A stretch of 64,000 nucleotides of DNA from Solirubrobacter soli DSM 22325 (GTDB taxonomy: Bacteria > Actinomycetota > Thermoleophilia > Solirubrobacterales > Solirubrobacteraceae), in NCBI RefSeq assembly GCF_000423665.1, contig NZ_AUIK01000027.1:62001-126000 (forward strand), in the 5' to 3' direction. The translations under genes and the position numbers were made by a program. Positions 1 through 64,000 of this stretch are shown piece after piece. The notes below the pieces were generated by a model. The model saw only the letters and a program-made list of their open reading frames with translations, was not told the origin of the DNA and did not search any database. Position 1 is the first letter of the stretch, and every line of letters begins with the position of its first letter.

Positions 1-111
1 GAGAACGACGTCGCACACTCGCTTCAGCGCGAGCGAAATGCGGGCACGCGGGCGCCCGAGCCGTTGCGCGGCTCGTGCGACGTCCGGTGACCGGTCTTCT
101 TGGCGCTCCAT
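1..111 (-). CDS. Sugar transferase, 5' end only (partial)
   Basis: Only the first 37 codons are in the window; the gene runs off the left edge. The ATG is at 111. The translation starts MERQEDRSPD and reaches ISLALKRVCDVVL. A basic stretch leading into LKRVxDVVL is typical of the start of the first membrane helix in bacterial sugar transferases (PF02397), which load the first sugar phosphate onto undecaprenyl phosphate for exopolysaccharide synthesis. Neither the catalytic region nor the helix is visible, so the call rests on this short motif. It lies on the same strand as the two genes to its right, 97 bases beyond the stop of the cupin gene. Confidence 0.45.
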   Translation of the reverse strand, partial: MERQEDRSPDVARAAQRLGRPRARISLALKRVCDVVL

Positions 112-208
112 CGCTTGGGTCGACACAGCCCTCTCCCCCTAGGGGTACACAGTGGTTATCTCAGATCGACCCTTCTGTAGGAAGCAGAAACCGACATATG
201 TTCGGTGT
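112..208. other. Short intergenic region with small palindromes
   Basis: I see no gene here. It holds a perfect 10-base palindrome, CCCCTAGGGG, at 136-145 and an imperfect palindrome around CATATG at 192-206. Either could be a protein-binding site or transcript end for the flanking minus-strand genes; nothing in the sequence decides which. Confidence 0.4.
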
Positions 209-691
209 CTACCGAGAATCTGACCGCAATGGACGCAACTCTTCGGCATACGACATTGCATGTCGTCGAAGTTCTCCGCCCGGGAGGATCTCGTAGGCGC
301 CCATCCGCCACAACGGTGGCGAATAGGCGTGGATCGTCACCGCCGGAGCGTCGCCCGTGTGGCGCACACGGTGGATGTCGGCGGCGCTGAAGCTGAACGC
401 CTGGCCCTCGCCGAACGTGCGTGTGACCGGCGGACCACCCAGTGCGAGGCGGTCCTCGGCGACCTCGCCCTGCACGACCGCGACCGCCCCGCCGGACAGG
501 TCGTGATCGTGGAACCCGGTGTCCTGGTCGTCCATCCAACAGATCAGCCACACCGCGACGTCGTCGTCGCGGCGCAGCTCCTCGTAGTGCCGCTGGTCGG
601 CCGAGTGCTGGACGAGGTGCTCCCAGACCGCCGGGTCGGCGGCGAGGTCGCGGACGAGGGACTCCAGGGCGGAGCCGTCGAGCTCTGTCAT
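209..691 (-). CDS. Cysteine dioxygenase family protein (cupin)
   Basis: This 160-residue protein resembles the small bacterial cysteine dioxygenase/cupin family, which uses non-haem iron to oxidise a thiol to a sulfinate. The HDHD segment and the later AADIHRVRH segment supply the expected cupin histidines, and the N-terminal third has the family's aspartate- and tryptophan-containing helices (VWEHLVQH, WLICWMDDQDTGFHDHD). Its ATG overlaps the stop of the amidohydrolase gene by 4 nt (688-691), so the two are probably translated from one message. The substrate could be cysteine or another small thiol. The family assignment is fairly firm; the substrate is inference. Confidence 0.75.
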   Translation of the reverse strand: MTELDGSALESLVRDLAADPAVWEHLVQHSADQRHYEELRRDDDVAVWLICWMDDQDTGFHDHDLSGGAVAVVQGEVAEDRLALGGPPVTRTFGEGQAFSFSAADIHRVRHTGDAPAVTIHAYSPPLWRMGAYEILPGGELRRHAMSYAEELRPLRSDSR

Positions 692-1560
692 ACGAAGCGC
701 TCCGGGTTGGTGACGTAGAGGGCGTGCTCGGCCGCGGGGCCGAGCTGGGACAAGACGTGCGGCTCGACGACCGGGCGATCGGAGCCGTAGAGCAGCCGGT
801 CGACGCCCACCACGCGCAGCATCGCGTCGATCGCGCGCGGTCCATACGACGAGGTATCGAACGCGGTCAGCGGGTCATGAACCGCTTCAGCGGGGCCGCC
901 GCGGGCGGCGAGCCGCTCGGCGTGCAGCGGCGCGAGCCCGGCGAGCATGGCGAAGATCACACGCAGGTTCGGGTGCGCCGGCCTCCCCCACTGCGCCCAC
1001 GCGTGCCAGGCGGTCGACATCTCGGCGACGTACGACGTCAGCGCGGGAAACCAGGCGGGCGAGCCGGACGCGGGACCGGGATGGATGAACAGCGGGCGGT
1101 CGCCGAGCGCCTCGAGCGCCGGACCGAGCCTCTCGATGCCCGCGGGCCCGCTCAGCGCGCCCGCGGGCAGGGAGAGACCGACGGCGCCCGCGTCGAGCAA
1201 CGCGCGCACGCGCTCGCCTGAGGGGTCGGCGAGCACGAGCGCGGCCCACAGCTCGAACGGTGCGCCGAGCTCGCGCACGCCCCGGTGGTAGTCGTCCAGC
1301 AGCACTTCGGCGTCCGGCAGCCACTCGATGCCGAGCGGCGAGGACGGCGCGACGATGATCCGCTGCGCTGGGTCGCTCGCCGCGCGCGCCGCCGGATCGT
1401 GGTCGCGCGGGTCGAACGGCGCCGGAGCGTCACCGGAGAGCTCGAGCAGCCAGCCGCGTCCGTCGCGGCGCAGGCGGGGAGGGACCGCGCGCCGCGCCAG
1501 GGAGGAGAGCAGGGCATCCGGCCACAGGTGCTGGTGGATGTCTACGCGGCGCGCGGTCAC
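688..1560 (-). CDS. Amidohydrolase family protein
   Basis: The 290-residue product starts VDIHQHLWP, the HxH metal-binding strand of amidohydrolase-2 proteins (PF04909). FIHPGP in the middle gives a further histidine ligand, and YGSDRPVVEP near the C terminus carries the terminal metal-binding aspartate. These enzymes hydrolyse or decarboxylate ring and amide substrates in the cytoplasm; the substrate here is unknown. The GTG start at 1560 is supported by a -10 element (TATCCT) ending exactly 7 nt upstream, the leaderless arrangement seen repeatedly here. The gene follows moaD-moaE on the same strand but appears to have its own promoter. Confidence 0.8.
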   Translation of the reverse strand: MTARRVDIHQHLWPDALLSSLARRAVPPRLRRDGRGWLLELSGDAPAPFDPRDHDPAARAASDPAQRIIVAPSSPLGIEWLPDAEVLLDDYHRGVRELGAPFELWAALVLADPSGERVRALLDAGAVGLSLPAGALSGPAGIERLGPALEALGDRPLFIHPGPASGSPAWFPALTSYVAEMSTAWHAWAQWGRPAHPNLRVIFAMLAGLAPLHAERLAARGGPAEAVHDPLTAFDTSSYGPRAIDAMLRVVGVDRLLYGSDRPVVEPHVLSQLGPAAEHALYVTNPERFV

Positions 1561-1567
1561 GCCGGAG

Positions 1568-1573
1568 AGGATA
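1568..1573 (-). promoter_or_regulatory. -10 element of the amidohydrolase gene (leaderless)
   Basis: TATCCT reads on the minus strand and is followed by 7 nt and then the GTG start at 1560. Transcription would begin at or next to the start codon. The element lies just beyond the 3' end of moaD-moaE. Confidence 0.55.
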
Positions 1574-1578
1574 CACGA

Positions 1579-2235
1579 CTAAATCGGTCGAGTATCAGGT
1601 ATTTGTGGCAGCGTGCCCTCGACGCGGGTCCTGTCGGCCCCGTCGAGCTCGACTTTCCAGATCGGCGCCTCGGCCTTGACGCGGTCGATCAGGGCGCGCG
1701 CGCCGGCGAACGCCTCGCCCCGGTGACCGGCGCTGGCGGCGACGATCACGCTCGGCTCCGACAACGGCACGCGGCCGGTCCGGTGGACCAGCGCGACGGC
1801 GCACAGCCCGTGCCGCTCGGCCTCCTCGGCGCCGATCGCCCGCAGCTTGGACAGCGCCATCTCCGCGTAGGCCTCGTAGTCGAGCGCCTCGACGTCGCGG
1901 GTGACGCCCTCGAAGACCACGACCGCGCCGGCGCGGGAGTCGCGCACCGCCGCGGAGACGGTCGCCAGGTCGAGCGGCTGGTCGGTGACCTCGACGAGCC
2001 GCACCACGGACGCACCGCCGCTGACGGGCGGGATCAGGGCGACCTGGTGCCCGGGCAGGACCGGCTCGTCCGGCGACGCGTATTCCATGTCGAGCGCGAC
2101 GATGCACTGCCCCGGCAACAGGTCCATCGCGGCCAGCACGTCGCCCGCGCGCGCGTCGTCGGGCAGCTCGAGCTCGACGTGATCGGCGCCCGCGCGCTCG
2201 CGGAGACCGGCGAATAGTCGAACCGTGATCAGCAC
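1579..2235 (-). CDS. Fused MoaD-MoaE molybdopterin synthase
   Basis: One 218-residue chain carries both molybdopterin synthase subunits. Residues 1-74 are the ubiquitin-like sulfur carrier MoaD (ITVRLFAGLRERAG), ending in its functional SGG tail at G73-G74. MoaE begins immediately after it, with the conserved lysine segment VKAEAPIWK. The enzyme adds two sulfurs to cyclic pyranopterin monophosphate. MoaD works through a free C-terminal Gly-Gly thiocarboxylate, so this chain should need cleavage after the glycines; M. tuberculosis MoaX is a known precedent. I chose GTG 2235 over ATG 2247 because a -10 element (TATGGT) lies 7 nt upstream and LITVRLFAGL matches normal MoaD N termini. It is divergent from moaC. 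Confidence 0.88.
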   Translation of the reverse strand: MLITVRLFAGLRERAGADHVELELPDDARAGDVLAAMDLLPGQCIVALDMEYASPDEPVLPGHQVALIPPVSGGASVVRLVEVTDQPLDLATVSAAVRDSRAGAVVVFEGVTRDVEALDYEAYAEMALSKLRAIGAEEAERHGLCAVALVHRTGRVPLSEPSVIVAASAGHRGEAFAGARALIDRVKAEAPIWKVELDGADRTRVEGTLPQIPDTRPI

Positions 2236-2254
2236 TCCCCGTACCATACGAAGT
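2236..2254. promoter_or_regulatory. Shared bidirectional promoter of moaD-moaE and moaC
   Basis: The 7 bases TACCATA at 2242-2248 read TACCAT on the plus strand and TATGGT on the minus strand. Each hexamer is followed by exactly 7 nt and then a GTG start (2255 plus, 2235 minus). Both genes therefore appear leaderless and share one symmetric -10 element. Confidence 0.6.
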
Positions 2255-2728
2255 GTGGACGGTGCACTGACTCACCTCGACGCCTCAGGCAACGCCCGGA
2301 TGGTCGACGTGTCCGAGAAATCCGAGACCTCCCGCTGGGCGCGGGCGCGCGCGGTCGTGCGGATGTCGCCTGAGACCGCGCAGCGGGTCGCCGCCGGGGA
2401 CGCGCCGAAGGGCGACGTGCTGACCGTCGCCCGGCTCGCGGCGATCCAGGCCGCCAAGCGCACGGACGAGCTGATTCCGCTCGCGCACTCGCTCCCGCTC
2501 AGCCACGTCGAGGTCGACGCCGACGTCGATCCCGACGCCGGGACGGTGACGCTGGTCTGCGAGGCGCGCGTCGCCGCCCGCACCGGCGTCGAGATGGAGG
2601 CGATGGTCGCCTGCAGCGTGGGCGCGCTCGCGATCTACGACATGGTCAAGGGGATCGAGCAGGGCGTCGTGATCGAGCGCGTCGAGCTGCTCGACAAGAC
2701 CGGCGGGAAATCGGACTTCCATCGATGA
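2255..2728 (+). CDS. moaC: Cyclic pyranopterin monophosphate synthase MoaC
   Basis: MoaC converts the cyclised GTP product of MoaA into cyclic pyranopterin monophosphate. The 157-residue product has the family's opening LTHLDASGNARMVDVS, the central LIPLAHSLPL, the GVEMEAM segment and the closing DMVKGIEQGVVI. GTG 2255 is preferred over the upstream GTG at 2225, because a TACCAT -10 element ends 7 nt before it and it gives the usual MoaC N terminus. The stop overlaps the moaA start by 4 nt, opening a moaC-moaA-moeA operon. Confidence 0.93.
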   Translation: MDGALTHLDASGNARMVDVSEKSETSRWARARAVVRMSPETAQRVAAGDAPKGDVLTVARLAAIQAAKRTDELIPLAHSLPLSHVEVDADVDPDAGTVTLVCEARVAARTGVEMEAMVACSVGALAIYDMVKGIEQGVVIERVELLDKTGGKSDFHR

Positions 2729-3717
2729 GACCGCAACTCGTCGACGGCCACGGGCGCGACATCGGCGACGTCCGCATCTCGGTCACCGACCGCTGCAACT
2801 TCCGCTGCCAGTACTGCATGCCGGCCGAGGGCCTCCCCTGGCTGGACCGCGACGCGATCCTCACCTACGAGGAGATCGCCCGCCTGGCGGGACTGCTGGC
2901 GAGCATGGGCGTCCACGACGTGCGGCTGACCGGCGGCGAGCCGCTCGCCCGCCGCGAGCTCTGGAAGCTCGTGGAGCTGTTGAGCGCCGACGAGCAGATC
3001 CACGACCTGTCGCTCACCACCAACGGCTACCTGCTCGAGCGCCAGGTGGAGCAGCTGGTGAAGGCCGGCCTGCGCCGCGTGAACGTCTCGCTGGACGCGC
3101 TCGCGCCCGACCGCTTCTTCCAGCTCACCCGCCGCAACTCGCTCAAGCAGGTCCTCGAGGGCCTGGCGGCGGCGGAGAAGTACCCGGAGCTGCGCCCGAT
3201 CAAGGTCAACGTCGTCGCGCTCAAGGACTTCACCGAGGACGAGGTCGTGCGCTTCGCGGAGTTCGCCCGCAAGCACCCGTACGAGGTCCGCTTCATCGAG
3301 TTCATGCCGCTCGACGCCGACCACTCGTGGTCGCGCGACCGCGTGCTGCCCAACGCCGAGGTCCGCCGGCTGATCCACGCCGCGTACCCGCTCAAGGACC
3401 TGGGTCGCGAGCGCCACGGCACCTCGCGCCGCTGGGAGTTCGAGGACGGCCAGGGGTCGATCGGCTTCATCTCCCCCGTGTCCGAGCCCTTCTGCGGCGA
3501 CTGCAACCGGATCCGGGTCACCGCAGAGGGCAAGCTGCGCACCTGCCTGTTCTCGATGACCGAGACCGACCTGCGCGGCCCGCTGCGCGCCGGCGCCTCC
3601 GACGACGAGCTCGAGAAGATCATCCGTGCCGCCGTTTGGGAGAAGGAGCTCAAGCACCACGTCAACGACGAGGGCTTCGTGCAGCCGCTGCGGACGATGT
3701 CCCAGATCGGTGGATGA
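2725..3717 (+). CDS. moaA: GTP 3',8-cyclase MoaA (radical SAM)
   Basis: MoaA uses S-adenosylmethionine radical chemistry to rearrange GTP, the first step of molybdopterin synthesis. The 330-residue protein has the N-terminal cluster motif CNFRCQYCMP, the SAM-binding RLTGGEPLARREL, and the C-terminal second-cluster cysteines in FCGDCNRIRVTAEGKLRTC. The final residues are QIGG; the terminal Gly-Gly matches the tail that completes the MoaA active site. It overlaps moaC and moeA by 4 nt each, which indicates translational coupling. Confidence 0.95.
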   Translation: MRPQLVDGHGRDIGDVRISVTDRCNFRCQYCMPAEGLPWLDRDAILTYEEIARLAGLLASMGVHDVRLTGGEPLARRELWKLVELLSADEQIHDLSLTTNGYLLERQVEQLVKAGLRRVNVSLDALAPDRFFQLTRRNSLKQVLEGLAAAEKYPELRPIKVNVVALKDFTEDEVVRFAEFARKHPYEVRFIEFMPLDADHSWSRDRVLPNAEVRRLIHAAYPLKDLGRERHGTSRRWEFEDGQGSIGFISPVSEPFCGDCNRIRVTAEGKLRTCLFSMTETDLRGPLRAGASDDELEKIIRAAVWEKELKHHVNDEGFVQPLRTMSQIGG

Positions 3718-4901
3718 AAGACTTTTCTGAAGCGCTGGCGCTCGTCCTTGACGGGATCGAGCCGGTCGAGACCGAGATCGTCGGCCTGCACGACGCGATC
3801 GGGCGCGTCATCGCCGCCGAGGCGCTGGCGGGCATCGACCTGCCGCCGTTCGACCGGACCGCGATGGACGGCTACGCGGTCCGCGCGCAGGACGTCTCCC
3901 CCGGCGCCGAGCTGCGCGTGATCGGCGACCTGGCGGCGGGCGGCGGGAGCGTCACCCTGGGGCCCGGGACCGCCGCGCGGATCTCCACCGGCGCCGCGAT
4001 CCCGCCCGGCGCCGACGCGATCCTCCGCGTCGAGGACGCCGACGTGCGCGACGGCACCGTGATCGCCACCGCGGGGGTCGCCCTCGGCCAGCACGTGCGC
4101 CGCCGCGCCGAGGACGTCCACGCGGGCGACGTGCTCGCGCTCCCTGGGGACGTCCTGACCGTGCCGCGCCTGTCCGCCCTCGCCTCGGCGGGTGTCGCGA
4201 CGGTGCGCGTGCCCCGTCCCCCGCGCGTCGACCTGATCGTCACCGGCAGCGAGCTGCTGCCCCCGGGCGCGCCCCACGAGCCCGGCAAGATCTACGAGTC
4301 CAACTCGCTCGTGGTGGGCGCGATGGTCGAGGCCGCGGGCGCGCGGCTCGTCCAGCATCCGTCGGTGATCGACGACTTCGAGACGACCCGCGCAGCCATC
4401 GAGGCCGGTCTCGAAGGCGACGTGCTGGTCGTCTCGGGCGGCGTCTCGGTCGGCCCGCACGACCACGTCAAGCCCGCGTTCGAGGCGTGCGGGGTCGACG
4501 AGGTCTTCTGGCGGGTGCGGATCAAGCCGGGCAAGCCGCTGTGGTTCGGCCGCCGTGGGAAGACCCTCGTCTTCGGCCTCCCGGGCAATCCGCTCTCGGC
4601 GATCGTCTGCACGGCGCTGTTCGTCCTGCCCGCGCTGCGCCGCCTGCGCGGCGAGTCGGACCCCGGCCCGCGCTTCGACCGCGGCCGCCTCGGCGAGTCC
4701 GCCGGCCCGAGCGACAACCGCACGACGTTCCTGATCTCCAAGCTCGTGCCCGGCTTGGACGGCGTGCTCGAGGCCTGGCCGACGGAGCGCCAGGGCTCGC
4801 ACATGACCGGCGCGCTCGGCGAGAGCGACGGGTTCGCGGTCGCCCCGCACGGCTCCGGCGCGCTCCCGGCCGGCGCCGAAGTGGACCTCCTGCGCGTCTA
4901 G
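3714..4901 (+). CDS. moeA: Molybdopterin molybdenumtransferase MoeA
   Basis: MoeA inserts molybdate into adenylated molybdopterin. The 395-residue product shows the family's PPFDRTAMDGYAVRA near residue 45, the ISTGAAIPPGADAI loop, and the C-terminal catalytic region VVSGGVSVGPHDHVK and VFGLPGNPLSA. ATG 3714 overlaps the moaA stop by 4 nt. With moaD-moaE and the MocA-like protein in the cox operon, the window supplies most of the steps needed to build the cofactor for the hydroxylase. The stop shares the palindrome CTAG with the stop of the convergent methyltransferase gene. Confidence 0.93.
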   Translation: MKDFSEALALVLDGIEPVETEIVGLHDAIGRVIAAEALAGIDLPPFDRTAMDGYAVRAQDVSPGAELRVIGDLAAGGGSVTLGPGTAARISTGAAIPPGADAILRVEDADVRDGTVIATAGVALGQHVRRRAEDVHAGDVLALPGDVLTVPRLSALASAGVATVRVPRPPRVDLIVTGSELLPPGAPHEPGKIYESNSLVVGAMVEAAGARLVQHPSVIDDFETTRAAIEAGLEGDVLVVSGGVSVGPHDHVKPAFEACGVDEVFWRVRIKPGKPLWFGRRGKTLVFGLPGNPLSAIVCTALFVLPALRRLRGESDPGPRFDRGRLGESAGPSDNRTTFLISKLVPGLDGVLEAWPTERQGSHMTGALGESDGFAVAPHGSGALPAGAEVDLLRV

Positions 4902-5860
4902 CGCGCCTCGATCACGCTGACCGGGCCTGCCGGGGTCTCGCCGACGACCGTGTAGCCGGCGGCGTCCAGCAGCGCCGCGTACTCGTCCTGGGTCCGCTCG
5001 CGCCCGCCCGTTCCGACGAGCATGTTGAGGTCCGAGAGCTTCCCCGCGGGTTCGGTGTTGGGTGGCCCGAGTTGCCGCTCGACGATCAGGACCGCCGCGC
5101 CCGGGGACGCCGCCTGCCGGATGCTGCGCAGGATCGCGATCGCCGGCGCGTCGTCCCAATCGTGCAGGATCGACTTGAGGACGTACGCGTCCGCCCCTTC
5201 CGGGACGCGCTCGAAGAAGTCGCCGCCGACGACGTCGCAGCGTTCGCCGGGCTGAGCGCCCGCGACGACCCCCGGCTGATCGAAGAGGATGCCGCGCGCA
5301 TCCGGGTGGCGCGCCAGGATCGCGGACAGCAGCGCGCCGCGGCCGCCGCCGACGTCCACGATCACCGAGTAGCCGCTGAAGTCGTGGGCGTCGAGCACCC
5401 CGGCGGTGACCCGGCGCGACAGGGCGGTCATGGCGGCGTCGAAGACCCCGCCCTCCTCGGGATGCTCAGCCCGGTAGGTCCAGGTGTCGACGCCGTGCAC
5501 CGCCCGGAACGCCGTCTCACCCGTGCGGACGCTGTGCAGCAGGTGCGACCAGGCGGCGAAGTGGTACGGCCGGCCCACGAACGCCGCCCACCCCGCGGGC
5601 GAGTCCGGCGCGTCGCTCCGCAGTCCCTCGCCGAGCGCGGTCAGCGCGAACCGGCGCTCGGCGTCCTCATGGAGGATCCCGACGGCGGCCAGCGCGCGAA
5701 GAAGCCGGTACAGCGACGGCGGGTGCGCGTCCGTCGCCGCGGCAAGGTCGTCGGCGGTGAGCGCCCTCTGCGCCAATCGGTCAGGGACACCGAGCGTGAC
5801 GGCGACGTGGATCGCTTGCGTCACCTGGTAGCCGTTGATCAGGCGCAGGAGGTCGTCCAT
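4898..5860 (-). CDS. SAM-dependent O-methyltransferase, hydroxyindole-type
   Basis: The 320-residue protein has the two-part layout of plant-type and polyketide O-methyltransferases. It begins with an N-terminal winged-helix dimerisation domain (LGVPDRLAQRALTADDLAAA). The catalytic domain follows, with VIVDVGGGRGALLSAIL (motif I), the acidic FDQPGVV, and LKSILHDWDDAPAIAIL, where the HDWDD histidine is the usual catalytic base. The substrate is likely a hydroxylated aromatic. The ATG at 5860 follows TAACGT by 7 nt. Its 3' end overlaps moeA by 4 nt. Confidence 0.85.
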   Translation of the reverse strand: MDDLLRLINGYQVTQAIHVAVTLGVPDRLAQRALTADDLAAATDAHPPSLYRLLRALAAVGILHEDAERRFALTALGEGLRSDAPDSPAGWAAFVGRPYHFAAWSHLLHSVRTGETAFRAVHGVDTWTYRAEHPEEGGVFDAAMTALSRRVTAGVLDAHDFSGYSVIVDVGGGRGALLSAILARHPDARGILFDQPGVVAGAQPGERCDVVGGDFFERVPEGADAYVLKSILHDWDDAPAIAILRSIRQAASPGAAVLIVERQLGPPNTEPAGKLSDLNMLVGTGGRERTQDEYAALLDAAGYTVVGETPAGPVSVIEAR

Positions 5861-5867
5861 GACGCGG

Positions 5868-5902
5868 ACGTTATTGCCAGCGAGCGCCTCGAGCGGTTAA
5901 GT
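5868..5902. promoter_or_regulatory. Divergent -10 elements of the O-methyltransferase and SHOCT genes
   Basis: On the minus strand TAACGT (5873-5868) ends 7 nt before the ATG at 5860. On the plus strand TTAAGT (5897-5902) ends 7 nt before the ATG at 5910. Both fit leaderless transcripts. Unlike other divergent pairs here, the two elements do not overlap. Confidence 0.5.
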
Positions 5903-5909
5903 ACGGGCG

Positions 5910-6449
5910 ATGGGGTTGTTGGGCGACTGGCTGCGCGGGCAGCGGATGAAGGACCCGGTGAGCGGGACGGCGCAGGTCGTCGCGTGCAGCCGGATCACGC
6001 AGGCGGCCGTGGCGTCGAACTGCACGATGAGCCTGGTCGTCTCGGCCGACGGCATCCCGGCGACGCCGGTCGACCACCAGTGCCTGTGCCGGCAGGACCG
6101 CTGGCCGCGCGGAGGTCAGGTGCTGCCGGTGACGGTCGATCGCGCCGACCCGTCCCGGTTGCGGATCGAGTGGGACGAGGTCCGCACGCACGAGGACCGG
6201 ATCGCCGAGCAGGCCGAGGCGCTCGCCGCGCGGATGAACAACGGCGAAGGCACGGGCAACGATCTCGTCGACCAGTTGCGCGCCGCCTTCCCCGGGGCCG
6301 AGATCACCGTCAGCTCGCACCAGCCCAACCTCTCCGACCTGACCGGCGTCGACTCGGTCGAGCGGTTGGAGCGTCTCGCCGCGCTGCACCGCTCGGGAGC
6401 GCTGACGGACGAGGAGTTCGCGGCCGCTAAAGCGCGCCTGTTGGGCTGA
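5910..6449 (+). CDS. SHOCT domain protein of unknown function
   Basis: The last 30 residues (ERLERLAALHRSGALTDEEF followed by AAAKARLLG) form a SHOCT domain, a short helical module found at protein termini and thought to mediate oligomerisation. The first 100 residues (LLGDWLRGQRMKDPVSGTAQ and a cysteine-containing beta-rich section) match no family I can name. There is no signal peptide or membrane helix, so the 179-residue protein is probably cytoplasmic. The ATG at 5910 fits a leaderless start. Confidence 0.7.
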   Translation: MGLLGDWLRGQRMKDPVSGTAQVVACSRITQAAVASNCTMSLVVSADGIPATPVDHQCLCRQDRWPRGGQVLPVTVDRADPSRLRIEWDEVRTHEDRIAEQAEALAARMNNGEGTGNDLVDQLRAAFPGAEITVSSHQPNLSDLTGVDSVERLERLAALHRSGALTDEEFAAAKARLLG

Positions 6450-6501
6450 TCCGAGAAGTGTCGCGGGCTTGACACGTCGAACGTCGCCGGGTGCAACGAC
6501 A

Positions 6502-6600
6502 TTGCCCGCGCAGCGCCAGGCCGCCGCCGCGCGCACCGCGAGCCAGCAGGAGATGCTCGCGGCGCAGGCCGACGCGACGAAGTCGATCATCAAGGGCTGA
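6502..6600 (+). CDS. Possible 32-residue alanine-rich small protein
   Basis: A TTG-started frame encodes a short Ala/Gln-rich peptide (LPAQRQAAAARTASQQEMLA and on to TKSIIKG) ending at 6600, just ahead of the Crp/Fnr promoter. The composition suits one amphipathic helix. No homologue is recognised and the start is uncertain. The alternative is that 6450-6605 is untranslated. Confidence 0.25.
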   Translation: MPAQRQAAAARTASQQEMLAAQADATKSIIKG

Positions 6601-6605
6601 CCCGG

Positions 6606-6611
6606 TAGCGT
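6606..6611 (+). promoter_or_regulatory. -10 element of the Crp/Fnr gene (leaderless)
   Basis: TAGCGT is followed by 7 nt and then the GTG start at 6619. Confidence 0.55.
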
Positions 6612-6618
6612 CCCCGGG

Positions 6619-7251
6619 GTGCAGTGGCCCATCCTGGCGGGATTGCCGGAGGAGGACGTCCGGCGGGTGCTTCAGATCGCCCGGCGGCGCGTCTTCGGAC
6701 GCCGTGAGGTCGTCTTCCACCGAGGCGATCCCGCCGACACGCTGCACCTCGTGCACTCGGGCCGCTACGCCGTGCGCATCGGCACCCGCTACGGCGACAC
6801 CGTGATGCTGAACATGATCGGGCCGGGTGAGACGTTCGGCGAGATCGCGCTGCTCGACGACTCGGCGCCGCGCAGCGCCACGGTCGTCGCCGTCGAGGCG
6901 GGCGAGACCCGTGCGATCCACAAGGTCGACTTCGACGGCCTGCGCGCGCGCAATCCCGCGATCTCGGACATCCTCGCGAGCGCGCTCGCGCTGCGGGTCC
7001 GGCGCCTGTCCGAGCTGTTGGTCGAGGCGCACTACGAGCCCGCGGACACCCGGGTCCTGCGCCGCGTGGCCGAGCTCGCCGGCGACGGCGGCGTCGTGCC
7101 GCTCACCCAGGAGGAGATCTCCGACCTGGCCGGCACCTCGCGCGCGACCGTCAACCGCGTCCTGCGCGACGCCCAGTCACGCGGCGAGATCGAGCTGCGC
7201 CGCGGACGGATCGCCGTGCTCGACGGCCGCCTCGCCGAACGCGCCGGCTAG
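6619..7251 (+). CDS. Crp/Fnr family transcriptional regulator
   Basis: The 210-residue protein has an N-terminal cyclic-nucleotide-type beta-barrel (residues about 5-120, with HRGDPADTLHLVHSGRYAV and GPGETFGEIALLDDSAPRSA). The PGETFGEIAL...RSA stretch resembles the phosphate-binding cassette of cAMP-binding members. A C-terminal winged helix follows, with the recognition helix in LTQEEISDLAGTSRATVNRV. No N-terminal cysteines for an Fe-S cluster are present, so it is CRP-like rather than FNR-like. It lies convergent to the cox operon and could control it, but that is proximity only. Confidence 0.88.
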   Translation: MQWPILAGLPEEDVRRVLQIARRRVFGRREVVFHRGDPADTLHLVHSGRYAVRIGTRYGDTVMLNMIGPGETFGEIALLDDSAPRSATVVAVEAGETRAIHKVDFDGLRARNPAISDILASALALRVRRLSELLVEAHYEPADTRVLRRVAELAGDGGVVPLTQEEISDLAGTSRATVNRVLRDAQSRGEIELRRGRIAVLDGRLAERAG

Positions 7252-7290
7252 ATAAAGGGGTCAGGCCCCTTTAGGTTCCGAGCGCGTAGT
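7252..7290. repeat. Palindromic repeat, copy 1 (AAAGGGG-TCAGG-CCCCTTT)
   Basis: A 7-bp perfect stem at 7254-7272 with loop TCAGG sits between the convergent Crp/Fnr and cox-operon genes. Its right arm contains the TAA stop of the minus-strand gene. A second copy with the same layout is at 18376-18411, and similarity continues for about 18 bases into both minus-strand coding regions. It probably acts as a two-way transcript end and resembles REP-type palindromes. Confidence 0.6.
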
Positions 7291-7447
7291 TCTCGACGAT
7301 CCGGCGCTGCACGTCGGTCAGGCCGGTGAGCGGCTCGCCGCGCTCGAGGCGCGCGGCGGCCTGCGGGAGCGTCAGGCCCGTCCCGGTCAGGACCTGGCCG
7401 ATCAGGGGCGGGACGTCGCCGCCGCAGATGCCCGTGTCGCAGCTCAT
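7271..7447 (-). CDS. 58-residue protein ending the cox operon
   Basis: A short frame overlaps the CoxG-like gene by 4 nt (7444-7447). It begins MSCDTGICGGDVPPLIGQVL and ends NYALGT. The CDTGIC pair of cysteines close to the N terminus resembles the cluster-binding loop of the operon's ferredoxin subunit (CDTSNCGAC) but lacks the remaining ligands. The rest reads as helices. Position and coupling suggest an accessory or maturation role for the molybdenum hydroxylase; I do not recognise a family. Confidence 0.7.
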   Translation of the reverse strand: MSCDTGICGGDVPPLIGQVLTGTGLTLPQAAARLERGEPLTGLTDVQRRIVENYALGT

Positions 7448-7875
7448 GTGTTGAGCTTTCCCGCCAGGCACGTGGCGAAGTCGCGCAGGAGGTGGTTGGA
7501 GACGTCGCGGATCACGCCGCTGCCGACGAACACGGCGAGCGGGCCGACGACGTGGAGCTCGGCGACCGCGTCCACCCGCGTGCCGCCGTCGACCTCGGAC
7601 AGCGTGTTGACGATCGTCGCGCCGTGGCCGGACGAGCCCGCGACGGCGAGGCGCTGGACGCGCGCGGCGTGGTCGGCCTCCTCGACGCGGATCGTGCCGG
7701 TGTGGACGGTCGCGAACGGCCCGACCTTGACGGTGAACTCGCCGTGGTAGATGCCGTCCTCGCGACCGGTGATGGCCGCGCCGCGCAGGCAGGGCGCGAC
7801 GACGTCGAGGTCGTTGAGCGCCGGCCAGACGAGGTGGATCGGCGCGGCCACGTGGAAGTCCAGGTCGAGCTTCAC
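7444..7875 (-). CDS. CoxG-like SRPBCC protein
   Basis: The 143-residue product has the SRPBCC/CoxG fold pattern: an opening FHVAAPIHLVWPALNDLDVV, the APCLRGA segment, and repeated antiparallel strands (YHGEFTVKVGPFATVHTG). It ends in a long helix (NHLLRDFATCLAGKL). CoxG proteins accompany CO-dehydrogenase-type enzymes and help recruit or assemble them at the membrane. It lacks the C-terminal membrane anchor of longer CoxG proteins. GTG 7875 overlaps the preceding stop by 4 nt. Confidence 0.82.
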   Translation of the reverse strand: MKLDLDFHVAAPIHLVWPALNDLDVVAPCLRGAAITGREDGIYHGEFTVKVGPFATVHTGTIRVEEADHAARVQRLAVAGSSGHGATIVNTLSEVDGGTRVDAVAELHVVGPLAVFVGSGVIRDVSNHLLRDFATCLAGKLNT

Positions 7876-8432
7876 AGCCGCGCGAGCTCCTCTTGGGTGT
7901 CGACGTCGGTGGCGCTGGCGAGGTGCCCGGCCTCCCAGCGGTGGACGCGGAAGCGGCTGAGCAGTTCGCGCGCGCCCGCGTCCCCTTCGAGCTCGGGGAC
8001 GGCGGCGAGCACGCGCGGGCCGAGCACGACCGGGTGACCCGGCTCGGCGCGGTAGACGACCCGCACCGCATCGTGGCCGTCCAGGTGGCCGAGCGCGCCG
8101 GCGATCACCTGCGGCGTGATGAACGGCTGGTCGCCGAGCGTGATGACGACGGCGTCGGCGCCCGCGAGCGCCGCCACCCCGGCGCGCAGCGAGTACCCCT
8201 GCCCGCGCGCCCAGTCCGTGCACAGCACGACCTCGGCGGGGCCGAAGTCGACCGCCGCGCGGATCGCGTCCGCGTCGTGGCCGAGCACGACCACCGCACG
8301 CGAGAGCGCCGCGTTCATCGCGTCGACGGCGTGCTGGAGCAGCGGCTTGCCGTGCAGGTCGGCGAGCTGCTTGGTCTGCGCGCCGAAGCGCGTTCCCGCG
8401 CCCGCCGCGAGGATCAGGCCCGCCGCCTTCAC
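7872..8432 (-). CDS. MocA-type molybdenum cofactor nucleotidyltransferase
   Basis: The 186-residue protein carries the nucleotidyltransferase signature LILAAGAGTRFGAQTKQLA, then GQGYSLRAGV and the metal-binding LGDQPF. This matches the MobA/MocA family, which attaches CMP or GMP to molybdopterin. In an operon for an aerobic hydroxylase of the xanthine dehydrogenase superfamily, the CTP-using MocA activity is more likely, because these enzymes use the cytosine dinucleotide form. GTG 8432 overlaps the CoxE-like stop by 4 nt. Confidence 0.85.
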   Translation of the reverse strand: MKAAGLILAAGAGTRFGAQTKQLADLHGKPLLQHAVDAMNAALSRAVVVLGHDADAIRAAVDFGPAEVVLCTDWARGQGYSLRAGVAALAGADAVVITLGDQPFITPQVIAGALGHLDGHDAVRVVYRAEPGHPVVLGPRVLAAVPELEGDAGARELLSRFRVHRWEAGHLASATDVDTQEELARL

Positions 8433-9676
8433 GAGGTCCCCTCTTCCATCAGCTCGGCCAACGTCTCCAGCGAGGAGATCGAGTTGCCGGGCAGCAGGCG
8501 GTCGACGTGCGGCATCGCGGCCTTCATCCCGCGCGTCAGCGGCTCGTAGCGGGGGTCGGCGGCGAGCGGGTTCAGCCACACGACTTTGTACGCCGTGCGC
8601 TGCAGGCGCGCCATCTCCTCGGCCAGCTCGTCGGGGTCGCCGCGGTCCCAGCCGTCGGAGAGCAGAATCACCATCGACCCGCGGCCGATCCGGCGGCCGT
8701 GCTCGCGGTTGAGCTGGGCGATCGCCTCGCCGATCCGGGTGCCGCCCGACCAGTCGTTGACCGCGGCGGCGGCGCGGGCGAGCGCGCGGTCGGAGTCGCG
8801 GCCGCGCAGCTCGCGGGTCACGCGCGTGAGCCGCGTGCCGAACGCGAACGCCTCGACCCGGGCGCGGGCGGCCACGCACGCCTGCATGTACTGCAACAGC
8901 ATCCGCGAGTACGGCGCCATCGAGCCGGACACGTCGCAGATCAGCACGAGCCGCCGCGGCCGCAGCGCGGGCTCGCGGTAGCGGCGTTCGAGCAGCTCGC
9001 CGCCGGTCTTCAGCGAGGCGCGGATCGTCGCCCGCAGGTCGTGCGTCTCGCGCCGGCGCTTGGTCGCGATCGTGCGCCGCGAGCGGCGCTTCGGGCCGCG
9101 CAGCGCGATCCGGGCGAGCAGCCGGCGCGCCACGGCGCGCTCGGCGTCCGAGTAGGCCGCGAAGTCCTTCTCGCGCAGCAACTCCTCCTCGCTCCACGCG
9201 GCGGGCGCGGGCGTGAGGTCGTTGGCGGGCGCCTCGTTGCCCTGCGGCGGGACCGCCACGCGCGGTAGCGCCTGCTTGGCGATCTCCCCCAGCTCGTCGA
9301 GCGGGTTCGGCGCCTCGTCGGCGCCGAACACGACGGTGAACGCGGCCGCGAACGCGTTGACCTCGGCGCGCGTCGAGCACAGCGAGGTGCGCAGCGCGTA
9401 GAAGACCTCGGTGCGATCGGCGGCGTTCACGGCCGCCAGCGCCCGCTCGGCGCCCAGGACCTCGCCGAGCCCGACGCGAGCGCCATGCGCGCGCATGACC
9501 GCCGCGAGCCGCGCGACCTGCGCCGACGCGTGCGCGCCCAGCTCGGTCAGCGTCTCCGGCTCGGCGAGCGCGAGCTCCGCGGTGCGGACCGTGCCCTCGT
9601 CGGCCTCCTGGGCGAGCCGGCGCGCGACGACGTTCGCCCGCGCCCGCTCGGCGACTTCCGCGTGGCCCTGGGCCAC
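8429..9676 (-). CDS. CoxE-like protein with von Willebrand A domain
   Basis: The C-terminal half holds a VWA domain with the metal-binding MIDAS residues CDVSGSM, then the threonine-bearing GTRIGEAI and ILLSDGWDRGD. CoxE works with the MoxR-type ATPase CoxD in maturing the active site of CO-dehydrogenase-like enzymes. The reading frame stays open back to a TTG at 9772 inside the MoxR gene. Coding-like codon use begins near VAQGHAEVAERA, so GTG 9676 is my preferred start (415 residues); ATG 9496 is also possible. A strong hairpin lies between this start and the MoxR stop. Confidence 0.82.
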   Translation of the reverse strand: MAQGHAEVAERARANVVARRLAQEADEGTVRTAELALAEPETLTELGAHASAQVARLAAVMRAHGARVGLGEVLGAERALAAVNAADRTEVFYALRTSLCSTRAEVNAFAAAFTVVFGADEAPNPLDELGEIAKQALPRVAVPPQGNEAPANDLTPAPAAWSEEELLREKDFAAYSDAERAVARRLLARIALRGPKRRSRRTIATKRRRETHDLRATIRASLKTGGELLERRYREPALRPRRLVLICDVSGSMAPYSRMLLQYMQACVAARARVEAFAFGTRLTRVTRELRGRDSDRALARAAAAVNDWSGGTRIGEAIAQLNREHGRRIGRGSMVILLSDGWDRGDPDELAEEMARLQRTAYKVVWLNPLAADPRYEPLTRGMKAAMPHVDRLLPGNSISSLETLAELMEEGTS

Positions 9677-9727
9677 GCGCGCTGGCGCCTCGCGCGAGAG
9701 GGGAATCCCCGAAACCCGCGATCGGTC

Positions 9728-9749
9728 CCCCGGCGGCCGCCCGCCGGGG
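9728..9749. other. Strong hairpin between MoxR and CoxE genes
   Basis: A perfect 9-bp GC stem (CCCCGGCGG at 9728-9736 and CCGCCGGGG at 9741-9749) with a 4-nt loop sits just after the MoxR stop. It has no T-tract, so it looks more like an mRNA stabilising or processing element separating structural from maturation genes than an intrinsic terminator. Confidence 0.55.
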
Positions 9750-9758
9750 TTCTCTTCC

Positions 9759-10601
9759 TTACGCTCCTTCAAGGACCCGGTCGCGCCGCACCCGGTCGAT
9801 GTCCTCGCGCACCTTCAGCGCGACGCCCAGCGTGTCGTCCAGTGAGGCCGCGCCGTCGAGCGCCAGCAACGCACGGGCCCACGTGATCGTCTCCCCCACC
9901 CCGGGCAGCTTGTAGAGCTCGCGCTCTCGCAGCGTCGCGACGGCCGAGCACACCCGGGCCGCGACCTCCTCCGGCACGCCCGGCAGCCGGGTGCGGACGA
10001 TCTCCGCCTCGCGCTCGGGCGTCGGGTAGTCGATCCAGTGGTACAGGCAACGGCGCTTCAAGGCGTCGTGCAGCTCGCGGGTGCGGTTCGACGTCAGGAC
10101 TACGAGCGGGCGATGCGCGGCGGCGATCGTCCCCAGCTCGGGGATCGTGATCGCGAAGTCCGCCAGGAACTCGAGCAGGAAGGCCTCGAACTCGTCGTCG
10201 GCGCGGTCGATCTCGTCGATCAGCAGGACGGCAGGGCCGCCGTCGTGCTCCAGCGCCTCCAGCAGCGGGCGGCGCAGCAGGAACTCCGGCCCGAACAGCT
10301 CGCGCGCGGGCGCGCCCGCCTCGGCCGCCCGGATCGCCAGCAGCTGGCGCTGGTAGTCCCAGTCATAGACGGCGTGGTGCAGGTCGATGCCCTCGTGGCA
10401 CTGCAACCGGATCAGCGTGGCACCGGTCGCCGCCGCCAGCGCGCGCGCCACCTCGGTCTTGCCCACACCGGCCTCGCCCTCGAGCAACAGCGGCTGCTCG
10501 AGGGCGAATGCCAGGTAGGCGGACGTCGCGAGCCCCTGGTCGGCGAGGTACCCCTCGCCTTCCAGAGCCCGCGCGACGTCCTGCGGTGTGGTGAAGCTCA
10601 C
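9759..10601 (-). CDS. MoxR/CoxD-type AAA+ ATPase
   Basis: The 280-residue AAA+ protein has Walker A GEAGVGKTEVARALA near residue 40, Walker B VLLIDEIDRADDEFEAFLLE, and sensor 1 in VVLTSNRTRELHDALKRRCL. MoxR proteins remodel partner enzymes, usually together with a VWA protein; the next gene supplies one. CoxD is required for assembling the metal site of CO dehydrogenase. GTG 10601 lies 4 nt after the coxM-like stop. Confidence 0.9.
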   Translation of the reverse strand: MSFTTPQDVARALEGEGYLADQGLATSAYLAFALEQPLLLEGEAGVGKTEVARALAAATGATLIRLQCHEGIDLHHAVYDWDYQRQLLAIRAAEAGAPARELFGPEFLLRRPLLEALEHDGGPAVLLIDEIDRADDEFEAFLLEFLADFAITIPELGTIAAAHRPLVVLTSNRTRELHDALKRRCLYHWIDYPTPEREAEIVRTRLPGVPEEVAARVCSAVATLRERELYKLPGVGETITWARALLALDGAASLDDTLGVALKVREDIDRVRRDRVLEGA

Positions 10602-10605
10602 CCGT

Positions 10606-11445
10606 TCATTGTGACGCGGCGGTCAGCGCGCGCCTGGTGAGCACCCGCGCCAGATGGCGCTTGTAGTCCTGCGAGGCGTTGAGGTCCGACGGCGGCTCGG
10701 TCCCGTCAGCCGCGTTCTCGGCGGCCGCGGCGATGCTGTCGGCGGTCAGCGGCTGCCCGCGCAGGGCGTCTTCGACCGCGGTCGCGCGCAGCGGCGTCGA
10801 GCCCATGTGGGTGAGCCCCACGCGGACGTCGGCGCACGTGCCGTCACCGCCCTTCTTGACCAGCGCGGAGACGGCCACCATCGCCCAGTCCTCCTGGCGG
10901 CGGTTGAACTTCTCGTAGCCGTACCCGTAGCCCTCGAGCGCCGGGATCCGGACCTCGGTGAGGATCTCGTCCTCGGCGACGACCGTCGTCAGGTAGTCCT
11001 CGAAGAAGTCCGCCGCGGCGACCTCACGCTCGCCGCCCGGGCCGCGCAGCACCACGGAGCCCTCGTGGGCGAGCAGGATCGCCGGCAGGTCCGACGCCGG
11101 GTCGCCGTGCGCCAGCGTCCCGCCGATCGTGCCCATGTTGCGGACCTGTTGGTCGGCGATCGTCGCCGCCGCGGCCGAGACGAGGCCGAAGCCCCCGGTC
11201 GCGACCGCGTGGTGGCGCGTCATCGCGCCGAACTTCAAGACCCCGTTCTCACGGCCCACGCCGGTCAGGCCGTCGATCCGGCGCAGGTCGACGAGCAGCG
11301 CCGGCGCCGCGAGGCGCAGTTTCATCAGCGGGATCAGGGAATGGCCGCCGGCCAGGATCTTCGCGTCCTCGCCGCCGTCCTTGAGCGCAGCGAGCGCTTC
11401 GTCGAGCGTCCCGGGCGCCACGTAGTCGAACTCGGCGGGGATCAA
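10606..11445 (-). CDS. FAD-binding medium subunit of form II molybdenum hydroxylase (CoxM-like)
   Basis: The 279-residue subunit has the two FAD-binding loops of the family, AGGHSLIPLMKLRLA and TIGGTLAHGDPASDLPA, followed by the C-terminal CO_deh_flav_C region. It passes electrons from the 2Fe-2S clusters to the terminal acceptor. TTG 11445 overlaps the coxL-like stop by 4 nt. The S-L-M gene order is typical of form II rather than form I CO dehydrogenase operons. Confidence 0.92.
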   Translation of the reverse strand: MIPAEFDYVAPGTLDEALAALKDGGEDAKILAGGHSLIPLMKLRLAAPALLVDLRRIDGLTGVGRENGVLKFGAMTRHHAVATGGFGLVSAAAATIADQQVRNMGTIGGTLAHGDPASDLPAILLAHEGSVVLRGPGGEREVAAADFFEDYLTTVVAEDEILTEVRIPALEGYGYGYEKFNRRQEDWAMVAVSALVKKGGDGTCADVRVGLTHMGSTPLRATAVEDALRGQPLTADSIAAAAENAADGTEPPSDLNASQDYKRHLARVLTRRALTAASQ

Positions 11446-13793
11446 GACTTCGCCTCCTGGATCGCTTCCCAGATCCGCATCGGACTGAGCGGCATGTTGA
11501 TGAAGTTCACGCCGAGCGGGCGCAGGGCGTCGGTGACGGCGTTGGTGATGGTCGCCGACGCGGCGATCGTGCCCGCCTCGCCGATGCCCTTGACGCCGAG
11601 CGAGTTGACCGGCGAGGGCGTCTCGGTGCGGTCGGTCTCGAACGACGGCACGTCCGCTGCGCTCGGGAGCGCGTAGTCGACGAAGGAGCCGGTGAGCAGC
11701 TGGCCGCTCTCGTCGTAGTGGATGCGCTCGAACAGCGCCTGGCCGATCCCGTGCACGACGCCGCCGTGGACCTGGCCGTCGATGAGGTTCGGGTTGATCG
11801 CGGGGCCGCAGTCGTCGACGCCGATGTACCGGACGATGTCGACCTTGCCGGTGGCGGCGTCCACGTCGACCACGGCCGCGTGCGCGCCGAACGGGAACAC
11901 GAAGTTCGCCGGGTCGTAGAAGGCGTTCTCCTCCAGCGACGGTTCCATGTCCTCAGGGATGTCGGCCGCGATGTACGCCGTGATCGCGACGTCGGCGAGC
12001 GTCATGCCCTTGTCGGGCGAGCCCTTGACGGAGAACTTCCCGTCCCGGAGCTCGATGTCCTCCGGAGCCGCCTCGAGGTTGTGCGCGACGATCTTGCGCA
12101 CCTTGTCGACGATCTTGGTCGTCGCGCGCACGATCGACTCGCCACCGACGGCCAGCGAACGCGAGCCGTACGTGTCGAGGCCCTGCGGGCCGGTGCCGGT
12201 GTCGCCGTGGATGACCTCGACGTTCTGCGGATCGACCCCGAGCCGGTCGGCGACGATCTGCGCGAACGCCGTCTCCAGCCCCTGGCCGTGCGGGCTCGTG
12301 CCGGTGTAGACCGTGACCGCCCCCGTGACGTGCACGCGGACCATCGCGGACTCCCACATGCCCGTCTGCAGGCCGAAGCCGCCCGGGCCGACGACGCGGC
12401 TCGGCGCCAGGCCGCAGATCTCGGTCCAGGTGCAGAAGCCGATCCCGCGGTAGATGCCCTTCGGCCGCAGCTCCTCGGCCTCCGCGCGCACCTTCGCGAC
12501 ATCGACGTGCTCGAGCAGTTTCGCGAGCGTGCCCTGGTAGTTGCCGGAGTCGTAGACGACGCCGTAGGCGACCTCGTGCGGGAAGGAGTCGGCCGGGATG
12601 AAGTTGCGCCGGCGCAGCTCCAGCGGGTCCATCCCGAGCTCGTGCGCGAGCTGGTCGAGGGTGACCTCGATCATCTGCGTCGCCTCGGGCCGGCCCGCGC
12701 CGCGGATGGCGTCGGTCGGGAACTTGTTCGTGAAGACGCCGGTGATGTCGGTCTGGACGGCCGGGATGTCGTAACAGCCGCTCATCACGAACGCCCCGAG
12801 CGACGGGATCGTCGGCGTCAGCAGCATCAGGTAAGCGCCGAGGTCGGCGATGATCTTCGTGTGGAAGGCGGTGATCTTGCCGTCACGCGTCGCGCCCACC
12901 TTCACGTACGCGATCTGGTCGCGCCCGTGGTGGGTGACCTGCATGTCCTCCGAGCGCGTGATGATCCACTTGATCGGACGCTCGAGCTTGCGCGAGGCCC
13001 ATGCGAGCAGGACCTCCTCGCCGTAGATCTGCAGCTTGGAGCCGAAGCCGCCGCCGACCTCCGGCGCGATCGCCCGCACGCGGTCCTCGCTGATGCCCAG
13101 CTGGAGCGCGAGGAACAGCCGCAGGAAGTGCGGCACCTGGGTCGAGGAGTGCAGCGTGAGGCTGCCGGCGCGGTAGTCGGCCAGCAGGCCGCGCGGCTCG
13201 ATCGCCGCGCCCGCCGTGCGGTGGTTGACGATCCGTCGCTCGACGATCACGTCCGCCTTGGCGAACTGCGCCTCGAGGTCCCCGCCGCCCAGCGACCACT
13301 CGTGGCACTTGTTGGTGCCGAGGTCGGCGTGGACGAGCGTTGCGTCCTTCAGCGCCTCCTCGGGGTCGACGACCACCGGCAGCGGCTCGTACTCGACCAC
13401 CACCTGCTCGGCCGCGTCGACGACGCCGTAGCGGTCGTCGCCGATCACGACGGCGACCGGGTCGCCGAGGTGGTTGACCTCATCCTTGGCGAGCGCCCAG
13501 TGCGGCGGGTTGTTGACCTCCACGCCGGGTGGGACCCACGCCATCGGCAGCGGCGCCTCGAGATCGACCTCGTTGCCTGTGAACACGGCGACGACACCGG
13601 GGTGGCTCTTGGCGGCCGACGTGTCGATCGAGAGGATCTTCGCGTGGGCCTCGGGCGAGCGGACGAACGCCGCCCACAGCTGCCCGGTGACGTTGATGTC
13701 GTCGATGTACCGGGCGCGGCCCATGATCAGCCGCGGGTCCTCCTTGCGCTTGATCGCCCGCCCGACCCAGGGCTCGGCGGCGGTGGCGGTCAT
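11442..13793 (-). CDS. Molybdenum-binding large subunit, form II CoxL / xanthine dehydrogenase family
   Basis: The 783-residue catalytic subunit binds the molybdenum cofactor ([28 protein letters not shown]) and ends with the catalytic glutamate segment [10 protein letters not shown]. Form I CO dehydrogenases carry AYxCSFR, whose cysteine binds copper. Here the equivalent stretch is AIRGAGR at residues 362-368, the form II type with no cysteine. It is therefore unlikely to be a true CO dehydrogenase, and the natural substrate is unknown (an aldehyde, purine or other heterocycle is possible). It overlaps coxS and coxM neighbours by 4 nt each. Confidence 0.92.
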
Positions 13794-14257
13794 GCGTCAG
13801 CGGCCGCCAGTACGGCCTTGACGATGTTGTGGTAGCCCGTGCACCGGCACAAGTTGCCCGCGAGCGCCTCGCGGACCTCCTGCTCCGACGGACTCGGGTT
13901 GCGCTGCAGCAGATCGGCCGAGGCCATGATCATGCCCGGCGTGCAGTAGCCGCACTGCAGACCGTGGTGCTCCCAGAACGCCTCCTGCAGCGGGTGCAGG
14001 TTGCCCTCTTGGCCCATTCCCTCGATCGTCTTGATCTCGGCGCCGTCCGCCTGGACGGCGAGGAGCGTGCACGACTTGACCGCCTCACCGTTGAGATGGA
14101 CTGTGCACGCGCCGCAGTTGGACGTATCGCAACCGACGTGCGTACCGGTGAGACCGAGCGTTTCACGCAGGAAGTGGACCAGGAGCAGGCGAGGTTCGAC
14201 GTCGGCGCTCTGCTGAGCGCCATTCACGGTCACTGAGACCCGTACAGAACCAGCCAT
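13790..14257 (-). CDS. 2Fe-2S small subunit of form II molybdenum hydroxylase (CoxS-like)
   Basis: The 155-residue subunit has a plant-ferredoxin-type cluster ([12 protein letters not shown], with the fourth cysteine in KSCTLLA) and a second helical cluster (CGYCTPGM and LCRCTGY). It relays electrons from molybdenum to the flavin. Unlike many genes here it has a leader with a strong Shine-Dalgarno sequence, GGGAGGAG at 14262-14269, 4 nt before the ATG. It is the first gene of the operon. Confidence 0.94.
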
Positions 14258-14261
14258 GTGT

Positions 14262-14293
14262 CTCCTCCCAGTCGGAAAACCGGGCGGATCATA
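14262..14293 (-). promoter_or_regulatory. Promoter and ribosome binding site of the cox operon
   Basis: TATGAT (14293-14288, minus strand) is a good -10 element, giving a leader of about 25 nt that contains the Shine-Dalgarno GGGAGGAG (14269-14262). This leadered arrangement contrasts with the leaderless genes around it. Confidence 0.55.
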
Positions 14294-14314
14294 TTCCTCG
14301 CCGGTGAGTGAGCG

Positions 14315-14935
14315 CTACTGACCGGCGCGCCGGCGGTGATACGCGAAGGTCAGCTGCGCCAGGATCAGGCGATCCTCGGCTTCGATCTCGACGAAGCTGA
14401 GCGAGACGTCGGCGTCGGTCTCGCGGACGGTCTCGGCCGTCGCCTTGATCTCGCGGTTGGCCTGCACGAGGCCGATCACGACGTGGTGCAGGTCGGCGGG
14501 GATGTAGGACGACTGGCGGGCGACGCGCAGGCCGCCGGCGCTGATGTCGCGCGTGAAGGTGGTCTTGGGCGCGCCCTCGGTGCCGAGCGGGCGCAGGTGC
14601 GCGGGCAGCACGAGCGGGGCGCGCGAGAACGTGCGGCGCTGGCCGAGCCGGAACGGGTCCAGCAGCGTCGCGACGAGCTCGCCGTCGCTGCCGGCGCGGC
14701 GGACGTCCGCCTTGAGCGCCTGCAACGTCCCGCCCGCCTCGATCAGCAGGTAGGTGATCGTGTCACCCGGCTGGAGCGCGTCCTCGGGCAGTGGCGCGCT
14801 CGGAGCGAGCACGACGTCGGCGCCGGTGAACCCGACGACGAGGCACGGGACGGCTTCCTCTCCCAGATCCAGCTGGGCGGGCTGTCCTTCACTGAGCGCA
14901 CTTGCAAACGACGTAGCGGCCATAGTCTTTCCCAC
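14315..14935 (-). CDS. PilZ domain protein
   Basis: The 206-residue protein has an N-terminal YcgR-like barrel (about residues 10-100) and a C-terminal PilZ domain. The PilZ arginines lie in QRRTFSRAPLVLP and the conserved TRDISAGGLRVA follows, the parts that clamp cyclic di-GMP. It is likely a cytoplasmic c-di-GMP receptor acting on motility or surface structures. Its partner may be the GGDEF-EAL protein at 38.9-40.6 kb, which is inference. GTG 14935 or ATG 14923 could be the start. Confidence 0.8.
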   Translation of the reverse strand: MGKTMAATSFASALSEGQPAQLDLGEEAVPCLVVGFTGADVVLAPSAPLPEDALQPGDTITYLLIEAGGTLQALKADVRRAGSDGELVATLLDPFRLGQRRTFSRAPLVLPAHLRPLGTEGAPKTTFTRDISAGGLRVARQSSYIPADLHHVVIGLVQANREIKATAETVRETDADVSLSFVEIEAEDRLILAQLTFAYHRRRAGQ

Positions 14936-14980
14936 CCCGCTTATCGGCTATCCGCCTACTCGGGTTTAGGGAAAATTCCT

Positions 14981-16012
14981 TCAAACCGCGAACGAAACCT
15001 CGTCGCCGCCGCAGAACACGGCGGTCCGTTGCGCTTCCTCGCGAACGGCCTCGTGGTCGAAGTCGGTGTGGGGCTCGATGATCAGCTTCGGGCCGTCCAT
15101 CCGCCAGCTGGCGGCCACGCGGCCGTCGACGGTGACCGTGCAGTCGCCGCTGAGCGTGAGCTTCAGCGGCTGCAGATCGGGCGGGATGATCCGGTCGCGG
15201 TCGGCGTAGGCGAGCAGTGGCTGGTCCCAGTTGCCGAGGAACCGCGGTGGGAGGTGGGTGCTCGCCGGCGGGAGCGGCTGCCCCGGCAGGTCGATCAGCT
15301 TCCGGCCCTTCTCGTCGCGGTAGCCGACGGTTCGCACTGCGTCCCAGGGGAACTCTCGCTGCGCCACGCCGGCCCAGTCGGCGACGTCCTTCTTCGAGGC
15401 CGGGCCGAACGCGGTCAGGTAGCGGGTGAGGACGAGCGCGGCCGCCTGTCTCTGGTCCGGCAGTGGGCGCGGGTCGAGGACGAAGCGGGCGTTGCGGGTG
15501 CTGTCGCGCCAGTGGCCGGCGGGCGGGAGGAACGTGAGCGGGAGCAGCGTGCGGGCGTAGAGCAGCGGCATGTTCGGGTCCGGCGGCGCGCCGTCGTGGG
15601 TCGCCATGTGCTCGCGGATCTCGACGTTGGTCCGCGGTTGCTTGAGGAAGGCGCGCAGCTCGGCGTCGACGCGCTCCTCGTCGAGGTCCGGATGGCGTTT
15701 GCGCAGCATCCGCATCCGGTGGTGGCGGCACAGCTGCGCGTACGCCGGGAAGTCCTCCGCGTGCGCCAGGTGCAGCGTCATCCGCATCAGCGTCGCCTTC
15801 AGGACGTGTTTGGCGTCGATCGCGTCGTCGAGGTCGCGCTGCGTGAAGTCGTGCACGCGGGCGGCGAGACCGATGTGCGGCGCGGGCGGGTGCTGGCCCT
15901 GGAGCGGCGTCAGGTGCCGGATCGCGTCCGCGGGTTTCAGACGTTGGCGTTCAATGAGGAACTGGCGGGCCGCCGTCGCCGCCGTGAGCTCTTCGCGCGT
16001 GAGGACCCGCAT
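14981..16012 (-). CDS. Winged-helix DNA-binding protein of the AlkZ-like family (HTH_42)
   Basis: The 343-residue product matches the PF06224 family: an N-terminal winged helix, then LQGQHPPAPHIGLAARV, where the QxQ dyad corresponds to the catalytic motif of AlkZ-type DNA glycosylases. Further family segments are RMTLHLAHAEDFPAY and YLTAFGPASKKDVADWAG. Members excise bulky or crosslinked alkylated bases or bind damaged DNA. Presence of the QxQ dyad suggests glycosylase activity, not proven here. It is divergent from the thioredoxin-like gene over a shared promoter. Confidence 0.8.
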   Translation of the reverse strand: MRVLTREELTAATAARQFLIERQRLKPADAIRHLTPLQGQHPPAPHIGLAARVHDFTQRDLDDAIDAKHVLKATLMRMTLHLAHAEDFPAYAQLCRHHRMRMLRKRHPDLDEERVDAELRAFLKQPRTNVEIREHMATHDGAPPDPNMPLLYARTLLPLTFLPPAGHWRDSTRNARFVLDPRPLPDQRQAAALVLTRYLTAFGPASKKDVADWAGVAQREFPWDAVRTVGYRDEKGRKLIDLPGQPLPPASTHLPPRFLGNWDQPLLAYADRDRIIPPDLQPLKLTLSGDCTVTVDGRVAASWRMDGPKLIIEPHTDFDHEAVREEAQRTAVFCGGDEVSFAV

Positions 16013-16036
16013 CGCCCGGAGCGTAGGCTGACCGGC
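16013..16036. promoter_or_regulatory. Shared bidirectional promoter, AlkZ-like and thioredoxin-like genes
   Basis: Plus-strand TAGGCT (16024-16029) ends 7 nt before the ATG at 16037. Minus-strand TACGCT (16025-16020) ends 7 nt before the ATG at 16012. The two -10 elements share the same TA pair at 16024-16025. Confidence 0.6.
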
Positions 16037-16537
16037 ATGGCTCTCGCGTTCACGCTGCCCGACACCGACGGTACCCCCACTCCTCTGCACGTCGACGGCG
16101 CGCCCGCCGCGGTCGTCGTCTTCACCTGCAACCACTGCCCGTACGCGCTCGCCTGGCATGAGCGCATCCAGGACGTCGCCCGCGACTACGCCGACCGCGG
16201 CGTCCGCGTCCTCCAGATCAACGCCAACGATGCGGTCAAGCACCCGCGCGACTCGCTGGACGCGATGCGCGCCCGCGTCGAGGCGGGCGAGTTCGCCGGC
16301 CCGTACCTGCACGACGAGACCCAGGAGGTCGCCCGCGCCTGGGGCGCCAAGACGACCCCGGACGTCTTCGTCACCGACGCCTCCGGCGTCGTCTACCGCG
16401 GCGCCCCGGACGCCGACCACGGCGACCCCTCGCTGAACGCGGAGTGGCTGCGCGCCGCGCTCGACGACGTGCTGGACGGCCGCCCTGTCGCGAACCCCGA
16501 GACCAAGCCGGTGGGCTGCTCGATCAAGTGGAAGTAG
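16037..16537 (+). CDS. Thioredoxin-fold redoxin
   Basis: The 166-residue cytoplasmic protein has the redox motif CNHCPYA after a VVVFT strand, and the C-terminal KPVGCSIKWK that marks the AhpC/TSA-like thioredoxin family protein group. Such proteins act as thiol peroxidases or disulfide reductases of uncertain substrate. No signal peptide is present. It opens a three-gene plus-strand run. Confidence 0.85.
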   Translation: MALAFTLPDTDGTPTPLHVDGAPAAVVVFTCNHCPYALAWHERIQDVARDYADRGVRVLQINANDAVKHPRDSLDAMRARVEAGEFAGPYLHDETQEVARAWGAKTTPDVFVTDASGVVYRGAPDADHGDPSLNAEWLRAALDDVLDGRPVANPETKPVGCSIKWK

Positions 16538-16830
16538 AGCTCCTCTACTGGGACGGTTGCCCGTCGCACCCAGAGGCGCTCGCGATGCTGCGCGCCATCC
16601 TGGGCGACGACGCCCCGATCAGGCTGCTCGAGGTCGTCGACGAGGACCAGGCCGCCGCGGAGGGCTTCCCGGGCTCGCCGACGATCCGCGTCGACGGCGA
16701 GGACCTGTTCCCCATCGACGACCCACCGGGCCTGAGCTGCCGCGTGTACCAGCTGGCCGATGGCCGGTACTCCCCCACACCAGATCCAAATGACCTGCGC
16801 GAGCGACTACGCTCGCGCCAAGGTGAGTAG
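16528..16830 (+). CDS. Small thioredoxin-like protein
   Basis: This 100-residue protein starts at GTG 16528, overlapping the redoxin gene by 10 nt. LLYWDGCPSHPEALAML is a single-cysteine thioredoxin-like active-site strand and helix, and GFPGSPTIRVDGEDLFP holds the cis-proline loop. The later GLSCRVYQLADG supplies a second cysteine. A redox or metal-transfer role beside the upstream redoxin is likely but unproven. Confidence 0.75.
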   Translation: MEVELLYWDGCPSHPEALAMLRAILGDDAPIRLLEVVDEDQAAAEGFPGSPTIRVDGEDLFPIDDPPGLSCRVYQLADGRYSPTPDPNDLRERLRSRQGE

Positions 16831-17410
16831 CAGGAAGGACGCCCAGAAGCAGCTCTGGCGCGAGATCCGCGAGGTCGCGGCGGCCGACCTCGAGGCGCTG
16901 GACGAGGAGATTGCCGCGCTCGGCGCCGTCTGCGACGAGTACTACCTCGCCGGCGGACTGCACGCGCGGGCCGAGCAGCAGCTGGCGGCCGCCAGGACGC
17001 TCGCGGACATCCGCGCCGTCGCGGCGCTCGCGGCCGACGCCCGCCACGAGCTGGACTGCGGCCACGCGCGCGAGTCCGTCCCGAGGCGCGCACGCTGCTT
17101 CTTCGACCCCGCGCACGGCCGCGCGGCGCGTGCGGCGGAGTACGCACCCAGCGGCGGGCGGATGGAGCGCGTGGCCGCCTGCGAGCCGTGCGGCGCGGCC
17201 GTGGACGCGGGCCACGCCCCGGCGATCTGGAAGGTCGAGCGCGACGACCGCCGCTTCGCCTACTGGCGCGACCCCGCCCACATCGCCTATTTCGGCCACG
17301 AGGGCGTGAAGGTCGCCGACCTCGTCATCGTCGAGGAGAGACGCCGCGAGTTCGGCGATCAGGGCCTGGGCCTGTTCGACTGGCTCGACGACTGGCTCTC
17401 GCCGGTGTAG
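16823..17410 (+). CDS. Hypothetical protein with cysteine-rich middle
   Basis: The 195-residue product begins SSRKDAQKQLWREIREVAAA, a long helical region, and has cysteines and histidines in HELDCGHARES, RARCFFDP and ACEPCGAAV, possibly a zinc site. The C-terminal part is rich in aromatic and acidic residues (IAYFGHEGVKV, DWLDDWLSPV). GTG 16823 is chosen because TACGCT (16808-16813) ends 9 nt upstream and the codon overlaps the previous gene by 8 nt. No family recognised. Confidence 0.65.
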   Translation: MSSRKDAQKQLWREIREVAAADLEALDEEIAALGAVCDEYYLAGGLHARAEQQLAAARTLADIRAVAALAADARHELDCGHARESVPRRARCFFDPAHGRAARAAEYAPSGGRMERVAACEPCGAAVDAGHAPAIWKVERDDRRFAYWRDPAHIAYFGHEGVKVADLVIVEERRREFGDQGLGLFDWLDDWLSPV

Positions 17411-17467
17411 CCCCGCGTCCACCTTGGTGGCTTCGGCCCCGGGTCGGCGCGGGCGAGCCTGGGCGGC

Positions 17468-17812
17468 ATGCGCTGGATGACGATGGCCGCGATCCTCGCG
17501 CTGGCCGGATGCGGCGCAGACGCCGCGCCGCACCACGACGCGACGACTGCGCCGCGCGACGCTCGCGCCGGCACGCCGGGCACCGGCGGCGCAACGCCCG
17601 CCGCCCCGCCGTCCGCCGAGACGCCGGCCGCGGGGCCGACCCGCCGCTCCGCCGGACCCGGCGGTCAGACGACAACCGCGACCGCGACGGCCACGCCGGC
17701 GCGGGTCACGGCGGTGCCGAACGGGCCGTGGGCGCTTCGCGCCGGGCAGCGAGTGGCGTTGCGGTGTCCGGCGTCGAGTTCGCGGGCCGGGTGGCCGCCG
17801 TGCGCGCCGTGA
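17468..17812 (+). CDS. Lipoprotein signal region, probably frameshifted from the next frame
   Basis: The frame starts RWMTMAAILALAGCGADAA, a clean lipoprotein signal with lipobox LAGC, followed by a Thr/Pro/Ala-rich linker. It ends at 17812 in sequence unlike a normal C terminus (RCPASSSRAG). The next frame (from 17764) overlaps it and continues with ordered secreted-type repeats. Most simply, both are one exported lipoprotein split by a frameshift between about 17740 and 17764. A GAGCCT element ends 7 nt before the ATG. Confidence 0.55.
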   Translation: MRWMTMAAILALAGCGADAAPHHDATTAPRDARAGTPGTGGATPAAPPSAETPAAGPTRRSAGPGGQTTTATATATPARVTAVPNGPWALRAGQRVALRCPASSSRAGWPPCAP

Positions 17813-18378
17813 TCCTTCCCGGTGGGCAGCCGTTCACGCTCGGGCCCGCGGCGGACATCACGTCGGTCGCGGCCGAGATCGCCCCGAACGGCCGCGCGGT
17901 CGTGGCGTGGACGACGATCGACGGCGGTGAGGAGCGCAACGAGCGCCGCCGCGTCTACTCGGTCACCGGCCGCGACGGGCGCTTCGACCGCCCACGGCTC
18001 GTCGACCGCGCCAAGCACCTGGACATCTCCGAGTTCGGCCCGGCGCCGATCAGGCTCGCGGTCGCGCCGAACGGCCGTGCGCTGCTGATGTGGGCAACGG
18101 CCCGGAGCGGCGAGGTGGACGATCGCCGCACGGTCCGGATCGCCGAAGCCGGCCGCGACGGTCACTTCGGCACGCCGCGCCAACTCTCCTCGGACGGGAC
18201 CGTGGGCGACGTCGCGATCCGCAACGACGGCCGCAGGCTTGCCGTCTGGACGGATGACGCGGGCCTGCGCGCCAACCGTGAGCTCGTCGCCGAGGGCCGC
18301 TTCGGCGCCCCACGTGCCTCCTTCACCCAGGGCCACCCACGCATCGAGTGGCGCGACGGCGCCGCGACGCGAAGATAA
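17764..18378 (+). CDS. Secreted beta-propeller-like protein, C-terminal part
   Basis: From GTG 17764 the frame encodes about 204 residues with recurring strand patterns, each followed by a tryptophan: AVVAWTTIDG, ALLMWATARSG and LAVWTDDAG. These look like blades of a beta-propeller. It has no signal of its own and overlaps the preceding lipoprotein frame, so it is probably the body of that protein after a frameshift. The stop TAA is inside the second copy of the palindromic repeat. Confidence 0.55.
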   Translation: MSGVEFAGRVAAVRAVILPGGQPFTLGPAADITSVAAEIAPNGRAVVAWTTIDGGEERNERRRVYSVTGRDGRFDRPRLVDRAKHLDISEFGPAPIRLAVAPNGRALLMWATARSGEVDDRRTVRIAEAGRDGHFGTPRQLSSDGTVGDVAIRNDGRRLAVWTDDAGLRANRELVAEGRFGAPRASFTQGHPRIEWRDGAATRR

Positions 18379-18411
18379 GGGGGTCAGACCCTTTAGGTTT
18401 TGAGGGCGTAG
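18376..18411. repeat. Palindromic repeat, copy 2
   Basis: The sequence AAGGGGGTCAGACCCTTT (18377-18394) carries the same imperfect palindrome as 7254-7272. It lies between convergent genes and supplies stop codons to both: TAA at 18376-18378 on plus and TAA at 18395-18393 on minus. Similarity to copy 1 extends to GCGTAG at 18406-18411, inside the TrmH-type coding region. Confidence 0.6.
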
Positions 18412-19100
18412 AGGGTCGCCGAGACGGCGGTCGCGAGGTTCAGCGACGAAACGCCCGGCATCATCGGCAGCGCGAGCCGCAGGTCGGCGCGGGCCAACAG
18501 CTCGTCGGAGAGGCCGTCGCGCTCGGTGCCGAAGGCGAGCACCGCGCGCTCCGGCACAAGGCCGCGGTGCAAGACCTCGCCGTCGGGGTCGAGCGCGACG
18601 AGCGGGCGGTCGCCGGGGCGGATCACCCGCGAGCGTGCGACCGGGAGCGCGAAGTGCAGGCCCGCGGAGCCGCGCAGGGCGTCGGGGTGCCAGGGATCGG
18701 CGGTGCCGGTCGAGATCACGCCCGCTGCGCCGGCCGCGGCCGCGACCCGCACGCAGGCGCCGAGGTTGCCGAGATGGCGGGGCTCCTCGAGCGCGATGAC
18801 CGGCGCGGGACCGGGCTGGGCGACGATGCCGTCCGGGTCGAGCTGCCGCGGGCGCCGCGCGACGGCGACGACCTGCGCCCGCGGGACCACCGCTGTGAGC
18901 TCGTCGAGCGAGACCACCTCAGGCACCAGCACGACGTCGGGCGCGAGCCGCGCCGCGAGCGCGGCGAGCTCGTCCGCGTCGGCGGTCCAGACGCCGCACA
19001 GCTCCGCCCCGAAGCGCACCGCGTGCTTGACCGCGTGGAAGCCCTCGAGCACGATGAGCCCGGGGTCGCGGCGGGCGCCGCGGACCTCGTCGAGCCTCAT
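18393..19100 (-). CDS. TrmH/SpoU-type RNA 2'-O-ribose methyltransferase
   Basis: The 235-residue protein has the three SpoU motifs in order: HLGNLGACVRVAAAAGA, LAFGTERDGLSDELL and the C-terminal LALPMMPGVSSLNLATAVSA, which builds the trefoil knot binding S-adenosylmethionine. It methylates a ribose in tRNA or rRNA; the target cannot be read from the sequence. The N-terminal part resembles the L30e-like substrate domain. Its ATG overlaps the upstream gene's stop by 4 nt. Confidence 0.88.
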   Translation of the reverse strand: MRLDEVRGARRDPGLIVLEGFHAVKHAVRFGAELCGVWTADADELAALAARLAPDVVLVPEVVSLDELTAVVPRAQVVAVARRPRQLDPDGIVAQPGPAPVIALEEPRHLGNLGACVRVAAAAGAAGVISTGTADPWHPDALRGSAGLHFALPVARSRVIRPGDRPLVALDPDGEVLHRGLVPERAVLAFGTERDGLSDELLARADLRLALPMMPGVSSLNLATAVSATLYALKT

Positions 19101-19558
19101 CGCCGCAGGTACCGGACGCGGTCGCTCTCCACCACGCGCGCGCCCATCGCCGCCGGCAGGCTGTACCGCTCGCCGGTCGCGCCGCCGTCCAGGACGGCGA
19201 CCGCGTCGCCGAGCGGGACCTCCCAGCGATCCATGTAGATGCCGACGGTCCGCGCCACCGGGTCGCTCGCGCCGAGCAACGCGGCCAGCTCCAGAGCCGG
19301 CACCGGCGGGGAGAACTCGATCGACTCCCCCGGCCGCAGGGACGCCACCGCCTCCAGGCCGAGCGGCGGCGCGGGCTCGATCACCACCCGCCGCCCGAGA
19401 TCCTCGGCCGTCGTCACCGGGTTCTCGTGATGGATGTCCCACTCGAACTGCGCGAAGAACGGCGCGTCCGGCGCCAGGGATCCGTACAGCGGCGCGCGCA
19501 CGAGGTCCTCCAACGGGACCCCGTGTTCAGCGGCCAGCTCTCTCATCGTGCGCGGCAC
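19097..19558 (-). CDS. Hypothetical protein coupled to the TrmH-type gene
   Basis: About 153 residues with no recognised domain: it opens TMRELAAEHGVPLEDLVRAP and has a possible ligand-binding beta region (VVIEPAPPLGLEAVASLRPG). GTG 19558 and ATG 19546 are both possible starts; the open frame extends to 19681 but that part looks non-coding. A -10 element (TACGGT, 19574-19569) sits inside an inverted repeat (19565-19587) just upstream, suggesting local regulation. Confidence 0.55.
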   Translation of the reverse strand: MPRTMRELAAEHGVPLEDLVRAPLYGSLAPDAPFFAQFEWDIHHENPVTTAEDLGRRVVIEPAPPLGLEAVASLRPGESIEFSPPVPALELAALLGASDPVARTVGIYMDRWEVPLGDAVAVLDGGATGERYSLPAAMGARVVESDRVRYLRR

Positions 19559-19564
19559 AGGCGC

Positions 19565-19587
19565 CCCGACCGTAGCTGCTGGTCGGG
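19565..19587. promoter_or_regulatory. Inverted repeat around a -10 element
   Basis: CCCGACC (19565-19571) and GGTCGGG (19581-19587) are perfect inverted arms that enclose the minus-strand -10 element TACGGT. This placement is what a repressor operator would look like. Confidence 0.4.
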
Positions 19588-19635
19588 ACGCCGTCGAGAG
19601 GTCCGTCTCTCTGGGGAGGGGAGATCGCGGGGAGC

Positions 19636-19674
19636 GAGCCCCGGCCGGCTGGGGAGCAGGGCCGGCCGGGGCTC
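19636..19674 (-). terminator. Terminator-like hairpin after the HNH_repeat gene
   Basis: Perfect 14-bp arms (19636-19649 and 19661-19674) with an 11-nt loop start 4 nt beyond the stop of the 19678 gene. There is no T-tract, so termination would rely on the stem alone or on Rho. Confidence 0.55.
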
Positions 19675-19677
19675 CGG

Positions 19678-20733
19678 TCACAGGCGGTCGCGCCAGCCGA
19701 CCGCGGCCGACGCGACGTCGCCGAGCGCGTCGGTCAGGCCGCGGCGGTCGCCGGCGGCGCGTGCCTTGTGGAGCGTGCGCAGTGCGTTGGCCATGACCGC
19801 AGGCCCGGTCGGGCCGGCGTCGCGCAGGCGCGCCAGCTCGTCGCGGGTCAGCTGCCGCGGCTCGCCGCAGACCAGCGTCGCCAGCTCGCGGGCGCGCTTC
19901 TCGGCCGCCGCCGCGCGAGCCTCGGCCGCACGGGCCGCCGCCATCGCGGCGGTCACCGCGGCAGCGTCGACCTGCGGGCCAAGGGCCGCCGCCTCCGCTG
20001 CGGCCAGCAGGCGCTCGGCCGTCTCGGCGCGCGCCTCCGCATCGGCGGCGCGAGCCTCGGCAGCACGAGCGGCCCGGCGGGCCTCGTGGGTATCGGCGAC
20101 CGCGGCCTGAGCCTGGTCGTATGCAGCACGCACTCGAGCGTTCGCGTCCGCTGCGAGCATCTCGACCTGCTCGCCGGCCTCGCGCTCGATGACCTGCACG
20201 CGCTCACGCGCGCTCTGGGCACGACGCACACGCTCGCCCGCACGGCGGGCGCGGGTGCGCGCGTCACCCAGCAGGTCCTCGGCACGCTCGGCACGACGCT
20301 CGGCCGCCGCCAGCTCACGTTCGAGCGAGGCGACACGGCGCTCCATGGCGCGCACGCGGTCCGCGGCGTCCAGCAGCGCGTCGTCGACGCTGCGGGGAGC
20401 CTGCGGCTCGCGCTGCTCCACGGCGGGCCGTGCGACCCCGGCCGGGCGGCGGCGCGGACCGGAGCGGTGGGGCTCCAGGCCGGCCGCGCGCACGGCGGCG
20501 TCGAACGATCCGCCGAACGGGCGCTTGGCGGCGTTGGTCGAGGGCCAGATCCCCTCCTGGTAACGCTCGATGCGCCACTCCTGGGCGCGCCAGCGAGCCA
20601 GCGAGGGGTTCCAGTCAGCAGAGCACGGAGGCTCGCCGTACGAGACGTTCCACTCGAGGATCTTTTCGATGATGGTTTCGCGGGTCCAGCGCGTCACTCG
20701 ACGCCCGCCCGCGGTGTTCGCGGACGGGTGCAT
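19678..20733 (-). CDS. HNH_repeat-type DNA-binding protein with long coiled coil
   Basis: The N-terminal 70 residues (RWTRETIIEKILEWNVSYGE, PPCSADWNPSLARW and PFGGSFDAAVRAAGLEPHR) match the homing-endonuclease-associated repeat (HNH_repeat), a small DNA-binding fold common in actinobacteria. A basic, proline-rich linker follows. Then comes about 170 residues of uninterrupted alanine/arginine/glutamate-rich coiled coil (DDALLDAADRVRAMERRVA onwards) and a helical end. No HNH nuclease residues are visible, so it looks structural or regulatory, not a nuclease. GTG 20697 is an alternative start. Confidence 0.7.
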   Translation of the reverse strand: MHPSANTAGGRRVTRWTRETIIEKILEWNVSYGEPPCSADWNPSLARWRAQEWRIERYQEGIWPSTNAAKRPFGGSFDAAVRAAGLEPHRSGPRRRPAGVARPAVEQREPQAPRSVDDALLDAADRVRAMERRVASLERELAAAERRAERAEDLLGDARTRARRAGERVRRAQSARERVQVIEREAGEQVEMLAADANARVRAAYDQAQAAVADTHEARRAARAAEARAADAEARAETAERLLAAAEAAALGPQVDAAAVTAAMAAARAAEARAAAAEKRARELATLVCGEPRQLTRDELARLRDAGPTGPAVMANALRTLHKARAAGDRRGLTDALGDVASAAVGWRDRL

Positions 20734-20959
20734 GTGACGCTCCGTTCCGCTAGTAGCCGCTCGGCTGGTTGATGAGCGCCATCAGGCTGCCCTGTCGACG
20801 CGCCTCGAACCACGACGTCGTACCCGTGCAAACGGGCTTCAGGACGTCGACGTGGGCGGCGTAGGCAGTCATTGCTTCGAAGCAAGGTACAGGCTTCACC
20901 GGTCAGCGTCCACCCGAATTCTGAGTCCGCCGGGTTCGAACCCTGCAAAGCTGGATCGC
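20734..20959. other. Divergent intergenic region with two TTCGAA palindromes
   Basis: This 226-base region holds no gene. It contains a GCAA-loop hairpin (CCCGT/ACGGG, 20823-20836), the 14-bp palindrome TTGCTTCGAAGCAA (20872-20885) and the 12-bp palindrome GGGTTCGAACCC (20932-20943). The last lies directly before a weak -10 element, AAAGCT (20947-20952), which ends 7 nt before the ATG at 20960. Confidence 0.5.
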
Positions 20960-21694
20960 ATGCCTTCTGAGGTCGCGCCCGGCGTGCACCGCGTCGGCAA
21001 CGCGTACATCAACTGCTACCTGATCGAGGATGGCACCGACCTGACGTTGGTCGACGCGGGCGTGAAGGGGTTCCGCCGCGGGCTCGAGGACGACCTGCGC
21101 CGTCGCGGGCGCTCGATTCACGACATCGCCGCCGTGGTCCTCACCCACGGGCACCCGGATCACGTCGGGATGGCGGAGGGCTTGCGCGTCGACGCGCCCG
21201 CGCCCGTATACGTGCACGAGGCCGACGCCCACATGGCCTGCACGGGGAAGGTCCACGAGCTCGAGGGAACGATGCTCGCCTACGTGCACCACCTGGCGAT
21301 GTGGAAGCTGCTCGCGATGGGCGCCCGCACCGGCGCGTTCCGGACGCCGAAGATCGCGGCGGTGACCACGTTCACCGGCGGCGACCTCGACGTCCCCGGC
21401 CGCCCACGCGTCATTCCCTGCCCCGGCCACTCCCCCGGCCACGTCGCGTTCCACCTGCCCGACCGCGGGGTGCTGATCGCCGGCGACGCGCTGTGCAACT
21501 ACAACCCGCTCACGGGCGCCCGCGGCCCGCAACTCATGCCGAAGGCGTTCGCCGCCGATATCCCTCAGGCGCTCGCGACCCTCGACGCTCTCGCCGCCAT
21601 CGATGCGGGGACGCTGTTGTTCGGCCATGGCGAACCCTGGACGGACGGACCGTTCTCAGCGGTCGCTCACGCCCGGGAAGTCGGGGTGACTTAG
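20960..21694 (+). CDS. Metallo-beta-lactamase fold hydrolase
   Basis: The 244-residue protein carries the dinuclear zinc motif LTHGHPDHVGMAE, the downstream histidine in CPGHSPGHVAFHL and the aspartate in IAGDALC, with a final FGHGEPW. This is a complete metallo-hydrolase active site. The opening GVHRVGNAYINCYLIEDG is typical of glyoxalase-II-like members. The substrate is unknown. The start at 20960 is preferred to the longer open frame because it gives the family N terminus. Confidence 0.85.
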   Translation: MPSEVAPGVHRVGNAYINCYLIEDGTDLTLVDAGVKGFRRGLEDDLRRRGRSIHDIAAVVLTHGHPDHVGMAEGLRVDAPAPVYVHEADAHMACTGKVHELEGTMLAYVHHLAMWKLLAMGARTGAFRTPKIAAVTTFTGGDLDVPGRPRVIPCPGHSPGHVAFHLPDRGVLIAGDALCNYNPLTGARGPQLMPKAFAADIPQALATLDALAAIDAGTLLFGHGEPWTDGPFSAVAHAREVGVT

Positions 21695-21723
21695 CGCACG
21701 TCCCCTCTACCCTGATACCGCTC

Positions 21724-22743
21724 TTGAGCACGGAGTCCACAACGTCCGAGCATCCGCTCGTCCCCCTCGCGCCACCCGCCGCTCCGCCCGCACCCGGGCG
21801 GCGCTGGTCGCCGCTGACGCTGATCGGGATCGTCGTCTCGATCGTCGCGCTGGCCGGCGTGGTCTGGTGGGCGAGCAAGCAGCAGGCGCCGGATCTGCCG
21901 TCGACGCCGAAGGAGATCGCCGCGCTGATCGGGGCGATCGTGCTCTATGGCCTCGCGACGGTCGTCCGCGCCGAGCGCTGGCAGCGGCTGCTGGACGACG
22001 AGGGCGCAACCCCCCACCGCGCGGACACGTACTCCTTGACGGTCGTGGGCTACATGGGCAACAACGTGCTTCCCGCGCGAGCGGGCGACGCGATCCGCGT
22101 CGTGCTGATGGCTCCGCGCGCGAATACGTCCAACCGCACCGTCGTCGGCACGTTGGTGGCCGAGCGGATCCTGGACGTGGTGGTGCTGCTCGTGCTGTTC
22201 GTGGTCGTCGGCTACGGCCTCCTCGGCGAGGTCGGCGGCAGCTCCGTCGAGCTGATCGTCATCGTCGCGATCGTCGGGATCAGCTTCGCCGCGGTCCTCT
22301 GGCGCTTCATCCGCAAGAACGAACGGCTGCACGGCGCGCTGGCGCCGATCGCCTCCGCCACGCTCGGCCTGCGCAAGGCGCACCACGGGCTCCGGCTGCT
22401 CGGCATGACGCTCGTGATCTGGGCGATCGAGGCGGCGGTGTGGATGAGCGTCGGCGCCGCGGTCGGGTTCGGGATGGACCCGATCGAAGGCCTCTACCTG
22501 GTCGCGTTGGCCAGCGTCTTCTCGATGATCCCCTCCGGCCCGGGCTATGCGGGCACGCAGGATGCGGCGGTCGCGATCGGCATCAAGGCGATCGGCGGTA
22601 CCGGCGGGATCAAGGTCGGCTACCTCTTGATGTTGCGGTTCGTGATCGTCGTGCCGATCACGCTGCTGGGCTTGATCCTGATGATCACCCGCTACGGCGG
22701 GCTGAAGAAACTGCGCTCCGTGCGCGCTGAGGCCAAGGGCTAG
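21724..22743 (+). CDS. Flippase-like integral membrane protein (LPG synthase TM region)
   Basis: The 339-residue product has a proline-rich N-terminal tail and about eight membrane helices. Characteristic segments are YSLTVVGYMGNNVLPARAGD, VAERILDVVVLLVLFVV and MIPSGPGYAGTQDAAV, matching PF03706 proteins that act as lysyl-phosphatidylglycerol synthase membrane parts or lipid-linked sugar flippases. There is no aminoacyl-transfer domain. It stands 4 nt before an Agl23-type gene, which fits a lipid-linked glycan role. TTG 21724 follows TACCCT by 10 nt. Confidence 0.8.
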   Translation: MSTESTTSEHPLVPLAPPAAPPAPGRRWSPLTLIGIVVSIVALAGVVWWASKQQAPDLPSTPKEIAALIGAIVLYGLATVVRAERWQRLLDDEGATPHRADTYSLTVVGYMGNNVLPARAGDAIRVVLMAPRANTSNRTVVGTLVAERILDVVVLLVLFVVVGYGLLGEVGGSSVELIVIVAIVGISFAAVLWRFIRKNERLHGALAPIASATLGLRKAHHGLRLLGMTLVIWAIEAAVWMSVGAAVGFGMDPIEGLYLVALASVFSMIPSGPGYAGTQDAAVAIGIKAIGGTGGIKVGYLLMLRFVIVVPITLLGLILMITRYGGLKKLRSVRAEAKG

Positions 22744-22747
22744 AGAG

Positions 22748-24358
22748 ATGACCGACACCGCCGCACCGACTGCTCCAGAGCCCGTGGAGACGACGCGGCG
22801 ACGGCGTTCGCCCGCCGCATGGTTCTCCCGGCAGGACCCGCGCGAGCTGGCCGTGTGGGGCGCGCTGTTCGCGGCGTCGGTCCTGGTCCACCTGATCGGT
22901 CTCGGCAACCGGCCGTTCCACCACGACGAGAGCCAGGACGCGTACTTCTCGTTCCTCGGGGGCGACACGGGCTTCCACTACAACCCGCTGCTGCACGGCC
23001 CGTTCCGCTTCTACCTGATCAAGGCCGTCTACGTCATCTTCGGCGACTCCAACTTCACCGCGCGCCTGGCGCCGGCGATCATGGGGATGCTGCTGATCCC
23101 GCTGACCTGGCCGCTGCGGCGCCTGCTCGGCCGCGGCGCCGCGTTGGGCGCCGCCGCGCTGTTCACGTTCGGCCCGAGCTTCCTCTACTTCGGGCGCTTC
23201 ACGCGCGAGGACATCTACATGGCCGCGATCACGCTCGGCCTGTTGGTGGCGATCTGGCTCTACATCGAGCGTCCGCGCACCTATCACCCGGCGATCATCG
23301 GCGCGATCCTCGCGATCTCCTTCACGACCAAGGAGACGACGTTCATCACGGTCTTCGTGATGGGCTCGTTCTTCCTGTTCTCCTTCGCCGTGCCGCCGTG
23401 GCGCAGACGGCTCCTCCACGCGCTCAAACGCGCGGGCTGGGAGGGCTGGGGCTGGTTCCTGGCCGCGTTCCTGGGCCTCATGGTCGTGCTGTTCACGACG
23501 TTCCTGACCTACCCCGAGGGGTGGAAGGGCCTCTGGACGGGCCTGAAGTACTGGCTGGACCAGCACGGCGTGGCCCGTGGCGGCGAGCCCTGGAACTTCT
23601 ACCCGACGGTGATCGTCACGATCGAGTGGCCGCTGCTGCTGTTCGGCGCCATCGGCGCGGTCTCGCTGTGGCGCCGCGACAGCTTCTTCGCCGCGTTCCT
23701 GATCTGGGACTTCGCGCTCTCGCTGATCGTCTACTCGATCGCGGGCGAGAAGTTCGCGTGGCTGGTCCTGAACCCGCTGCTGCCGCTCGTGCTGCTCTCG
23801 GGCGTCGGCCTGCAGGCGATCTGGCAGGCGCGCGGCCCGATGCGCTACGTGGGCATCGCGGCGGGCGTGGTCGCGCTGTTCTACGTCGGCGTGTCGTCGT
23901 GGTGGATCAACGTGACCCGGCCCGCCGACCCGCGCGAGATGCTCGTCTCGACGCAGTCGGCCGAGGACGTCAAGAAGGTCGCCGACCAGGTCCAGGCGCT
24001 CGCCGACAGCCGCGGACCCGGCGCGCCGCCGCTGACGGTCACGATCGACTCCGCCCAGGGCGCGACGTTCCCGTACGCCTGGTACTTCCGGCACCTCGGC
24101 GTCGGCTACATCGACCTCTCCCAGCAGAACGCGCCCCCGCCCACCTCGGACGTGATCGTCATGACCGACGAGGCCAAGGCGCGGCTCCAGAACGCGCTCG
24201 GAGGCTATGACATCCGCCAGTTCCCGTTCCGCGTCTGGTGGGTGCGCGACTACAGCGCCTCCAACCTCAAGCACCTGCCGAAGTACATCCTCGAGCGCAA
24301 GGTCTGGAACCCGACGGGCGGGATGACCGAGTGGCTCGCGGTCAAGAAGGGGCTTTGA
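22748..24358 (+). CDS. Flippase activity-associated Agl23-type glycosyltransferase (TIGR03663-like)
   Basis: The 536-residue polytopic protein has the GT-C hallmark acidic loop in NRPFHHDESQDAYFSFLGGD after the first helix. About eleven further helices follow (LGAAALFTFGPSFLYFGRF, FLGLMVVLFTTFLTYPEGW) and then an extracytoplasmic C-terminal domain. The family is found in archaea, Chloroflexi and actinobacteria next to flippase-like genes. It probably transfers a sugar from a polyprenyl donor. Its end overlaps the convergent DUF2298 gene by 17 nt. Confidence 0.78.
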   Translation: MTDTAAPTAPEPVETTRRRRSPAAWFSRQDPRELAVWGALFAASVLVHLIGLGNRPFHHDESQDAYFSFLGGDTGFHYNPLLHGPFRFYLIKAVYVIFGDSNFTARLAPAIMGMLLIPLTWPLRRLLGRGAALGAAALFTFGPSFLYFGRFTREDIYMAAITLGLLVAIWLYIERPRTYHPAIIGAILAISFTTKETTFITVFVMGSFFLFSFAVPPWRRRLLHALKRAGWEGWGWFLAAFLGLMVVLFTTFLTYPEGWKGLWTGLKYWLDQHGVARGGEPWNFYPTVIVTIEWPLLLFGAIGAVSLWRRDSFFAAFLIWDFALSLIVYSIAGEKFAWLVLNPLLPLVLLSGVGLQAIWQARGPMRYVGIAAGVVALFYVGVSSWWINVTRPADPREMLVSTQSAEDVKKVADQVQALADSRGPGAPPLTVTIDSAQGATFPYAWYFRHLGVGYIDLSQQNAPPPTSDVIVMTDEAKARLQNALGGYDIRQFPFRVWWVRDYSASNLKHLPKYILERKVWNPTGGMTEWLAVKKGL

Positions 24359-26564
24359 GGTCCCACACCGTCGTGCCCTGGGCCGAGTAGACCTTGCGGC
24401 CCAGCTGGTCCCACTTGGCGACCCCGGCGTCCCCGTAGGTGGTCTGCTCGATCGGGCCGAAGACGACGTAGCGGATGTTGTACTTGGCGATCAGGTCGCG
24501 GGCGGCCTGCGCGTCCGGCGTGGTGTAGAGCGTCTGCACGTCCGCCGAGCGGGTGCCCGGGTCGTGCTTCCACTGCAGCTCGTGGCCGGCCCAGCCGATC
24601 ACGGTCGCCAAGCCGGTGAAGGTCGAGATGCGCCCGTGGCCGAACGCGGAGTAGTCGTCGCCGAAAGCCTCGAGCACGACGGCGTTGCCGGGCGCGTTGG
24701 CGCGCAGCCAGTCGATCGCCCCCGGGTCGCCGGGTGACTTGGCCTTCAGCCACTTCAGGCCGTCGAGCGACGGCGAGTTGGCGAAGCCGCCGGTGCGCGC
24801 GTAGCTGCCCGCATACGGATAGACGAAGCCCAGCAGGATGAGCACCGCCGCGATCGCCGCCCACGGCGCCCAGAGGACGCGGCGGCGCAGCCACACGCCC
24901 GTCCACGGCAGCGCGCAGGCGGCGGCGAGCCCGAGCAGCAGGTAGGCCTGGTAGCCGGCCTTGAAGACCGTGTTCATGCGGAACAGCGGCGAGCCGTCGA
25001 ACGCGTCCTTGAGGTAGAGGATCTCCGGGATCAGCAGCAGCGCCGCGCCGCCGGCCATGAGGATCCAGAGGAAACGCAGCGGCGCGATCAACTCGCGCGA
25101 GAGCGTGGCGCCGATGCCGACCGCCATCCAGACCGCGACGACCATCGCGCCCGCGAGGTCGTCGGTCGCCAGGATCGAGCCGACCACGACGCCGACCGCG
25201 AGCCCGCCACCGATCCAGCGCCACGCGTTGCGCGACTCGAACAGCCGCGCAGCGAACGCGCCCGCCAGCGGCCAGGCGAGGATGCCGTAGATCAGCGCCA
25301 TGTCGCCGAGCCACTTCCCGAACGGCCGCCGGACGTGCACGAACCCGATCCCCTTGGCCTCCGGCTCGAAGTTGAGCAGGAACGGCAGGATCAGCAGGAA
25401 GCTGGCCAGGATGACCAGGCCGAACCACACGATCGGGTACCCGCGGCGGTGTTCGGCGTCCGAGCGCACCCACGTGATCACCGACGCGCCGAGGATGCCG
25501 GCGGCGACGGGATACGACCAGGAGTTGATCGCGTACAGCGCGCCGATCGCCAGCCCGGTCACCAGCGCCTCCAGCACCGCGCGCCAGACGACGTCCCCGC
25601 GCGGCCCGCGCAGCGCGATCTGCAGCGCGAACGCCAGCGCCAGCACCGTGAACGGCAGCGCCAGCACATGCGCGTGCAGGTCGCCGAGCAGGAACGAGAA
25701 CGACGGGAACTCGTTGATCGTGTCCGGGATCACCCGCGAGGGGTCGAACCAGGCGTAGTCCTTGGGCGGGTCGACCGCCTTGACCCACGCCTTGACGCCC
25801 GCGAGGTTGCCGAGGATCGTCACCAGCGCGGCGGCCACCAGGCCGGCCGCGACCGGGCCGCCGCGCGGGGCGTCGGCACCGAGCGCCTCGCGCCCCGCCG
25901 CCCACAACGTCCCGGCGAACGCGTACACGGTCGCCGCGGTCAGGCCCATCAAGATGCCCCACGAGAGCAGATAGCCGGCGTCCGGGGCGAGGCCGAGCAG
26001 CTTGATCGGCCAGGCGAAGACGACGTGGCCGAAGTAGTAGTAGTTCAGCGACTCGCCGCTCATCCAGGGGTCGTGCGGCGGGAACGAGCTCGACTGGTTG
26101 ATGGCGTTGATGAAGCCCATGTCCATCGGCTTCTCGGTGTTCCACACGTCGGGCGCGAACGACGCGAGCAGCGCGCCGAGCGCGTAGACGGCGGCGAAGA
26201 CGGCCTCACCGCCCCAGAACAGCCGCCGGCGGACGGGATCGTCGAGCGGGAGCGCGAGCCGCAGCAGCCGCTTGGACTTGCGCCCCTCCCCCGCCAACCG
26301 CGTGCCGAGCGAGTGCAGACGCAGCGCGGCCAGCACGCTCGCGACCGCCAGCAGGATCAGGACGCCGACGATCAGCGGGACGCCGTAGCCGATCATGTGC
26401 AGCGAAGCGGCCATCCAGATCAGCCACGTCACGACCAGCAGCCCGAGCACCTTGGAGAAGCCGAGACCGGCTCCCGGCAGGCGCCCGAACACGAGCGCAG
26501 CCAGAGGCGCGGTGAGCAGGCCCACCACCTCGATCAGCAAGAAGAGCCCGAGCGCAGCGAGCAT
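24342..26564 (-). CDS. DUF2298 multi-spanning membrane protein (TIGR03662-like)
   Basis: The 740-residue protein has many membrane helices and the family's conserved NTEKPMDMGFINAINQ, PHDPWMSGESLNYYYFGH and SFLLGDLHAHVLALPF segments, which place acidic and histidine residues on one side of the membrane. A C-terminal soluble part includes DPGAIDWLRANAPGNAVVLE. It is a predicted GT-C-type glycosyltransferase found with Agl23-type genes. ATG 26564 is chosen because the longer open frame runs into the divergent gene. Confidence 0.8.
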   Translation of the reverse strand: MLAALGLFLLIEVVGLLTAPLAALVFGRLPGAGLGFSKVLGLLVVTWLIWMAASLHMIGYGVPLIVGVLILLAVASVLAALRLHSLGTRLAGEGRKSKRLLRLALPLDDPVRRRLFWGGEAVFAAVYALGALLASFAPDVWNTEKPMDMGFINAINQSSSFPPHDPWMSGESLNYYYFGHVVFAWPIKLLGLAPDAGYLLSWGILMGLTAATVYAFAGTLWAAGREALGADAPRGGPVAAGLVAAALVTILGNLAGVKAWVKAVDPPKDYAWFDPSRVIPDTINEFPSFSFLLGDLHAHVLALPFTVLALAFALQIALRGPRGDVVWRAVLEALVTGLAIGALYAINSWSYPVAAGILGASVITWVRSDAEHRRGYPIVWFGLVILASFLLILPFLLNFEPEAKGIGFVHVRRPFGKWLGDMALIYGILAWPLAGAFAARLFESRNAWRWIGGGLAVGVVVGSILATDDLAGAMVVAVWMAVGIGATLSRELIAPLRFLWILMAGGAALLLIPEILYLKDAFDGSPLFRMNTVFKAGYQAYLLLGLAAACALPWTGVWLRRRVLWAPWAAIAAVLILLGFVYPYAGSYARTGGFANSPSLDGLKWLKAKSPGDPGAIDWLRANAPGNAVVLEAFGDDYSAFGHGRISTFTGLATVIGWAGHELQWKHDPGTRSADVQTLYTTPDAQAARDLIAKYNIRYVVFGPIEQTTYGDAGVAKWDQLGRKVYSAQGTTVWDLKAPS

Positions 26565-26593
26565 CGCGGCCGGGGAGGGTACCTTGGTCGGCC
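26565..26593. promoter_or_regulatory. Overlapping divergent promoters, DUF2298 and enolase-like genes
   Basis: Plus-strand TACCTT (26580-26585) ends 8 nt before the ATG at 26594. Minus-strand TACCCT (26581-26576) ends 11 nt before the ATG at 26564. Both use the same GGTACC centre. Confidence 0.5.
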
Positions 26594-27652
26594 ATGTCCC
26601 TCTACGACGCCGTCGCAAAGCTCCCACTGAAGATCGACGCGTACGCCCTCGAAGGCCTCGCCCGAACGGTCTCCTCGGGCTTCGAACGCAAGTCCACGAT
26701 CTTCGTGTTGTCCGGCGCCGGAGAGGAGGGGCGCGGCGAGGACGTGACGTATGAGCCGGGTGCGCACGACGCCCAGCAGTCCGCCGGCCCGGTGCTCGAG
26801 CTGGCCGGCGAGTGGACGTTCGACTCCTTCTCCGAGCACCTGGCGACACTCGACACGTTCCCCGGCTACACGCCCGAGCAGCCGGTCTACCGCTCGTACC
26901 GCCGCTGGGGCCTGGAGTCGGCGGCGCTGGATCTCGCGCTGCGCCAGGCGGGAACGTCGCTGCACGAGGCCGTCGGCCGTGTGCCCGAGCCCGTGACGTT
27001 CGTGGTCTCCTCGCGGATGGGGACGCCGCCGACGATCGCGCCCGTCGCCCAGCGCCTCGCCGTCTACCCCGCGCTGCGCTTCAAGCTCGACGCGACCCCG
27101 GACTGGCCCGAGGAGCTGATCGGCCAGTTGCAGGAGACCGGCGCGGTCGACTCGATCGACTTCAAGGGCGCCTACAAGGGCACGGTGGTCGACGTCGAGA
27201 CCGACCCGGCCTTCTACAAGCACATCGCCGAGTCGTTCCCCGACGCCTGGCTCGAGGACCCGGATCTCGACGGCGAGGAGGCGCGCAGCGCGCTGGCGGC
27301 CCATCAGGCCCGGATCACCTGGGACGCCCCGATCCACTCCGTCCAGGACATCCTCGACGCGCCGGTGATGCCGCGAACGGTCAACCTCAAGCCGTCGCGG
27401 TTCGGCAGCGTCAAGGCGCTCTTCGAGGGCTACGAGTTCTGCGAGCAGCGCGGGATGGGCGCCTACGGCGGCGGGCAGTACGAGCTCGGCGTCGGCCGCG
27501 AGCAGATCCAGCTGCTGGCCGCGCTCTTCCATCCCAACGCCCCCAACGACATCGCCCCGGGCGGGTACGACGCGCTCGAGCCGGAGCCCGGTCTTCCCGC
27601 CAGCCCGCTGACCGTGGTCCCGGCCTCGCGCGGCTTTGCCTTCGCCGCGTAA
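26594..27652 (+). CDS. Enolase-superfamily protein
   Basis: The 352-residue protein resembles mandelate-racemase-type enolase superfamily members. It has an N-terminal capping domain (about 1-130), then a barrel with candidate metal ligands in order: SIDFKGAYKG, WLEDPDLD and ITWDAPIHS. A lysine follows in VNLKPSRFGSV, with the closing RGMGAYGGGQYELGVGR loop. It may be an epimerase or dehydratase; the substrate is unknown. Divergence from a glycosyltransferase-like gene does not define the role. Confidence 0.72.
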   Translation: MSLYDAVAKLPLKIDAYALEGLARTVSSGFERKSTIFVLSGAGEEGRGEDVTYEPGAHDAQQSAGPVLELAGEWTFDSFSEHLATLDTFPGYTPEQPVYRSYRRWGLESAALDLALRQAGTSLHEAVGRVPEPVTFVVSSRMGTPPTIAPVAQRLAVYPALRFKLDATPDWPEELIGQLQETGAVDSIDFKGAYKGTVVDVETDPAFYKHIAESFPDAWLEDPDLDGEEARSALAAHQARITWDAPIHSVQDILDAPVMPRTVNLKPSRFGSVKALFEGYEFCEQRGMGAYGGGQYELGVGREQIQLLAALFHPNAPNDIAPGGYDALEPEPGLPASPLTVVPASRGFAFAA

Positions 27653-27666
27653 ACTGAGAGCTCGCC

Positions 27667-28299
27667 ATGCCGCCCAAGCCACGCCAAGTCCGCATGGAGT
27701 CCAAGTCGGCTCTGAATGCGATGCAGCAACTCGAGAGCCGCTCCGACGAGGAGCTGGAGAAGGAGACCCGGTTCAAGGCCGCGGCTCAGGCGATCCTGGG
27801 CACGCGGGCGGCCGAACGCATGGACGCGGCGAAGGCGCGTGAGCACTTCCGCGTCGCGATCGCGGCCTCGCGCCCGCAGGAGCGGCTCCAGCTGCGCCGG
27901 ATGGCCGAGGCGTCGCTGGCGCTGGCCGAGCGCCGCGCCGGGGACCTGAAGGTCGCCACCGAGAAGCTCGGCGGCACCCCGCCGACGAACCGGCAGCTGC
28001 TGATGCTGCGGATCATGGGCGTGATCGCGCCGCCGCCGTCCGCGGGCCTTCCGCGCCGGATCGGCGGCGTCCTGCTGGTGATCCTGGCGATCATCCTCGT
28101 GATCTGCATCGGGTTCGGGATCATTCAGCTGATCGCGCTCCCGTTGGGCTGGCATCCGGGCAACACGGCCTGGTTCTACGGCTTCCTGCTGGTCGTGGTG
28201 GTGCTCGGCGTGTTGGCGTTCGTGGGCCGGCGCCGGCAGCGCACGGCGCGGGCGAAAGCCGCGGAGCAACGCGCTGCCGCGTTCGGCGGCAGGAAATAA
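27667..28299 (+). CDS. Hypothetical membrane protein
   Basis: The first 115 residues are helical and charged (SKSALNAMQQLESRSDEELE). Two hydrophobic helices follow (GVLLVILAIILVICIGFGII and WFYGFLLVVVVLGVLAFVG), then a basic tail (RRRQRTARAKAAEQRAAAF). A cytoplasmic N-terminal domain anchored by a C-terminal hairpin is likely. TAAACT (27650-27655) upstream may be its promoter. No family recognised. Confidence 0.65.
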   Translation: MPPKPRQVRMESKSALNAMQQLESRSDEELEKETRFKAAAQAILGTRAAERMDAAKAREHFRVAIAASRPQERLQLRRMAEASLALAERRAGDLKVATEKLGGTPPTNRQLLMLRIMGVIAPPPSAGLPRRIGGVLLVILAIILVICIGFGIIQLIALPLGWHPGNTAWFYGFLLVVVVLGVLAFVGRRRQRTARAKAAEQRAAAFGGRK

Positions 28300-28365
28300 A
28301 GGCGACGCAGCCCCTCCGCCCCACCCCGATCATCCGACCTGGATTGCGATAGCTCACAGTTTGCG

Positions 28366-28836
28366 GTGGCCGTGCGTTCCACGGACGTGCTGCCACCGTT
28401 CTGGACGCTCGTAGAGACCCACGGCGACGAGTTGCTGGTCCACGCGCGCCGGTTGGCGGGCGAGGAGGCCGAGGACGTCCTGCAGGACGCGCTGCTGCGC
28501 GCGCTGCGGGCCTACCCGAAGCTCCGCCACGCCGACCACCTGCGCGCCTGGCTCTACCGCGTGACCACCTCGGCGGCCATGGATCACCACCGCTCGCGCA
28601 AGCGTGAGGTGGTCACCGATGACCCGCCGGCACAAGCCACTCTCGACGCGTACGACGACGGCGCCTTCGAGAGCCTGATCGCCCCGCTGAACGAGACCGC
28701 CCGCACCGCCCTGCGGCTGCGCTTCGTCGACGACCTCGACTACGAGGGGATCGCGACCGAGCTCGGCTGCTCAGAGGTCGCGGCCCGCCAGCGCGTCTCG
28801 ACCGCCGTCCGCACCCTCCGGGAGAGCTTCGCATGA
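28366..28836 (+). CDS. ECF-type RNA polymerase sigma factor
   Basis: The 156-residue protein has sigma region 2 (EEAEDVLQDALLRALRAYP, LRAWLYRVTTSAAMDHHRSR) and region 4 (LRLRFVDDLDYEGIATELG, CSEVAARQRVSTAVRTLRE). No anti-sigma gene is adjacent. Instead its stop overlaps a DNA methyltransferase gene by 4 nt, which suggests coupling of the sigma factor to an alkylation-repair response. GTG 28366 or GTG 28372 could be the start. Confidence 0.88.
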   Translation: MAVRSTDVLPPFWTLVETHGDELLVHARRLAGEEAEDVLQDALLRALRAYPKLRHADHLRAWLYRVTTSAAMDHHRSRKREVVTDDPPAQATLDAYDDGAFESLIAPLNETARTALRLRFVDDLDYEGIATELGCSEVAARQRVSTAVRTLRESFA

Positions 28837-29405
28837 CCCCCCTGCCCGAATCACTGCTCGAGTCCGTCGCCGCCGCCGCGGTGCGCGAAGGGCTCGCCGA
28901 CGCCGTCTTCACCCGCCTGAGCTCCCCGCTCGGCCGCCTGCTGGTCGTCCAAGGCCCTGACGGCCTCGTCCGGATCGCCTTCCCCGAGGAGGCGGAGGAT
29001 CGCGTGCTGGCGGAGGTCGCGTCGGCGCTCGGCCCGAATGTCATCGGCTCGGACCGCGAGCTCGCCCACGAGCGGGACGCGTTGTCGGAGTACCTCGAGG
29101 GCGACGCGACGACGCTGTCGCTGCCCGTCGACCTGCGGCTCGCGCACGCGCCGTTCCGGCGGGCGGTGCTGGAGGAGCTGCGCTCGGTCCCGCGCGGGTC
29201 GACCGTCAGCTACGGCGAGCTCGCCGCCCGCGCCGGCAACCCTCGGGCGTCGCGTGCGGTCGGGACCGCGTGCGCGCGCAACCCGGTCCCGATCGTCGTC
29301 CCCTGCCACCGCGTGCTGCCGAGCACGGGCAAGCTCGGCAACTACGCGGGCGGGCCGGAGCGCAAGGAGACGCTCCTGACCCTCGAGGGCGTCAGGACTC
29401 TTTGA
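28833..29405 (+). CDS. Methylated-DNA--protein-cysteine S-methyltransferase
   Basis: The 190-residue protein contains the suicide-cysteine motif VPCHRVLPSTGKLGNYAGG and the DNA-binding helix segment SYGELAARAGNPRASRAVG. It repairs O6-alkylguanine by transferring the alkyl group to its own cysteine. Coupling to the sigma factor gene by a 4-nt overlap is notable. Its 3' end overlaps the convergent cyclophilin gene by 14 nt. Confidence 0.93.
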   Translation: MTPLPESLLESVAAAAVREGLADAVFTRLSSPLGRLLVVQGPDGLVRIAFPEEAEDRVLAEVASALGPNVIGSDRELAHERDALSEYLEGDATTLSLPVDLRLAHAPFRRAVLEELRSVPRGSTVSYGELAARAGNPRASRAVGTACARNPVPIVVPCHRVLPSTGKLGNYAGGPERKETLLTLEGVRTL

Positions 29406-30096
29406 CGGTGACCGACTTGATGATCACCTGGGCGGCGGGCATCCCCGAGTTCGGGTCCGCCTGGATGCCGCCGATCTTGTCGACGACGTCCATGCCGTTG
29501 GTCACCTTGCCCAGGTAGGCGTAGTCGGGCGTCAGTGACGCCGCACCCTCGCCGGTGACGATGAAGAACTGCGAGCCGGATGTGCCCGCCGGCTCGTCGC
29601 CGGTCTTGGCCATCGCCACGACGCCCTTGGTGTACTTGAGGTTCTCGTTCGGCGCCTCCTCGACCGAGTACCCCGGGCCGCCCGTGCCGTCGCCCGCCGG
29701 ATCGCCGCCCTGGATCACGAAGTCCGGCACGATGCGGTGGAACGTGGTCCCGTCGAAGAACTTCTTGTCGGCGAGGTACTTGAACGAGCCGCCGGTGATC
29801 GGTGACTGCTTGGAGTCCAGCGTGATCTCGATGTCGCCGCAGGTCGTGGAGATCGTCGCGACGTAGGTCTTGGACTTGCTGAGCTTCTCGGTGGGCTTCT
29901 CGATGCCCTCCACCTGCTTGGGCGCCGGCTTCTCGACGTTCTCGCACCCTTCGGGCAGGAACTCGTTGGCGGCCGGGGTCGAGGCGGCTTCCTCGGTCGG
30001 CGTGGGGGTGGCGGTGGCCTCGCTGCCGGAGTCGTCGCCGCACGCGGCGGTCACGAGGGCGAGGGAGGCGATGAGGACGGCGAGGAGTCGTGGCAC
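29392..30096 (-). CDS. Cyclophilin-type peptidyl-prolyl isomerase lipoprotein
   Basis: The 234-residue protein starts PRLLAVLIASLALVTAACGD, a lipoprotein signal with the lipobox cysteine. A Thr/Glu-rich linker and then a complete cyclophilin domain follow (FHRIVPDFVIQGGDPAGDG, GGPGYSVEEAP, GTSGSQFFIVTGEG). It would catalyse proline isomerisation on the outer face of the membrane. GTG 30096 is selected because the signal starts there and TATCCT ends 8 nt upstream; the longer open frame is antisense to the HAD gene. Confidence 0.9.
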   Translation of the reverse strand: MPRLLAVLIASLALVTAACGDDSGSEATATPTPTEEAASTPAANEFLPEGCENVEKPAPKQVEGIEKPTEKLSKSKTYVATISTTCGDIEITLDSKQSPITGGSFKYLADKKFFDGTTFHRIVPDFVIQGGDPAGDGTGGPGYSVEEAPNENLKYTKGVVAMAKTGDEPAGTSGSQFFIVTGEGAASLTPDYAYLGKVTNGMDVVDKIGGIQADPNSGMPAAQVIIKSVTVKES

Positions 30097-30120
30097 GGCG
30101 GGCAAGGATAATGCCGCCGC
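30097..30120. promoter_or_regulatory. Shared bidirectional promoter, cyclophilin and HAD genes
   Basis: Plus-strand GATAAT (30107-30112) ends 8 nt before the GTG at 30121. Minus-strand TATCCT (30110-30105) ends 8 nt before the GTG at 30096. The hexamers overlap by four bases. Confidence 0.6.
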
Positions 30121-30918
30121 GTGCCACTCACCCCTCGCCTCCGTCCGTACGACAACGTCCTCCTCGACCTCGACGGTTGCGTCTGGGTCGGCGATGAGGT
30201 CCTTCCCGGTGCCGCCGAAGCGGTCGCCGCCCTCCGCGAGGAGGGCAAGAAGGTCCTGTTCTTGACCAACGACGTGCGCCACCCGCCCGAGGGGTTCGTG
30301 CGCAAGCTCTGGAAGCTCGGCGTCCAGGCCTCGCTCGACGAGGTGCTCAGCGTCGGCGCCGCCGTCCAGTTCTGGCTCGCCGAGCGCTACACCGGCACCG
30401 CCTTCGTCGTCGGCGCCCAGGCCCTCGTCGACCACGTCGCCGACGCCGGCCTGCGCGTCGTCAACAACACCCCCTTCGCCTCCCGCGCCGACGTCGTGGT
30501 CGTCGCCGCCCATGACGACGTCGTCTACGACGAGATCCGGGTCGCCGCCCAGGCCGTGATCCGCGGCGCCGAGCTGATCGGCGCCACCCGCGACGTCAAC
30601 TTCCCGATGCCCGACGGCCTCTGGCCCGGCTCCGGCGCGATCCTGGCGGCGATCGAGGTCGCGGCCGAGCGCAAGGCCGCAGCCGTCGTCGGCAAGCCGG
30701 AGTCCGTCATGTACGCGGCAGCGCTCGACCGCCTCGGCGACGGCCGCACCCTCGGCGTGGGCGACCGCCTCGACGTCGATGTCGCCGGCGCCCGCCGCGC
30801 GGGCCTCGACTCCGCCCTCGTCCTGACCGGCGCCACGACCCGCGAGCAGGCCGACGCCGCCCAACCCCGCCCGACCTTCGTCGCCGATTCGTTGGGCGAT
30901 CTCGTGCTAGGCGAGTGA
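30121..30918 (+). CDS. HAD-IIA family phosphatase
   Basis: The 265-residue protein has the HAD nucleophile motif LLDLDGCVWVGDEVLPGA, motif II in VLFLTNDVRHPPEGF, the lysine in VVGKPESVMYAAAL and motif III in LGVGDRLDVDVAGARRAG. This is the NagD/4-nitrophenylphosphatase subclass that hydrolyses small sugar or nucleotide phosphates. The DxD pair is intact, so it should be active. GTG 30121 is leaderless by the spacing of its -10 element. Confidence 0.88.
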   Translation: MPLTPRLRPYDNVLLDLDGCVWVGDEVLPGAAEAVAALREEGKKVLFLTNDVRHPPEGFVRKLWKLGVQASLDEVLSVGAAVQFWLAERYTGTAFVVGAQALVDHVADAGLRVVNNTPFASRADVVVVAAHDDVVYDEIRVAAQAVIRGAELIGATRDVNFPMPDGLWPGSGAILAAIEVAAERKAAAVVGKPESVMYAAALDRLGDGRTLGVGDRLDVDVAGARRAGLDSALVLTGATTREQADAAQPRPTFVADSLGDLVLGE

Positions 30919-30967
30919 ATCGAGGACGTTAACGCACACAAACGAGCGGTCGACGTGGCGCGCATGT

Positions 30968-31018
30968 GGGGGTGTGTTGCTCTTGTTTCGCTATGCGGGA
31001 GCTCAGCAACACACCCCC
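30968..31018. repeat. 14-bp inverted repeat at the edge of the IS110 relic
   Basis: GGGGGTGTGTTGCT (30968-30981) and AGCAACACACCCCC (31005-31018) are perfect inverted arms around a 23-nt loop. It starts 50 bases after the HAD stop and directly precedes the transposase remnant. It may be an element end or a transcript end; there is no T-tract. Confidence 0.5.
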
Positions 31019-31597
31019 GAACGGTTCCTGATCGCGCGCGGCGAGCGGGTCCTGCGCGTGACGACGAAACTGACGGCCGAAGCTCTCCGCCAGCCACGCG
31101 GGCGGGGCAACTCCGACCGCACTCGATCTGCGGCTGCTGATCGACCATCGCGAGCGCCTCGCCCGCCAGCGCGTCGCGCTCTCGCAGACCATCAAGGCAC
31201 TCGAGGCCGAGATCGCCGACCTGGTCGACCGCATCGCACCGCAACTGCTCTGCGAACCTGGCCTCGGGCCGTTGACCGCCGCCAAACTCGTCGGCGAGAT
31301 CGCTGGCGCAGGCCGGTTCGCCACCGACGCCAAGCTCGCACGCAGCGCCGGCGTGGCGCCCACCGCGGCGGCTACCGCCCGATCAACGCGACCATCCACC
31401 GCATCGCCGTCACCCGCCTGCGCTGCCGCCCCGAAACCCAGGACTACATCGCCCGCAAACGCGCCGAAGGCAAGAGCACCGAACAGGCCATCCGCTGCCT
31501 CAAACGCCACCTCTGGCACCTGCTCCAGAAGCAGCGAAAGCGCCTCAGGATCCCGGCTTCGCTCCAGCGACGTCACGGCGTCCCGCCCACCCATTAG
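31019..31597 (+). pseudogene. Decayed IS110-family transposase
   Basis: Fragments of an IS110/IS116/IS902 transposase lie in different plus frames. The order is RFLIARGERVLRVTTKL (linker region), LRLLIDHRERLARQRVAL, then LCEPGLGPLTAAKLVGEIAG with KLARSAGVAP, and finally GGYRPINATIHRIAV with ARKRAEGKSTEQAIRCLKRH. The N-terminal DEDD catalytic domain is gone, and sequence between APT and GGYRP is missing. At least two frameshifts and two deletions make it inactive. The region 30919-31610 holds nothing else except the inverted repeat and the next promoter. Confidence 0.82.
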
Positions 31598-31600
31598 CCT
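31595..31600 (+). promoter_or_regulatory. -10 element of the lipid kinase/murT operon
   Basis: TAGCCT is followed by 10 nt and the ATG at 31611. It overlaps the last codons of the IS110 relic. Confidence 0.4.
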
Positions 31601-31610
31601 CCCCGCCGCA

Positions 31611-32519
31611 ATGGACGGCCCTGTCTGCCTGATCGTCAATCCCCATGCCGGTGCCGGGCGGGCGTTGAAGCTGCTGCCCGGTGTGGAGGCGGAGCTCCGG
31701 TCTCAGGGGCGGCAGTTCCGCGTCGAGAGGACGACGTCGATGGACCATGCCCGCGAGCTGGCGCGGGAGGCGGCGGCCAATGAGGAGATCGTGGCCGCGA
31801 TGGGCGGCGACGGGATCACCGGTGCGATCGCCAGCGAGCTCAAGGGCGGCAAGGGGCTCCTCGCCGTGATCCCCGGTGGGCGGGGGAACGACTTCGCGCG
31901 CAAGCTGAAGGTCCCGTTCGAGCCCGCCGAGGCCGCGAAGTTGCTGCAGAGCGGCGAGGAGCGGCGGATCGATCTGGCGGAGGTCGAGCGAAGCGGTGAT
32001 GAGCGTTCTGCGCGAGGCAGTGGCCAGTGCTTCCTCGGGATCGCGAGCGCGGGGATCGACTCGGACGTCAACCGGATCGCGCTGGAGACGCGGCTGAAGC
32101 TCGGGACGAACGTCTACGCCTACGCGACCCTGCGCGCGTTGCTGACGTACAAGGTCGCAGAGTGGGAGCTCACGATCGACGGCGAAACCCGCTCGTTTAC
32201 AGGCTATTCGGTGGCCGTGTGCAACTCCGGGGTGTTCGGCGGGGGGATGTTCCTGGCGCCGGATGCCAAGCTGGATGACGGTTTGCTCGACGTCGTCCTG
32301 ATCGCCAAGCAGTCGAAGTTCGCGTACCTGCAGGGCCTTCCCCGCGTGTTCAAGGGGACGCACCTGGAGCACCCCGCGGTGCAGCTCGTCCAGGGCCGCG
32401 AGATCACGTTCCGTGCGGACCGGCCGTTCACGGCCTACGCCGACGGGGACCCGATCGCGGAGCTGCCCGCGACGGTGCGGGCGCTGCCGGGCGCGCTGCG
32501 GGTGGTGGCGCCGCGATGA
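31611..32519 (+). CDS. Diacylglycerol kinase-family lipid kinase
   Basis: The 302-residue protein has the DAGK catalytic motifs NPHAGAGRALKLLP, AAMGGDGITGAIAS and IPGGRGNDFARKLK. The C-terminal FGGGMFLAPDAKLDDGLLDV completes the YegS/DgkB fold. It phosphorylates diacylglycerol or a related lipid at the membrane. Its stop overlaps the murT start by 4 nt, joining lipid recycling to peptidoglycan amidation genes in one transcript. Confidence 0.9.
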   Translation: MDGPVCLIVNPHAGAGRALKLLPGVEAELRSQGRQFRVERTTSMDHARELAREAAANEEIVAAMGGDGITGAIASELKGGKGLLAVIPGGRGNDFARKLKVPFEPAEAAKLLQSGEERRIDLAEVERSGDERSARGSGQCFLGIASAGIDSDVNRIALETRLKLGTNVYAYATLRALLTYKVAEWELTIDGETRSFTGYSVAVCNSGVFGGGMFLAPDAKLDDGLLDVVLIAKQSKFAYLQGLPRVFKGTHLEHPAVQLVQGREITFRADRPFTAYADGDPIAELPATVRALPGALRVVAPR

Positions 32520-33928
32520 TGCGCCTCGCCGCCGGTGTGGCCGCCGCGAAGGCGGTCGGAACGCTCGCGCGCACGGCCGGCCGCGGCGGGGGGACGTCGC
32601 TGCCGGGCAAGGTGCTCACCCGCGTCGAGCCGCACGCGATCGGGCGCCTCGCGAAGAACCTCGACCGCGGCAGCGTCGTGATCTCCGCCACCAACGGCAA
32701 GACGACGACCGCGGCGATGGTCGCCTCGATCCTCGAGCGGACCGGCGCGCGGCTCGTCCACAACCGCGCCGGGGCGAACATGGCGGGCGGGATCGCGAGC
32801 GCGCTCGCCAGCGCCTCGCGCAAGGGCGGGCGGGCACTGACCGGGGACTTCGGGCTCTTCGAGGTCGACGAGTTCTGGCTCGGGCCGGTGGTCGAGGAGC
32901 TCGAGCCGCGGGCGATGCTGCTCGGCAACCTCTACCGCGACCAGCTCGACCGCTACGGCGAGCTGGAGACGATCGCCGACCGCTGGGCCGCGGTGGTGGC
33001 CGGGCAGGTGGGCCGGACGTCGACGCTCGTGCTCAACGCGGACGACCCGCTCGTCGCCGACCTCGGCCGTGTGCCGCAGCCCGGCGCGAAAGCGCCGTGG
33101 CCGGAGGCCGTGACCGTCCCCGGCGCGGTCTACTTCGGCGTCGACGACGACTCGCTCGCGCTCCCTGAGCTGCAGCACGCCTCAGACTCCAAGCACTGCC
33201 GCCGCTGCGGCCACGCCTACACCTACGAGGCCGTCTACCTCGCCCACCTCGGCCACTACCACTGCCCGAACTGCGGCCAGAAGCGCCCCGAGCCGTCCGT
33301 GGTGGCCACCGACGTCGAGCTGCGCGGGATCAAGAGCGCCGCGTTCACCCTCAACGGGCGGCGGGTCGAGCTCCCCCTCCCCGGCCTCTACAACGTCTAC
33401 AACGCGCTCGGCGCGGCCGCGCTCACGCTCAGCCTGGGCGTCGAGCTCGACCACGTGGTCGAGGGCCTGCAGGCCGTCGCGCCCGCGTTCGGCCGCGCCG
33501 AGACGCTCGACCTCGACGGCCGCCCCGCCTCGCTGCTGCTGGTCAAGAACCCCGCCGGCGCCAACGAGGTCCTCCGCACCCTGGCGCTCGAGGAGCGCGA
33601 GCTCGATCTGTTCGGCGTCCTCAACGACCGGACCGCCGACGGCCGCGACGTCAGCTGGGTCTGGGACGCCGACTGGGAGCTGCTCGTGGGCCGCGTGCGC
33701 CGCTTCACCGCCAGCGGGACCCGCGCCGCCGAGCTCGCGCTGCGGATGAAGTACGCGGGGCTGCCGGTCGAGCGCATCCACGTCGTCGACGACCTCGAGC
33801 AGGGCCTCGACGCGGCGCTGCAAGACGGCGACGGCCCGCTCTACGTCGTCCCCACCTACACCGCCCTGCTGGAGCTGCGCGATCTGCTCACGAAGCGCGG
33901 TCAAGTGAAGGCGTACTGGGCCCAGTGA
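32516..33928 (+). CDS. murT: Lipid II isoglutaminyl synthase, Mur-ligase subunit MurT
   Basis: MurT activates the D-glutamate carboxylate of lipid II for amidation with ammonia from GatD. The 470-residue protein has the ATP loop ISATNGKTTTAAMVASIL, NRAGANMAGGIAS, a four-cysteine zinc ribbon (CRRCGHAYTYE and HYHCPNCGQKRPEP) and the C-terminal DUF1727 domain with NPAGANEVLRTL. All family features are present. It overlaps neighbours by 4 nt at both ends. Unusually, its next neighbour is a methyltransferase and not gatD. Confidence 0.93.
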   Translation: MMRLAAGVAAAKAVGTLARTAGRGGGTSLPGKVLTRVEPHAIGRLAKNLDRGSVVISATNGKTTTAAMVASILERTGARLVHNRAGANMAGGIASALASASRKGGRALTGDFGLFEVDEFWLGPVVEELEPRAMLLGNLYRDQLDRYGELETIADRWAAVVAGQVGRTSTLVLNADDPLVADLGRVPQPGAKAPWPEAVTVPGAVYFGVDDDSLALPELQHASDSKHCRRCGHAYTYEAVYLAHLGHYHCPNCGQKRPEPSVVATDVELRGIKSAAFTLNGRRVELPLPGLYNVYNALGAAALTLSLGVELDHVVEGLQAVAPAFGRAETLDLDGRPASLLLVKNPAGANEVLRTLALEERELDLFGVLNDRTADGRDVSWVWDADWELLVGRVRRFTASGTRAAELALRMKYAGLPVERIHVVDDLEQGLDAALQDGDGPLYVVPTYTALLELRDLLTKRGQVKAYWAQ

Positions 33929-34638
33929 GCCGCGACGACGTCATGTGGCACGACGTGGAGTGCGGCAGCTACGACGCCGACATGCCGCTCTGGCTCGACC
34001 TGGCCAAACAGGCGCAGGACGGCGTCCTGGACGTCGGCGCCGGCACCGGCCGCGTCGCGCTCGCCCTCGCCGGGGCCGGCCACGACGTGACCGCGCTCGA
34101 CCTCGACCCCGGACTGCTCGAGACGCTGGAAGAACGAGCCCGAGCCGCCGGCGTGCACGTCGCCACGATCACCGCCGACGCCGCGGACTTCAGCCTCCCG
34201 GAGCCGGTCAGCCTCGTCGCCGTCCCGATGCAGACCATCCAGCTGCTCCCCGAGCGCGGCGGCTTCTTCGCCGCCGCCAGGCGCGCCCTGGCCCCCGGCG
34301 GGCGCGTCGCGGTCGCGATCGCCACCGACCTCGAGCCCTATGACGGCGCGCCGCCGCTCCCCACGCCCGACCTCGGCCAGGCAGACGGCTGGACCTACAT
34401 CTCCCAGCCGATCGCGATCCGCGTCAACGACGACCACGTGCTGATCGAGCGGATCCGCCAGATGGTCGGACCCGACGGGGAGCGCGCAACGTTCGACGAC
34501 ACGATCCGCCTCCAGATCGTGACCCCCGGCGGGCTCGCCGTGGAGGCCGCCGAGCACGGCCTGGAGGCCGAGGAGCTGCTGCACATCCCCGAGACGCCCG
34601 AGCACGTCGCCAGCCAGGTGGTGGTCTTCCGTGGCTGA
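33925..34638 (+). CDS. Class I SAM methyltransferase between murT and gatD
   Basis: The 237-residue protein has motif I VLDVGAGTGRVALALAGAGH, the acidic ALDLDPGLLE and the post-motif LAPGGRVAVAIATDL. GTG 33925 overlaps murT by 4 nt, and its end overlaps gatD by 8 nt, so all three are coupled. murT and gatD usually adjoin, since their products form one complex. The placement hints at a role in cell-wall precursor or lipid carrier modification; the substrate is unknown. Confidence 0.82.
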   Translation: MSRDDVMWHDVECGSYDADMPLWLDLAKQAQDGVLDVGAGTGRVALALAGAGHDVTALDLDPGLLETLEERARAAGVHVATITADAADFSLPEPVSLVAVPMQTIQLLPERGGFFAAARRALAPGGRVAVAIATDLEPYDGAPPLPTPDLGQADGWTYISQPIAIRVNDDHVLIERIRQMVGPDGERATFDDTIRLQIVTPGGLAVEAAEHGLEAEELLHIPETPEHVASQVVVFRG

Positions 34639-35371
34639 CGCGCTGCGCGTCTGCGCGCTGTACCCCGACCTGATGAACATCTACGCCGACCGCGGCAACC
34701 TGCAGCTGCTGCGCAAGCGCTGCGAGTGGCGCGGCCTGGGCTTCGAGCTCTCGGGCGCCGGCCTCGGCGACCCGCTCGACCCCGACGCGCACGACCTCTT
34801 CTACATCGGCGGCGGGCAGGACCGCGACCAGGCGCTGTGCGCCGAGGACCTGGCCACGATCAAGCGCGACCCGCTGCACGCCGCCGCGGCCGCCGGCAAG
34901 GTCGTCTTCGCCGTCTGCGGGGGCTACCAGCTGCTCGGCCACGCGTACGAACTCGGAGGTGAGCGGCTTCCGGGCGTCGGCCTCGTCGACCTCGAGACCG
35001 TCCGCGAGGACGGGCCGCGGCTGATCGGCAACGTCGCGATCGAGGTCGACCTCGGCGGGCTCCCGAAGGTCCTCGCCGGCTTCGAGAACCACGGCGGCCG
35101 CACCCGCCTGGGAGCGGCGGAGCGCCCACTCGGCCGGGTTCTGAAGGGTCATGGAAACGACGGCCGCTCCGGGTTCGAAGGCATCCGCGGTGGTCCGGAG
35201 GGCACGGTCGTCGGTACCTATCTGCATGGTCCCCTGCTGCCCAAGAACAGCTGGTTCGCCGACTGGCTCACGGCCACGGCGCTGCGCCGCGACCCGGGCG
35301 AGCTGGCCCCGCTGGACGACACGCTCGAGGCCGCTGCACACGAGGCTGCACGCCGCGCCGCCGGAATCTGA
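34631..35371 (+). CDS. gatD: Lipid II isoglutaminyl synthase, glutaminase subunit GatD
   Basis: GatD is a class I glutamine amidotransferase that feeds ammonia to MurT. The 246-residue protein opens with ALYPDLMNIYADRGNLQLL and DLFYIGGGQDRDQ, has the nucleophile elbow VVFAVCGGYQLLGHAYE, and ends with the histidine region GTYLHGPLLPKNSWFADWL. GTG 34631 lies inside the methyltransferase gene by 8 nt. Confidence 0.92.
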   Translation: MADALRVCALYPDLMNIYADRGNLQLLRKRCEWRGLGFELSGAGLGDPLDPDAHDLFYIGGGQDRDQALCAEDLATIKRDPLHAAAAAGKVVFAVCGGYQLLGHAYELGGERLPGVGLVDLETVREDGPRLIGNVAIEVDLGGLPKVLAGFENHGGRTRLGAAERPLGRVLKGHGNDGRSGFEGIRGGPEGTVVGTYLHGPLLPKNSWFADWLTATALRRDPGELAPLDDTLEAAAHEAARRAAGI

Positions 35372-35398
35372 CCGCAGAAGACCATCAATCCGGTGGGG

Positions 35399-35404
35399 TA
35401 GCAT
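35399..35404 (+). promoter_or_regulatory. -10 element of the betaine-type ABC transporter operon
   Basis: TAGCAT lies 27 nt before the TTG start at 35432. This leaves a leader of about 20 nt, so the operon may be leadered rather than leaderless. Confidence 0.4.
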
Positions 35405-35431
35405 CCGGCGCCCCCTCCCCGGGACTTCCTC

Positions 35432-36442
35432 TTGACCAGACCCAACACCGCCCAGCCCGAGGGGCCGTCCGGCTACCGCGAGGCGACCGAGCTCGAGTTC
35501 GCCGCGGCGACCAAGCAGTACCCCGGCACCGACGGCCCCGCAGTCGAGGCGCTCTCGCTGAAGGTCCCCGCCGGGGACATCTGCGTGCTCGTCGGCCCGT
35601 CCGGCTGCGGGAAGACCACCGCGATGCGGATGGTCAACCGGATGATCGACATCACCAGCGGCGACATCCTCGTCGGCGGGCGCAGCGTCAAGGACCGCGA
35701 CGTCGACGAGCTGCGGCGCGACATCGGCTACGTCATCCAGCAGGTCGGCCTGTTCCCGCAGCGGACGATCGGGGAGAACATCGCCACCGTCCCGAAGCTG
35801 CTCGGCTGGGACAAGCGCCAGGTCGAGGCCCGGGTGGAGGAGCTGCTGGACCTGATCGGCCTGCCGCAGGACATGCGCGGCCGCTACCCGGCGCAGCTCT
35901 CCGGCGGCCAGCGCCAGCGTGTCGGCGTCGCCCGCGCGCTCGCCGCCGACCCGCCGCTGATGCTGATGGACGAGCCGTTCGGCGCGATCGACCCGATCAA
36001 CCGCGACCGGCTCCAGAACGAGTTCCTGCGCCTGCAGGCCGTGGTCAAGAAGACGGTCGTCTTCGTCACCCACGACATCGACGAGGCGATCAAGATGGGC
36101 GACCGCATCGCCGTGCTGCAGGTGGGCGGCAAGCTCGCCCAGTACGCGCCGCCCGCCGAGCTCCTGCTGCACCCCGCGAACCCGTTCGTGGAGGACTTCG
36201 TCGGCGCCGACCGGGCGCTCAAGCGGCTCGCGCTCCTGAAGGTCTCCGACATCCCGCGAGCCTCGCTCGGCAGCGCCAACGGCGGGCCGGAGATCGCGGT
36301 CGACACGCCGCTGCGGACCGCGCTGTCCGAGCTGCTCGGCCAGGGCGAGCTGCACGGCCGCGTGGTCGACGCCGATGGCGGCGCCCTCGGCTCCCTGTCA
36401 GTCGACACGATCGCCCGCCTGGCGCACGGAGAGAAGGCGTGA
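35432..36442 (+). CDS. Glycine betaine/osmolyte ABC transporter ATP-binding protein (OpuCA/ProV-like)
   Basis: The 336-residue ATPase has Walker A VGPSGCGKTTAMRMVNR, the Q-loop region YVIQQVGLFPQRT, the signature LSGGQRQRVGVARAL, and Walker B LMLMDEPFGAIDPINRD. The C-terminal 90 residues contain one CBS-like half (LHGRVVDADGGALGSLS), which in OpuA-type systems senses ionic strength. It drives the two permeases encoded next. Start codon is TTG. Confidence 0.92.
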   Translation: MTRPNTAQPEGPSGYREATELEFAAATKQYPGTDGPAVEALSLKVPAGDICVLVGPSGCGKTTAMRMVNRMIDITSGDILVGGRSVKDRDVDELRRDIGYVIQQVGLFPQRTIGENIATVPKLLGWDKRQVEARVEELLDLIGLPQDMRGRYPAQLSGGQRQRVGVARALAADPPLMLMDEPFGAIDPINRDRLQNEFLRLQAVVKKTVVFVTHDIDEAIKMGDRIAVLQVGGKLAQYAPPAELLLHPANPFVEDFVGADRALKRLALLKVSDIPRASLGSANGGPEIAVDTPLRTALSELLGQGELHGRVVDADGGALGSLSVDTIARLAHGEKA

Positions 36443-37146
36443 TCGTCACCGTCCTCGCCCAGCTGAAGATCCGCGGCCAGGACACCGGTCCGTCCTGCGT
36501 CGAGAACAACGGCTTCTGCCCGAGCTGGATCGCCGACAACCTCGACCGCTACAAGCAGCCGCTGATCGAGCACATCGAGCTGACTCTGATCGCGGTCGCG
36601 ATCGGCTTCGGCATCGCCTTCTGGCTCGCGCTGCTCGCGCACCGGCGGCGGTGGCTGATCCCGCCGATCACCCAGATCACCGGCATCCTGTACACGCTGC
36701 CGAGCGTCGCGGTGTTCTTCTTGCTGCTGCCGATCACCGGCCGCGGCAAGGTCACGGCGCTGATCGCGCTGGTCGCCTACTCGCTGCTGATCATCTTCCG
36801 CAACATCATCACGGGCCTGGACGGCGTGCCCGCCGACGCCCGCGACGCCGGCCGCGGCATGGGCCTGACCGAGCGTCAGCTGCTCTGGAAGGTCGAGCTG
36901 CCGCTGGCGCTGCCGGAGATCATGGCCGGGCTGCGGATCGCGGTGACGACAACGGTCGGGCTGACCGCGCTCGTCTTCCTGGCCGGTGCCGGCGGTCTCG
37001 GCGAGGCGATCTTCGCCGACACCCAGTTCCAGTCCAACGTCGTCGTGGCGGGCGGGCTGTGCGTGCTGCTGGCGGTCGTGCTCGACCTGCTCGTGCTGGC
37101 GCTCCAGAAGCTGCTCACGCCGTGGACGCGGGCGGCGGCGCGATGA
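36439..37146 (+). CDS. Osmolyte ABC transporter permease 1 (OpuCB-like)
   Basis: The 235-residue protein begins with an external loop (GPSCVENNGFCPSW), then about five membrane helices. The cytoplasmic EAA loop is DARDAGRGMGLTERQLLWKV, which contacts the ATPase. It forms the membrane pore with permease 2. It overlaps both neighbours by 4 nt. Confidence 0.9.
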   Translation: MIVTVLAQLKIRGQDTGPSCVENNGFCPSWIADNLDRYKQPLIEHIELTLIAVAIGFGIAFWLALLAHRRRWLIPPITQITGILYTLPSVAVFFLLLPITGRGKVTALIALVAYSLLIIFRNIITGLDGVPADARDAGRGMGLTERQLLWKVELPLALPEIMAGLRIAVTTTVGLTALVFLAGAGGLGEAIFADTQFQSNVVVAGGLCVLLAVVLDLLVLALQKLLTPWTRAAAR

Positions 37147-37913
37147 CGCACACCTTCGCCGCCCTGGGCCAGTTCGGCGACGCGATCAGCTTCATCTTCA
37201 CCTCGCGCGAGCACCAGCGCGGGTCACCCGTCGGCGGCAGCCACAACCTGCCGCTGATCTGGGAGCACCTGAAGCTGTGCGGCGCGGCGATGGGCATCGC
37301 GCTGCTGGTCTCGCTGCCGCTCGGCGTGATCCTCGGGCACACCGGCAAGGGCTCGTTCCTGGCGATCTCGGTCTCCAACGTCGGGCGCGCGGTGCCGAGC
37401 GTGGCGCTGATCGCGCTGTTCATCGCGTTCTTCCCGAGCAGCCCCGAATTCCTGAACGTGACCCTGGCGCTGGCCTTGCTGGCGATCCCGCCGATCCTCA
37501 CGAACACCTACGTGGGGGTGCAGCAGACCGACCCCGACGCGGTCGACGCCGCCCGCGGGATGGGGATGTCGAGCGTCCAGATCATGCGCACGATCGAGTT
37601 GCCGCTCGCGCTGCCGCTGATCTTCGGCGGCATCAAGACCTCGACCGTCAATGTCATCGCCACCGCCACGATCGCGCCGCTGGTCGGCGTGGTCACGCTG
37701 GGCGACCCGCTCGTGGCCTACTCGGTCTACGGCACCGAGGGCCGGATCGGCGCCTCGATCATCGTCGCCGTCCTGGCCATCGCTGCCGAGGTCGGCCTTT
37801 CCGCCGTCCAACGCGCCGTGACGCCGGCCGGCATCAAGCTCGAGCGTGGCGCGGAGGGCCGCGCGCGAGCACGCTTCGGTCTTACCAAGAGGAGGATTCA
37901 GACCGCCCCATGA
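37143..37913 (+). CDS. Osmolyte ABC transporter permease 2 (OpuCD-like)
   Basis: The 256-residue protein has six predicted helices and an EAA loop DAVDAARGMGMSSVQIMRTI followed by ELPLALPLIFGGIKTS. It is longer than permease 1 at the N terminus. It overlaps the upstream permease and the binding protein gene by 4 nt each. Confidence 0.9.
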   Translation: MTHTFAALGQFGDAISFIFTSREHQRGSPVGGSHNLPLIWEHLKLCGAAMGIALLVSLPLGVILGHTGKGSFLAISVSNVGRAVPSVALIALFIAFFPSSPEFLNVTLALALLAIPPILTNTYVGVQQTDPDAVDAARGMGMSSVQIMRTIELPLALPLIFGGIKTSTVNVIATATIAPLVGVVTLGDPLVAYSVYGTEGRIGASIIVAVLAIAAEVGLSAVQRAVTPAGIKLERGAEGRARARFGLTKRRIQTAP

Positions 37914-38899
37914 GAAGAACTCCGACCGCCGTGGCCGCCGCGCTCGCGGCCGCGACCATGCTCGTCGCCGCCTGTGGCGGCGACGACAAGCCCGCATCAT
38001 CTGGATCGGCCCCGACGCCGGCCGCCACCGAGACGGCCGCCGACACGGGCCAGATCGCCAAGAACGACGCCAACAGCGCGATCTCGCTGAAGATCGGCTC
38101 GAAGAACTTCACCGAGCAGAAGGTGCTCGGCGAGATCTACGCCCAGGGCCTCGCGGCCGCCGGGTACAACACGTCGACCGACCTCAACCTGGGCGACCAG
38201 GACACGGCGCTGGCCGCGCTGAAGGGCGGTCAGATCGACGCCTACCCCGAGTACACCGGCACCGCGCTGACCGCGTTCTACAAGAAGGACGCGGCCGACC
38301 TGCCGAAGGACCCGCAGGCCGCCTATGAGCAGCTCAAGGGCCTGTTCGAGGCCGACGGCATCACGGCGTTCCCGCCCACGCCGTTCACCAGCTCCAACGA
38401 GGTCGCCGTCACGCAGGAGACCGCGCAGAAGTACGGCCTGAAGAACATCTCCGACCTCAGCAAGGTCGCCGATCAGCTCACGCTCTACGGCACGCCCGAG
38501 TGCCGCAAGCGCATCGACTGCCTGGTCGGCCTGCAGGAGGTCTACGGGTTGAAGTTCAAGAAGTTCGTCCCGGTCGCCGCGGAGCAGCGGCACGAGGTGC
38601 TCAGCTCCGGCCGCGCCGACGTCTCGATCGTGTTCACGACCGACCCGCAGATCAAGCGCAACAAGGAAGTCCTGCTCGAGGACGACAAGGGCATGTTCCC
38701 GCCCTACAACCCGACGCTGCTGATGAAGACCGAGACGGCTGACAAGGCGGGCGCGGACCTGGCGAAGGTGATCGACCAGATCCAGAAGCCGCTGACCGAC
38801 GACGCGATGCAGGAGCTCGACGCGCGCGTCGACCTCGACAAGAAGGAACCGGCCGAGGTCGCCAAGGAGTACCTGAGCGAGACCGGCCTAGTGAAGTAG
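37910..38899 (+). CDS. Glycine betaine-type ABC transporter binding lipoprotein (OpuCC-like)
   Basis: The 329-residue protein starts with a lipoprotein signal (AAATMLVAACGGDD). The OpuAC domain follows with LKIGSKNFTEQKVLGEIYAQ and QIDAYPEYTGTALTAF, both typical of quaternary-amine binding proteins. Two cysteines in GTPECRKRIDCLVGLQ probably form a disulfide. It captures the substrate outside and delivers it to the two permeases. The 3' end overlaps the convergent GGDEF-EAL gene by 12 nt. Confidence 0.9.
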   Translation: MRRTPTAVAAALAAATMLVAACGGDDKPASSGSAPTPAATETAADTGQIAKNDANSAISLKIGSKNFTEQKVLGEIYAQGLAAAGYNTSTDLNLGDQDTALAALKGGQIDAYPEYTGTALTAFYKKDAADLPKDPQAAYEQLKGLFEADGITAFPPTPFTSSNEVAVTQETAQKYGLKNISDLSKVADQLTLYGTPECRKRIDCLVGLQEVYGLKFKKFVPVAAEQRHEVLSSGRADVSIVFTTDPQIKRNKEVLLEDDKGMFPPYNPTLLMKTETADKAGADLAKVIDQIQKPLTDDAMQELDARVDLDKKEPAEVAKEYLSETGLVK

Positions 38900-40603
38900 C
38901 CGCGGTGCGAGCTGCTCGGGCGGTGCGGGCCGCCCGAGCAGGTAGCCCTGCACGTAGCGGCAGCCGCAGCCCCGCAGCAGCGCGAGCTGCTCCTCGGTCT
39001 CGACGCCCTCGGCGACGACACCCAGCTCGGCGGCGCGGCCGATGCTGAGCGCCGCCTCGATGATCCGCCGTCCTCGCTCGCCTTCCGCGCGGGCGACGAA
39101 CCCGCGGTCGAGCTTGATGCCCGAGAGCGGCAGGCGGGCGAGGCGGGTGAGCGAGCTGTAGCCCGTGCCGAAGTCGTCGAGGTGGAGCTGGAGCCCGTAC
39201 TCCGAGAGCGCCTCGAGCCCGCTGATCGACGCCTCGCCGCCCTCCATCAGCGTTGTCTCGGTGATCTCCAGCGCGATCCGGTTCGGCTGGACGCCCGCGG
39301 CGGCGATCGTGCCGATGATCCGGTCCACGAACGCCGGCTCGCCCAGCTCGCGCGCGGCGACGTTGACGCTGACGCGCACGTCGGGCGGCCAGTGCATGAC
39401 CTCCAAGCACGCTTGGTGCAGCACCCACTGGCCGATCGCCGAGATCAGCCGCCCGTCCTGCTCGGCGGCGGGCAGGAAGCGGCCCGGGGCGAGCAGACCC
39501 TCCTCGGGATGCTGCCAGCGCACGAGCGCCTCGACGGCGACGACGCGTCGCTCGCGCTCGACGTCGACGATCGGCTGGTAGTGCAGCCGCAGCTCGTCGC
39601 GCTCGATCGCACGGCGCAGCCCGTCCTCGATCTTCATCCGGTCGCGCAGCCGGCCGCCCATCGCGCGGTCGAAGATCTCGTAGCTCCCGCCGCCGCGGCC
39701 CTTGACCCGCTGTAGGGCGTTGTCGGCGCCCTGGACGAGGTCGGCGTCGCCGCCCTCGGCCTCGACCGCGACGCCCACCGCGGCGGTGAGGAAGATGTCG
39801 TTGACCGGCGACTCGAACGCCCTGAGCAGCCGCTGGGCGAGCGCGGCCGCCTCTCGCTCGTCCTCGATCTCGGACAGGATCGCGAACTCGTCGCCGCCGA
39901 AGCGGGCGAGCGCCTGCGAGGCGTCCAGCCGCGCCCGCAGGCGCTCCGCGACGTGCGTGAGGACCTCATCGCCCGCGGTGTGACCGTGCGCGTCGTTGAC
40001 GGCGCGGAAGCGGTCCAGGCCGAGCAGCAGCACCGCCACGCGCCGCCGCATCGGCCGCGCGAGCGCCTGCTCGAGCCGCTCGGTGAACAGCAGGCGGTTC
40101 GGGAGCCCGGTGAGCGGGTCGTGCAGCGCCTGCTGGATCACGCGCTCGTGCAGCGCCCGCCCCTCGGTCAGGTCGGTCATGCTGATCAGCAGCCCGTCGC
40201 GCAGCGGCTGGTAGTTCGCGCTGACGAACACGACGTCGCCCGCGGGCCGCGTGATCGAGACCTGCACGTCGCGCGCCGGCTCGCCGTGGCGCATCGCGCG
40301 ATACCCGGGGGTCTCCTCCCCACCCGGCTCCATCTGCCTGCCGTCCTCGTAGCGCAGCTGGAACCGCTCCCACCAGCGCGGGTCGGAGACCAGCGCCTCG
40401 CGCTCCATGCCGAGCATCGCGCAGGCGGCCGGGTTGACCTCGACGACCTGCCCGGTCCGGTCGACCACCAGCAGGCCTGCCTCGAGCATGGCGAACACCG
40501 CCCGCAGGCGCTCCTCGCTCACGCGCAGCTTCGTGTCGATGTCGTCCGAGTGGGAGATGGCGCAGAACTTAACCGGTTGAGCTAGACGGACGGGGTGTCT
40601 CAT
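38888..40603 (-). CDS. PAS-GGDEF-EAL cyclic di-GMP protein
   Basis: The protein has an N-terminal PAS domain (SEERLRAVFAMLEAGLLVVD), a GGDEF domain with an intact FGGDEFAIL, and an EAL domain with VEALVRWQHPEEG and DDFGTGYSSLTRLARLP. Both catalytic signatures are present, so it could make and degrade cyclic di-GMP. The start is uncertain: ATG 40603 gives 571 residues, while GTG 40522 would begin right at the PAS domain. A possible -10 element (AAGTAT, 40627-40622) overlaps the promoter of the divergent hemolysin III gene. Confidence 0.88.
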   Translation of the reverse strand: MRHPVRLAQPVKFCAISHSDDIDTKLRVSEERLRAVFAMLEAGLLVVDRTGQVVEVNPAACAMLGMEREALVSDPRWWERFQLRYEDGRQMEPGGEETPGYRAMRHGEPARDVQVSITRPAGDVVFVSANYQPLRDGLLISMTDLTEGRALHERVIQQALHDPLTGLPNRLLFTERLEQALARPMRRRVAVLLLGLDRFRAVNDAHGHTAGDEVLTHVAERLRARLDASQALARFGGDEFAILSEIEDEREAAALAQRLLRAFESPVNDIFLTAAVGVAVEAEGGDADLVQGADNALQRVKGRGGGSYEIFDRAMGGRLRDRMKIEDGLRRAIERDELRLHYQPIVDVERERRVVAVEALVRWQHPEEGLLAPGRFLPAAEQDGRLISAIGQWVLHQACLEVMHWPPDVRVSVNVAARELGEPAFVDRIIGTIAAAGVQPNRIALEITETTLMEGGEASISGLEALSEYGLQLHLDDFGTGYSSLTRLARLPLSGIKLDRGFVARAEGERGRRIIEAALSIGRAAELGVVAEGVETEEQLALLRGCGCRYVQGYLLGRPAPPEQLAPRLLH

Positions 40604-40631
40604 TTCCGTGGTCAGCGGGAATACTTGGTCG

Positions 40632-41273
40632 ATGGACGGCCTGGACATCCCGAAGCTGCGAGGCGTCACCCACGCCTACGCGTTCTGGTGCGCCCTGGTC
40701 GCCGCCGCGCTGCTGATCGCGTTCTCGCCCGGCGGGGTCCCGCGGGTCGCCGCGGCCGTCTACGGCGTCGGGCTGTGCGCGCTCTTCGGCGGCTCCGGCC
40801 TGTACCACCGGTGGCGCTGGCATCCGCGCTGGCGGCCGATCCTGCGCCGGATCGACCACTCGACGATCTACGTGTTCATCGCGGCCTGTTACACGCCGGT
40901 CGCGCTGCTGATCCTCGACGGCGCGACCAAGTGGGTGGTGTTGGGGGTCGTCTGGATCGGCGCGGCGCTGGGCGTCGTGTTCAGCGTCGCCTGGATCAAC
41001 GCGCCGCGGGCGCTGTGCTCGGCGACGTACGTCCTGCTCGGGTGGGTCGCGCTGCTCTGCGTGCCGCAGCTCAAGGACGCGCTGCCGCTGGCACCGCTGG
41101 TCCTGATCGCGTCCGGAGGCCTGCTCTACACCGCCGGCGCGGTGATCTTCGCGCTGGGTCGCCCGAACCCGTGGCCGCGCACCTTCGGCTTCCACGAGAT
41201 CTTCCACGTGTTCGTGATCCTGGCCGCTGTGGCACATTTTGTCGCCATGGCGGGCTGGATCGTGGTGTCATGA
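40632..41273 (+). CDS. Hemolysin III / PAQR family membrane protein
   Basis: The 213-residue protein has seven predicted helices and the family's metal-binding signature: GSGLYHRWRWHP, RRIDHSTIYVFIAACYTP, and the C-terminal FHEIFHVFVILAAVAHF. These histidines and aspartate coordinate zinc in PAQR proteins, suggesting a lipid-hydrolase role rather than a toxin. ATG 40632 is preferred over the upstream GTG at 40608; AATACT ends 6 nt before it. Confidence 0.88.
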   Translation: MDGLDIPKLRGVTHAYAFWCALVAAALLIAFSPGGVPRVAAAVYGVGLCALFGGSGLYHRWRWHPRWRPILRRIDHSTIYVFIAACYTPVALLILDGATKWVVLGVVWIGAALGVVFSVAWINAPRALCSATYVLLGWVALLCVPQLKDALPLAPLVLIASGGLLYTAGAVIFALGRPNPWPRTFGFHEIFHVFVILAAVAHFVAMAGWIVVS

Positions 41274-41337
41274 GGAGCCCGGCAACGGGCAGCGCGGCAC
41301 CGAGCGTGCGGTTTCGGGCATCCCGGGTGTGGTGTCG

Positions 41338-42033
41338 GTGAACACAGGCTGGGACGCGGAGTACGAGGGCGACGGCGGCGTGCCGTCGAGCTATCGGCAC
41401 GAGCCGTCGGGCGCGGTCGTCTGGGCGTTCTCGCGCGGGGTGGGCGGCGCGCGCGGCCTCGACGTGGGCTGCGGAACCGGCCGCAACACGCTCTACGCGG
41501 CGGCGCAGGGAGTGCGCATGACCGGGTTCGACCGCTCGCCCGCGGCGATCGAGCGCGCCCGCGAGCGCGGCGGCGACGCCGAGTTCCTCGTCCACGACCT
41601 GGCTGACGGGCTGCCGGTCGGAGACGGCTCGATCGACGTGCTGCTGGACATCTTCGTCTACAAGCACGTCGTCCACCCGGACGCGCGCCGGGAGTACCGC
41701 GACGAGATGCAGCGGGTGCTCGCTCCGGGCGGGCGGGTCGTGCTGCACCTCGCGGAGCCGACCGACGGCTACTACGGCTCCTGCCCGCTCCTCGGCGACG
41801 CCCACGCCTGGCCGCACGCGGTCGTCGACCCGGTCGTGGGCGTGGGCAGCGTGCTGTTCACGCTCGACGAGCTGCGCCACGAGTTCGCCGGGTTCGAGCT
41901 GGTCGACTCCCAGGCGCGGCGCAAGGACGGCGACATGCACGGCGCCGTCTACGAGCGTCACACGCTGACGGCGATCTTCACGACCTCGACGCCCGCGGCG
42001 CCGAGCACGTCCTCCCCGTCGAGCACCGCGTAG
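41338..42033 (+). CDS. Class I SAM methyltransferase
   Basis: The 231-residue protein has motif I GLDVGCGTGRNTLYAAAQG, GFDRSPAAIERARERG and LDIFVYKHVVHPDARREY, a typical small-molecule methyltransferase. It starts VNTGWDAEYEG at GTG 41338 (GTG 41332 is an alternative). Its last 76 nt overlap the convergent deaminase gene, where the C terminus becomes low-complexity (TSTPAAPSTSSPSSTA). The true function is unknown. Confidence 0.75.
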   Translation: MNTGWDAEYEGDGGVPSSYRHEPSGAVVWAFSRGVGGARGLDVGCGTGRNTLYAAAQGVRMTGFDRSPAAIERARERGGDAEFLVHDLADGLPVGDGSIDVLLDIFVYKHVVHPDARREYRDEMQRVLAPGGRVVLHLAEPTDGYYGSCPLLGDAHAWPHAVVDPVVGVGSVLFTLDELRHEFAGFELVDSQARRKDGDMHGAVYERHTLTAIFTTSTPAAPSTSSPSSTA

Positions 42034-42773
42034 CCCGTGCGGTAGTGCACGCGGGCGATGCCGCTCGCGGCGATCAGCTTCGCGCACGGCGGGCAGGGGA
42101 AGTCGGTCACGTAGATCTCCGCGCCCTGGGTCGACCGGCCGGCGCGGGCGGCGGCGGCGATCAGGCGCGCCTCCGCGTGCATCGCGGTGCTCAGCTCGAG
42201 GTGCACGCCCTTGAAGAAGTTCGACCGCGGGTCGCCGACGGCGTACGGGGACTGCGGGTGCGGGAGGTGCTCGTTGCGGGTCGCCTCGACGGTGCCGTCC
42301 GCGAAGCGGATCGCCGCGCCGACCTGGCGCCAGAAGTCGATGCTGTGCTCGGCCTGGGCCTCGGCCAGCGCCGGGAGGTCGTGCTCGTCGATGACGCGGT
42401 CCGGCCTCGGGGGCCTCAGCGCGACGACGCGCGGCTTGTCCCAGCGCAGGAACGCGGTGTCGTAGAGGACCTCGGCGCGTGGGAAGAACCGCTCGACGAC
42501 CTGGTAGCTGACGTCCTCGGCGGGCAGGATCAGTTGGGGGTTCTGCTCGGCGAGAGCGCGGGCGGCGGCTTCATCGAGGATATGGACCTCCAGGCCCCAC
42601 GCCGCGAGCGCCGGCGCGACCTCCTCGGGCGTCAGTGCGCGGATGTCCTTCGCCAGCGGGCGATAGTCCGTGTAGAGCTCCGGCCCGATCAGGTGGACCG
42701 GATGCGAGTGGGCGTGCAGGAAGCGCCGGTACCCCTCGTGGAGCACCGGGATGTACGCCACGACGGCCTTCAT
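41958..42773 (-). CDS. Deoxycytidylate deaminase-type protein with novel N-terminal extension
   Basis: The C-terminal 90 residues carry the zinc deaminase motifs MHAEARLIAAAARAG and DFPCPPCAKLIAASG, as in dCMP deaminases that make dUMP for thymidylate synthase. The first 150 or so residues (VVAYIPVLHEGYRRFLHAHS, LYTDYRPLAKDIRALTPEEV) match no domain I recognise. The gene overlaps the upstream nucleotidyltransferase gene by 4 nt. The setting beside thyA and folA supports a nucleotide role, but the extension may change the substrate. Confidence 0.75.
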   Translation of the reverse strand: MKAVVAYIPVLHEGYRRFLHAHSHPVHLIGPELYTDYRPLAKDIRALTPEEVAPALAAWGLEVHILDEAAARALAEQNPQLILPAEDVSYQVVERFFPRAEVLYDTAFLRWDKPRVVALRPPRPDRVIDEHDLPALAEAQAEHSIDFWRQVGAAIRFADGTVEATRNEHLPHPQSPYAVGDPRSNFFKGVHLELSTAMHAEARLIAAAARAGRSTQGAEIYVTDFPCPPCAKLIAASGIARVHYRTGYAVLDGEDVLGAAGVEVVKIAVSV

Positions 42774-43351
42774 GGCCGGCGCAGGATGTCGTCGATCAGC
42801 CCGGGCAGGACCTGGGCCAGCTTCGGGCCGAGGCGGTCGCCCATGTGCATGTACATCTGGCGGATACGTTCTGAGGTCGTGACCGACGCCTGACGCGAGA
42901 CGACCTCGATCCGCCCGACGACGGTCAGCAGCTCCTCCTGCTCGGCCTCGGTGTAGGAGTGGTCCTCGGTGAGCACGAGCACGTCCGGCGCGACGGCCTT
43001 GATCAGCGCCCAGCGCGGCTCGTCGTCGTCCTTGAGGTAGATCATGTCGACCGGGCGCTGGTAGGCCAGCATCTCCAGCCGCTCCTCCTGCGGGACCATC
43101 GGACGGTCGTCGCCCTTGCGGCGGCGGATCTTGGCGTCCGAGTCCACACCCACGACCAGGATCCCGCCGAACTCCTTGGCCCGCTGGAGGTACTTGACGT
43201 GCCCGAGGTGGATCAGGTCGAACGAGCCCGAAGTCAGCACGATCTTGTAGTCGAGCCCGCGCAGATGCGAGACCTTGCGCGTCACTTCGTCGAGCGTCGT
43301 GACCAGACGCTCCTCGAAATTCGCCTCGGTGCTGAGAATGCCGCCGCTCAT
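42770..43351 (-). CDS. HIGH-type nucleotidyltransferase (RfaE/TagD-like)
   Basis: The 193-residue protein has the cytidylyltransferase motif TSGSFDLIHLGHVKYLQRA and, later, a SVTTSERI segment in the place of the usual (S)TTxxI nucleotide loop. It would couple CTP or ATP to a phosphorylated small molecule. It is translated together with the deaminase downstream. TAAGGT (43369-43364) lies 12 nt before the ATG at 43351. Confidence 0.82.
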   Translation of the reverse strand: MSGGILSTEANFEERLVTTLDEVTRKVSHLRGLDYKIVLTSGSFDLIHLGHVKYLQRAKEFGGILVVGVDSDAKIRRRKGDDRPMVPQEERLEMLAYQRPVDMIYLKDDDEPRWALIKAVAPDVLVLTEDHSYTEAEQEELLTVVGRIEVVSRQASVTTSERIRQMYMHMGDRLGPKLAQVLPGLIDDILRRP

Positions 43352-43410
43352 AGCGAAGGAATGACCTTACAAAGCCGAGGTCCGACCGGCGCCTTCGCCA
43401 GACTGGATCA

Positions 43411-44319
43411 GTGCCCAATTACCGACCCTTCGCCGCGCGCCGCCCGAGCACGCAGTACCAGGACATGCTCCGGACGATCCGCGACGACGGGGTCCACGTG
43501 CACACCAAGCAGGGCGAGGACGCGCTGGCCGTCGCGGGCGTGCAGATGCGCTTCCCGATGGCCCACGGAGCCGCGGTGATCACCGAGCGGTCGATCAAGG
43601 GCTTCGTCAACAAGGCGATCGGCGAGCTGTGCGCGTTCATCAACGGCGCCCGCACGCTCGACGAGCTGCGCGAGTTCGGCTGCGACTGGTGGGACGCGTG
43701 GGCGACGCCCGAGAAGTCCGGCTCGCGTGGGTTGCAGGCCGGGGACCTCGGCCCGGGCTCCTACGGGCACGCGTTCCACAACTTCACCACCGACCTCGAC
43801 GGCGACGACCCCGGGTTCGACCAGCTCCCCCACCTGATCAAGAAGCTGAAGGACCTGCCGCTGGACCGCACGGCCGTGATGAGTCCGTGGATCCCGCAGG
43901 CCAACCATCGCGAGGCGGGCGTCAAGTCGCGCAATACGATCGCTCCCTGCCACGGCTGGATCCACGCGCTGGTTCTGGACGACAAGCTGCACCTGATCCA
44001 CAACCAGCGCTCGGGCGACACGCCGATCGGCGTGCCGTCCAACATGGCGCAGTACACGGCGCTCGGCCTGATGATCGAGCACCTGATCGGCTACGAGTTC
44101 GTGGAATACGTCCACTGGATCCAGTACGCGCACATCTACGTGAACCAGCTGGAAGCGGTCGACGAGATGCTGGGTCGCGAGCCGCGCCGCCTCCCCACGC
44201 TGTCGCTGTCCGAGGCGGGCAAGCGCGTCACCGACATCCACGACTTCCGCGCCGAGCACTTCGAGCTCACCGACTACGACCCGCATCCCGCGATCAAGGG
44301 CATCCCGGTGCTGACGTGA
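43411..44319 (+). CDS. thyA: Thymidylate synthase ThyA
   Basis: The 302-residue protein keeps the key thymidylate synthase residues: the catalytic cysteine in APCHGWIH, the phosphate and pterin site in HNQRSGDTPIGVP, the uracil-binding asparagine in PSNMAQYTAL, and YAHIYVNQ in place of the usual DxHxYxNH. It is clearly diverged from E. coli ThyA. It converts dUMP to dTMP and makes dihydrofolate, which the next gene reduces. GTG 43411 follows a weak -10 (CAGACT) by 6 nt. Confidence 0.85.
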   Translation: MPNYRPFAARRPSTQYQDMLRTIRDDGVHVHTKQGEDALAVAGVQMRFPMAHGAAVITERSIKGFVNKAIGELCAFINGARTLDELREFGCDWWDAWATPEKSGSRGLQAGDLGPGSYGHAFHNFTTDLDGDDPGFDQLPHLIKKLKDLPLDRTAVMSPWIPQANHREAGVKSRNTIAPCHGWIHALVLDDKLHLIHNQRSGDTPIGVPSNMAQYTALGLMIEHLIGYEFVEYVHWIQYAHIYVNQLEAVDEMLGREPRRLPTLSLSEAGKRVTDIHDFRAEHFELTDYDPHPAIKGIPVLT

Positions 44320-44789
44320 TCGCCTGCGTCGTCGCGCATTCCAAGAACCGCGTGATCGGCCGCGACGGCGATCTGCCGTGGCACCTGCCCGCCGACATGC
44401 GGCGCTTCCGCGAGCTGACGAGCGGCCACGCCGTCGTGATGGGCCGCAAGACATACGAGTCGCTGCCGGATCGCTTCCGGCCGCTCCCGAACCGCCGCAA
44501 CCTGGTGCTGAGCCGTGACCCGGGCTTCGTCGCGCCGGGCGCCGAGGTCTTCCCGGACCTCGCGAGCGCGCTCGCGGCCTGCGACGGCGACTGCTTCGTG
44601 ATCGGCGGCGGCACGACCTATGAGCAGGCGCTCGCGGTCGCCGACCGCGTCTACGCCACCGAGATCGACGCGCACGTCGAGGGCGACACGTTCTTCCCCG
44701 AATTGGGAGGCTGGCGGGCGGTCGAGGTCTCGGAGCCTGAGGCCGAGAACGGCCACAGCTTCAGCTTCATCACCTACGAGCGTGGCTGA
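44316..44789 (+). CDS. folA: Dihydrofolate reductase
   Basis: The 157-residue enzyme shows the substrate-binding NRVIGRDGDLPWHLPADMRR with its catalytic aspartate, the NADPH-binding VVMGRKTYESLP and FVIGGGTTYEQAL, and the C-terminal FFPELGGWRAVEV. GTG 44316 overlaps thyA by 4 nt, the usual pairing that regenerates tetrahydrofolate. Confidence 0.94.
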   Translation: MIACVVAHSKNRVIGRDGDLPWHLPADMRRFRELTSGHAVVMGRKTYESLPDRFRPLPNRRNLVLSRDPGFVAPGAEVFPDLASALAACDGDCFVIGGGTTYEQALAVADRVYATEIDAHVEGDTFFPELGGWRAVEVSEPEAENGHSFSFITYERG

Positions 44790-45225
44790 CCTCTACTACC
44801 TCGACGCCGCCCGCCACGACGACCAGTCCGAGCGGATGCGCGAGCACGAGGCCGCCGGCCGCTGCGTCTTCTGCCCCGAGCACGTCGCGACGTACCAGAC
44901 CAACCCGGTCGAGTACACCGGCGAGCACTGGTACTACAAGCGCAACGACTGGCCGTACGCCGGCACCGTCGCCCACTACCTGATCGTTCCGCTGCGCCAC
45001 GTCGTCGCCTTCGACGAGTTGCCGGACGAGGCGGGTGCCGAGCTGTGGGCGATCAAGCGCCGCCTGAAGGCCCAGCTGGACCCGCTCGCCACCGCCACCG
45101 TCGAGCGCTCGGGCGACATGCGCCTCAACGGCGGCAGCGTCGCCCACCTGCACGTGCACTTCGTGGCGCTCGGCCCGGATCCGGTCAAGACCGTGCGCTT
45201 CCGGGTCAGCGAGCGAGCCGGCTAG
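44782..45225 (+). CDS. HIT family hydrolase
   Basis: The 147-residue protein has the histidine triad in NGGSVAHLHVHFVALG and the upstream HYLIVPLRHVVAFDEL. A CVFCPEH segment resembles the zinc-binding start of HIT proteins. These enzymes cleave nucleotide conjugates such as AMP-lysine or dinucleoside polyphosphates. GTG 44782 overlaps folA by 8 nt, so it is probably part of the thyA operon. Confidence 0.85.
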   Translation: MADLYYLDAARHDDQSERMREHEAAGRCVFCPEHVATYQTNPVEYTGEHWYYKRNDWPYAGTVAHYLIVPLRHVVAFDELPDEAGAELWAIKRRLKAQLDPLATATVERSGDMRLNGGSVAHLHVHFVALGPDPVKTVRFRVSERAG

Positions 45226-46615
45226 GAAGCCACATCGCCGGCAAGAGGGCGACACCGGCGAGGCCGATCGTCCACCAGAACGTGTCGCCGAACGCCGCCG
45301 TGGGGTCGCTCCCGCCCGTCAACGCGTTCTGGAGGATCACGGCCAGGATCGCGGTGCCGAGCGAGCCGCCGATCTGCTGGATGATCCGGATCGACGCCGT
45401 CGCGCGCGGGATCGCGCTGCGCGGGATGTCCGCGTAGCAGGCCGACATCGTCGGCACGAGCGCCAGGCCCAGACCGACGCCGCGGACGAACAGCGCGGCG
45501 CCGAGGAGCACCTCGCTCGTCCCGTGCTCGACCAGCGCGTACGGGATCGTCGACAGCGTCGACAGCGCGAGGCCCACCAGCACGATCGGGCGCGCCGCCA
45601 CCTTGTCCGCGAGGCGGCTGGCGATGACGATCGAGACCATCGTGCCGGCGCCCTGCGGGGCCAGCAGCAGCCCGGCCTCGAGGGCGCTGCGTGAACGCGC
45701 GACCTGCTCGAACAGCGGCAGCAGGAACATCGCGCCGAACAACGATCCCCCGAGCGCGAACATCAGGCCCGACGACGCGGCGAACGACGGGACGCGCAGC
45801 AGGCGGACGTCGATGATCGGTTGGATCGTCGTCCGCAGCGCGTGGATCGTGAACGCCGCCAGCAGGACCGCGCCGAGCGCGAGCGGGACGAGCACGCCCG
45901 CCGTGGCGAAGCCGCCCGCGTGGCCCGCCTGCGAGAAGCCGTACACGATCGCGGCGAGCCCGGGCGACAGCAGCGCGAGGCCGAGGAAGTCCAACCGCGA
46001 CGAGCGGCCCTCGGAGCGGGTGTCCGGCATCAAGCGCCAGGCGAGCGCCAGCGCGATGAGGCACACGGGCACGTTGACGAAGAAGATCCAGCGCCAGCTC
46101 GCGCCGTCGAGGATCAGCCCACCCACGACCGGGCCGAGGATCGGGCCGAGCTGCGCGGGGATCGCGACGACCCCCATCGCCCGCCCGATCCGCCGCGGGC
46201 CCGCCGCCTGGGCGAGGATCGCCTGCATCAGCGGGACGAGCATCCCGCCCCCGAGCCCCTGAAGGATGCGGAACGCGATCAGGCTCTCCGGTGACCAGGC
46301 GAGTCCGCACAGCACCGATCCGCCGAGGAAGCCCGCGAGCGACAGCAACCACATCCGGCGCCCGCCGAACCGGTCCAGCGCCCAACCGGTGAGCGGGATC
46401 GCCACCGTCAACGCCAACAGGTATCCGGTCGACACCCACTGGATCGTCGAGATCGTCGTCCCGAGCTCCTCCCCCAGCCGGTCGATCGCGACGGCGACGA
46501 TCGTCGTGTCGAGGATCGCCGCGATCGCCCCCACGAGCAGAACGCCGGAGAGCCTCAGCAGCTCCGGGGTCAGGCCCGTCTCGTCGTCCTGTCGGAGAGC
46601 GGTTTCGGAAGCCAT
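45206..46615 (-). CDS. MFS drug efflux transporter, DHA2 (14-helix) type
   Basis: The 469-residue protein has motif D1 (AILDTTIVAVAIDRLGEEL), motif A (GWALDRFGGRRMWLLSL), motif B (FRILQGLGGGMLVPLMQAI) and motif C (LGPILGPVVGGLI) of the EmrB/QacA family. It is likely a proton-driven exporter of hydrophobic compounds, controlled by the divergent TetR. Its -10 element (TACGGT) is buried in the operator. The 3' end overlaps the HIT gene by 20 nt. Confidence 0.92.
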   Translation of the reverse strand: MASETALRQDDETGLTPELLRLSGVLLVGAIAAILDTTIVAVAIDRLGEELGTTISTIQWVSTGYLLALTVAIPLTGWALDRFGGRRMWLLSLAGFLGGSVLCGLAWSPESLIAFRILQGLGGGMLVPLMQAILAQAAGPRRIGRAMGVVAIPAQLGPILGPVVGGLILDGASWRWIFFVNVPVCLIALALAWRLMPDTRSEGRSSRLDFLGLALLSPGLAAIVYGFSQAGHAGGFATAGVLVPLALGAVLLAAFTIHALRTTIQPIIDVRLLRVPSFAASSGLMFALGGSLFGAMFLLPLFEQVARSRSALEAGLLLAPQGAGTMVSIVIASRLADKVAARPIVLVGLALSTLSTIPYALVEHGTSEVLLGAALFVRGVGLGLALVPTMSACYADIPRSAIPRATASIRIIQQIGGSLGTAILAVILQNALTGGSDPTAAFGDTFWWTIGLAGVALLPAMWLPSRLAR

Positions 46616-46664
46616 CCGATACACCGTATCGCAAAATCGATACGGTGTATCGGCGAGATACGAT
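46616..46664. promoter_or_regulatory. TetR operator and divergent promoters
   Basis: CCGATACACCGTATCG (46616-46631) and CGATACGGTGTATCGG (46638-46653) are perfect 16-bp inverted arms with a 6-bp spacer. Each arm is itself nearly palindromic (CGATAC-N3-GTATCG), so two dimers could bind. The MFS -10 TACGGT (46628-46623) lies within the left arm and ends 7 nt before its ATG. The tetR -10 TACGAT (46659-46664) is just past the right arm and ends 8 nt before ATG 46673. Confidence 0.8.
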
Positions 46665-46672
46665 GCGTGACC

Positions 46673-47236
46673 ATGCCGGCCGCCAGCGAACGTCCCGTGC
46701 TGACCCGCGACGCGATCGTCACCAAGGCCGTCGCGATCGCCGACGCCGAAGGCCTCGAGGCCGTCTCGATCCGCCGGCTCGCCGCCGACCTCCCCGCCCG
46801 CCCGATGAGCCTCTACAACCACATCGCCGACAAGGACGAGCTCGTCGGCCTGATGCTGGACCGGATCATCGACGAAGGCATGATCGGCGACGCGCTCTCC
46901 GCCGACTGGCGCGAGGCGATGCGCCAGGTCGCGCGCGCCGCCCGCGAATCCGCCGAACGGCACCCCTGGCTGCTCTCCGCCCGCGTCCGCGCGATCCCCC
47001 GGCGCGAGAGCTTAATCCGCCACCACGAGGAGTCACTCCGCGCGCTCGACGGCTTTCCGGGCTCCACGGCCGACAAACTGCGCCTGCTCGTCGCGGTCGA
47101 CACGTACACGCTCGGCCACGTCGCCATGAACACCCCGCACCGCTCGGTGACCTTCGCCGAGTACGGCGTCCCGGAGGACAGCTTCGACGTCGGGCTGGAG
47201 TGGCTGCTCGAGGGTGCTGCGCAGACGCTGGGTTAG
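46673..47236 (+). CDS. TetR family repressor
   Basis: The 187-residue protein has an N-terminal TetR helix-turn-helix (AIVTKAVAIADAEGLEAVSI followed by PARPMSLYNHIADKDELVG) and a TetR_C-type ligand domain. It should bind the palindromes in the intergenic region, repressing the MFS gene and probably itself. ATG 46673 is chosen over GTG 46667 because the TACGAT element ends 8 nt upstream of it. Confidence 0.9.
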   Translation: MPAASERPVLTRDAIVTKAVAIADAEGLEAVSIRRLAADLPARPMSLYNHIADKDELVGLMLDRIIDEGMIGDALSADWREAMRQVARAARESAERHPWLLSARVRAIPRRESLIRHHEESLRALDGFPGSTADKLRLLVAVDTYTLGHVAMNTPHRSVTFAEYGVPEDSFDVGLEWLLEGAAQTLG

Positions 47237-47257
47237 CGCGCCTGGCACGCCGAGCTG

Positions 47258-47263
47258 AATAAT
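47258..47263 (+). promoter_or_regulatory. -10 element of the conflict-system operon
   Basis: AATAAT, in an A/T-rich patch unusual for this window, ends 6 nt before the ATG of the leader ORF at 47270. Confidence 0.45.
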
Positions 47264-47269
47264 GCGGGC

Positions 47270-47299
47270 ATGATGACTTCAAAGGCGATGTTGCGATGA
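47270..47299 (+). CDS. 9-residue leader peptide ORF
   Basis: ATG 47270 opens a 9-codon frame encoding MMTSKAMLR. Its TGA overlaps the ATG of the next gene (ATGA at 47296-47299). It sits exactly where a leaderless transcript would start, so ribosomes would translate it first and then reinitiate. It could tune expression of the downstream system; conservation would be the test. Confidence 0.4.
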   Translation: MMTSKAMLR

Positions 47300-47607
47300 C
47301 GGAGATCGCGCGATTCACGATCGACGAAGCAGGCGGCGACGTCCTCGTCGAGGTCGACAAGACCGCAGGGCTCCAGCGCGTCGCGCGTGGAGACGACGGG
47401 ATCTACCGAGCGACCGAGCGCGTCGACGCCGCTCTCGCAGCGGTGACGCCGGCGGCGCGCCGTGTGCTCGACGCAGTCAAGGAGATCGCGCCCTCGTCGA
47501 CCGAGGTCGAGTTCGGGATCAAGCTCACGGCGGAAGCCGGCGCGATCCTGGCGAAGGCGTCGGGAGAAGCGCACTTCACCGTGAAGATGTCCTGGGAGCA
47601 CAAATAG
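47296..47607 (+). CDS. Trypco1-type small protein (CU044_2847 family)
   Basis: The 103-residue protein resembles the trypsin-co-occurring domain 1 family: an opening strand (IARFTIDEAGGDVLVEVDKT), a central helix (LAAVTPAARRVLDAVKEIAP), the conserved EVEFGIKLTAEAG, and a final strand (GEAHFTVKMSWEH). Such proteins sit beside trypsin-like and NTPase components of bacterial conflict systems and probably act as adaptors or substrates of the protease. The next gene encodes that protease. Family assignment is by pattern memory. Confidence 0.75.
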   Translation: MTEIARFTIDEAGGDVLVEVDKTAGLQRVARGDDGIYRATERVDAALAAVTPAARRVLDAVKEIAPSSTEVEFGIKLTAEAGAILAKASGEAHFTVKMSWEHK

Positions 47608-47617
47608 AGCTCCCCCG

Positions 47618-50600
47618 TTGAAGGACTGGCTCTCCCGCGGCCTCGCTCGCGTCACGTCCGTCGAGGGCTCCGTGAAGGGTGCCGGCGTGCTGCTCGGCAC
47701 CCGGCACGTCTTGACGTGTGCTCACGTTGTGGCTGCAGCGCTCAACTGTGAGAGCGATGTCTTGGACGCCCCAAAGGGCCAGCTGAGCGTGGAGTTTCCC
47801 GCGTCGGACACGGGCCCTGGGTTCAGTGCAACGGTCGTTCCCGACGCCTGGTTTGGCGTCGACCCGGCGGGCGGTGGGGATGTCGCGGTGCTCGAGCTCG
47901 ATGCCGACGTACCCTGTGACTGCGCTCAACCGCCGGTCCTGCGCACCGCGGGACGAATCGGCAGCCAGTTCCACGCTGTGGGGTTCCCTTATGGGCTCGG
48001 CAAAGGCGTCGAGGCACGCGGATCGATCCGCGGAGGGCTCGGTCCTGGCTGGCAGTGGAGGCAACTCGAGATCGCTGAGCGGAGCTATCCGATCGAGCCC
48101 GGATTCAGCGGCACCCCGGTCTGGGATGAACAAGCGGCTGCCGTCGTCGGACTCGTCGCGCTCCAGTATCGCGAGGATGACGCTCCGCCGATCGCGTTCA
48201 TGATCCCAACGGAAGTGATCGCTCGACTGTGGCCAGGTCTCGACGATCACCTCGGTTGGCGCGTGCGGTTCGAGCCGCGCGACCGTGTCGACCATTGGAG
48301 TCCGCGAGCTCGGGGCGTCACGTTCGACAGCGATCCACGGCAGCTGTTCACGGGGCGCGAGCACGCATTGCGATCGGTGGCGGATTGGCTCGCGAAGCCC
48401 GACGGCCAGGCCCGCCTTGTCGTCGGCGGGCCGGGCTCGGGGAAGTCCTCGATCCTCGCTCGCGTCGTGATGGCCGCGGACACCGACGCGCCGTTGCCCC
48501 TGATCGACTCCGATCCTGGAACCGCGGTCGCCCCCGGCGCGATCTCGCTTGCCATCGTCGGCCGACACGACACAAATGTCGAGAGCGTGGCCGGTGAGAT
48601 CGCTCGCTGGACCGACCTCGACGCACAGACGCCGAGCGAGGTGGTCAGTGCCCTCGTGCGGCGCAAAGCCGACGCGCCGCCACCGACGATCGTCCTCGAC
48701 GCGCTGGACGAGACGCGCAACCCCACCGGGATCGCGAGCAGCCTGCTCCGGCCGCTCGCCCGCGAAGGCGCCGCCAACCTCCTGATCGGCGTCCGGAGCA
48801 CGGAGTACGAGGACTCGCCCCCAGAGCTCCTCCGCGGGGTCGCGCAAGAGATCGACCTCGACGGGCAGTTCTCCGACCCGCGCGACCTTGCGCTCTACGT
48901 CTCGCACGTCCTGCACGAGTCCGGTCCGAGCGGCTATCGCGACGACCCTGAGAGGACGGCCGCGCTCGCTGAACGCGTCGCCGAACGTGCCGCCCCGTCG
49001 TTTCTCGTCGCCCAGCTCGTCTGCCGGTCGCTCTGCGAACAGGACGTCGTTCTGGATTCGATGCCCGAGACGTTCCCCGACGACGTCGGAGCGGCGATGC
49101 ACGAGTACATCAGAGCTGTGGCCGAACACCACGTCGAAGGCGAAGAGGACGTCGAATCGACGGTCAGGCGGATGCGCGACCTCCTGGCCGCGCTGGCCTT
49201 CGCGAAAGGCGGCGGGCTTCCGTCGGAAGGGCCGGTGTGGCCGACGATCGCAGGCGCGATCTCGAAGCGCGACTACACCCCGAAGGATGTCCGTTGGCTG
49301 ATCGACTCACGCGCGCGGTCGCTGCTCCAGATCCACGAGATCGATGGGCGCGAAGGCGTGCGGCTGTTCCATGCCGCGCTGGCCGCTCACGTGGCGCCGA
49401 AGAACCGCGGGAACGCCGAGGCACGGATCGTACGTCGACTGAGCAAGCTCGCGACCGAGATGCCGCGCGACGAGGTCGATGCCTACGTCGAGGCGCATCT
49501 GTCAAGCCACGTAGCCGCCGAGCCCGTCCCGGATTGGAGCGCGGTGGCGCAAGAGCGTGTGCTCGAGCGGCTGGATCCGAACGCTGTCGCGATCGACGCG
49601 ACGAAGGCGGCGTCGGCGGGCTCGCTTCCGCGGGAGATCGCAGCCGTCGTCGCTACGCGGCATCTGCTCTCGTCGAGCTCGCGAAGCGACCGTGACGGCC
49701 TCCGGCAACTCGGCCTCGCCCGCTCGGCCGGCGATCGCCGGTTCTCACCCGCCACCCAAAGTGGCGCGTGGGGCATCCGCTCGGCGAGCCTCAGGCGTCA
49801 CCCGACGCATACGGTGCTGGCGCTGAAGATGCGGGCGGACTCGATCGCCACCGCGACGGTGGCGGGCGCCGAGGTGCTCGTCGCCGGGTGTGCGGACGGC
49901 CAAGTCAGGCTCTGGCATCCATTGACCCTCGACGCGCTCGCCGAGCCGATTCCCGCCCCCGGAGGGAAGCCGGTGCGCGTGTGCTCCTGCGATACGGGAG
50001 GCGGCTCATGGATCGCCGCGAGCGGAGGTGATGGGTTCATCGAGGTGCACGATCCGATGAACGGCCAGCTCCGGCAGCGGTTCGGGACCGGCAGCGCTGA
50101 GCGCATCCGCGCCCTGGCCGCGTTCACCGATTCCGAAGGGACCATCCGGATCGTCGCGGCCGGAGATGACCACGGCGTACGTGTCTGGGACCCCGCGGCC
50201 GAGGTGTCCGTTGCCACCCTCGTCGGGCACAAGGGCGTGATCCGCGCCCTGTCGGTCCTCACCGATCGCCGTGGTCACCGCGTGATCGCGACCGCTGGAG
50301 ACGATGGTCGGATCCGGCTGTTCAGGCCCGACACGCCGGCGCCTGCGCCAGTCGTGCTCCAAGGCCACCGCGATTGGGTGACCGCGATTGCGACCTACGA
50401 CGCCGGCGACGGCGAGCCGCGGCTCGCGTCCGTGAGCGAGGACGGGACGCTGCGCCTGTGGAACGTCAGCACGGGCGGACAACTGAGAACGAGTGAGCCA
50501 CTACCGAGCAAACCCGTCGCCCTCGCGGCGACCCACGCGGTCGGCGGGGCGGTGCGGTTGGTCACCGGACACGCCGACGGAGTGCTCCGTGTCTGGGATC

Positions 50601-51697
50601 CGCAGACGCTGGCGCAGGTCGGCCTGGATCTCACAGGTCACATCAGCGGCGTCGCCTCGATGGTTGCGTTCTCCGACGCACGCGGCCGCGCTCTGGTCGC
50701 GAGCGCCGGAGCTGATCGGACAATCCGGATCTGGGACGTGGGCGCGCCGCCGATGGGACGCGAGTTGCCGAGCGGAGACACTGAGCATGTGGATGCGATC
50801 GCACTCACCGCTGATCCCGAACCACATGCCGTCGTCGCTGGTCCAGACGGCACGCTTCGCGTCTGGGACGCCCGCACAGGTCAGCGGCTCGGCACGCCGG
50901 TGCGCCGGCATTCCGCTCGCGTTCGCGCGATCGCCTCCTATCGCGACAGTCACGGGACGGCGCGGCTAGCGACCGCGGGTGACGACGAGGCGATCCAGCT
51001 GTGGACCACCGCGGGAGGACTGGAGCCCGGACCGCTGCTGCGCGGCCATACGCGGCCGGTGCGGGCACTCGCGCTCGTCGGGAGCGCAGACGCGCGGCTG
51101 CTCGCATCGGGCAGCGAGGACGGGACGATTCGCTTCTGGGACCCGGAAACCGGGGACCGCGCGGCGAGCGAACCATTGGTCGGTTCAGGTCCGGTCCGTG
51201 GCCTCGCCTCGTTGACGGCCGCCGATGGTGCGGCGATGCTCGCGGCCGTCGGGCATGGCCGATCGGTACGGATCTGGAGCCTTGCCGAAGGCACGCACGT
51301 CGAGCTGCCCGCCCTGCACGAGAACTGGCTGATGGCGGTGTGCGTCGGTCAGGGTCCTGCTGGGCCGGTACTGGTGAGCGCGGGAGACGATGAGATGGTC
51401 CGACTCTGGGACCCGGCGACGATGACGCCGGTCGCAGACCCGCTCGTGGGTCATACGGGGCCGATCCGCGCGCTGTCGGTGCTTCGGACAGATATGGGCG
51501 ACACCGTGATCGTGAGCGGGGGCGAGGACCGCACGCTCCGGATCTGGGACCTCGCCCGTGCACGTCAGCTGCGGCGGATACCGCTGGATGTTCCGGTGAC
51601 TGCGTTGTCCGCGATCGACGGCGGGGTGCTGGTCGGCACAGACGAGGGACACCTCGTCATCGATCTGTCAGAACCCTCCACCCTGGCCGCCGACTGA
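47618..51697 (+). CDS. Trypsin-NACHT/STAND-WD40 conflict-system protein
   Basis: This 1359-residue protein has three parts. Residues 1-210 are a trypsin-like protease with H36 (LTCAHVV), D88 (GGGDVAVLEL) and S164 (PGFSGTPVW) as the triad. Residues about 245-700 are a STAND NTPase with Walker A GGPGSGKSS (K276), Walker B TIVLDALDE (357-365) and a helical region. Residues 732-1355 form about 14 WD40 repeats, such as LASGSEDGTIRFWDPETG, enough for two propellers. Ligand binding by the propellers would trigger NTPase oligomerisation and proteolysis. The start is TTG 47618. Its end overlaps the convergent gene by 30 nt. Confidence 0.88.
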   Translation: MKDWLSRGLARVTSVEGSVKGAGVLLGTRHVLTCAHVVAAALNCESDVLDAPKGQLSVEFPASDTGPGFSATVVPDAWFGVDPAGGGDVAVLELDADVPCDCAQPPVLRTAGRIGSQFHAVGFPYGLGKGVEARGSIRGGLGPGWQWRQLEIAERSYPIEPGFSGTPVWDEQAAAVVGLVALQYREDDAPPIAFMIPTEVIARLWPGLDDHLGWRVRFEPRDRVDHWSPRARGVTFDSDPRQLFTGREHALRSVADWLAKPDGQARLVVGGPGSGKSSILARVVMAADTDAPLPLIDSDPGTAVAPGAISLAIVGRHDTNVESVAGEIARWTDLDAQTPSEVVSALVRRKADAPPPTIVLDALDETRNPTGIASSLLRPLAREGAANLLIGVRSTEYEDSPPELLRGVAQEIDLDGQFSDPRDLALYVSHVLHESGPSGYRDDPERTAALAERVAERAAPSFLVAQLVCRSLCEQDVVLDSMPETFPDDVGAAMHEYIRAVAEHHVEGEEDVESTVRRMRDLLAALAFAKGGGLPSEGPVWPTIAGAISKRDYTPKDVRWLIDSRARSLLQIHEIDGREGVRLFHAALAAHVAPKNRGNAEARIVRRLSKLATEMPRDEVDAYVEAHLSSHVAAEPVPDWSAVAQERVLERLDPNAVAIDATKAASAGSLPREIAAVVATRHLLSSSSRSDRDGLRQLGLARSAGDRRFSPATQSGAWGIRSASLRRHPTHTVLALKMRADSIATATVAGAEVLVAGCADGQVRLWHPLTLDALAEPIPAPGGKPVRVCSCDTGGGSWIAASGGDGFIEVHDPMNGQLRQRFGTGSAERIRALAAFTDSEGTIRIVAAGDDHGVRVWDPAAEVSVATLVGHKGVIRALSVLTDRRGHRVIATAGDDGRIRLFRPDTPAPAPVVLQGHRDWVTAIATYDAGDGEPRLASVSEDGTLRLWNVSTGGQLRTSEPLPSKPVALAATHAVGGAVRLVTGHADGVLRVWDPQTLAQVGLDLTGHISGVASMVAFSDARGRALVASAGADRTIRIWDVGAPPMGRELPSGDTEHVDAIALTADPEPHAVVAGPDGTLRVWDARTGQRLGTPVRRHSARVRAIASYRDSHGTARLATAGDDEAIQLWTTAGGLEPGPLLRGHTRPVRALALVGSADARLLASGSEDGTIRFWDPETGDRAASEPLVGSGPVRGLASLTAADGAAMLAAVGHGRSVRIWSLAEGTHVELPALHENWLMAVCVGQGPAGPVLVSAGDDEMVRLWDPATMTPVADPLVGHTGPIRALSVLRTDMGDTVIVSGGEDRTLRIWDLARARQLRRIPLDVPVTALSAIDGGVLVGTDEGHLVIDLSEPSTLAAD

Positions 51698-54241
51698 GCC
51701 GAACCCGCTGCCCAAGTCGCGGTAGAAGCGTCGATACAGCCGATCATCGTCGACGCGCGCCAGCTTGAGACGCGCGGTCTCCGGCAACGACGCTCGATCG
51801 ACCGGCCGCGTGGAGTACTTCGAGTTGAGGTCCGGCGCGACGACGTACTCATTTCCGGCGGTGACGTCCCACTCGAGACGCCCGAACGGACGCGCGTAGT
51901 AGGGCTCCTTCGGCCGACTGGTGATCGCGACCGCGCGCAACGCGACACCTTGACGCCACGCAAGCTGGACGATGCGATGGTTCCCGTCACACACGACGAA
52001 ATCTCGCGCACTGCGCTCGTCGTCGAAGTCGACGGGATGGAGCGCTTCGACGATCGGCGGAGTCAAAGAGACCAGAGCCGGTGCAGCACCCTTGCGGACA
52101 CGGATGTACCCCCACGGGTCCCAGCCGTCCCTCCGGGCGGGCTCCAGAACCGAGTCTTCGAGCTGTTGCGCTCGCACGAGTCCCGCGGTGACGACGTAGC
52201 GCTGAACCGGCCGAAGGAAGCCGAGCACGTCGGCGCCGTCCGGGTCGTACTGGCGACCGTCCTCGTGGGCGTCGGCATCGACCACGAGGATCGCTCCGCG
52301 AGGGTCGGCTCCGTCGACGAACACGAGTTCCTGTCGCACAAGGAACACAGGGCGGATGACAGCGTCGGGATACGCAGGGCCGGTGAGATCGGAGTCTTCG
52401 TCGAACGTGACCGTTCGGAGCGCGCCAACGGTGCTCGCCGGTTTTCCGTCGGGCCGCATCTGGCCGTTCTCGGCGAACGGATAGCGGTCGACCGGTTCGA
52501 AGATGTCCCCCGCCGCCTTCTGGAGCACGAGCTCAGGCGGGAACCCGCCTTTCGGTAGCCGCAGGTCATCGAGGATCTCGTCGATCCAGGTCATCACATC
52601 GGCATTGCGCGCCTGGATGGCCGGGCATTCCTTCCAACGGGGCTTGCCATCGTCGCCGAGCGGAAACCACACGGTTCCCAGTCGAACCTTCTCCGCTCGA
52701 GCACGCTGTGAGCGATCGGGCGCGTCGAGCAACTCGACCTCGGGCTCCCAGCGCAGCCCGGCGCCTCCCGATTCGAGCGCCGTCATGGTCACGCGACAGT
52801 CGTCGATCTCGGGCTGGCCGATCCGCTCGATGCCCCGTAGCCAATGGACGATCTTGCCCACCCGCTCGTCGTCCTGCGCGATGCGCCGATCGACCAACGG
52901 CAGGAGAGTTACGAGCCGGTACTGGTACTCGCTGACGGTGCCGGTGGTCGGTGAGATCTTGCGGATCGTGCGGGTCGCGATCTCACGGATCTGGTCCTCC
53001 CACACGCGGTCCTGCTCGAGACCGCCGTTGTCGAGGATCTCGTCGACGGCCTCCTCGAACTGCTGTGCGCGCACAGCGCGGGCGGCGTCGTCCGCCTGCT
53101 CGACCGACTGGCGCATGACGTCATCTCGCAGGTGTTCGAGGAGCAGGCGGACGTTGGTGAACGCCGGCAGGAGCAACGCGTTCCAACTCGCGATTGACGA
53201 CTCCGTGATCGGCGCGTGGTGGCTGAGGAGCAGGTCGTGACCACCGTCTTCCCGCTCCCGCAGAAGGAGCAGCAAGTTGTACGGAAGTCGTCGTGCGACC
53301 GGCAGATCGGGCAGGCCCCCTTCCGCATCGCTCAGTGGTACGTAGCCGGAAGACGTCCACGTGCGCTCGACGTGCTCGGCAAACCCGTCGGCGCCGGTTG
53401 GTGCGTCGTTGAGCAAGCGCCCGACCGCCGTCCGCAGGCGCCGCTCTGCGCTCGTGATCCGAGATGCCGAGATCAGCGGGCGGAGCACCTGAGCCGTCGG
53501 CGCACCCGCATGGTCTGACCCAAGGTCGTAGCGGAACGCGATCTCAGCCTCGCCCTTCCACAGGTTCAGGCGCACGCGCGCCATTCCGGGCGTCCCCTCC
53601 CCGGCCCGGAACGTCGGGGCGGAGATCAACGAGATCGGCGCCGCGTCCCGACCGGGGCGAAGCATGTCGGTGCCTGCGATCGCGACGATGTCCCTGCGCT
53701 GGGCGTGCCGATGGACGACCAACGCCATCCGCAGGTTGCGGCACTGCTCGATCATCGCCTCAGCATCCGGATCGGCCGACAGCAGGTCGGCGTTGGTCAC
53801 GCCGATCACGTGCACTGGAGTCGTACGTCCGATCGTGGTAGCAAGCTCGCGTACCTGCGCGCCGGGGTCAGTCTGCCCCTGCGACGCGGCGTCGAGTCCG
53901 ATCAAGGCGATCACGGCCGCGGGGTCGAGCGCCGTCGACTGCCGGACACCGAACACGGACGCGCCTGCGGGGGGAGTGCAGAACAGCCGCCCGCTCGCGC
54001 TCTCGGTCGCGAACCGACGCAGTCCGGCGTTCCGATCCACCGCGTCAGGTCCGACCGCGACGAGCACGTCGGCATCCGACTCGAACGGCCTCCGAAGAAA
54101 CCACGACCGTTGGACCAGCCGGACCTCGGCGGCCGCGGAATCGCTCTCGTCCGCTCTTATCTCACCGGTCGGCTCGCTGAGGACGTCGATCGTGAACCAC
54201 GGCCGCGTCACGTCCCGGTCGACCCAGACGATCTCGGTCAC
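51668..54241 (-). CDS. 857-residue protein with C-terminal ParB-like motif
   Basis: I do not recognise this protein as a whole. The C-terminal quarter has FVVCDGNHRIVQLAWRQG (DGNHR at 752-756), the core motif of ParB/sulfiredoxin-like domains, which in relatives bind or hydrolyse nucleotides. The N-terminal 350 residues alternate strands and helices (VLVAVGPDAVDRNAGLRRF, TPVHVIGVTNADLLSADP), and the middle is helical. No membrane segment or signal is present. GTG 54241 lies 1 nt after the ParB-like gene's stop, so it is cotranslated with it. Confidence 0.7.
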   Translation of the reverse strand: MTEIVWVDRDVTRPWFTIDVLSEPTGEIRADESDSAAAEVRLVQRSWFLRRPFESDADVLVAVGPDAVDRNAGLRRFATESASGRLFCTPPAGASVFGVRQSTALDPAAVIALIGLDAASQGQTDPGAQVRELATTIGRTTPVHVIGVTNADLLSADPDAEAMIEQCRNLRMALVVHRHAQRRDIVAIAGTDMLRPGRDAAPISLISAPTFRAGEGTPGMARVRLNLWKGEAEIAFRYDLGSDHAGAPTAQVLRPLISASRITSAERRLRTAVGRLLNDAPTGADGFAEHVERTWTSSGYVPLSDAEGGLPDLPVARRLPYNLLLLLREREDGGHDLLLSHHAPITESSIASWNALLLPAFTNVRLLLEHLRDDVMRQSVEQADDAARAVRAQQFEEAVDEILDNGGLEQDRVWEDQIREIATRTIRKISPTTGTVSEYQYRLVTLLPLVDRRIAQDDERVGKIVHWLRGIERIGQPEIDDCRVTMTALESGGAGLRWEPEVELLDAPDRSQRARAEKVRLGTVWFPLGDDGKPRWKECPAIQARNADVMTWIDEILDDLRLPKGGFPPELVLQKAAGDIFEPVDRYPFAENGQMRPDGKPASTVGALRTVTFDEDSDLTGPAYPDAVIRPVFLVRQELVFVDGADPRGAILVVDADAHEDGRQYDPDGADVLGFLRPVQRYVVTAGLVRAQQLEDSVLEPARRDGWDPWGYIRVRKGAAPALVSLTPPIVEALHPVDFDDERSARDFVVCDGNHRIVQLAWRQGVALRAVAITSRPKEPYYARPFGRLEWDVTAGNEYVVAPDLNSKYSTRPVDRASLPETARLKLARVDDDRLYRRFYRDLGSGFGSVGGQGGGF

Positions 54242-54242
54242 G

Positions 54243-54818
54243 TCAGGCCGTCAGGAAGCTCGGGTTGGAGTCCTTGCGCTCCTTCTGCACTCCCGGGAAG
54301 ACGGCGTTGAAGTCGCGGAAGAGCGCCTTGTAGTTGCCGGGGATCCGGTACTCCTTCTTCTGGAAGAGGTCCGGGAGCTCCTCCATCTCGGTCACGCCGG
54401 CCCAGCCGTCCGGGAGGGCGAGGGCGTAGTACGGGTGTGAAGCGCCGTCGACGGTTACGACGTTGATGGGCGAGCCCGCGAGCTTGGCCGCGTAGACGCG
54501 GTGGATGCCGTCATTGATCAGCCAGACGTCGCGGCCGTCGGGCTCCGTGGAGCGCTCGACGACCGGTGGCAGCAGAGGGATGCCGTCCAGGTACACGCCA
54601 CCGTCGAGGGAGAAGACGTCGACCGCCTCGGAGAGCTTGAGGATGCGGCGGACGGTCGGCATCAGCACGTAGCGCTGGGCGGGCGTCAGGTCATCGGGGT
54701 CGAACGTCTGCACCTGCAGCGTGGCGTGCTCGTAGACCCGCGCGCCGTCGAAGCCCACGAGGCGGGTCTCGCGCAGGCGGGCGAGGAGTTCCTCAGTGTT
54801 GATCGGTTCGACGTGCAC
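54243..54818 (-). CDS. ParB-like domain protein (191 residues)
   Basis: The protein carries WLINDGIHRVYAAKLAG with DGIHR at 103-107, the ParB/sulfiredoxin-like core, followed by a C-terminal segment KKEYRIPGNYKALFRDFN. It has no helix-turn-helix, so it is not a chromosome-partition ParB. GTG 54818 overlaps the thymidylate-synthase-like gene by 26 nt and its stop is 1 nt from the next start. The set is evidently one operon. A nucleotide-handling activity is inferred from the fold. Confidence 0.68.
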   Translation of the reverse strand: MHVEPINTEELLARLRETRLVGFDGARVYEHATLQVQTFDPDDLTPAQRYVLMPTVRRILKLSEAVDVFSLDGGVYLDGIPLLPPVVERSTEPDGRDVWLINDGIHRVYAAKLAGSPINVVTVDGASHPYYALALPDGWAGVTEMEELPDLFQKKEYRIPGNYKALFRDFNAVFPGVQKERKDSNPSFLTA

Positions 54819-56250
54819 GCAGCAGCTGTTCCTTGGCGGCGAGCTCGCGGCCGAGCCAGAGACCGTGGGACGGGAGGCTCACGGCCATGTCGGCGGCGAT
54901 CGCGTGGGCGATCCTATCGGCCCGATCGGACCGGTACTGCTTGATCAGGGCGCCTTCGAAGCGGTGCTCGGCGAGGATCTCGTCGCCGTCGAGCGACACC
55001 ACGAAGTAGCCGTTCGGGTCCTCGTCCAACCCGCCTCGCGGGCGGCCGACGCGGGCGGCCGCGGCGGGGTAGCGGTCCGAGGCGGGATCGGCGCCGAGCG
55101 AGTGGCTGATCACGGTGATCGGGCCGATCGGCATCTCGACCGCGGCGGCGACGTGGCGCTGGATCGCCAGCAGCCCGTAGACGTTCAGCAGCCAGGCGGT
55201 CAGCAGGTTGTGGGCGCGATAGGTGGCGGTCAGCGTCAGGGCGCCCTGCGAGCGGCGGAAGAAGAGCGTGACCAGGCACGGGTTGCTGTGATCGCCGGGC
55301 AGGTCGTACGGGGTGTCCCAGAGCGAGATGTAGGCGTCGCGGGACTCCTCATTCGCACGCAGGCGCTCGATCGCCACGTCGAGCGTGTCCAGCCCGAAGT
55401 GCTCGCCGAGCCGGTTGCCGTAGGTGTAGTCGGCGCCGGCGAGGTCGGGGTCGAACATCCGGCGCTGGTAGGCGTGCAGCGCACCGAGATCGAAGCCGCG
55501 CTCCCGGAGCGCCTGCTCGTCGTCCTCGCGCGGCGCGGTGATCACGACCTTGGCGTTGAGCAGCTCCAGCCGGCCGCCCTTGACCGCGACGGGATGGCCG
55601 AAGCGCAGCGTCCGCTCGACGAGCTCGTCCCAGGCCTCGACGGGTGTGCGGCGGATCACCTGGTGGCCGGCGACCTCGGAGGGCGCGAACGCGTAGTCGT
55701 CGGGCAGCGCCGGGGGGATCTCGACCCGCACCCGCTCCTCGTCGCCGTCCGCGACCTGCAGCTCCGCCAGCGTGGCGAGCAGCGTCTCCTCCAGTCCGGG
55801 CGTCGAGAGCTTGCCGAGCCACCGGAAGCTCAGGCGCCGGCGCAGCCGCTCGGCGTCGAAGCCCTCGGTGACCGGGAACGTGCGCGACGTGCCGACCACC
55901 CGCCGCAGGGGCGCACCGAGCAGCTCGGTCTCCTCCAGCCCGTCCCGCAGGAACGCGTCGATCTCGTCGCACGTCGGGAGGTCGAGATCGGCGCCCAACG
56001 CGATCAGATGACGCACCTGCGGGTTGTAGAGCAGGTTGCAGAACATCGCGAACATGCCGTCGCCGTAGAGGTTGGCGGCGACGGCGATGCGGCTGCGGGC
56101 GGGATCGAGCACCTCGGACGGCAGCTTGCGCTCGACGGTGCGCCACGGCGACCAGAGGGTGATCAGCCCGACGTCGCCGTGCGGGTTGATCACCCGCAGG
56201 CGATCAGCGTGATACAGCGCGACGAAGGGCTTAGTTGCCGTTGACGGCAT
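54793..56250 (-). CDS. Thymidylate-synthase-like protein with MtrA-like N-terminal domain
   Basis: Residues about 300-420 align with archaeal-type thymidylate synthases: catalytic-cysteine region SNPCLVTLFFRR (C325), then TYRAHNLLTAWLLNVYGLLA. R345 and N356 match the phosphate and uracil ligands. The usual serine and aspartate of RSxD are alanine and asparagine here (RAHN, 345-348). The N-terminal region (RIAVAANLYGDGMFAMFCNL, VRHLIALGADLDLP) resembles the MtrA/DUF4346-like domain found in front of some such enzymes. A changed substrate or reaction is likely. It overlaps hflX by 20 nt. Confidence 0.72.
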   Translation of the reverse strand: MPSTATKPFVALYHADRLRVINPHGDVGLITLWSPWRTVERKLPSEVLDPARSRIAVAANLYGDGMFAMFCNLLYNPQVRHLIALGADLDLPTCDEIDAFLRDGLEETELLGAPLRRVVGTSRTFPVTEGFDAERLRRRLSFRWLGKLSTPGLEETLLATLAELQVADGDEERVRVEIPPALPDDYAFAPSEVAGHQVIRRTPVEAWDELVERTLRFGHPVAVKGGRLELLNAKVVITAPREDDEQALRERGFDLGALHAYQRRMFDPDLAGADYTYGNRLGEHFGLDTLDVAIERLRANEESRDAYISLWDTPYDLPGDHSNPCLVTLFFRRSQGALTLTATYRAHNLLTAWLLNVYGLLAIQRHVAAAVEMPIGPITVISHSLGADPASDRYPAAAARVGRPRGGLDEDPNGYFVVSLDGDEILAEHRFEGALIKQYRSDRADRIAHAIAADMAVSLPSHGLWLGRELAAKEQLLRARRTDQH

Positions 56251-57502
56251 AGCGGCCGTAGCGCTCGGCGACGACCGTTGGGATGCGGGCGGTGATGCGG
56301 ACGCCGTCCGGGGTGTCCTCGCGCTCCATCTCGCCCGCGAGGTGGTGGAGCTCGTTGATCAGCCCGCCCTGGGAGAACGGGACGAGCAGCTCGACGTCCG
56401 AGAGGGTCTTCTCGAACTCGGCCACGATCCGCTCGCGCAGGTCCTCCAGCCCTTCGCCGGTGACCGCGGAGACGAGCGCGGCGTCGGGGTGGCGGAAGCT
56501 CAGCTCGCGGCGGCGCTCGTCGTCGAGGATGTCGGCTTTGTTGAGGACGAGCATCCGGGGACTCGAGCCCGCGTCGATCTCCTCCAGCACGTCCTCCACG
56601 GCCCGTGTCATGGCGACGAGCTCCTCCTCGTCGGCGGAGGCGTCGACGACGTGCAGCACGAGGTCGGCGAGCTTGGTCTCCTCCAGCGTCGCCGCGAACG
56701 CGTCCACGAGCTGATGCGGCAGCTTGCGGATGAAGCCGACGGTGTCGGTCATCAGGAACGTGCGGCCGTGGAGCAGGAGCGTGCGGGTCGTCGGGTCCAA
56801 CGTGTGGAACAGGCGGTCGCGGACGCCGACCTCTGAGCCGGTGAGCGCGTTGAGCAGCGTCGACTTGCCGGCGTTGGTGTAGCCCGCGAGCGCGACGTTG
56901 GGCAGGTGCGCCCGCTCACGCTCGGCGCGCTGGGTCGCGCGGGTGGACTTGACCTGCTCGAGCCGGCGGCGCAGGACCGTGATGCGGTCGCGCGCCAGGC
57001 GGCGGTCGGTCTCGATCTGCGACTCGCCGGGGCCGCGGGTGCCGATGCCGCCCACGCCGCGGCCGGCGCCGAGACGCTCCAAGTGCGTCCACAGGCCGCG
57101 CATGCGGGCCATGTTGTATTCGAGCTGGGCCAGCTCGACCTGCATCTTGCCCTCGGCCGTGTGGGCGTGGCCGGCGAAGATGTCGAGGATCACCGCGGTG
57201 CGGTCGAGCACCGGGACGTCGAGCGCGGCCTCGAGGTTGCGCTGCTGGCGCGGGGTCAGCTCGTCGTCGGCGACGACGAGGTTCGCGTCGGCAGGTTTGA
57301 GGAGCGCCTTGAGCTCCTCGACCTTGCCCGAGCCGAGGTAGTGGTTCGGATGCGGCTTGTCGAGCTTCTGGCTGAGCGCGCCGACGGTCGCCACACCGGC
57401 GGTGCGCAGCAGCTCCTTGAGCTCCGCGAGGTCTTCATGTTCCTGCGTGGCCGCGATGCAATACGCGCGCTGCCTGGCGCGGCCATTTCCCGATTGTTCC
57501 AA
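56231..57502 (-). CDS. hflX: GTPase HflX
   Basis: HflX is a ribosome-associated GTPase that splits stalled ribosomes. The 423-residue protein has the N-terminal HflX domain (LVVADDELTPRQQRNLEAAL), the glycine-rich GAGRGVGGIGTRGPGESQIE linker, and G motifs GYTNAGKSTLLNALTG (G1), DTVGFIRKLPHQLV (G3) and NKADIL (G4). TTG 57502 follows the -10 element TAGAAT by 8 nt. It is the first gene of a transcript that probably continues into the thymidylate-synthase-like and ParB-like genes. Confidence 0.94.
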   Translation of the reverse strand: MEQSGNGRARQRAYCIAATQEHEDLAELKELLRTAGVATVGALSQKLDKPHPNHYLGSGKVEELKALLKPADANLVVADDELTPRQQRNLEAALDVPVLDRTAVILDIFAGHAHTAEGKMQVELAQLEYNMARMRGLWTHLERLGAGRGVGGIGTRGPGESQIETDRRLARDRITVLRRRLEQVKSTRATQRAERERAHLPNVALAGYTNAGKSTLLNALTGSEVGVRDRLFHTLDPTTRTLLLHGRTFLMTDTVGFIRKLPHQLVDAFAATLEETKLADLVLHVVDASADEEELVAMTRAVEDVLEEIDAGSSPRMLVLNKADILDDERRRELSFRHPDAALVSAVTGEGLEDLRERIVAEFEKTLSDVELLVPFSQGGLINELHHLAGEMEREDTPDGVRITARIPTVVAERYGRYAVNGN

Positions 57503-57528
57503 GGCTGATCATTCTAGAGTCTGGTCCC
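57503..57528. promoter_or_regulatory. Shared bidirectional promoter, hflX and dapE
   Basis: Minus-strand TAGAAT (57516-57511) ends 8 nt before TTG 57502. Plus-strand TAGAGT (57515-57520) ends 8 nt before GTG 57529. The hexamers share the TA at 57515-57516. Confidence 0.6.
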
Positions 57529-58560
57529 GTGCCCGTCGCGGAGCGCCTCGCGGCGCGGACCCTGGAACTGATCGACATCCCGAGCGAGTCGTACGGGGAG
57601 GCCGCGGTCGCCGCGCACGTCGCCGACGTCCTGCGCGCCGGCGGGGCCGAGGTGCGCGACCTGGGCGATTCCTGCGTGCTCGCGCAGCCTCCGGGCACGT
57701 CGCCGCGCGTGCTGCTCGCGGGCCACCTGGACACGGTCCCGGCGCAGGACAACATCCCCGGCCGACTGGATTCGAACCGCGTTCACGGGCTCGGCGCGTC
57801 CGACATGAAGGGCGCGTGCGCGGTGATGCTCGAGCTGGTGCTCGCGGGCGCGCCGTACGCCGCGCTGTTCTTCCCGCGCGAGGAGCTGCCGTCCACCGAG
57901 TCCTCGTTGACGCCGCTGCTGGAGCGCGTCTCCTTCGACTACGACTTCGTCGTCGTGATGGAGCCGACCGACAACGAGCTGCACGCGGGCTGCGTCGGCA
58001 ACATCAACGCGACCTGGGAGTTCCGCGGGCGCTCCGGCCACTCCGCCCGCCCCTGGCAGGCCGAGAACGCGATCACCGCCGCCGCGCTCGGCATCGCCAC
58101 GCTCGCCAGCTCGCCGATCCAGCCCGTGTCCTTCGAGGGGCTGACGTTCTTCGAGGTCGCGTCGGTGACGAAGGTCAACGGCGGCATCGCGATGAACGTG
58201 ATCCCGGAGAGCTGCACCGCGCACGTCAACTTCCGCTACGCCCCCGGACGCACCCCGGATGAGGCGGAGGCGCGCCTGCACGAGCTCACGGGCGGCCTCG
58301 GCGAGCTGACGGTCACGGGCAACTCGGGCTCGGGCGCCGTCGCCGCCGGGCACCCGCTGGCGCGCAAGCTGATCGAGACCGGCTCGCTGCACGTCGCGCC
58401 GAAGCAGGCGTGGACGCCGGTGGCGGAGTTCGCCGCGGCCGGCTTTCCCGCCGTCAACTTCGGCCCGGGCGCGACGGCGCGGGCCCATCGGCGCGACGAG
58501 TCGATCGAGATCGCCGCGCTGCTGCGCTCCTACGAGGTCCTGGAGGCCTTCGCTTCATGA
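57529..58560 (+). CDS. dapE: Succinyl-diaminopimelate desuccinylase DapE
   Basis: DapE is a dizinc M20 peptidase-like enzyme that removes succinate from N-succinyl-diaminopimelate in lysine and peptidoglycan synthesis. The 343-residue protein has LLAGHLDTVPAQ, GLGASDMKGACAVML and FFPREELPSTESSLTPLL, which carry the metal ligands and catalytic glutamate, and the dimerisation domain around GRSGHSARPWQAENA. With dapC next and dapD at 62.5 kb, the window encodes three steps of the succinylase branch. Confidence 0.92.
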   Translation: MPVAERLAARTLELIDIPSESYGEAAVAAHVADVLRAGGAEVRDLGDSCVLAQPPGTSPRVLLAGHLDTVPAQDNIPGRLDSNRVHGLGASDMKGACAVMLELVLAGAPYAALFFPREELPSTESSLTPLLERVSFDYDFVVVMEPTDNELHAGCVGNINATWEFRGRSGHSARPWQAENAITAAALGIATLASSPIQPVSFEGLTFFEVASVTKVNGGIAMNVIPESCTAHVNFRYAPGRTPDEAEARLHELTGGLGELTVTGNSGSGAVAAGHPLARKLIETGSLHVAPKQAWTPVAEFAAAGFPAVNFGPGATARAHRRDESIEIAALLRSYEVLEAFAS

Positions 58561-59678
58561 CCGTCCGTCTGAACCCCGTTCTGGCCGGCCTCGCGAAGTA
58601 CCCGTTCACTCGGCTCGACGAGGCCAAGGCGCGACTGCGCGCCGCGGGGGTCGAGCTGCTGGACTTCGGGGTCGGCGAGCCGCGCGAGGAGACGCCCGCG
58701 TTCATCCGCGAGGCCTTCGCGGCGGCGATCACGCCGCTGGCGCCCTACCCGCTCGCGGTCGGCCTGCCGGAGCTGCGCGTGGCGATCGCGGACTGGGCCG
58801 CTCGCCGGTTCGGCGCGACGCTCGACCCGGACACCGACGTGATCCCGACGCTCGGCTCCAAGGAGGCGGTGTTCGCGCTCGCGAACGTCTTCGACGGCGA
58901 GGTCGTGGCCGTGCCGACGCCGTCCTACCCGGTCTACGACCGCGGTGCCGCCTTCGCGGGCAAGCGGGTGCTCGAGCTGCCGCTGACCGAGTCAGGCGGC
59001 TGGCTGCCGGACCTCGAGAGCGTCGACTGGACCGGGGTCGGCGTGCTCTGGCTCAACTATCCGAACAACCCGACCGGTGCCCGCGCGCCGCTCGCGTTCT
59101 ACGAGCGAGCCGCCGAACTGGCGCGCGAGCACGGCTTCGTGCTCGCGTCGGACGAGGCGTACTCCGAGCTCTACTTCGCGGGCGAGCCGCCGGTCAGCGC
59201 GCTGCAGGTGCGCGACCGCTCGCACGTCGCGGTCTTCAACACGCTGTCGAAGCGCTCGTCGATGCCGGGCTACCGCTCCGGGTTCGTCGCCGGCGACCCC
59301 GAGATCGTCGCCGCGCTGAAGAAGTACCGGCCGAACGTCGGCGTGGCGCCGCTGGAGGTCGTCCAGCGCGCGGCGATCGCGGCATGGGGCGACGAGGCGC
59401 ACGTCGCCGAGGTGCGCGACCGCTACCGGGCCAAGCGCGAGGCGCTCCTCCCCACGCTCGAGGCGATCGGGCTGCGCGACGCGGGCGGCGACGCGACGTT
59501 CTTCCTCTGGATGGACGCGGGCGATCGGGCCGACGCGCTCGCCGCGCGCTGGTTGGAGGCGGGCGTGGTCGTGGCGCCCGGATCGTTCTTCGGTGCGCCG
59601 AACTACCTGCGCATCGCGCTCGTGCCGACGCCGGAGGCGTGCGCGCGGGCGGCCGCGATCATCCGCGACCTTGCCTGA
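58557..59678 (+). CDS. dapC: Succinyldiaminopimelate transaminase DapC
   Basis: The 373-residue fold-type I aminotransferase has the pyridoxal-phosphate lysine in FNTLSKRSSMPGYRSGF and the conserved LNYPNNPTGA, SDEAYSELYF and final NYLRIALV. It makes N-succinyl-diaminopimelate, the substrate of DapE. It overlaps dapE by 4 nt, and context supports DapC over other aminotransferases of this class. Confidence 0.9.
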   Translation: MTVRLNPVLAGLAKYPFTRLDEAKARLRAAGVELLDFGVGEPREETPAFIREAFAAAITPLAPYPLAVGLPELRVAIADWAARRFGATLDPDTDVIPTLGSKEAVFALANVFDGEVVAVPTPSYPVYDRGAAFAGKRVLELPLTESGGWLPDLESVDWTGVGVLWLNYPNNPTGARAPLAFYERAAELAREHGFVLASDEAYSELYFAGEPPVSALQVRDRSHVAVFNTLSKRSSMPGYRSGFVAGDPEIVAALKKYRPNVGVAPLEVVQRAAIAAWGDEAHVAEVRDRYRAKREALLPTLEAIGLRDAGGDATFFLWMDAGDRADALAARWLEAGVVVAPGSFFGAPNYLRIALVPTPEACARAAAIIRDLA

Positions 59679-60402
59679 GGAGCTGTATCGGGACCGCGGG
59701 CGAGCCGAGTCGTTCGGGTCGATCGCCAGGCTCTATGACCGCTATCGCCCGGCGCCGGCGCCCGAGTTCATCGCCGAGCTGCTCGCGCTGCGGCCGGCGA
59801 AGGTGCTCGACATCGGCTGCGGGACGGGCAAGGTCGCGCGAGCGCTCACCGGGCTGGACGTCCTCGGTGTCGAGCTCGACGAGCGGATGGCTTCAATCGC
59901 CCGCGAGCACGGCGTCGACGTCGAGGTCTCGGCGTTCGAGACCTGGGACGACCGCGGCCGGACCTTCGACCTGATCACCTGCGGCGACGCCTGGCACTGG
60001 ATCGACCCGGCCCGCGGCTGGCGCAAGATCGGCCGCGTGCTGCGGCCTGGTGGGACGGTCGCGCGGTTCTGGAACCACAACGAGATCGCCGAGCCGGTGC
60101 GGACGGCGCTGCGCGAAGTCTTCGAACGCGTGATCCCCGAGATCGATCATTCCGGCGGCAAGCGACACGGCGCGCCGGGCGACGACCCGCGCGTCGACCA
60201 CCGCTCCTACCCCTGGGAGCGCACCTACACCGCCGACGAGTGGGTCGCGCTGATCTCCACCTACAGCGTCAACCAGACGCTGGAGCCCAGCCGGTTGGCC
60301 GAGCTCCAGCGTGGCCTGCACGACGCGATCACCGCCCACGGCGGGACCGTCGTCGTGCACGGCGCGACCGACGTCAGCTGGTCGCGGGCCGCACCGCACT
60401 GA
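59671..60402 (+). CDS. Class I SAM methyltransferase
   Basis: The 243-residue protein has SFGSIARLYDRYRPAPAPEF, motif I KVLDIGCGTGKVARAL and CGDAWHWIDPARGW, the pattern of UbiE/YafE-like methyltransferases. TTG 59671 overlaps dapC by 8 nt, so it is cotranscribed, although a link to lysine synthesis is not obvious. Its 3' end overlaps the convergent MFS gene by 29 nt. Confidence 0.82.
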   Translation: MPEELYRDRGRAESFGSIARLYDRYRPAPAPEFIAELLALRPAKVLDIGCGTGKVARALTGLDVLGVELDERMASIAREHGVDVEVSAFETWDDRGRTFDLITCGDAWHWIDPARGWRKIGRVLRPGGTVARFWNHNEIAEPVRTALREVFERVIPEIDHSGGKRHGAPGDDPRVDHRSYPWERTYTADEWVALISTYSVNQTLEPSRLAELQRGLHDAITAHGGTVVVHGATDVSWSRAAPH

Positions 60403-61591
60403 ACGGCCGGAGCATCGCCGCCAGGCCGGCCACGAGGGCGGCGCCGAGGACCGCGGCGAAGATCAGCAGCGCGACGCGCGGCTCGACGTGCTGGGTGAGG
60501 ACGCCGAGGCCGACGACCGGCACCGCGAGCCCGATGTAGCCGGCGAGGAACAGGCCCGCGAGCGCCTCGGCGCGGCGGGCGGGCTCGGCGACGGCGATGA
60601 CGGTGCCGACGGCGCCCTTGAAGACGCTGCCGGCGCCGGCGCCGAACGCGACGCCGCCGATCAGGAACAGCGCGAGGCTCGGGGTCGGCAGCCACAGGGC
60701 GAGCACGACGAGCGCCAGGCCGGCGAGGGTCACGACGGTGCCGTTGGCGACGAGCTCGCGACGCGGGCGGCGCGCCAGCGCGACCTGCACGACGGCCGCG
60801 GAGGCGAACACGATGAACGCGGCCGCGCCGGCGAGCGCCTTCGACGGGTGGTGCAGCGACTGCGCCAGGAACGTGGGCGCCAGCGAGGTGAACAGGCCGA
60901 ACGCGGCGAAGCCGACGGCGGCGCCGAGCGCGGCCCCGAAGTACTCGCCGCGGGCGGACGCGGGGACCGACACGCGCTGCGGGCGGTAGGCGGGACGCGG
61001 CGTCGGGGCGCTGCGCGTCTCCGGCGTGGCTGCGACGACCGCCATCGCGAGCAGCAGCGCGGCGAGGCCGACGACGTACGGGACGGTCAGCGGGCTGTCG
61101 ACCCACTGGGCGAGGACGCCGGCGACCAGCGCGCCGGTGCCGATGCCGCCGATGTTGGCCGCGACGCCGACGATCTCGGCGCGACGCGCGTTCGCGTCCG
61201 GGCGGGCGCCGGCGTGCAGCTCGGCGATCCAGGCGGTCGCGGTCGCGGTGACGGCGCCGACGGCGAGGCCGTTGAGCACGCGGGCGACGAGCAGCCCGGG
61301 CAGGTCGCGCCAGACGACGAAGGAGACGGCGGTGACCGCCGCTAAGGCCAGACCCGGGAGCAGTACGCGCTTGCGTCCATAGACGTCGGAGAGGTGGCCG
61401 ACGAGGAACAGGGAGATCGTCACGCCGACGGCGTAGGCGGCGAAGACGGCGGTGATCGTGAGCGCTCCGAAGCCGTCGCGCGCGGCATACAAGCCGTACA
61501 GCGGCGTGGGGAATGCGGAGTACGCCATCACGACCATCAACGCGAACGCGATCGCCCAGAACCCGCGGTCGTGGTTGAGGAGCTTGGTCAT
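60374..61591 (-). CDS. MFS transporter, 12-helix
   Basis: The 405-residue protein starts NHDRGFWAIAFALMVVMAYS and has motif A in LVGHLSDVYGRKRVLLPGL. Twelve helices are predicted. It is probably an exporter of small hydrophobic molecules and may be regulated by the divergent LysR protein. A possible -10 element (AATAGT, 61603-61598) ends 6 nt before the ATG. Confidence 0.88.
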   Translation of the reverse strand: MTKLLNHDRGFWAIAFALMVVMAYSAFPTPLYGLYAARDGFGALTITAVFAAYAVGVTISLFLVGHLSDVYGRKRVLLPGLALAAVTAVSFVVWRDLPGLLVARVLNGLAVGAVTATATAWIAELHAGARPDANARRAEIVGVAANIGGIGTGALVAGVLAQWVDSPLTVPYVVGLAALLLAMAVVAATPETRSAPTPRPAYRPQRVSVPASARGEYFGAALGAAVGFAAFGLFTSLAPTFLAQSLHHPSKALAGAAAFIVFASAAVVQVALARRPRRELVANGTVVTLAGLALVVLALWLPTPSLALFLIGGVAFGAGAGSVFKGAVGTVIAVAEPARRAEALAGLFLAGYIGLAVPVVGLGVLTQHVEPRVALLIFAAVLGAALVAGLAAMLRPFSAVRPATS

Positions 61592-61669
61592 GACACCACT
61601 ATTGCTCACGCAACCATCGCGATCAACGCATGTTCGCGCTATCTGCCATCGCGTATCGTGATGGGTCTC
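61592..61669. promoter_or_regulatory. Divergent MFS-LysR control region
   Basis: It holds AATAGT (61603-61598, minus) and TATCGT (61654-61659, plus, ending 10 nt before ATG 61670). Two direct copies of CCATCGCGwAT at about 61613 and 61646 are candidate LysR-binding half-sites. Confidence 0.4.
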
Positions 61670-62566
61670 ATGGAGCTGCGTCAGTTCGAGGCGTTCGTCG
61701 CCGCCGCCGAGGAAGGCGGCATCACCCGCGCGGCGGATCGGTTGCACGTCGTCCAGTCCGCGGTGTCGGCGTCGCTGCGCCGGCTCGAGGCCGAGCTCGG
61801 GACGCCGTTGTTCGAACGCCACGCCCGCGGGGTGCAACTGACCGACGCCGGGCGTGCGCTCCTCCCCCACGCCCGCGCGGCGCTCGGCGCCGCCGAGGCG
61901 GCGCGTGAGGCCGTCGACGCGGTCCGCGGCGGGCTGCGCGGCGTCGTGCGGCTCGGGATCATGCAGTCGCAGTCCTCACGCGTGAGCGTGCCGGGGATCC
62001 TGCGCGAGTTCCGCGACCTGCATCCGGGCGTCGAGCTGCGCGTCGGGCACGGCAGCGGCGGGTCGGTGGAGATGGCGGGGCAGGTCGCGGAGGGCCTGCT
62101 CGACATCGCGTTCGTCGCGCTCCGGGAGCCGCCGGCCGGGGTCGAGCTCACGCCGCTGGCGGCGGAGTCGATCGCGCTGATCTGCCCGCGCGAGCATCGG
62201 CTCGCTTCCGCGCCCTCGGTGGAGCTCGCCGACCTCGTGGGCGAGCCGATCGCCGAGACGCCGCCCGGCTGGGGCACGCGGATCATCTCCGAGCGCGCGT
62301 TCGCAGCGGCCGGGCTCGAGCGCACGCCGGCGTTCGAGATCAACGACATCCAGACGATCCTCGACCTGGTCCGCAACGGCCTCGCGGTGGCGTTGCTGCC
62401 CGCGGCGTTCGTGCTCGACGACGACTCGTTGGCCGCGATCCCGGTCCGGGGCGCCGACATGACGTTCGAGATCGTCCTCGCGCGGCCGTCCGGCCGCCGC
62501 CTGGGCGCGGCGGCGGAGGCGCTCGGCGAGCTGATCGTCAGTCGTTCGCGTGCAGGGCGGCGTTGA
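61670..62566 (+). CDS. LysR family transcriptional regulator
   Basis: The 298-residue protein has the LysR helix-turn-helix ([60 protein letters not shown]) and a C-terminal ligand-binding domain. It probably controls the divergent MFS gene in response to a small ligand. Its end overlaps dapD by 29 nt on the opposite strand. Confidence 0.92.
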
Positions 62567-63446
62567 GCCCGGCCCAGTTGCCGGAGCGCGGCAGCGCCTC
62601 GACCGTCCCGGTCTTGGAGTTGCGGCGGAACAGCAGGCCGTTGGCGTGGTTGAGGTCGCGGCCCTTGACGACCTCGCCGTCGGGCAGCGTGATCAGCGTC
62701 CCCGCCGTGACGTAGAGGCCGGCCTCGACGGTGCAGTCGTCGCCGAGGCTGATGCCGATGCCCGCGTTGGCGCCGAGCAGGCAGCGCTCGCCGATGCTGA
62801 TGACCTCGTTGCCGCCGCCGCTCAGCGTGCCCATGATGCTGCTGCCGCCGCCGACGTCCGATCCGTCGCCGACGACGACGCCCGCGGAGATGCGGCCCTC
62901 GACCATCGAGTGGCCGAGCGTCCCAGCGTTGAAGTTCACGAAGCCCTCGTGCATGACCGTGGTGCCGTCGGCGAGGTGGGCGCCGAGGCGCACGCGATCG
63001 GCGTCGGCCACGCGGACGCCGCTCGGCGTCACGTAGTCGGTCATCCGCGGGAACTTGTCGAGGCTGAAGACCTGGACCGCGATGTTGCGCCGGCGCGCGT
63101 CGAGCAGCACGTCGGTCAGGTTCGCGGGATCGACGGGACCGAGGTTCGTCCAGGCGACGTTCGGCAGGACGCCGAAGATGCCGTCGAGGTTGATGCTGCG
63201 CGGCTTGACCAGGCGGTGGCTGAGGAGGTGGAGCCGCAGGTAGGCGTCGGCGGTGTCCTGTGGCGGCGCGTCCAGGTCCTCGATGACCGTCAGGACGGCC
63301 TTCTGGGTCACCCCGCGCAGCTCGTCCGGGGTGTCCGGGAAGGCGAGCGCGTCCGCGGGCGTGCCGTCCAGTCGCGGGTCCGGATAGAAGACCTCGAGGA
63401 CCTTGTCGCCGCTGTATGTCGCGATTCCCGCGCCCCAGGCCTTCAT
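62538..63446 (-). CDS. dapD: Tetrahydrodipicolinate N-succinyltransferase DapD (actinobacterial type)
   Basis: The 302-residue enzyme has a left-handed beta-helix with hexapeptide repeats ([40 protein letters not shown]) and the longer actinobacterial N-terminal domain. It adds succinate to tetrahydrodipicolinate ahead of DapC and DapE. A strong Shine-Dalgarno (AAGGAG) lies 6 nt before the ATG, inside the end of the upstream gene, which it overlaps by 4 nt. Confidence 0.92.
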
Positions 63447-64000
63447 TTCTTCTCCTTGAACGAATCCACGTGGTCGGCCGCGAAGGCATCGATGGTGCGC
63501 GGGTCGCGGTCCAAGACGTCCTTGACGCCGGACGTGACCATCTGGGCGCCGCCTGAGGCATAGACCTCGAACAGCTCCTTCAGGCCTTCCGCGTTCCAGG
63601 GCGGGACGCCCGCGCGGACCAGCTCGCGCTTGAGCGTCTCGATCGGGATCTCCTCGACCTCGATGTCGCGCCCGGCGGCCTTGAACACCCGCTTGGCCTG
63701 GTCGCGGTAGGAGACCGCCTCGGGGCCGCTCAGGCCGTAGGCCTTGCCCTCATGGCCGTCGGTCGTGAGCGCGACCGCGGCGACCTCGGCGACGTCGCGC
63801 GCGTCGACGATGCTGAACGCCGCGTCGGGGACCGGCGAGTAGAAAGTGTTGTTCAGGACGCGGTTGCCCCAGGCGAGCGTGTTCTGCATGAAGCCCGTCG
63901 GCCGCAGGAGCGTCCACGCCATCCCGGACTCCTTGAGCGCCTGCTCGACCTTGGCGTGCGTGCGGGCGAAGCGCTGGGGCGCCTCCGGACTGGCGCCGAT
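63443..64000 (-). CDS. NmrA-like NAD(P)-binding protein (partial, 5' end off window)
   Basis: The visible 185 residues are the C-terminal part of an atypical short-chain dehydrogenase. [11 protein letters not shown] is the typical substrate-pocket strand, [17 protein letters not shown] follows, and [20 protein letters not shown] closes the fold. The N-terminal nucleotide-binding glycine motif is beyond the window. Such proteins reduce quinones or sense the NADPH state. It is coupled to dapD by a 4-nt overlap. Confidence 0.82.

Follow-up and report, generated by a model that had tools for sequence, protein, structure and literature searches.

A gene of Solirubrobacter soli DSM 22325, located in the analysed DNA stretch of 64,000 nucleotides (the window), probably encodes a third kind of thymidylate synthase (dUMP to dTMP), whose partners would be a ParB-fold protein and, in a good number of genomes, a HAD-fold enzyme. 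On the evidence of phyletic distribution, gene order and residues, we assign this reading a probability of about 0.6. Thymidylate is an essential building block of DNA, and two types of thymidylate synthase, ThyA and ThyX, are described (PMC3352284, PMC9931769). If the reading is true, the protein accounts for genomes in which neither ThyA nor ThyX was found, adds a new type of enzyme to folate-linked metabolism and provides a metabolic role for a ParB-fold protein.

The protein, called TSL below, is encoded on the minus strand at 54793..56250 (485 aa, ATG start; open reading frame, Pfam and structure matches) and consists of an MtrA-like domain, a thymidylate synthase domain and a DUF4346 pterin-binding domain. 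Two further minus-strand genes, both identified by open reading frame and Pfam, are packed against it, namely those of a ParB-fold (Parb-CE) protein of 191 aa at 54243..54818 (GTG start), which is the co-inherited partner of TSL, and of an 857-aa protein at 51668..54241 (GTG start) with a C-terminal Parb-CE domain. A check of the reading frames confirmed the lengths, the 26-nt overlap of the first two genes and the 1-nt gap before the third that were given in a preliminary description of this locus. Its assignment of a thymidylate-synthase-like enzyme and two ParB-like proteins also stands, with PF00303 in TSL and PF24392 in the other two, and so does the DGNHR motif of the 857-aa protein (residues 752-756), where D752, G753, H755 and R756 are conserved in the alignment. 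Homologues of all three genes are conserved elsewhere, and so the genes are real. Upstream, the TSL start overlaps the stop of an hflX-like gene (56231-57502) by 20 nt. The 857-aa gene converges tail-to-tail, with an overlap of 30 nt, with a plus-strand gene at 47618..51697 coding for a trypsin-like peptidase, a P-loop NTPase region and a WD40 propeller (Pfam; P-loop read by eye); this gene was absent from the preliminary description. It is preceded by a gene of a Trypco1 (trypsin-co-occurring) protein at 47296..47607 on the plus strand (open reading frame, Pfam). A promoter scan found none, and a terminator scan found five versus 1.5 expected.

TSL matches PF00303 (E 7e-6) and PF14251, PterinBD-DUF4346 (E 8e-13), and the Pfam scan gave no match to PF02511 (ThyX). 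Thymidylate synthases were matched in Foldseek at E about 1e-10, and the N-terminal domain matches the MtrA structure 8q3v (E 5.5e-6). The thymidylate synthase domain retains the dUMP-binding half of its active site: the catalytic Cys, two Arg that are presumably phosphate-binding and the dUMP-type Asn are each present in 15 of 15 TSL rows of the alignment, and the folate-site Asp is replaced by Asn in all 15. The folate-side residues of canonical ThyA are Asp169, His207 and Tyr209 (E. coli numbering); the second His and the Tyr are not kept in TSL, which, being read from a remote alignment, is less sure than the change of Asp. Cobalamin-dependent thymidylate synthesis by TSL was considered and is rejected, because the cobalt-ligand His of MtrA (His84, according to PMC4915002) is not kept, no conserved His being found at that place in the TSL alignment.

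The preliminary description looked to repeated co-occurrence of the trio as support for a system. This was borne out for TSL and the ParB-fold protein, which are both present in 16 of 17 genomes with TSL, and failed for the 857-aa protein, which was found with at least 4 of the 17 TSLs. The conserved unit is therefore TSL with the 191-aa protein, not the trio as such. PF24392 is the sole Pfam family matched by the partner (E 1e-22, 80.8 bits, cut-off 23). The partner is found in none of six relatives that were selected by us, not drawn at random, for the absence of TSL; it is unlinked from TSL in three genomes (G802, G804 and G805), and in one TSL genome (G808) a ParB match was not found. Identity matrices of the two proteins correlate with r=0.90 over 15 genomes, a value reached by none of 5000 permutations. 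A HAD-fold enzyme without the usual second Asp often accompanies the pair in other genomes and was not seen at the window locus; G802 retains a HAD-ParB pair at a locus of its own. Profile searches of the PDB, started from alignments of the ParB and 857-aa proteins, returned nothing useful.

Canonical ThyA and ThyX are both absent in 7 of 8 non-actinobacterial TSL carriers, although five of these seven are recorded as metagenome bins, and so the missing genes may be assembly gaps. In one family of 82 genomes, ThyX was found in 56, canonical ThyA in 22, only TSL in three (G800, G801 and G803) and none of them in one (G855), other PF00303 matches having been sorted with a TSL profile. All three carriers thus fall among the four genomes without ThyA and ThyX, with a chance of 4.5e-5, or 1.8e-3 if only two independent events are counted; the TSLs of G800 and G801 are 93% identical and so represent one event. 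Neither of these two genomes is recorded as a metagenome bin, and G800, which is Azospirillum isscasi with TSL at locus L029, has a second, short thymidylate-synthase-like gene. ThyX is also present in G806, G630 and G799. A ThyA-type gene occurs in all nine actinobacterial carriers, including the host of the window, which makes the case for a third synthase weaker in this phylum. Four relatives (G515, G759, G729 and G771) have a ThyA-type gene, TSL and ThyX not being found there, and together with the nine carriers they indicate that TSL is dispensable for dTMP in these actinobacteria.

These counts depend on the searches used. Outside the genomes searched as a whole, TSL was detected by a single pattern scan that required a match to one of two short motifs, and therefore the range given is a minimum. 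PF00303 was used to search two families, where it gives TSLs no more than 26-37 bits, and members with weaker scores could have escaped it. The frameshifted TSL of G748 did escape this search and was found in another. The frameshifted TSL of L017/L034 was omitted from alignments A1, A4 and A7 and from the tree, and the ParB of L027, which contains an insertion, from alignment A6. Loci on the same contig (L024/L018 and L034/L017) and identical genomes (G796 = G765, G797 = G784, G807 = G763) were counted once.

Gene order points to dUMP as the substrate. Genes of dCTP or dCMP deaminases adjoin TSL in three genomes of two phyla: a dCTP deaminase gene lies immediately upstream at two loci (L032 and L033), and at a third (L036) the genes of a ComEB-like dCMP deaminase (below the model cut-off), ParB and TSL are consecutive. 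The window itself contains a linked plus-strand cluster of a divergent ThyA-type thymidylate synthase (43411..44319, about 200 bits to PF00303), dihydrofolate reductase (44316..44789, start approximate) and a HIT-family protein (44836..45225, start approximate). This ThyA type occurs in 15 genomes of the window host's family; a partial match in G761 is not of that type. Minus-strand genes of an HldE-like nucleotidyltransferase (42770..43351) and a deoxycytidylate-deaminase-like protein (41958..42773) lie nearby, with a plus-strand class I methyltransferase gene at 41239..42033 (start uncertain). Relatives of the latter adjoin TSL at three loci (L016, L018 and L025), and its membership in the system is doubtful.

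According to the proposed mechanism, dUMP would be supplied by neighbouring deaminases and bound by the thymidylate synthase domain, where Cys325 would attack as in ThyA. The one-carbon donor side would differ from that of ThyA, because no sequence keeps the folate-site residue, and the MtrA-like and DUF4346 domains are added. As for the ParB, HAD and 857-aa proteins, we infer their roles: ParB may bind a nucleotide and be needed by TSL as an activator, a kinase-like partner or a cofactor-handling enzyme, a possibility suggested by their co-inheritance. The window's own host, an actinobacterium, would have TSL as a second thymidylate enzyme near the ThyA-DHFR cluster, and there the 857-aa and peptidase-NTPase-WD40 proteins might, very tentatively, form an optional guard that senses a disturbed thymidylate supply through its own ParB domain. 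A wider proposal combines a thymidylate synthase nucleotide site with an MtrA/DUF4346-type cofactor module, an obligate nucleotide-binding ParB-fold partner and often HAD into a third system, whose dTMP chemistry is unlike that of ThyA and ThyX and which in some actinobacteria is coupled to a self-destructive peptidase by way of an 857-aa sensor with a ParB tag; we regard it as tentative and rather doubtful in this complete form.

The preliminary description thought of DNA base hypermodification, which is not favoured: the dUMP-yielding neighbours, the Asn in 15 of 15 sequences and the carriers without ThyA and ThyX argue for plain dTMP synthesis instead. A broader version, in which TSL is a dUMP hydroxymethylase or other C5-modifying enzyme and ParB and HAD take its product to a modified pyrimidine in DNA or a small molecule, seems unlikely to us. 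The thymidylate synthase domain of TSL does match CMP and dCMP hydroxymethylases as well, ParB-like enzymes and thymidylate synthase homologues do belong to DNA modification or defence systems (DpdB and E. coli defence units, according to the reports cited below), and actinobacterial carriers already own ThyA; this reading would, however, leave 7 of 8 non-actinobacterial carriers without any thymidylate synthase found. Clustering of neighbours at 17 loci revealed, besides the families named above, none recurring in at least three loci, but gene calling was rough and neighbours were incompletely annotated, and thus the absence of modification enzymes near TSL is not shown. In three scans of viral contigs, neither TSL nor ParB nor the 857-aa protein had any relative, which likewise speaks against C5 modification and led us to set aside a phage or plasmid origin; tblastn against plasmids gave one weak match only, to the thymidylate synthase part of TSL, in Nonomuraea.

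That the trio and the peptidase-NTPase-WD40 protein form an anti-invader module depleting or altering nucleotides appears quite unlikely; the preliminary description suggested such a system for the trio alone. What holds is that a predicted conflict element is attached to the pair: wherever the 857-aa protein was found, an NTPase-WD40 protein with a predicted role in conflict lies close by. VMAP systems pair trypsin with Trypco1/2 and caspase with an alpha/beta hydrolase, according to Kaur 2020 (PMC7159879). The window has the trypsin and Trypco1 pair, both above cut-offs; L028 has a caspase domain above cut-off beside an alpha/beta-hydrolase-like gene (E 4e-4, under cut-off); and L016 has a lipase-like gene with a caspase match under cut-off and adjoins a gene that reads, by eye, as a type I restriction methylase. 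The element is optional, however: the 857-aa protein is an accessory of 4 of 17 TSLs (a minimum, the search outside the window's family having covered TSL flanks only), whereas seven carriers without ThyA or ThyX retain TSL, and at E 0.1 none of the PADLOC models matches any of the three trio proteins. PF24392 covers residues 676-792 of this protein (E 1e-6, 29.1 bits, cut-off 23), no Pfam family matched residues 1-675, and its AlphaFold model from three sequences had a pLDDT of 40, too low for use. Very improbable, finally, is an ordinary bacterial copy of archaeal, methanogen-type ThyA with ParB and HAD as loosely related neighbours. The best NCBIfam match of TSL is indeed TIGR03283, yet its 100.8 bits are below the curated cut-off of 174.55, TSL has two extra domains, ParB co-occurs with it even when unlinked, and G802 keeps its HAD-ParB pair apart from TSL.

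Literature searches on the combination of TSL and ParB-like proteins turned up nothing, in agreement with the preliminary description, which knew no such composition. A third thymidylate synthase would resemble ThyA (PF00303) in its fold, catalytic Cys, two Arg and dUMP-type Asn, and differ in the replaced folate-site Asp, the MtrA-like and DUF4346 domains and the ParB partner. The methanogen synthase model TIGR03283 has 201 positions versus the 485 aa of TSL. MtrA, the cobalamin subunit of methyl-H4MPT:CoM methyltransferase, is similar to the N-terminal domain and differs in its cobalt ligand. ThyX belongs to an unrelated family and is similar as an alternative route to dTMP, TSL standing where ThyX is absent in three of three carriers of the 82-genome family. 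VMAP or vWA-MoxR conflict systems share the peptidase pairings with TSL loci and are set apart by description, the words ParB and thymidylate being absent from the main text of Kaur 2020. Validated E. coli defence units contain, according to DefensePredictor 2026, thymidylate synthase and 5-hydroxymethyluracil kinase among their domains; the unit with thymidylate synthase shares this domain with the TSL locus, there in phage defence, and differs in its own domains, including dNMP kinase, 5hmdU kinase and NMAD, 'ParB' being absent from the main text. DpdB of the Dpd DNA-modification system is, like the 191-aa protein, a ParB-like protein beside a base-handling enzyme; by description, its partner is a TGT homologue, not a thymidylate synthase (PMC12839542).

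The three minus-strand genes of the preliminary description were confirmed by ORF reading, together with the 26-nt overlap and the 1-nt gap between them. They encode a thymidylate-synthase-like protein of 485 residues (TSL, 54793-56250), a 191-residue protein matching Parb-CE (PF24392) and called ParB here (54243-54818), and an 857-residue protein (51668-54241), the C-terminus of which also matches Parb-CE in Pfam. Two further features of the locus were found: the 5' end of TSL shares 20 nt with the 3' end of an hflX-like gene, and the gene for the 857-residue protein converges with a plus-strand gene (47618-51697), their tails overlapping by 30 nt. An hflX-like gene likewise lies directly upstream of TSL in genome G748, where the TSL reading frame is broken in two (L017 11133-12838; L017 and L034 are one contig), owing either to a sequencing error or to decay.

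In TSL, Pfam places PF00303 at residues 203-379 and PF14251 (PterinBD-DUF4346) at residues 410-480, each matching 14 of the 15 sequences in the TSL alignment, and among NCBIfam models the methanogen-type TIGR03283 scores highest, at 101 bits, under its cut-off of 174.55. The N-terminal domain has no Pfam match and gave a profile match to solved MtrA chains (8q3v, E 5.5e-6). According to the available text of PMC4915002, His84 is the cobalt ligand of MtrA; His at this position is not conserved in the TSL alignment. The AlphaFold model is of fair quality (pLDDT 79.5), and the packing of the domains is unsure because pTM is 0.48. The active site was compared with one canonical ThyA (L065), a remote sequence. 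The catalytic Cys, two Arg and the dUMP-type Asn, the residue that picks dUMP over dCMP, are retained in 15/15 TSL rows; in the same 15 rows Asn replaces the folate-site Asp, and the ThyA segment HELLWFLKG lies opposite a gap. Judged from these residues, TSL resembles ThyA in its nucleotide half but not in its cofactor half. Deaminases of dCTP and dCMP lead to dUMP. A dCTP deaminase gene is situated directly upstream of TSL in L032 and L033, both from Alphaproteobacteria, and a ComEB-like dCMP-deaminase gene (104 bits, under the cut-off of 219), ParB and TSL stand in succession in L036 (Abditibacteriota).

Scanning contigs with an alignment of three TSL sequences retrieved 15 loci, from Actinobacteria, Alphaproteobacteria, Eremiobacterota and Abditibacteriota, and genome searches brought the number of distinct TSL genomes to 17. 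The idea that the three genes travel as a unit held for ParB, found at the TSL locus in 13/17, but not for the 857-residue protein, which accompanies only 4/17 TSLs (window, G630, G762 and Actinokineospora L028). The latter count is a minimum because one family alone was searched whole (the window's, present in 3/146 genomes) and some contigs stop a short way from TSL. A gene for a HAD-fold enzyme occurs at 10/17 loci, nine of which have ParB too; none was seen at the TSL loci of the window, L026, L031, L034, L035, L036 and L038, and in G802 a HAD-ParB pair sits away from TSL. HAD motif I is DxG, not DxD, in 11/11 copies (two by eye; e.g., L024 11484-12191 and L028 11575-12228), which means that ordinary phosphatase chemistry cannot be taken for granted. 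On inspection by eye, the gene next to the G630 locus (L016 14945-16567) looks like a type I restriction methylase, and this locus may therefore be in a defence island.

The ParB profile matches 16/17 TSL genomes, the sole miss being a 1.3 Mb bin (G808), and 0/6 relatives picked for being without TSL; in a phylum sample PF24392 was found in 1/396 genomes, the window's own. ParB is unlinked to TSL in G802, G804 and G805. TSL and ParB identities correlate over 15 genomes (r = 0.90, reached by 0 of 5000 permutations), which shared descent alone can partly explain. TSL may need ParB for its function. The Phycicoccus ParB gene (L027 13330-14178) directly follows a ThyA gene, and its product has an insertion of ~57 residues between two conserved parts.

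The 17 TSL genomes were searched with PF00303 and PF02511, the profiles of ThyA and ThyX, the two described thymidylate synthases. Among the eight non-actinobacterial carriers, canonical ThyA was found in none and ThyX in one (G806); five of the seven carriers free of both are metagenome bins, going by their record titles. ThyX occurs in 56 members of the 82-genome family of G801, as against 22 with canonical ThyA and 3 with TSL, and no genome combines two of them. One member, G855, gave no PF00303, PF02511 or DHFR match and is either incomplete or uses another route. Extra weak or partial PF00303 matches in G836, G870 and G875 score 17-39 bits with the TSL profile versus 629-792 for true TSLs, and that of G879 does not match it. 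A further, short TS-like gene of G800 (222 aa, 24 bits) sits beside a B12-binding radical SAM gene (L137 944-2995), in what resembles a locus for a modified nucleoside or a natural product. DHFR was found in G800 and G801 and not in G803, a metagenome bin. Short stand-alone methanogen-type synthases (roughly 215-290 aa) of several window-family relatives (L008, L010, L104-L106, L109) score 29-44 bits with the TSL profile, in unrelated contexts.

Taken together, the phyletic, gene-order and residue evidence favours TSL-ParB, often with HAD, as a third thymidylate synthase system (probability about 0.6) over the DNA hypermodification or nucleotide-depleting weapon of the preliminary description. 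Hypermodification is unlikely. A Foldseek search with the TSL model returned CMP and dCMP hydroxymethylases among its matches, together with thymidylate synthases at E about 1e-10. Confidence in a third synthase is no higher because most ThyA/ThyX-free carriers are bins, and the actinobacterial case, window included, is its weak point because ThyA is present too. A ThyA-type gene occurs in 9/9 actinobacterial carriers, and ThyX in two (G630, G799). In the window it belongs to a cluster of deaminase, HldE-like nucleotidyltransferase, ThyA, DHFR and HIT genes (41958-45225), kept as a unit in family members both with and without TSL. By tblastn, all five genes are present in 11 of the 15 other loci examined with this linked ThyA type; contig ends truncate L121, L123 and L125, and no DHFR was seen in L027. 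The cluster adjoins TSL in the window, L025, L026, L027 and L028, lies some 365 kb from it on the same contig in G630, and is on a separate contig in G762, G763 and G748. A methyltransferase gene adjoins TSL in L016, L018 and L025, and the ThyA cluster in the window. Among the 146 genomes of the window's family, the linked ThyA type is found in 15 and TSL in 7, all within those 15 (hypergeometric 2.7e-8, kinship uncorrected); ThyX is lacking in 6/7 TSL carriers versus 13/139 others. In eight genomes linked ThyA was found and TSL was not, four of them with ThyX and four without.

No description of the TSL-ParB system was found in searches of open-access papers; the available text of PMC13092281 reports a defence unit that includes a thymidylate synthase domain and names other domains beside it. 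The convergent gene at 47618-51697 encodes a trypsin-like peptidase with WD40 repeats (Pfam) and a P-loop (by eye), and a Trypco1 gene precedes it. Such an NTPase-WD40 gene accompanies the gene for the 857-residue protein in 4/4 cases, adjacent and convergent in three and upstream of TSL in L028. The 857-residue protein might watch the TSL-ParB system through its own ParB domain. The N-terminal region differs among the NTPase-WD40 proteins. In the window it is trypsin, paired with Trypco1 (Pfam); L028 has a caspase over the cut-off with an adjoining alpha/beta-hydrolase-like gene (under cut-offs), and L016 a caspase match under the cut-off with an LCAT-like gene. The L018 protein resembles that of the window over the trypsin region. 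The available text of Kaur et al. (PMC7159879) reports the same pairings for VMAP systems, where trypsin is joined by Trypco1 or 2 and caspase by an alpha/beta hydrolase, and by this analogy the NTPase-WD40 part is a predicted conflict module.
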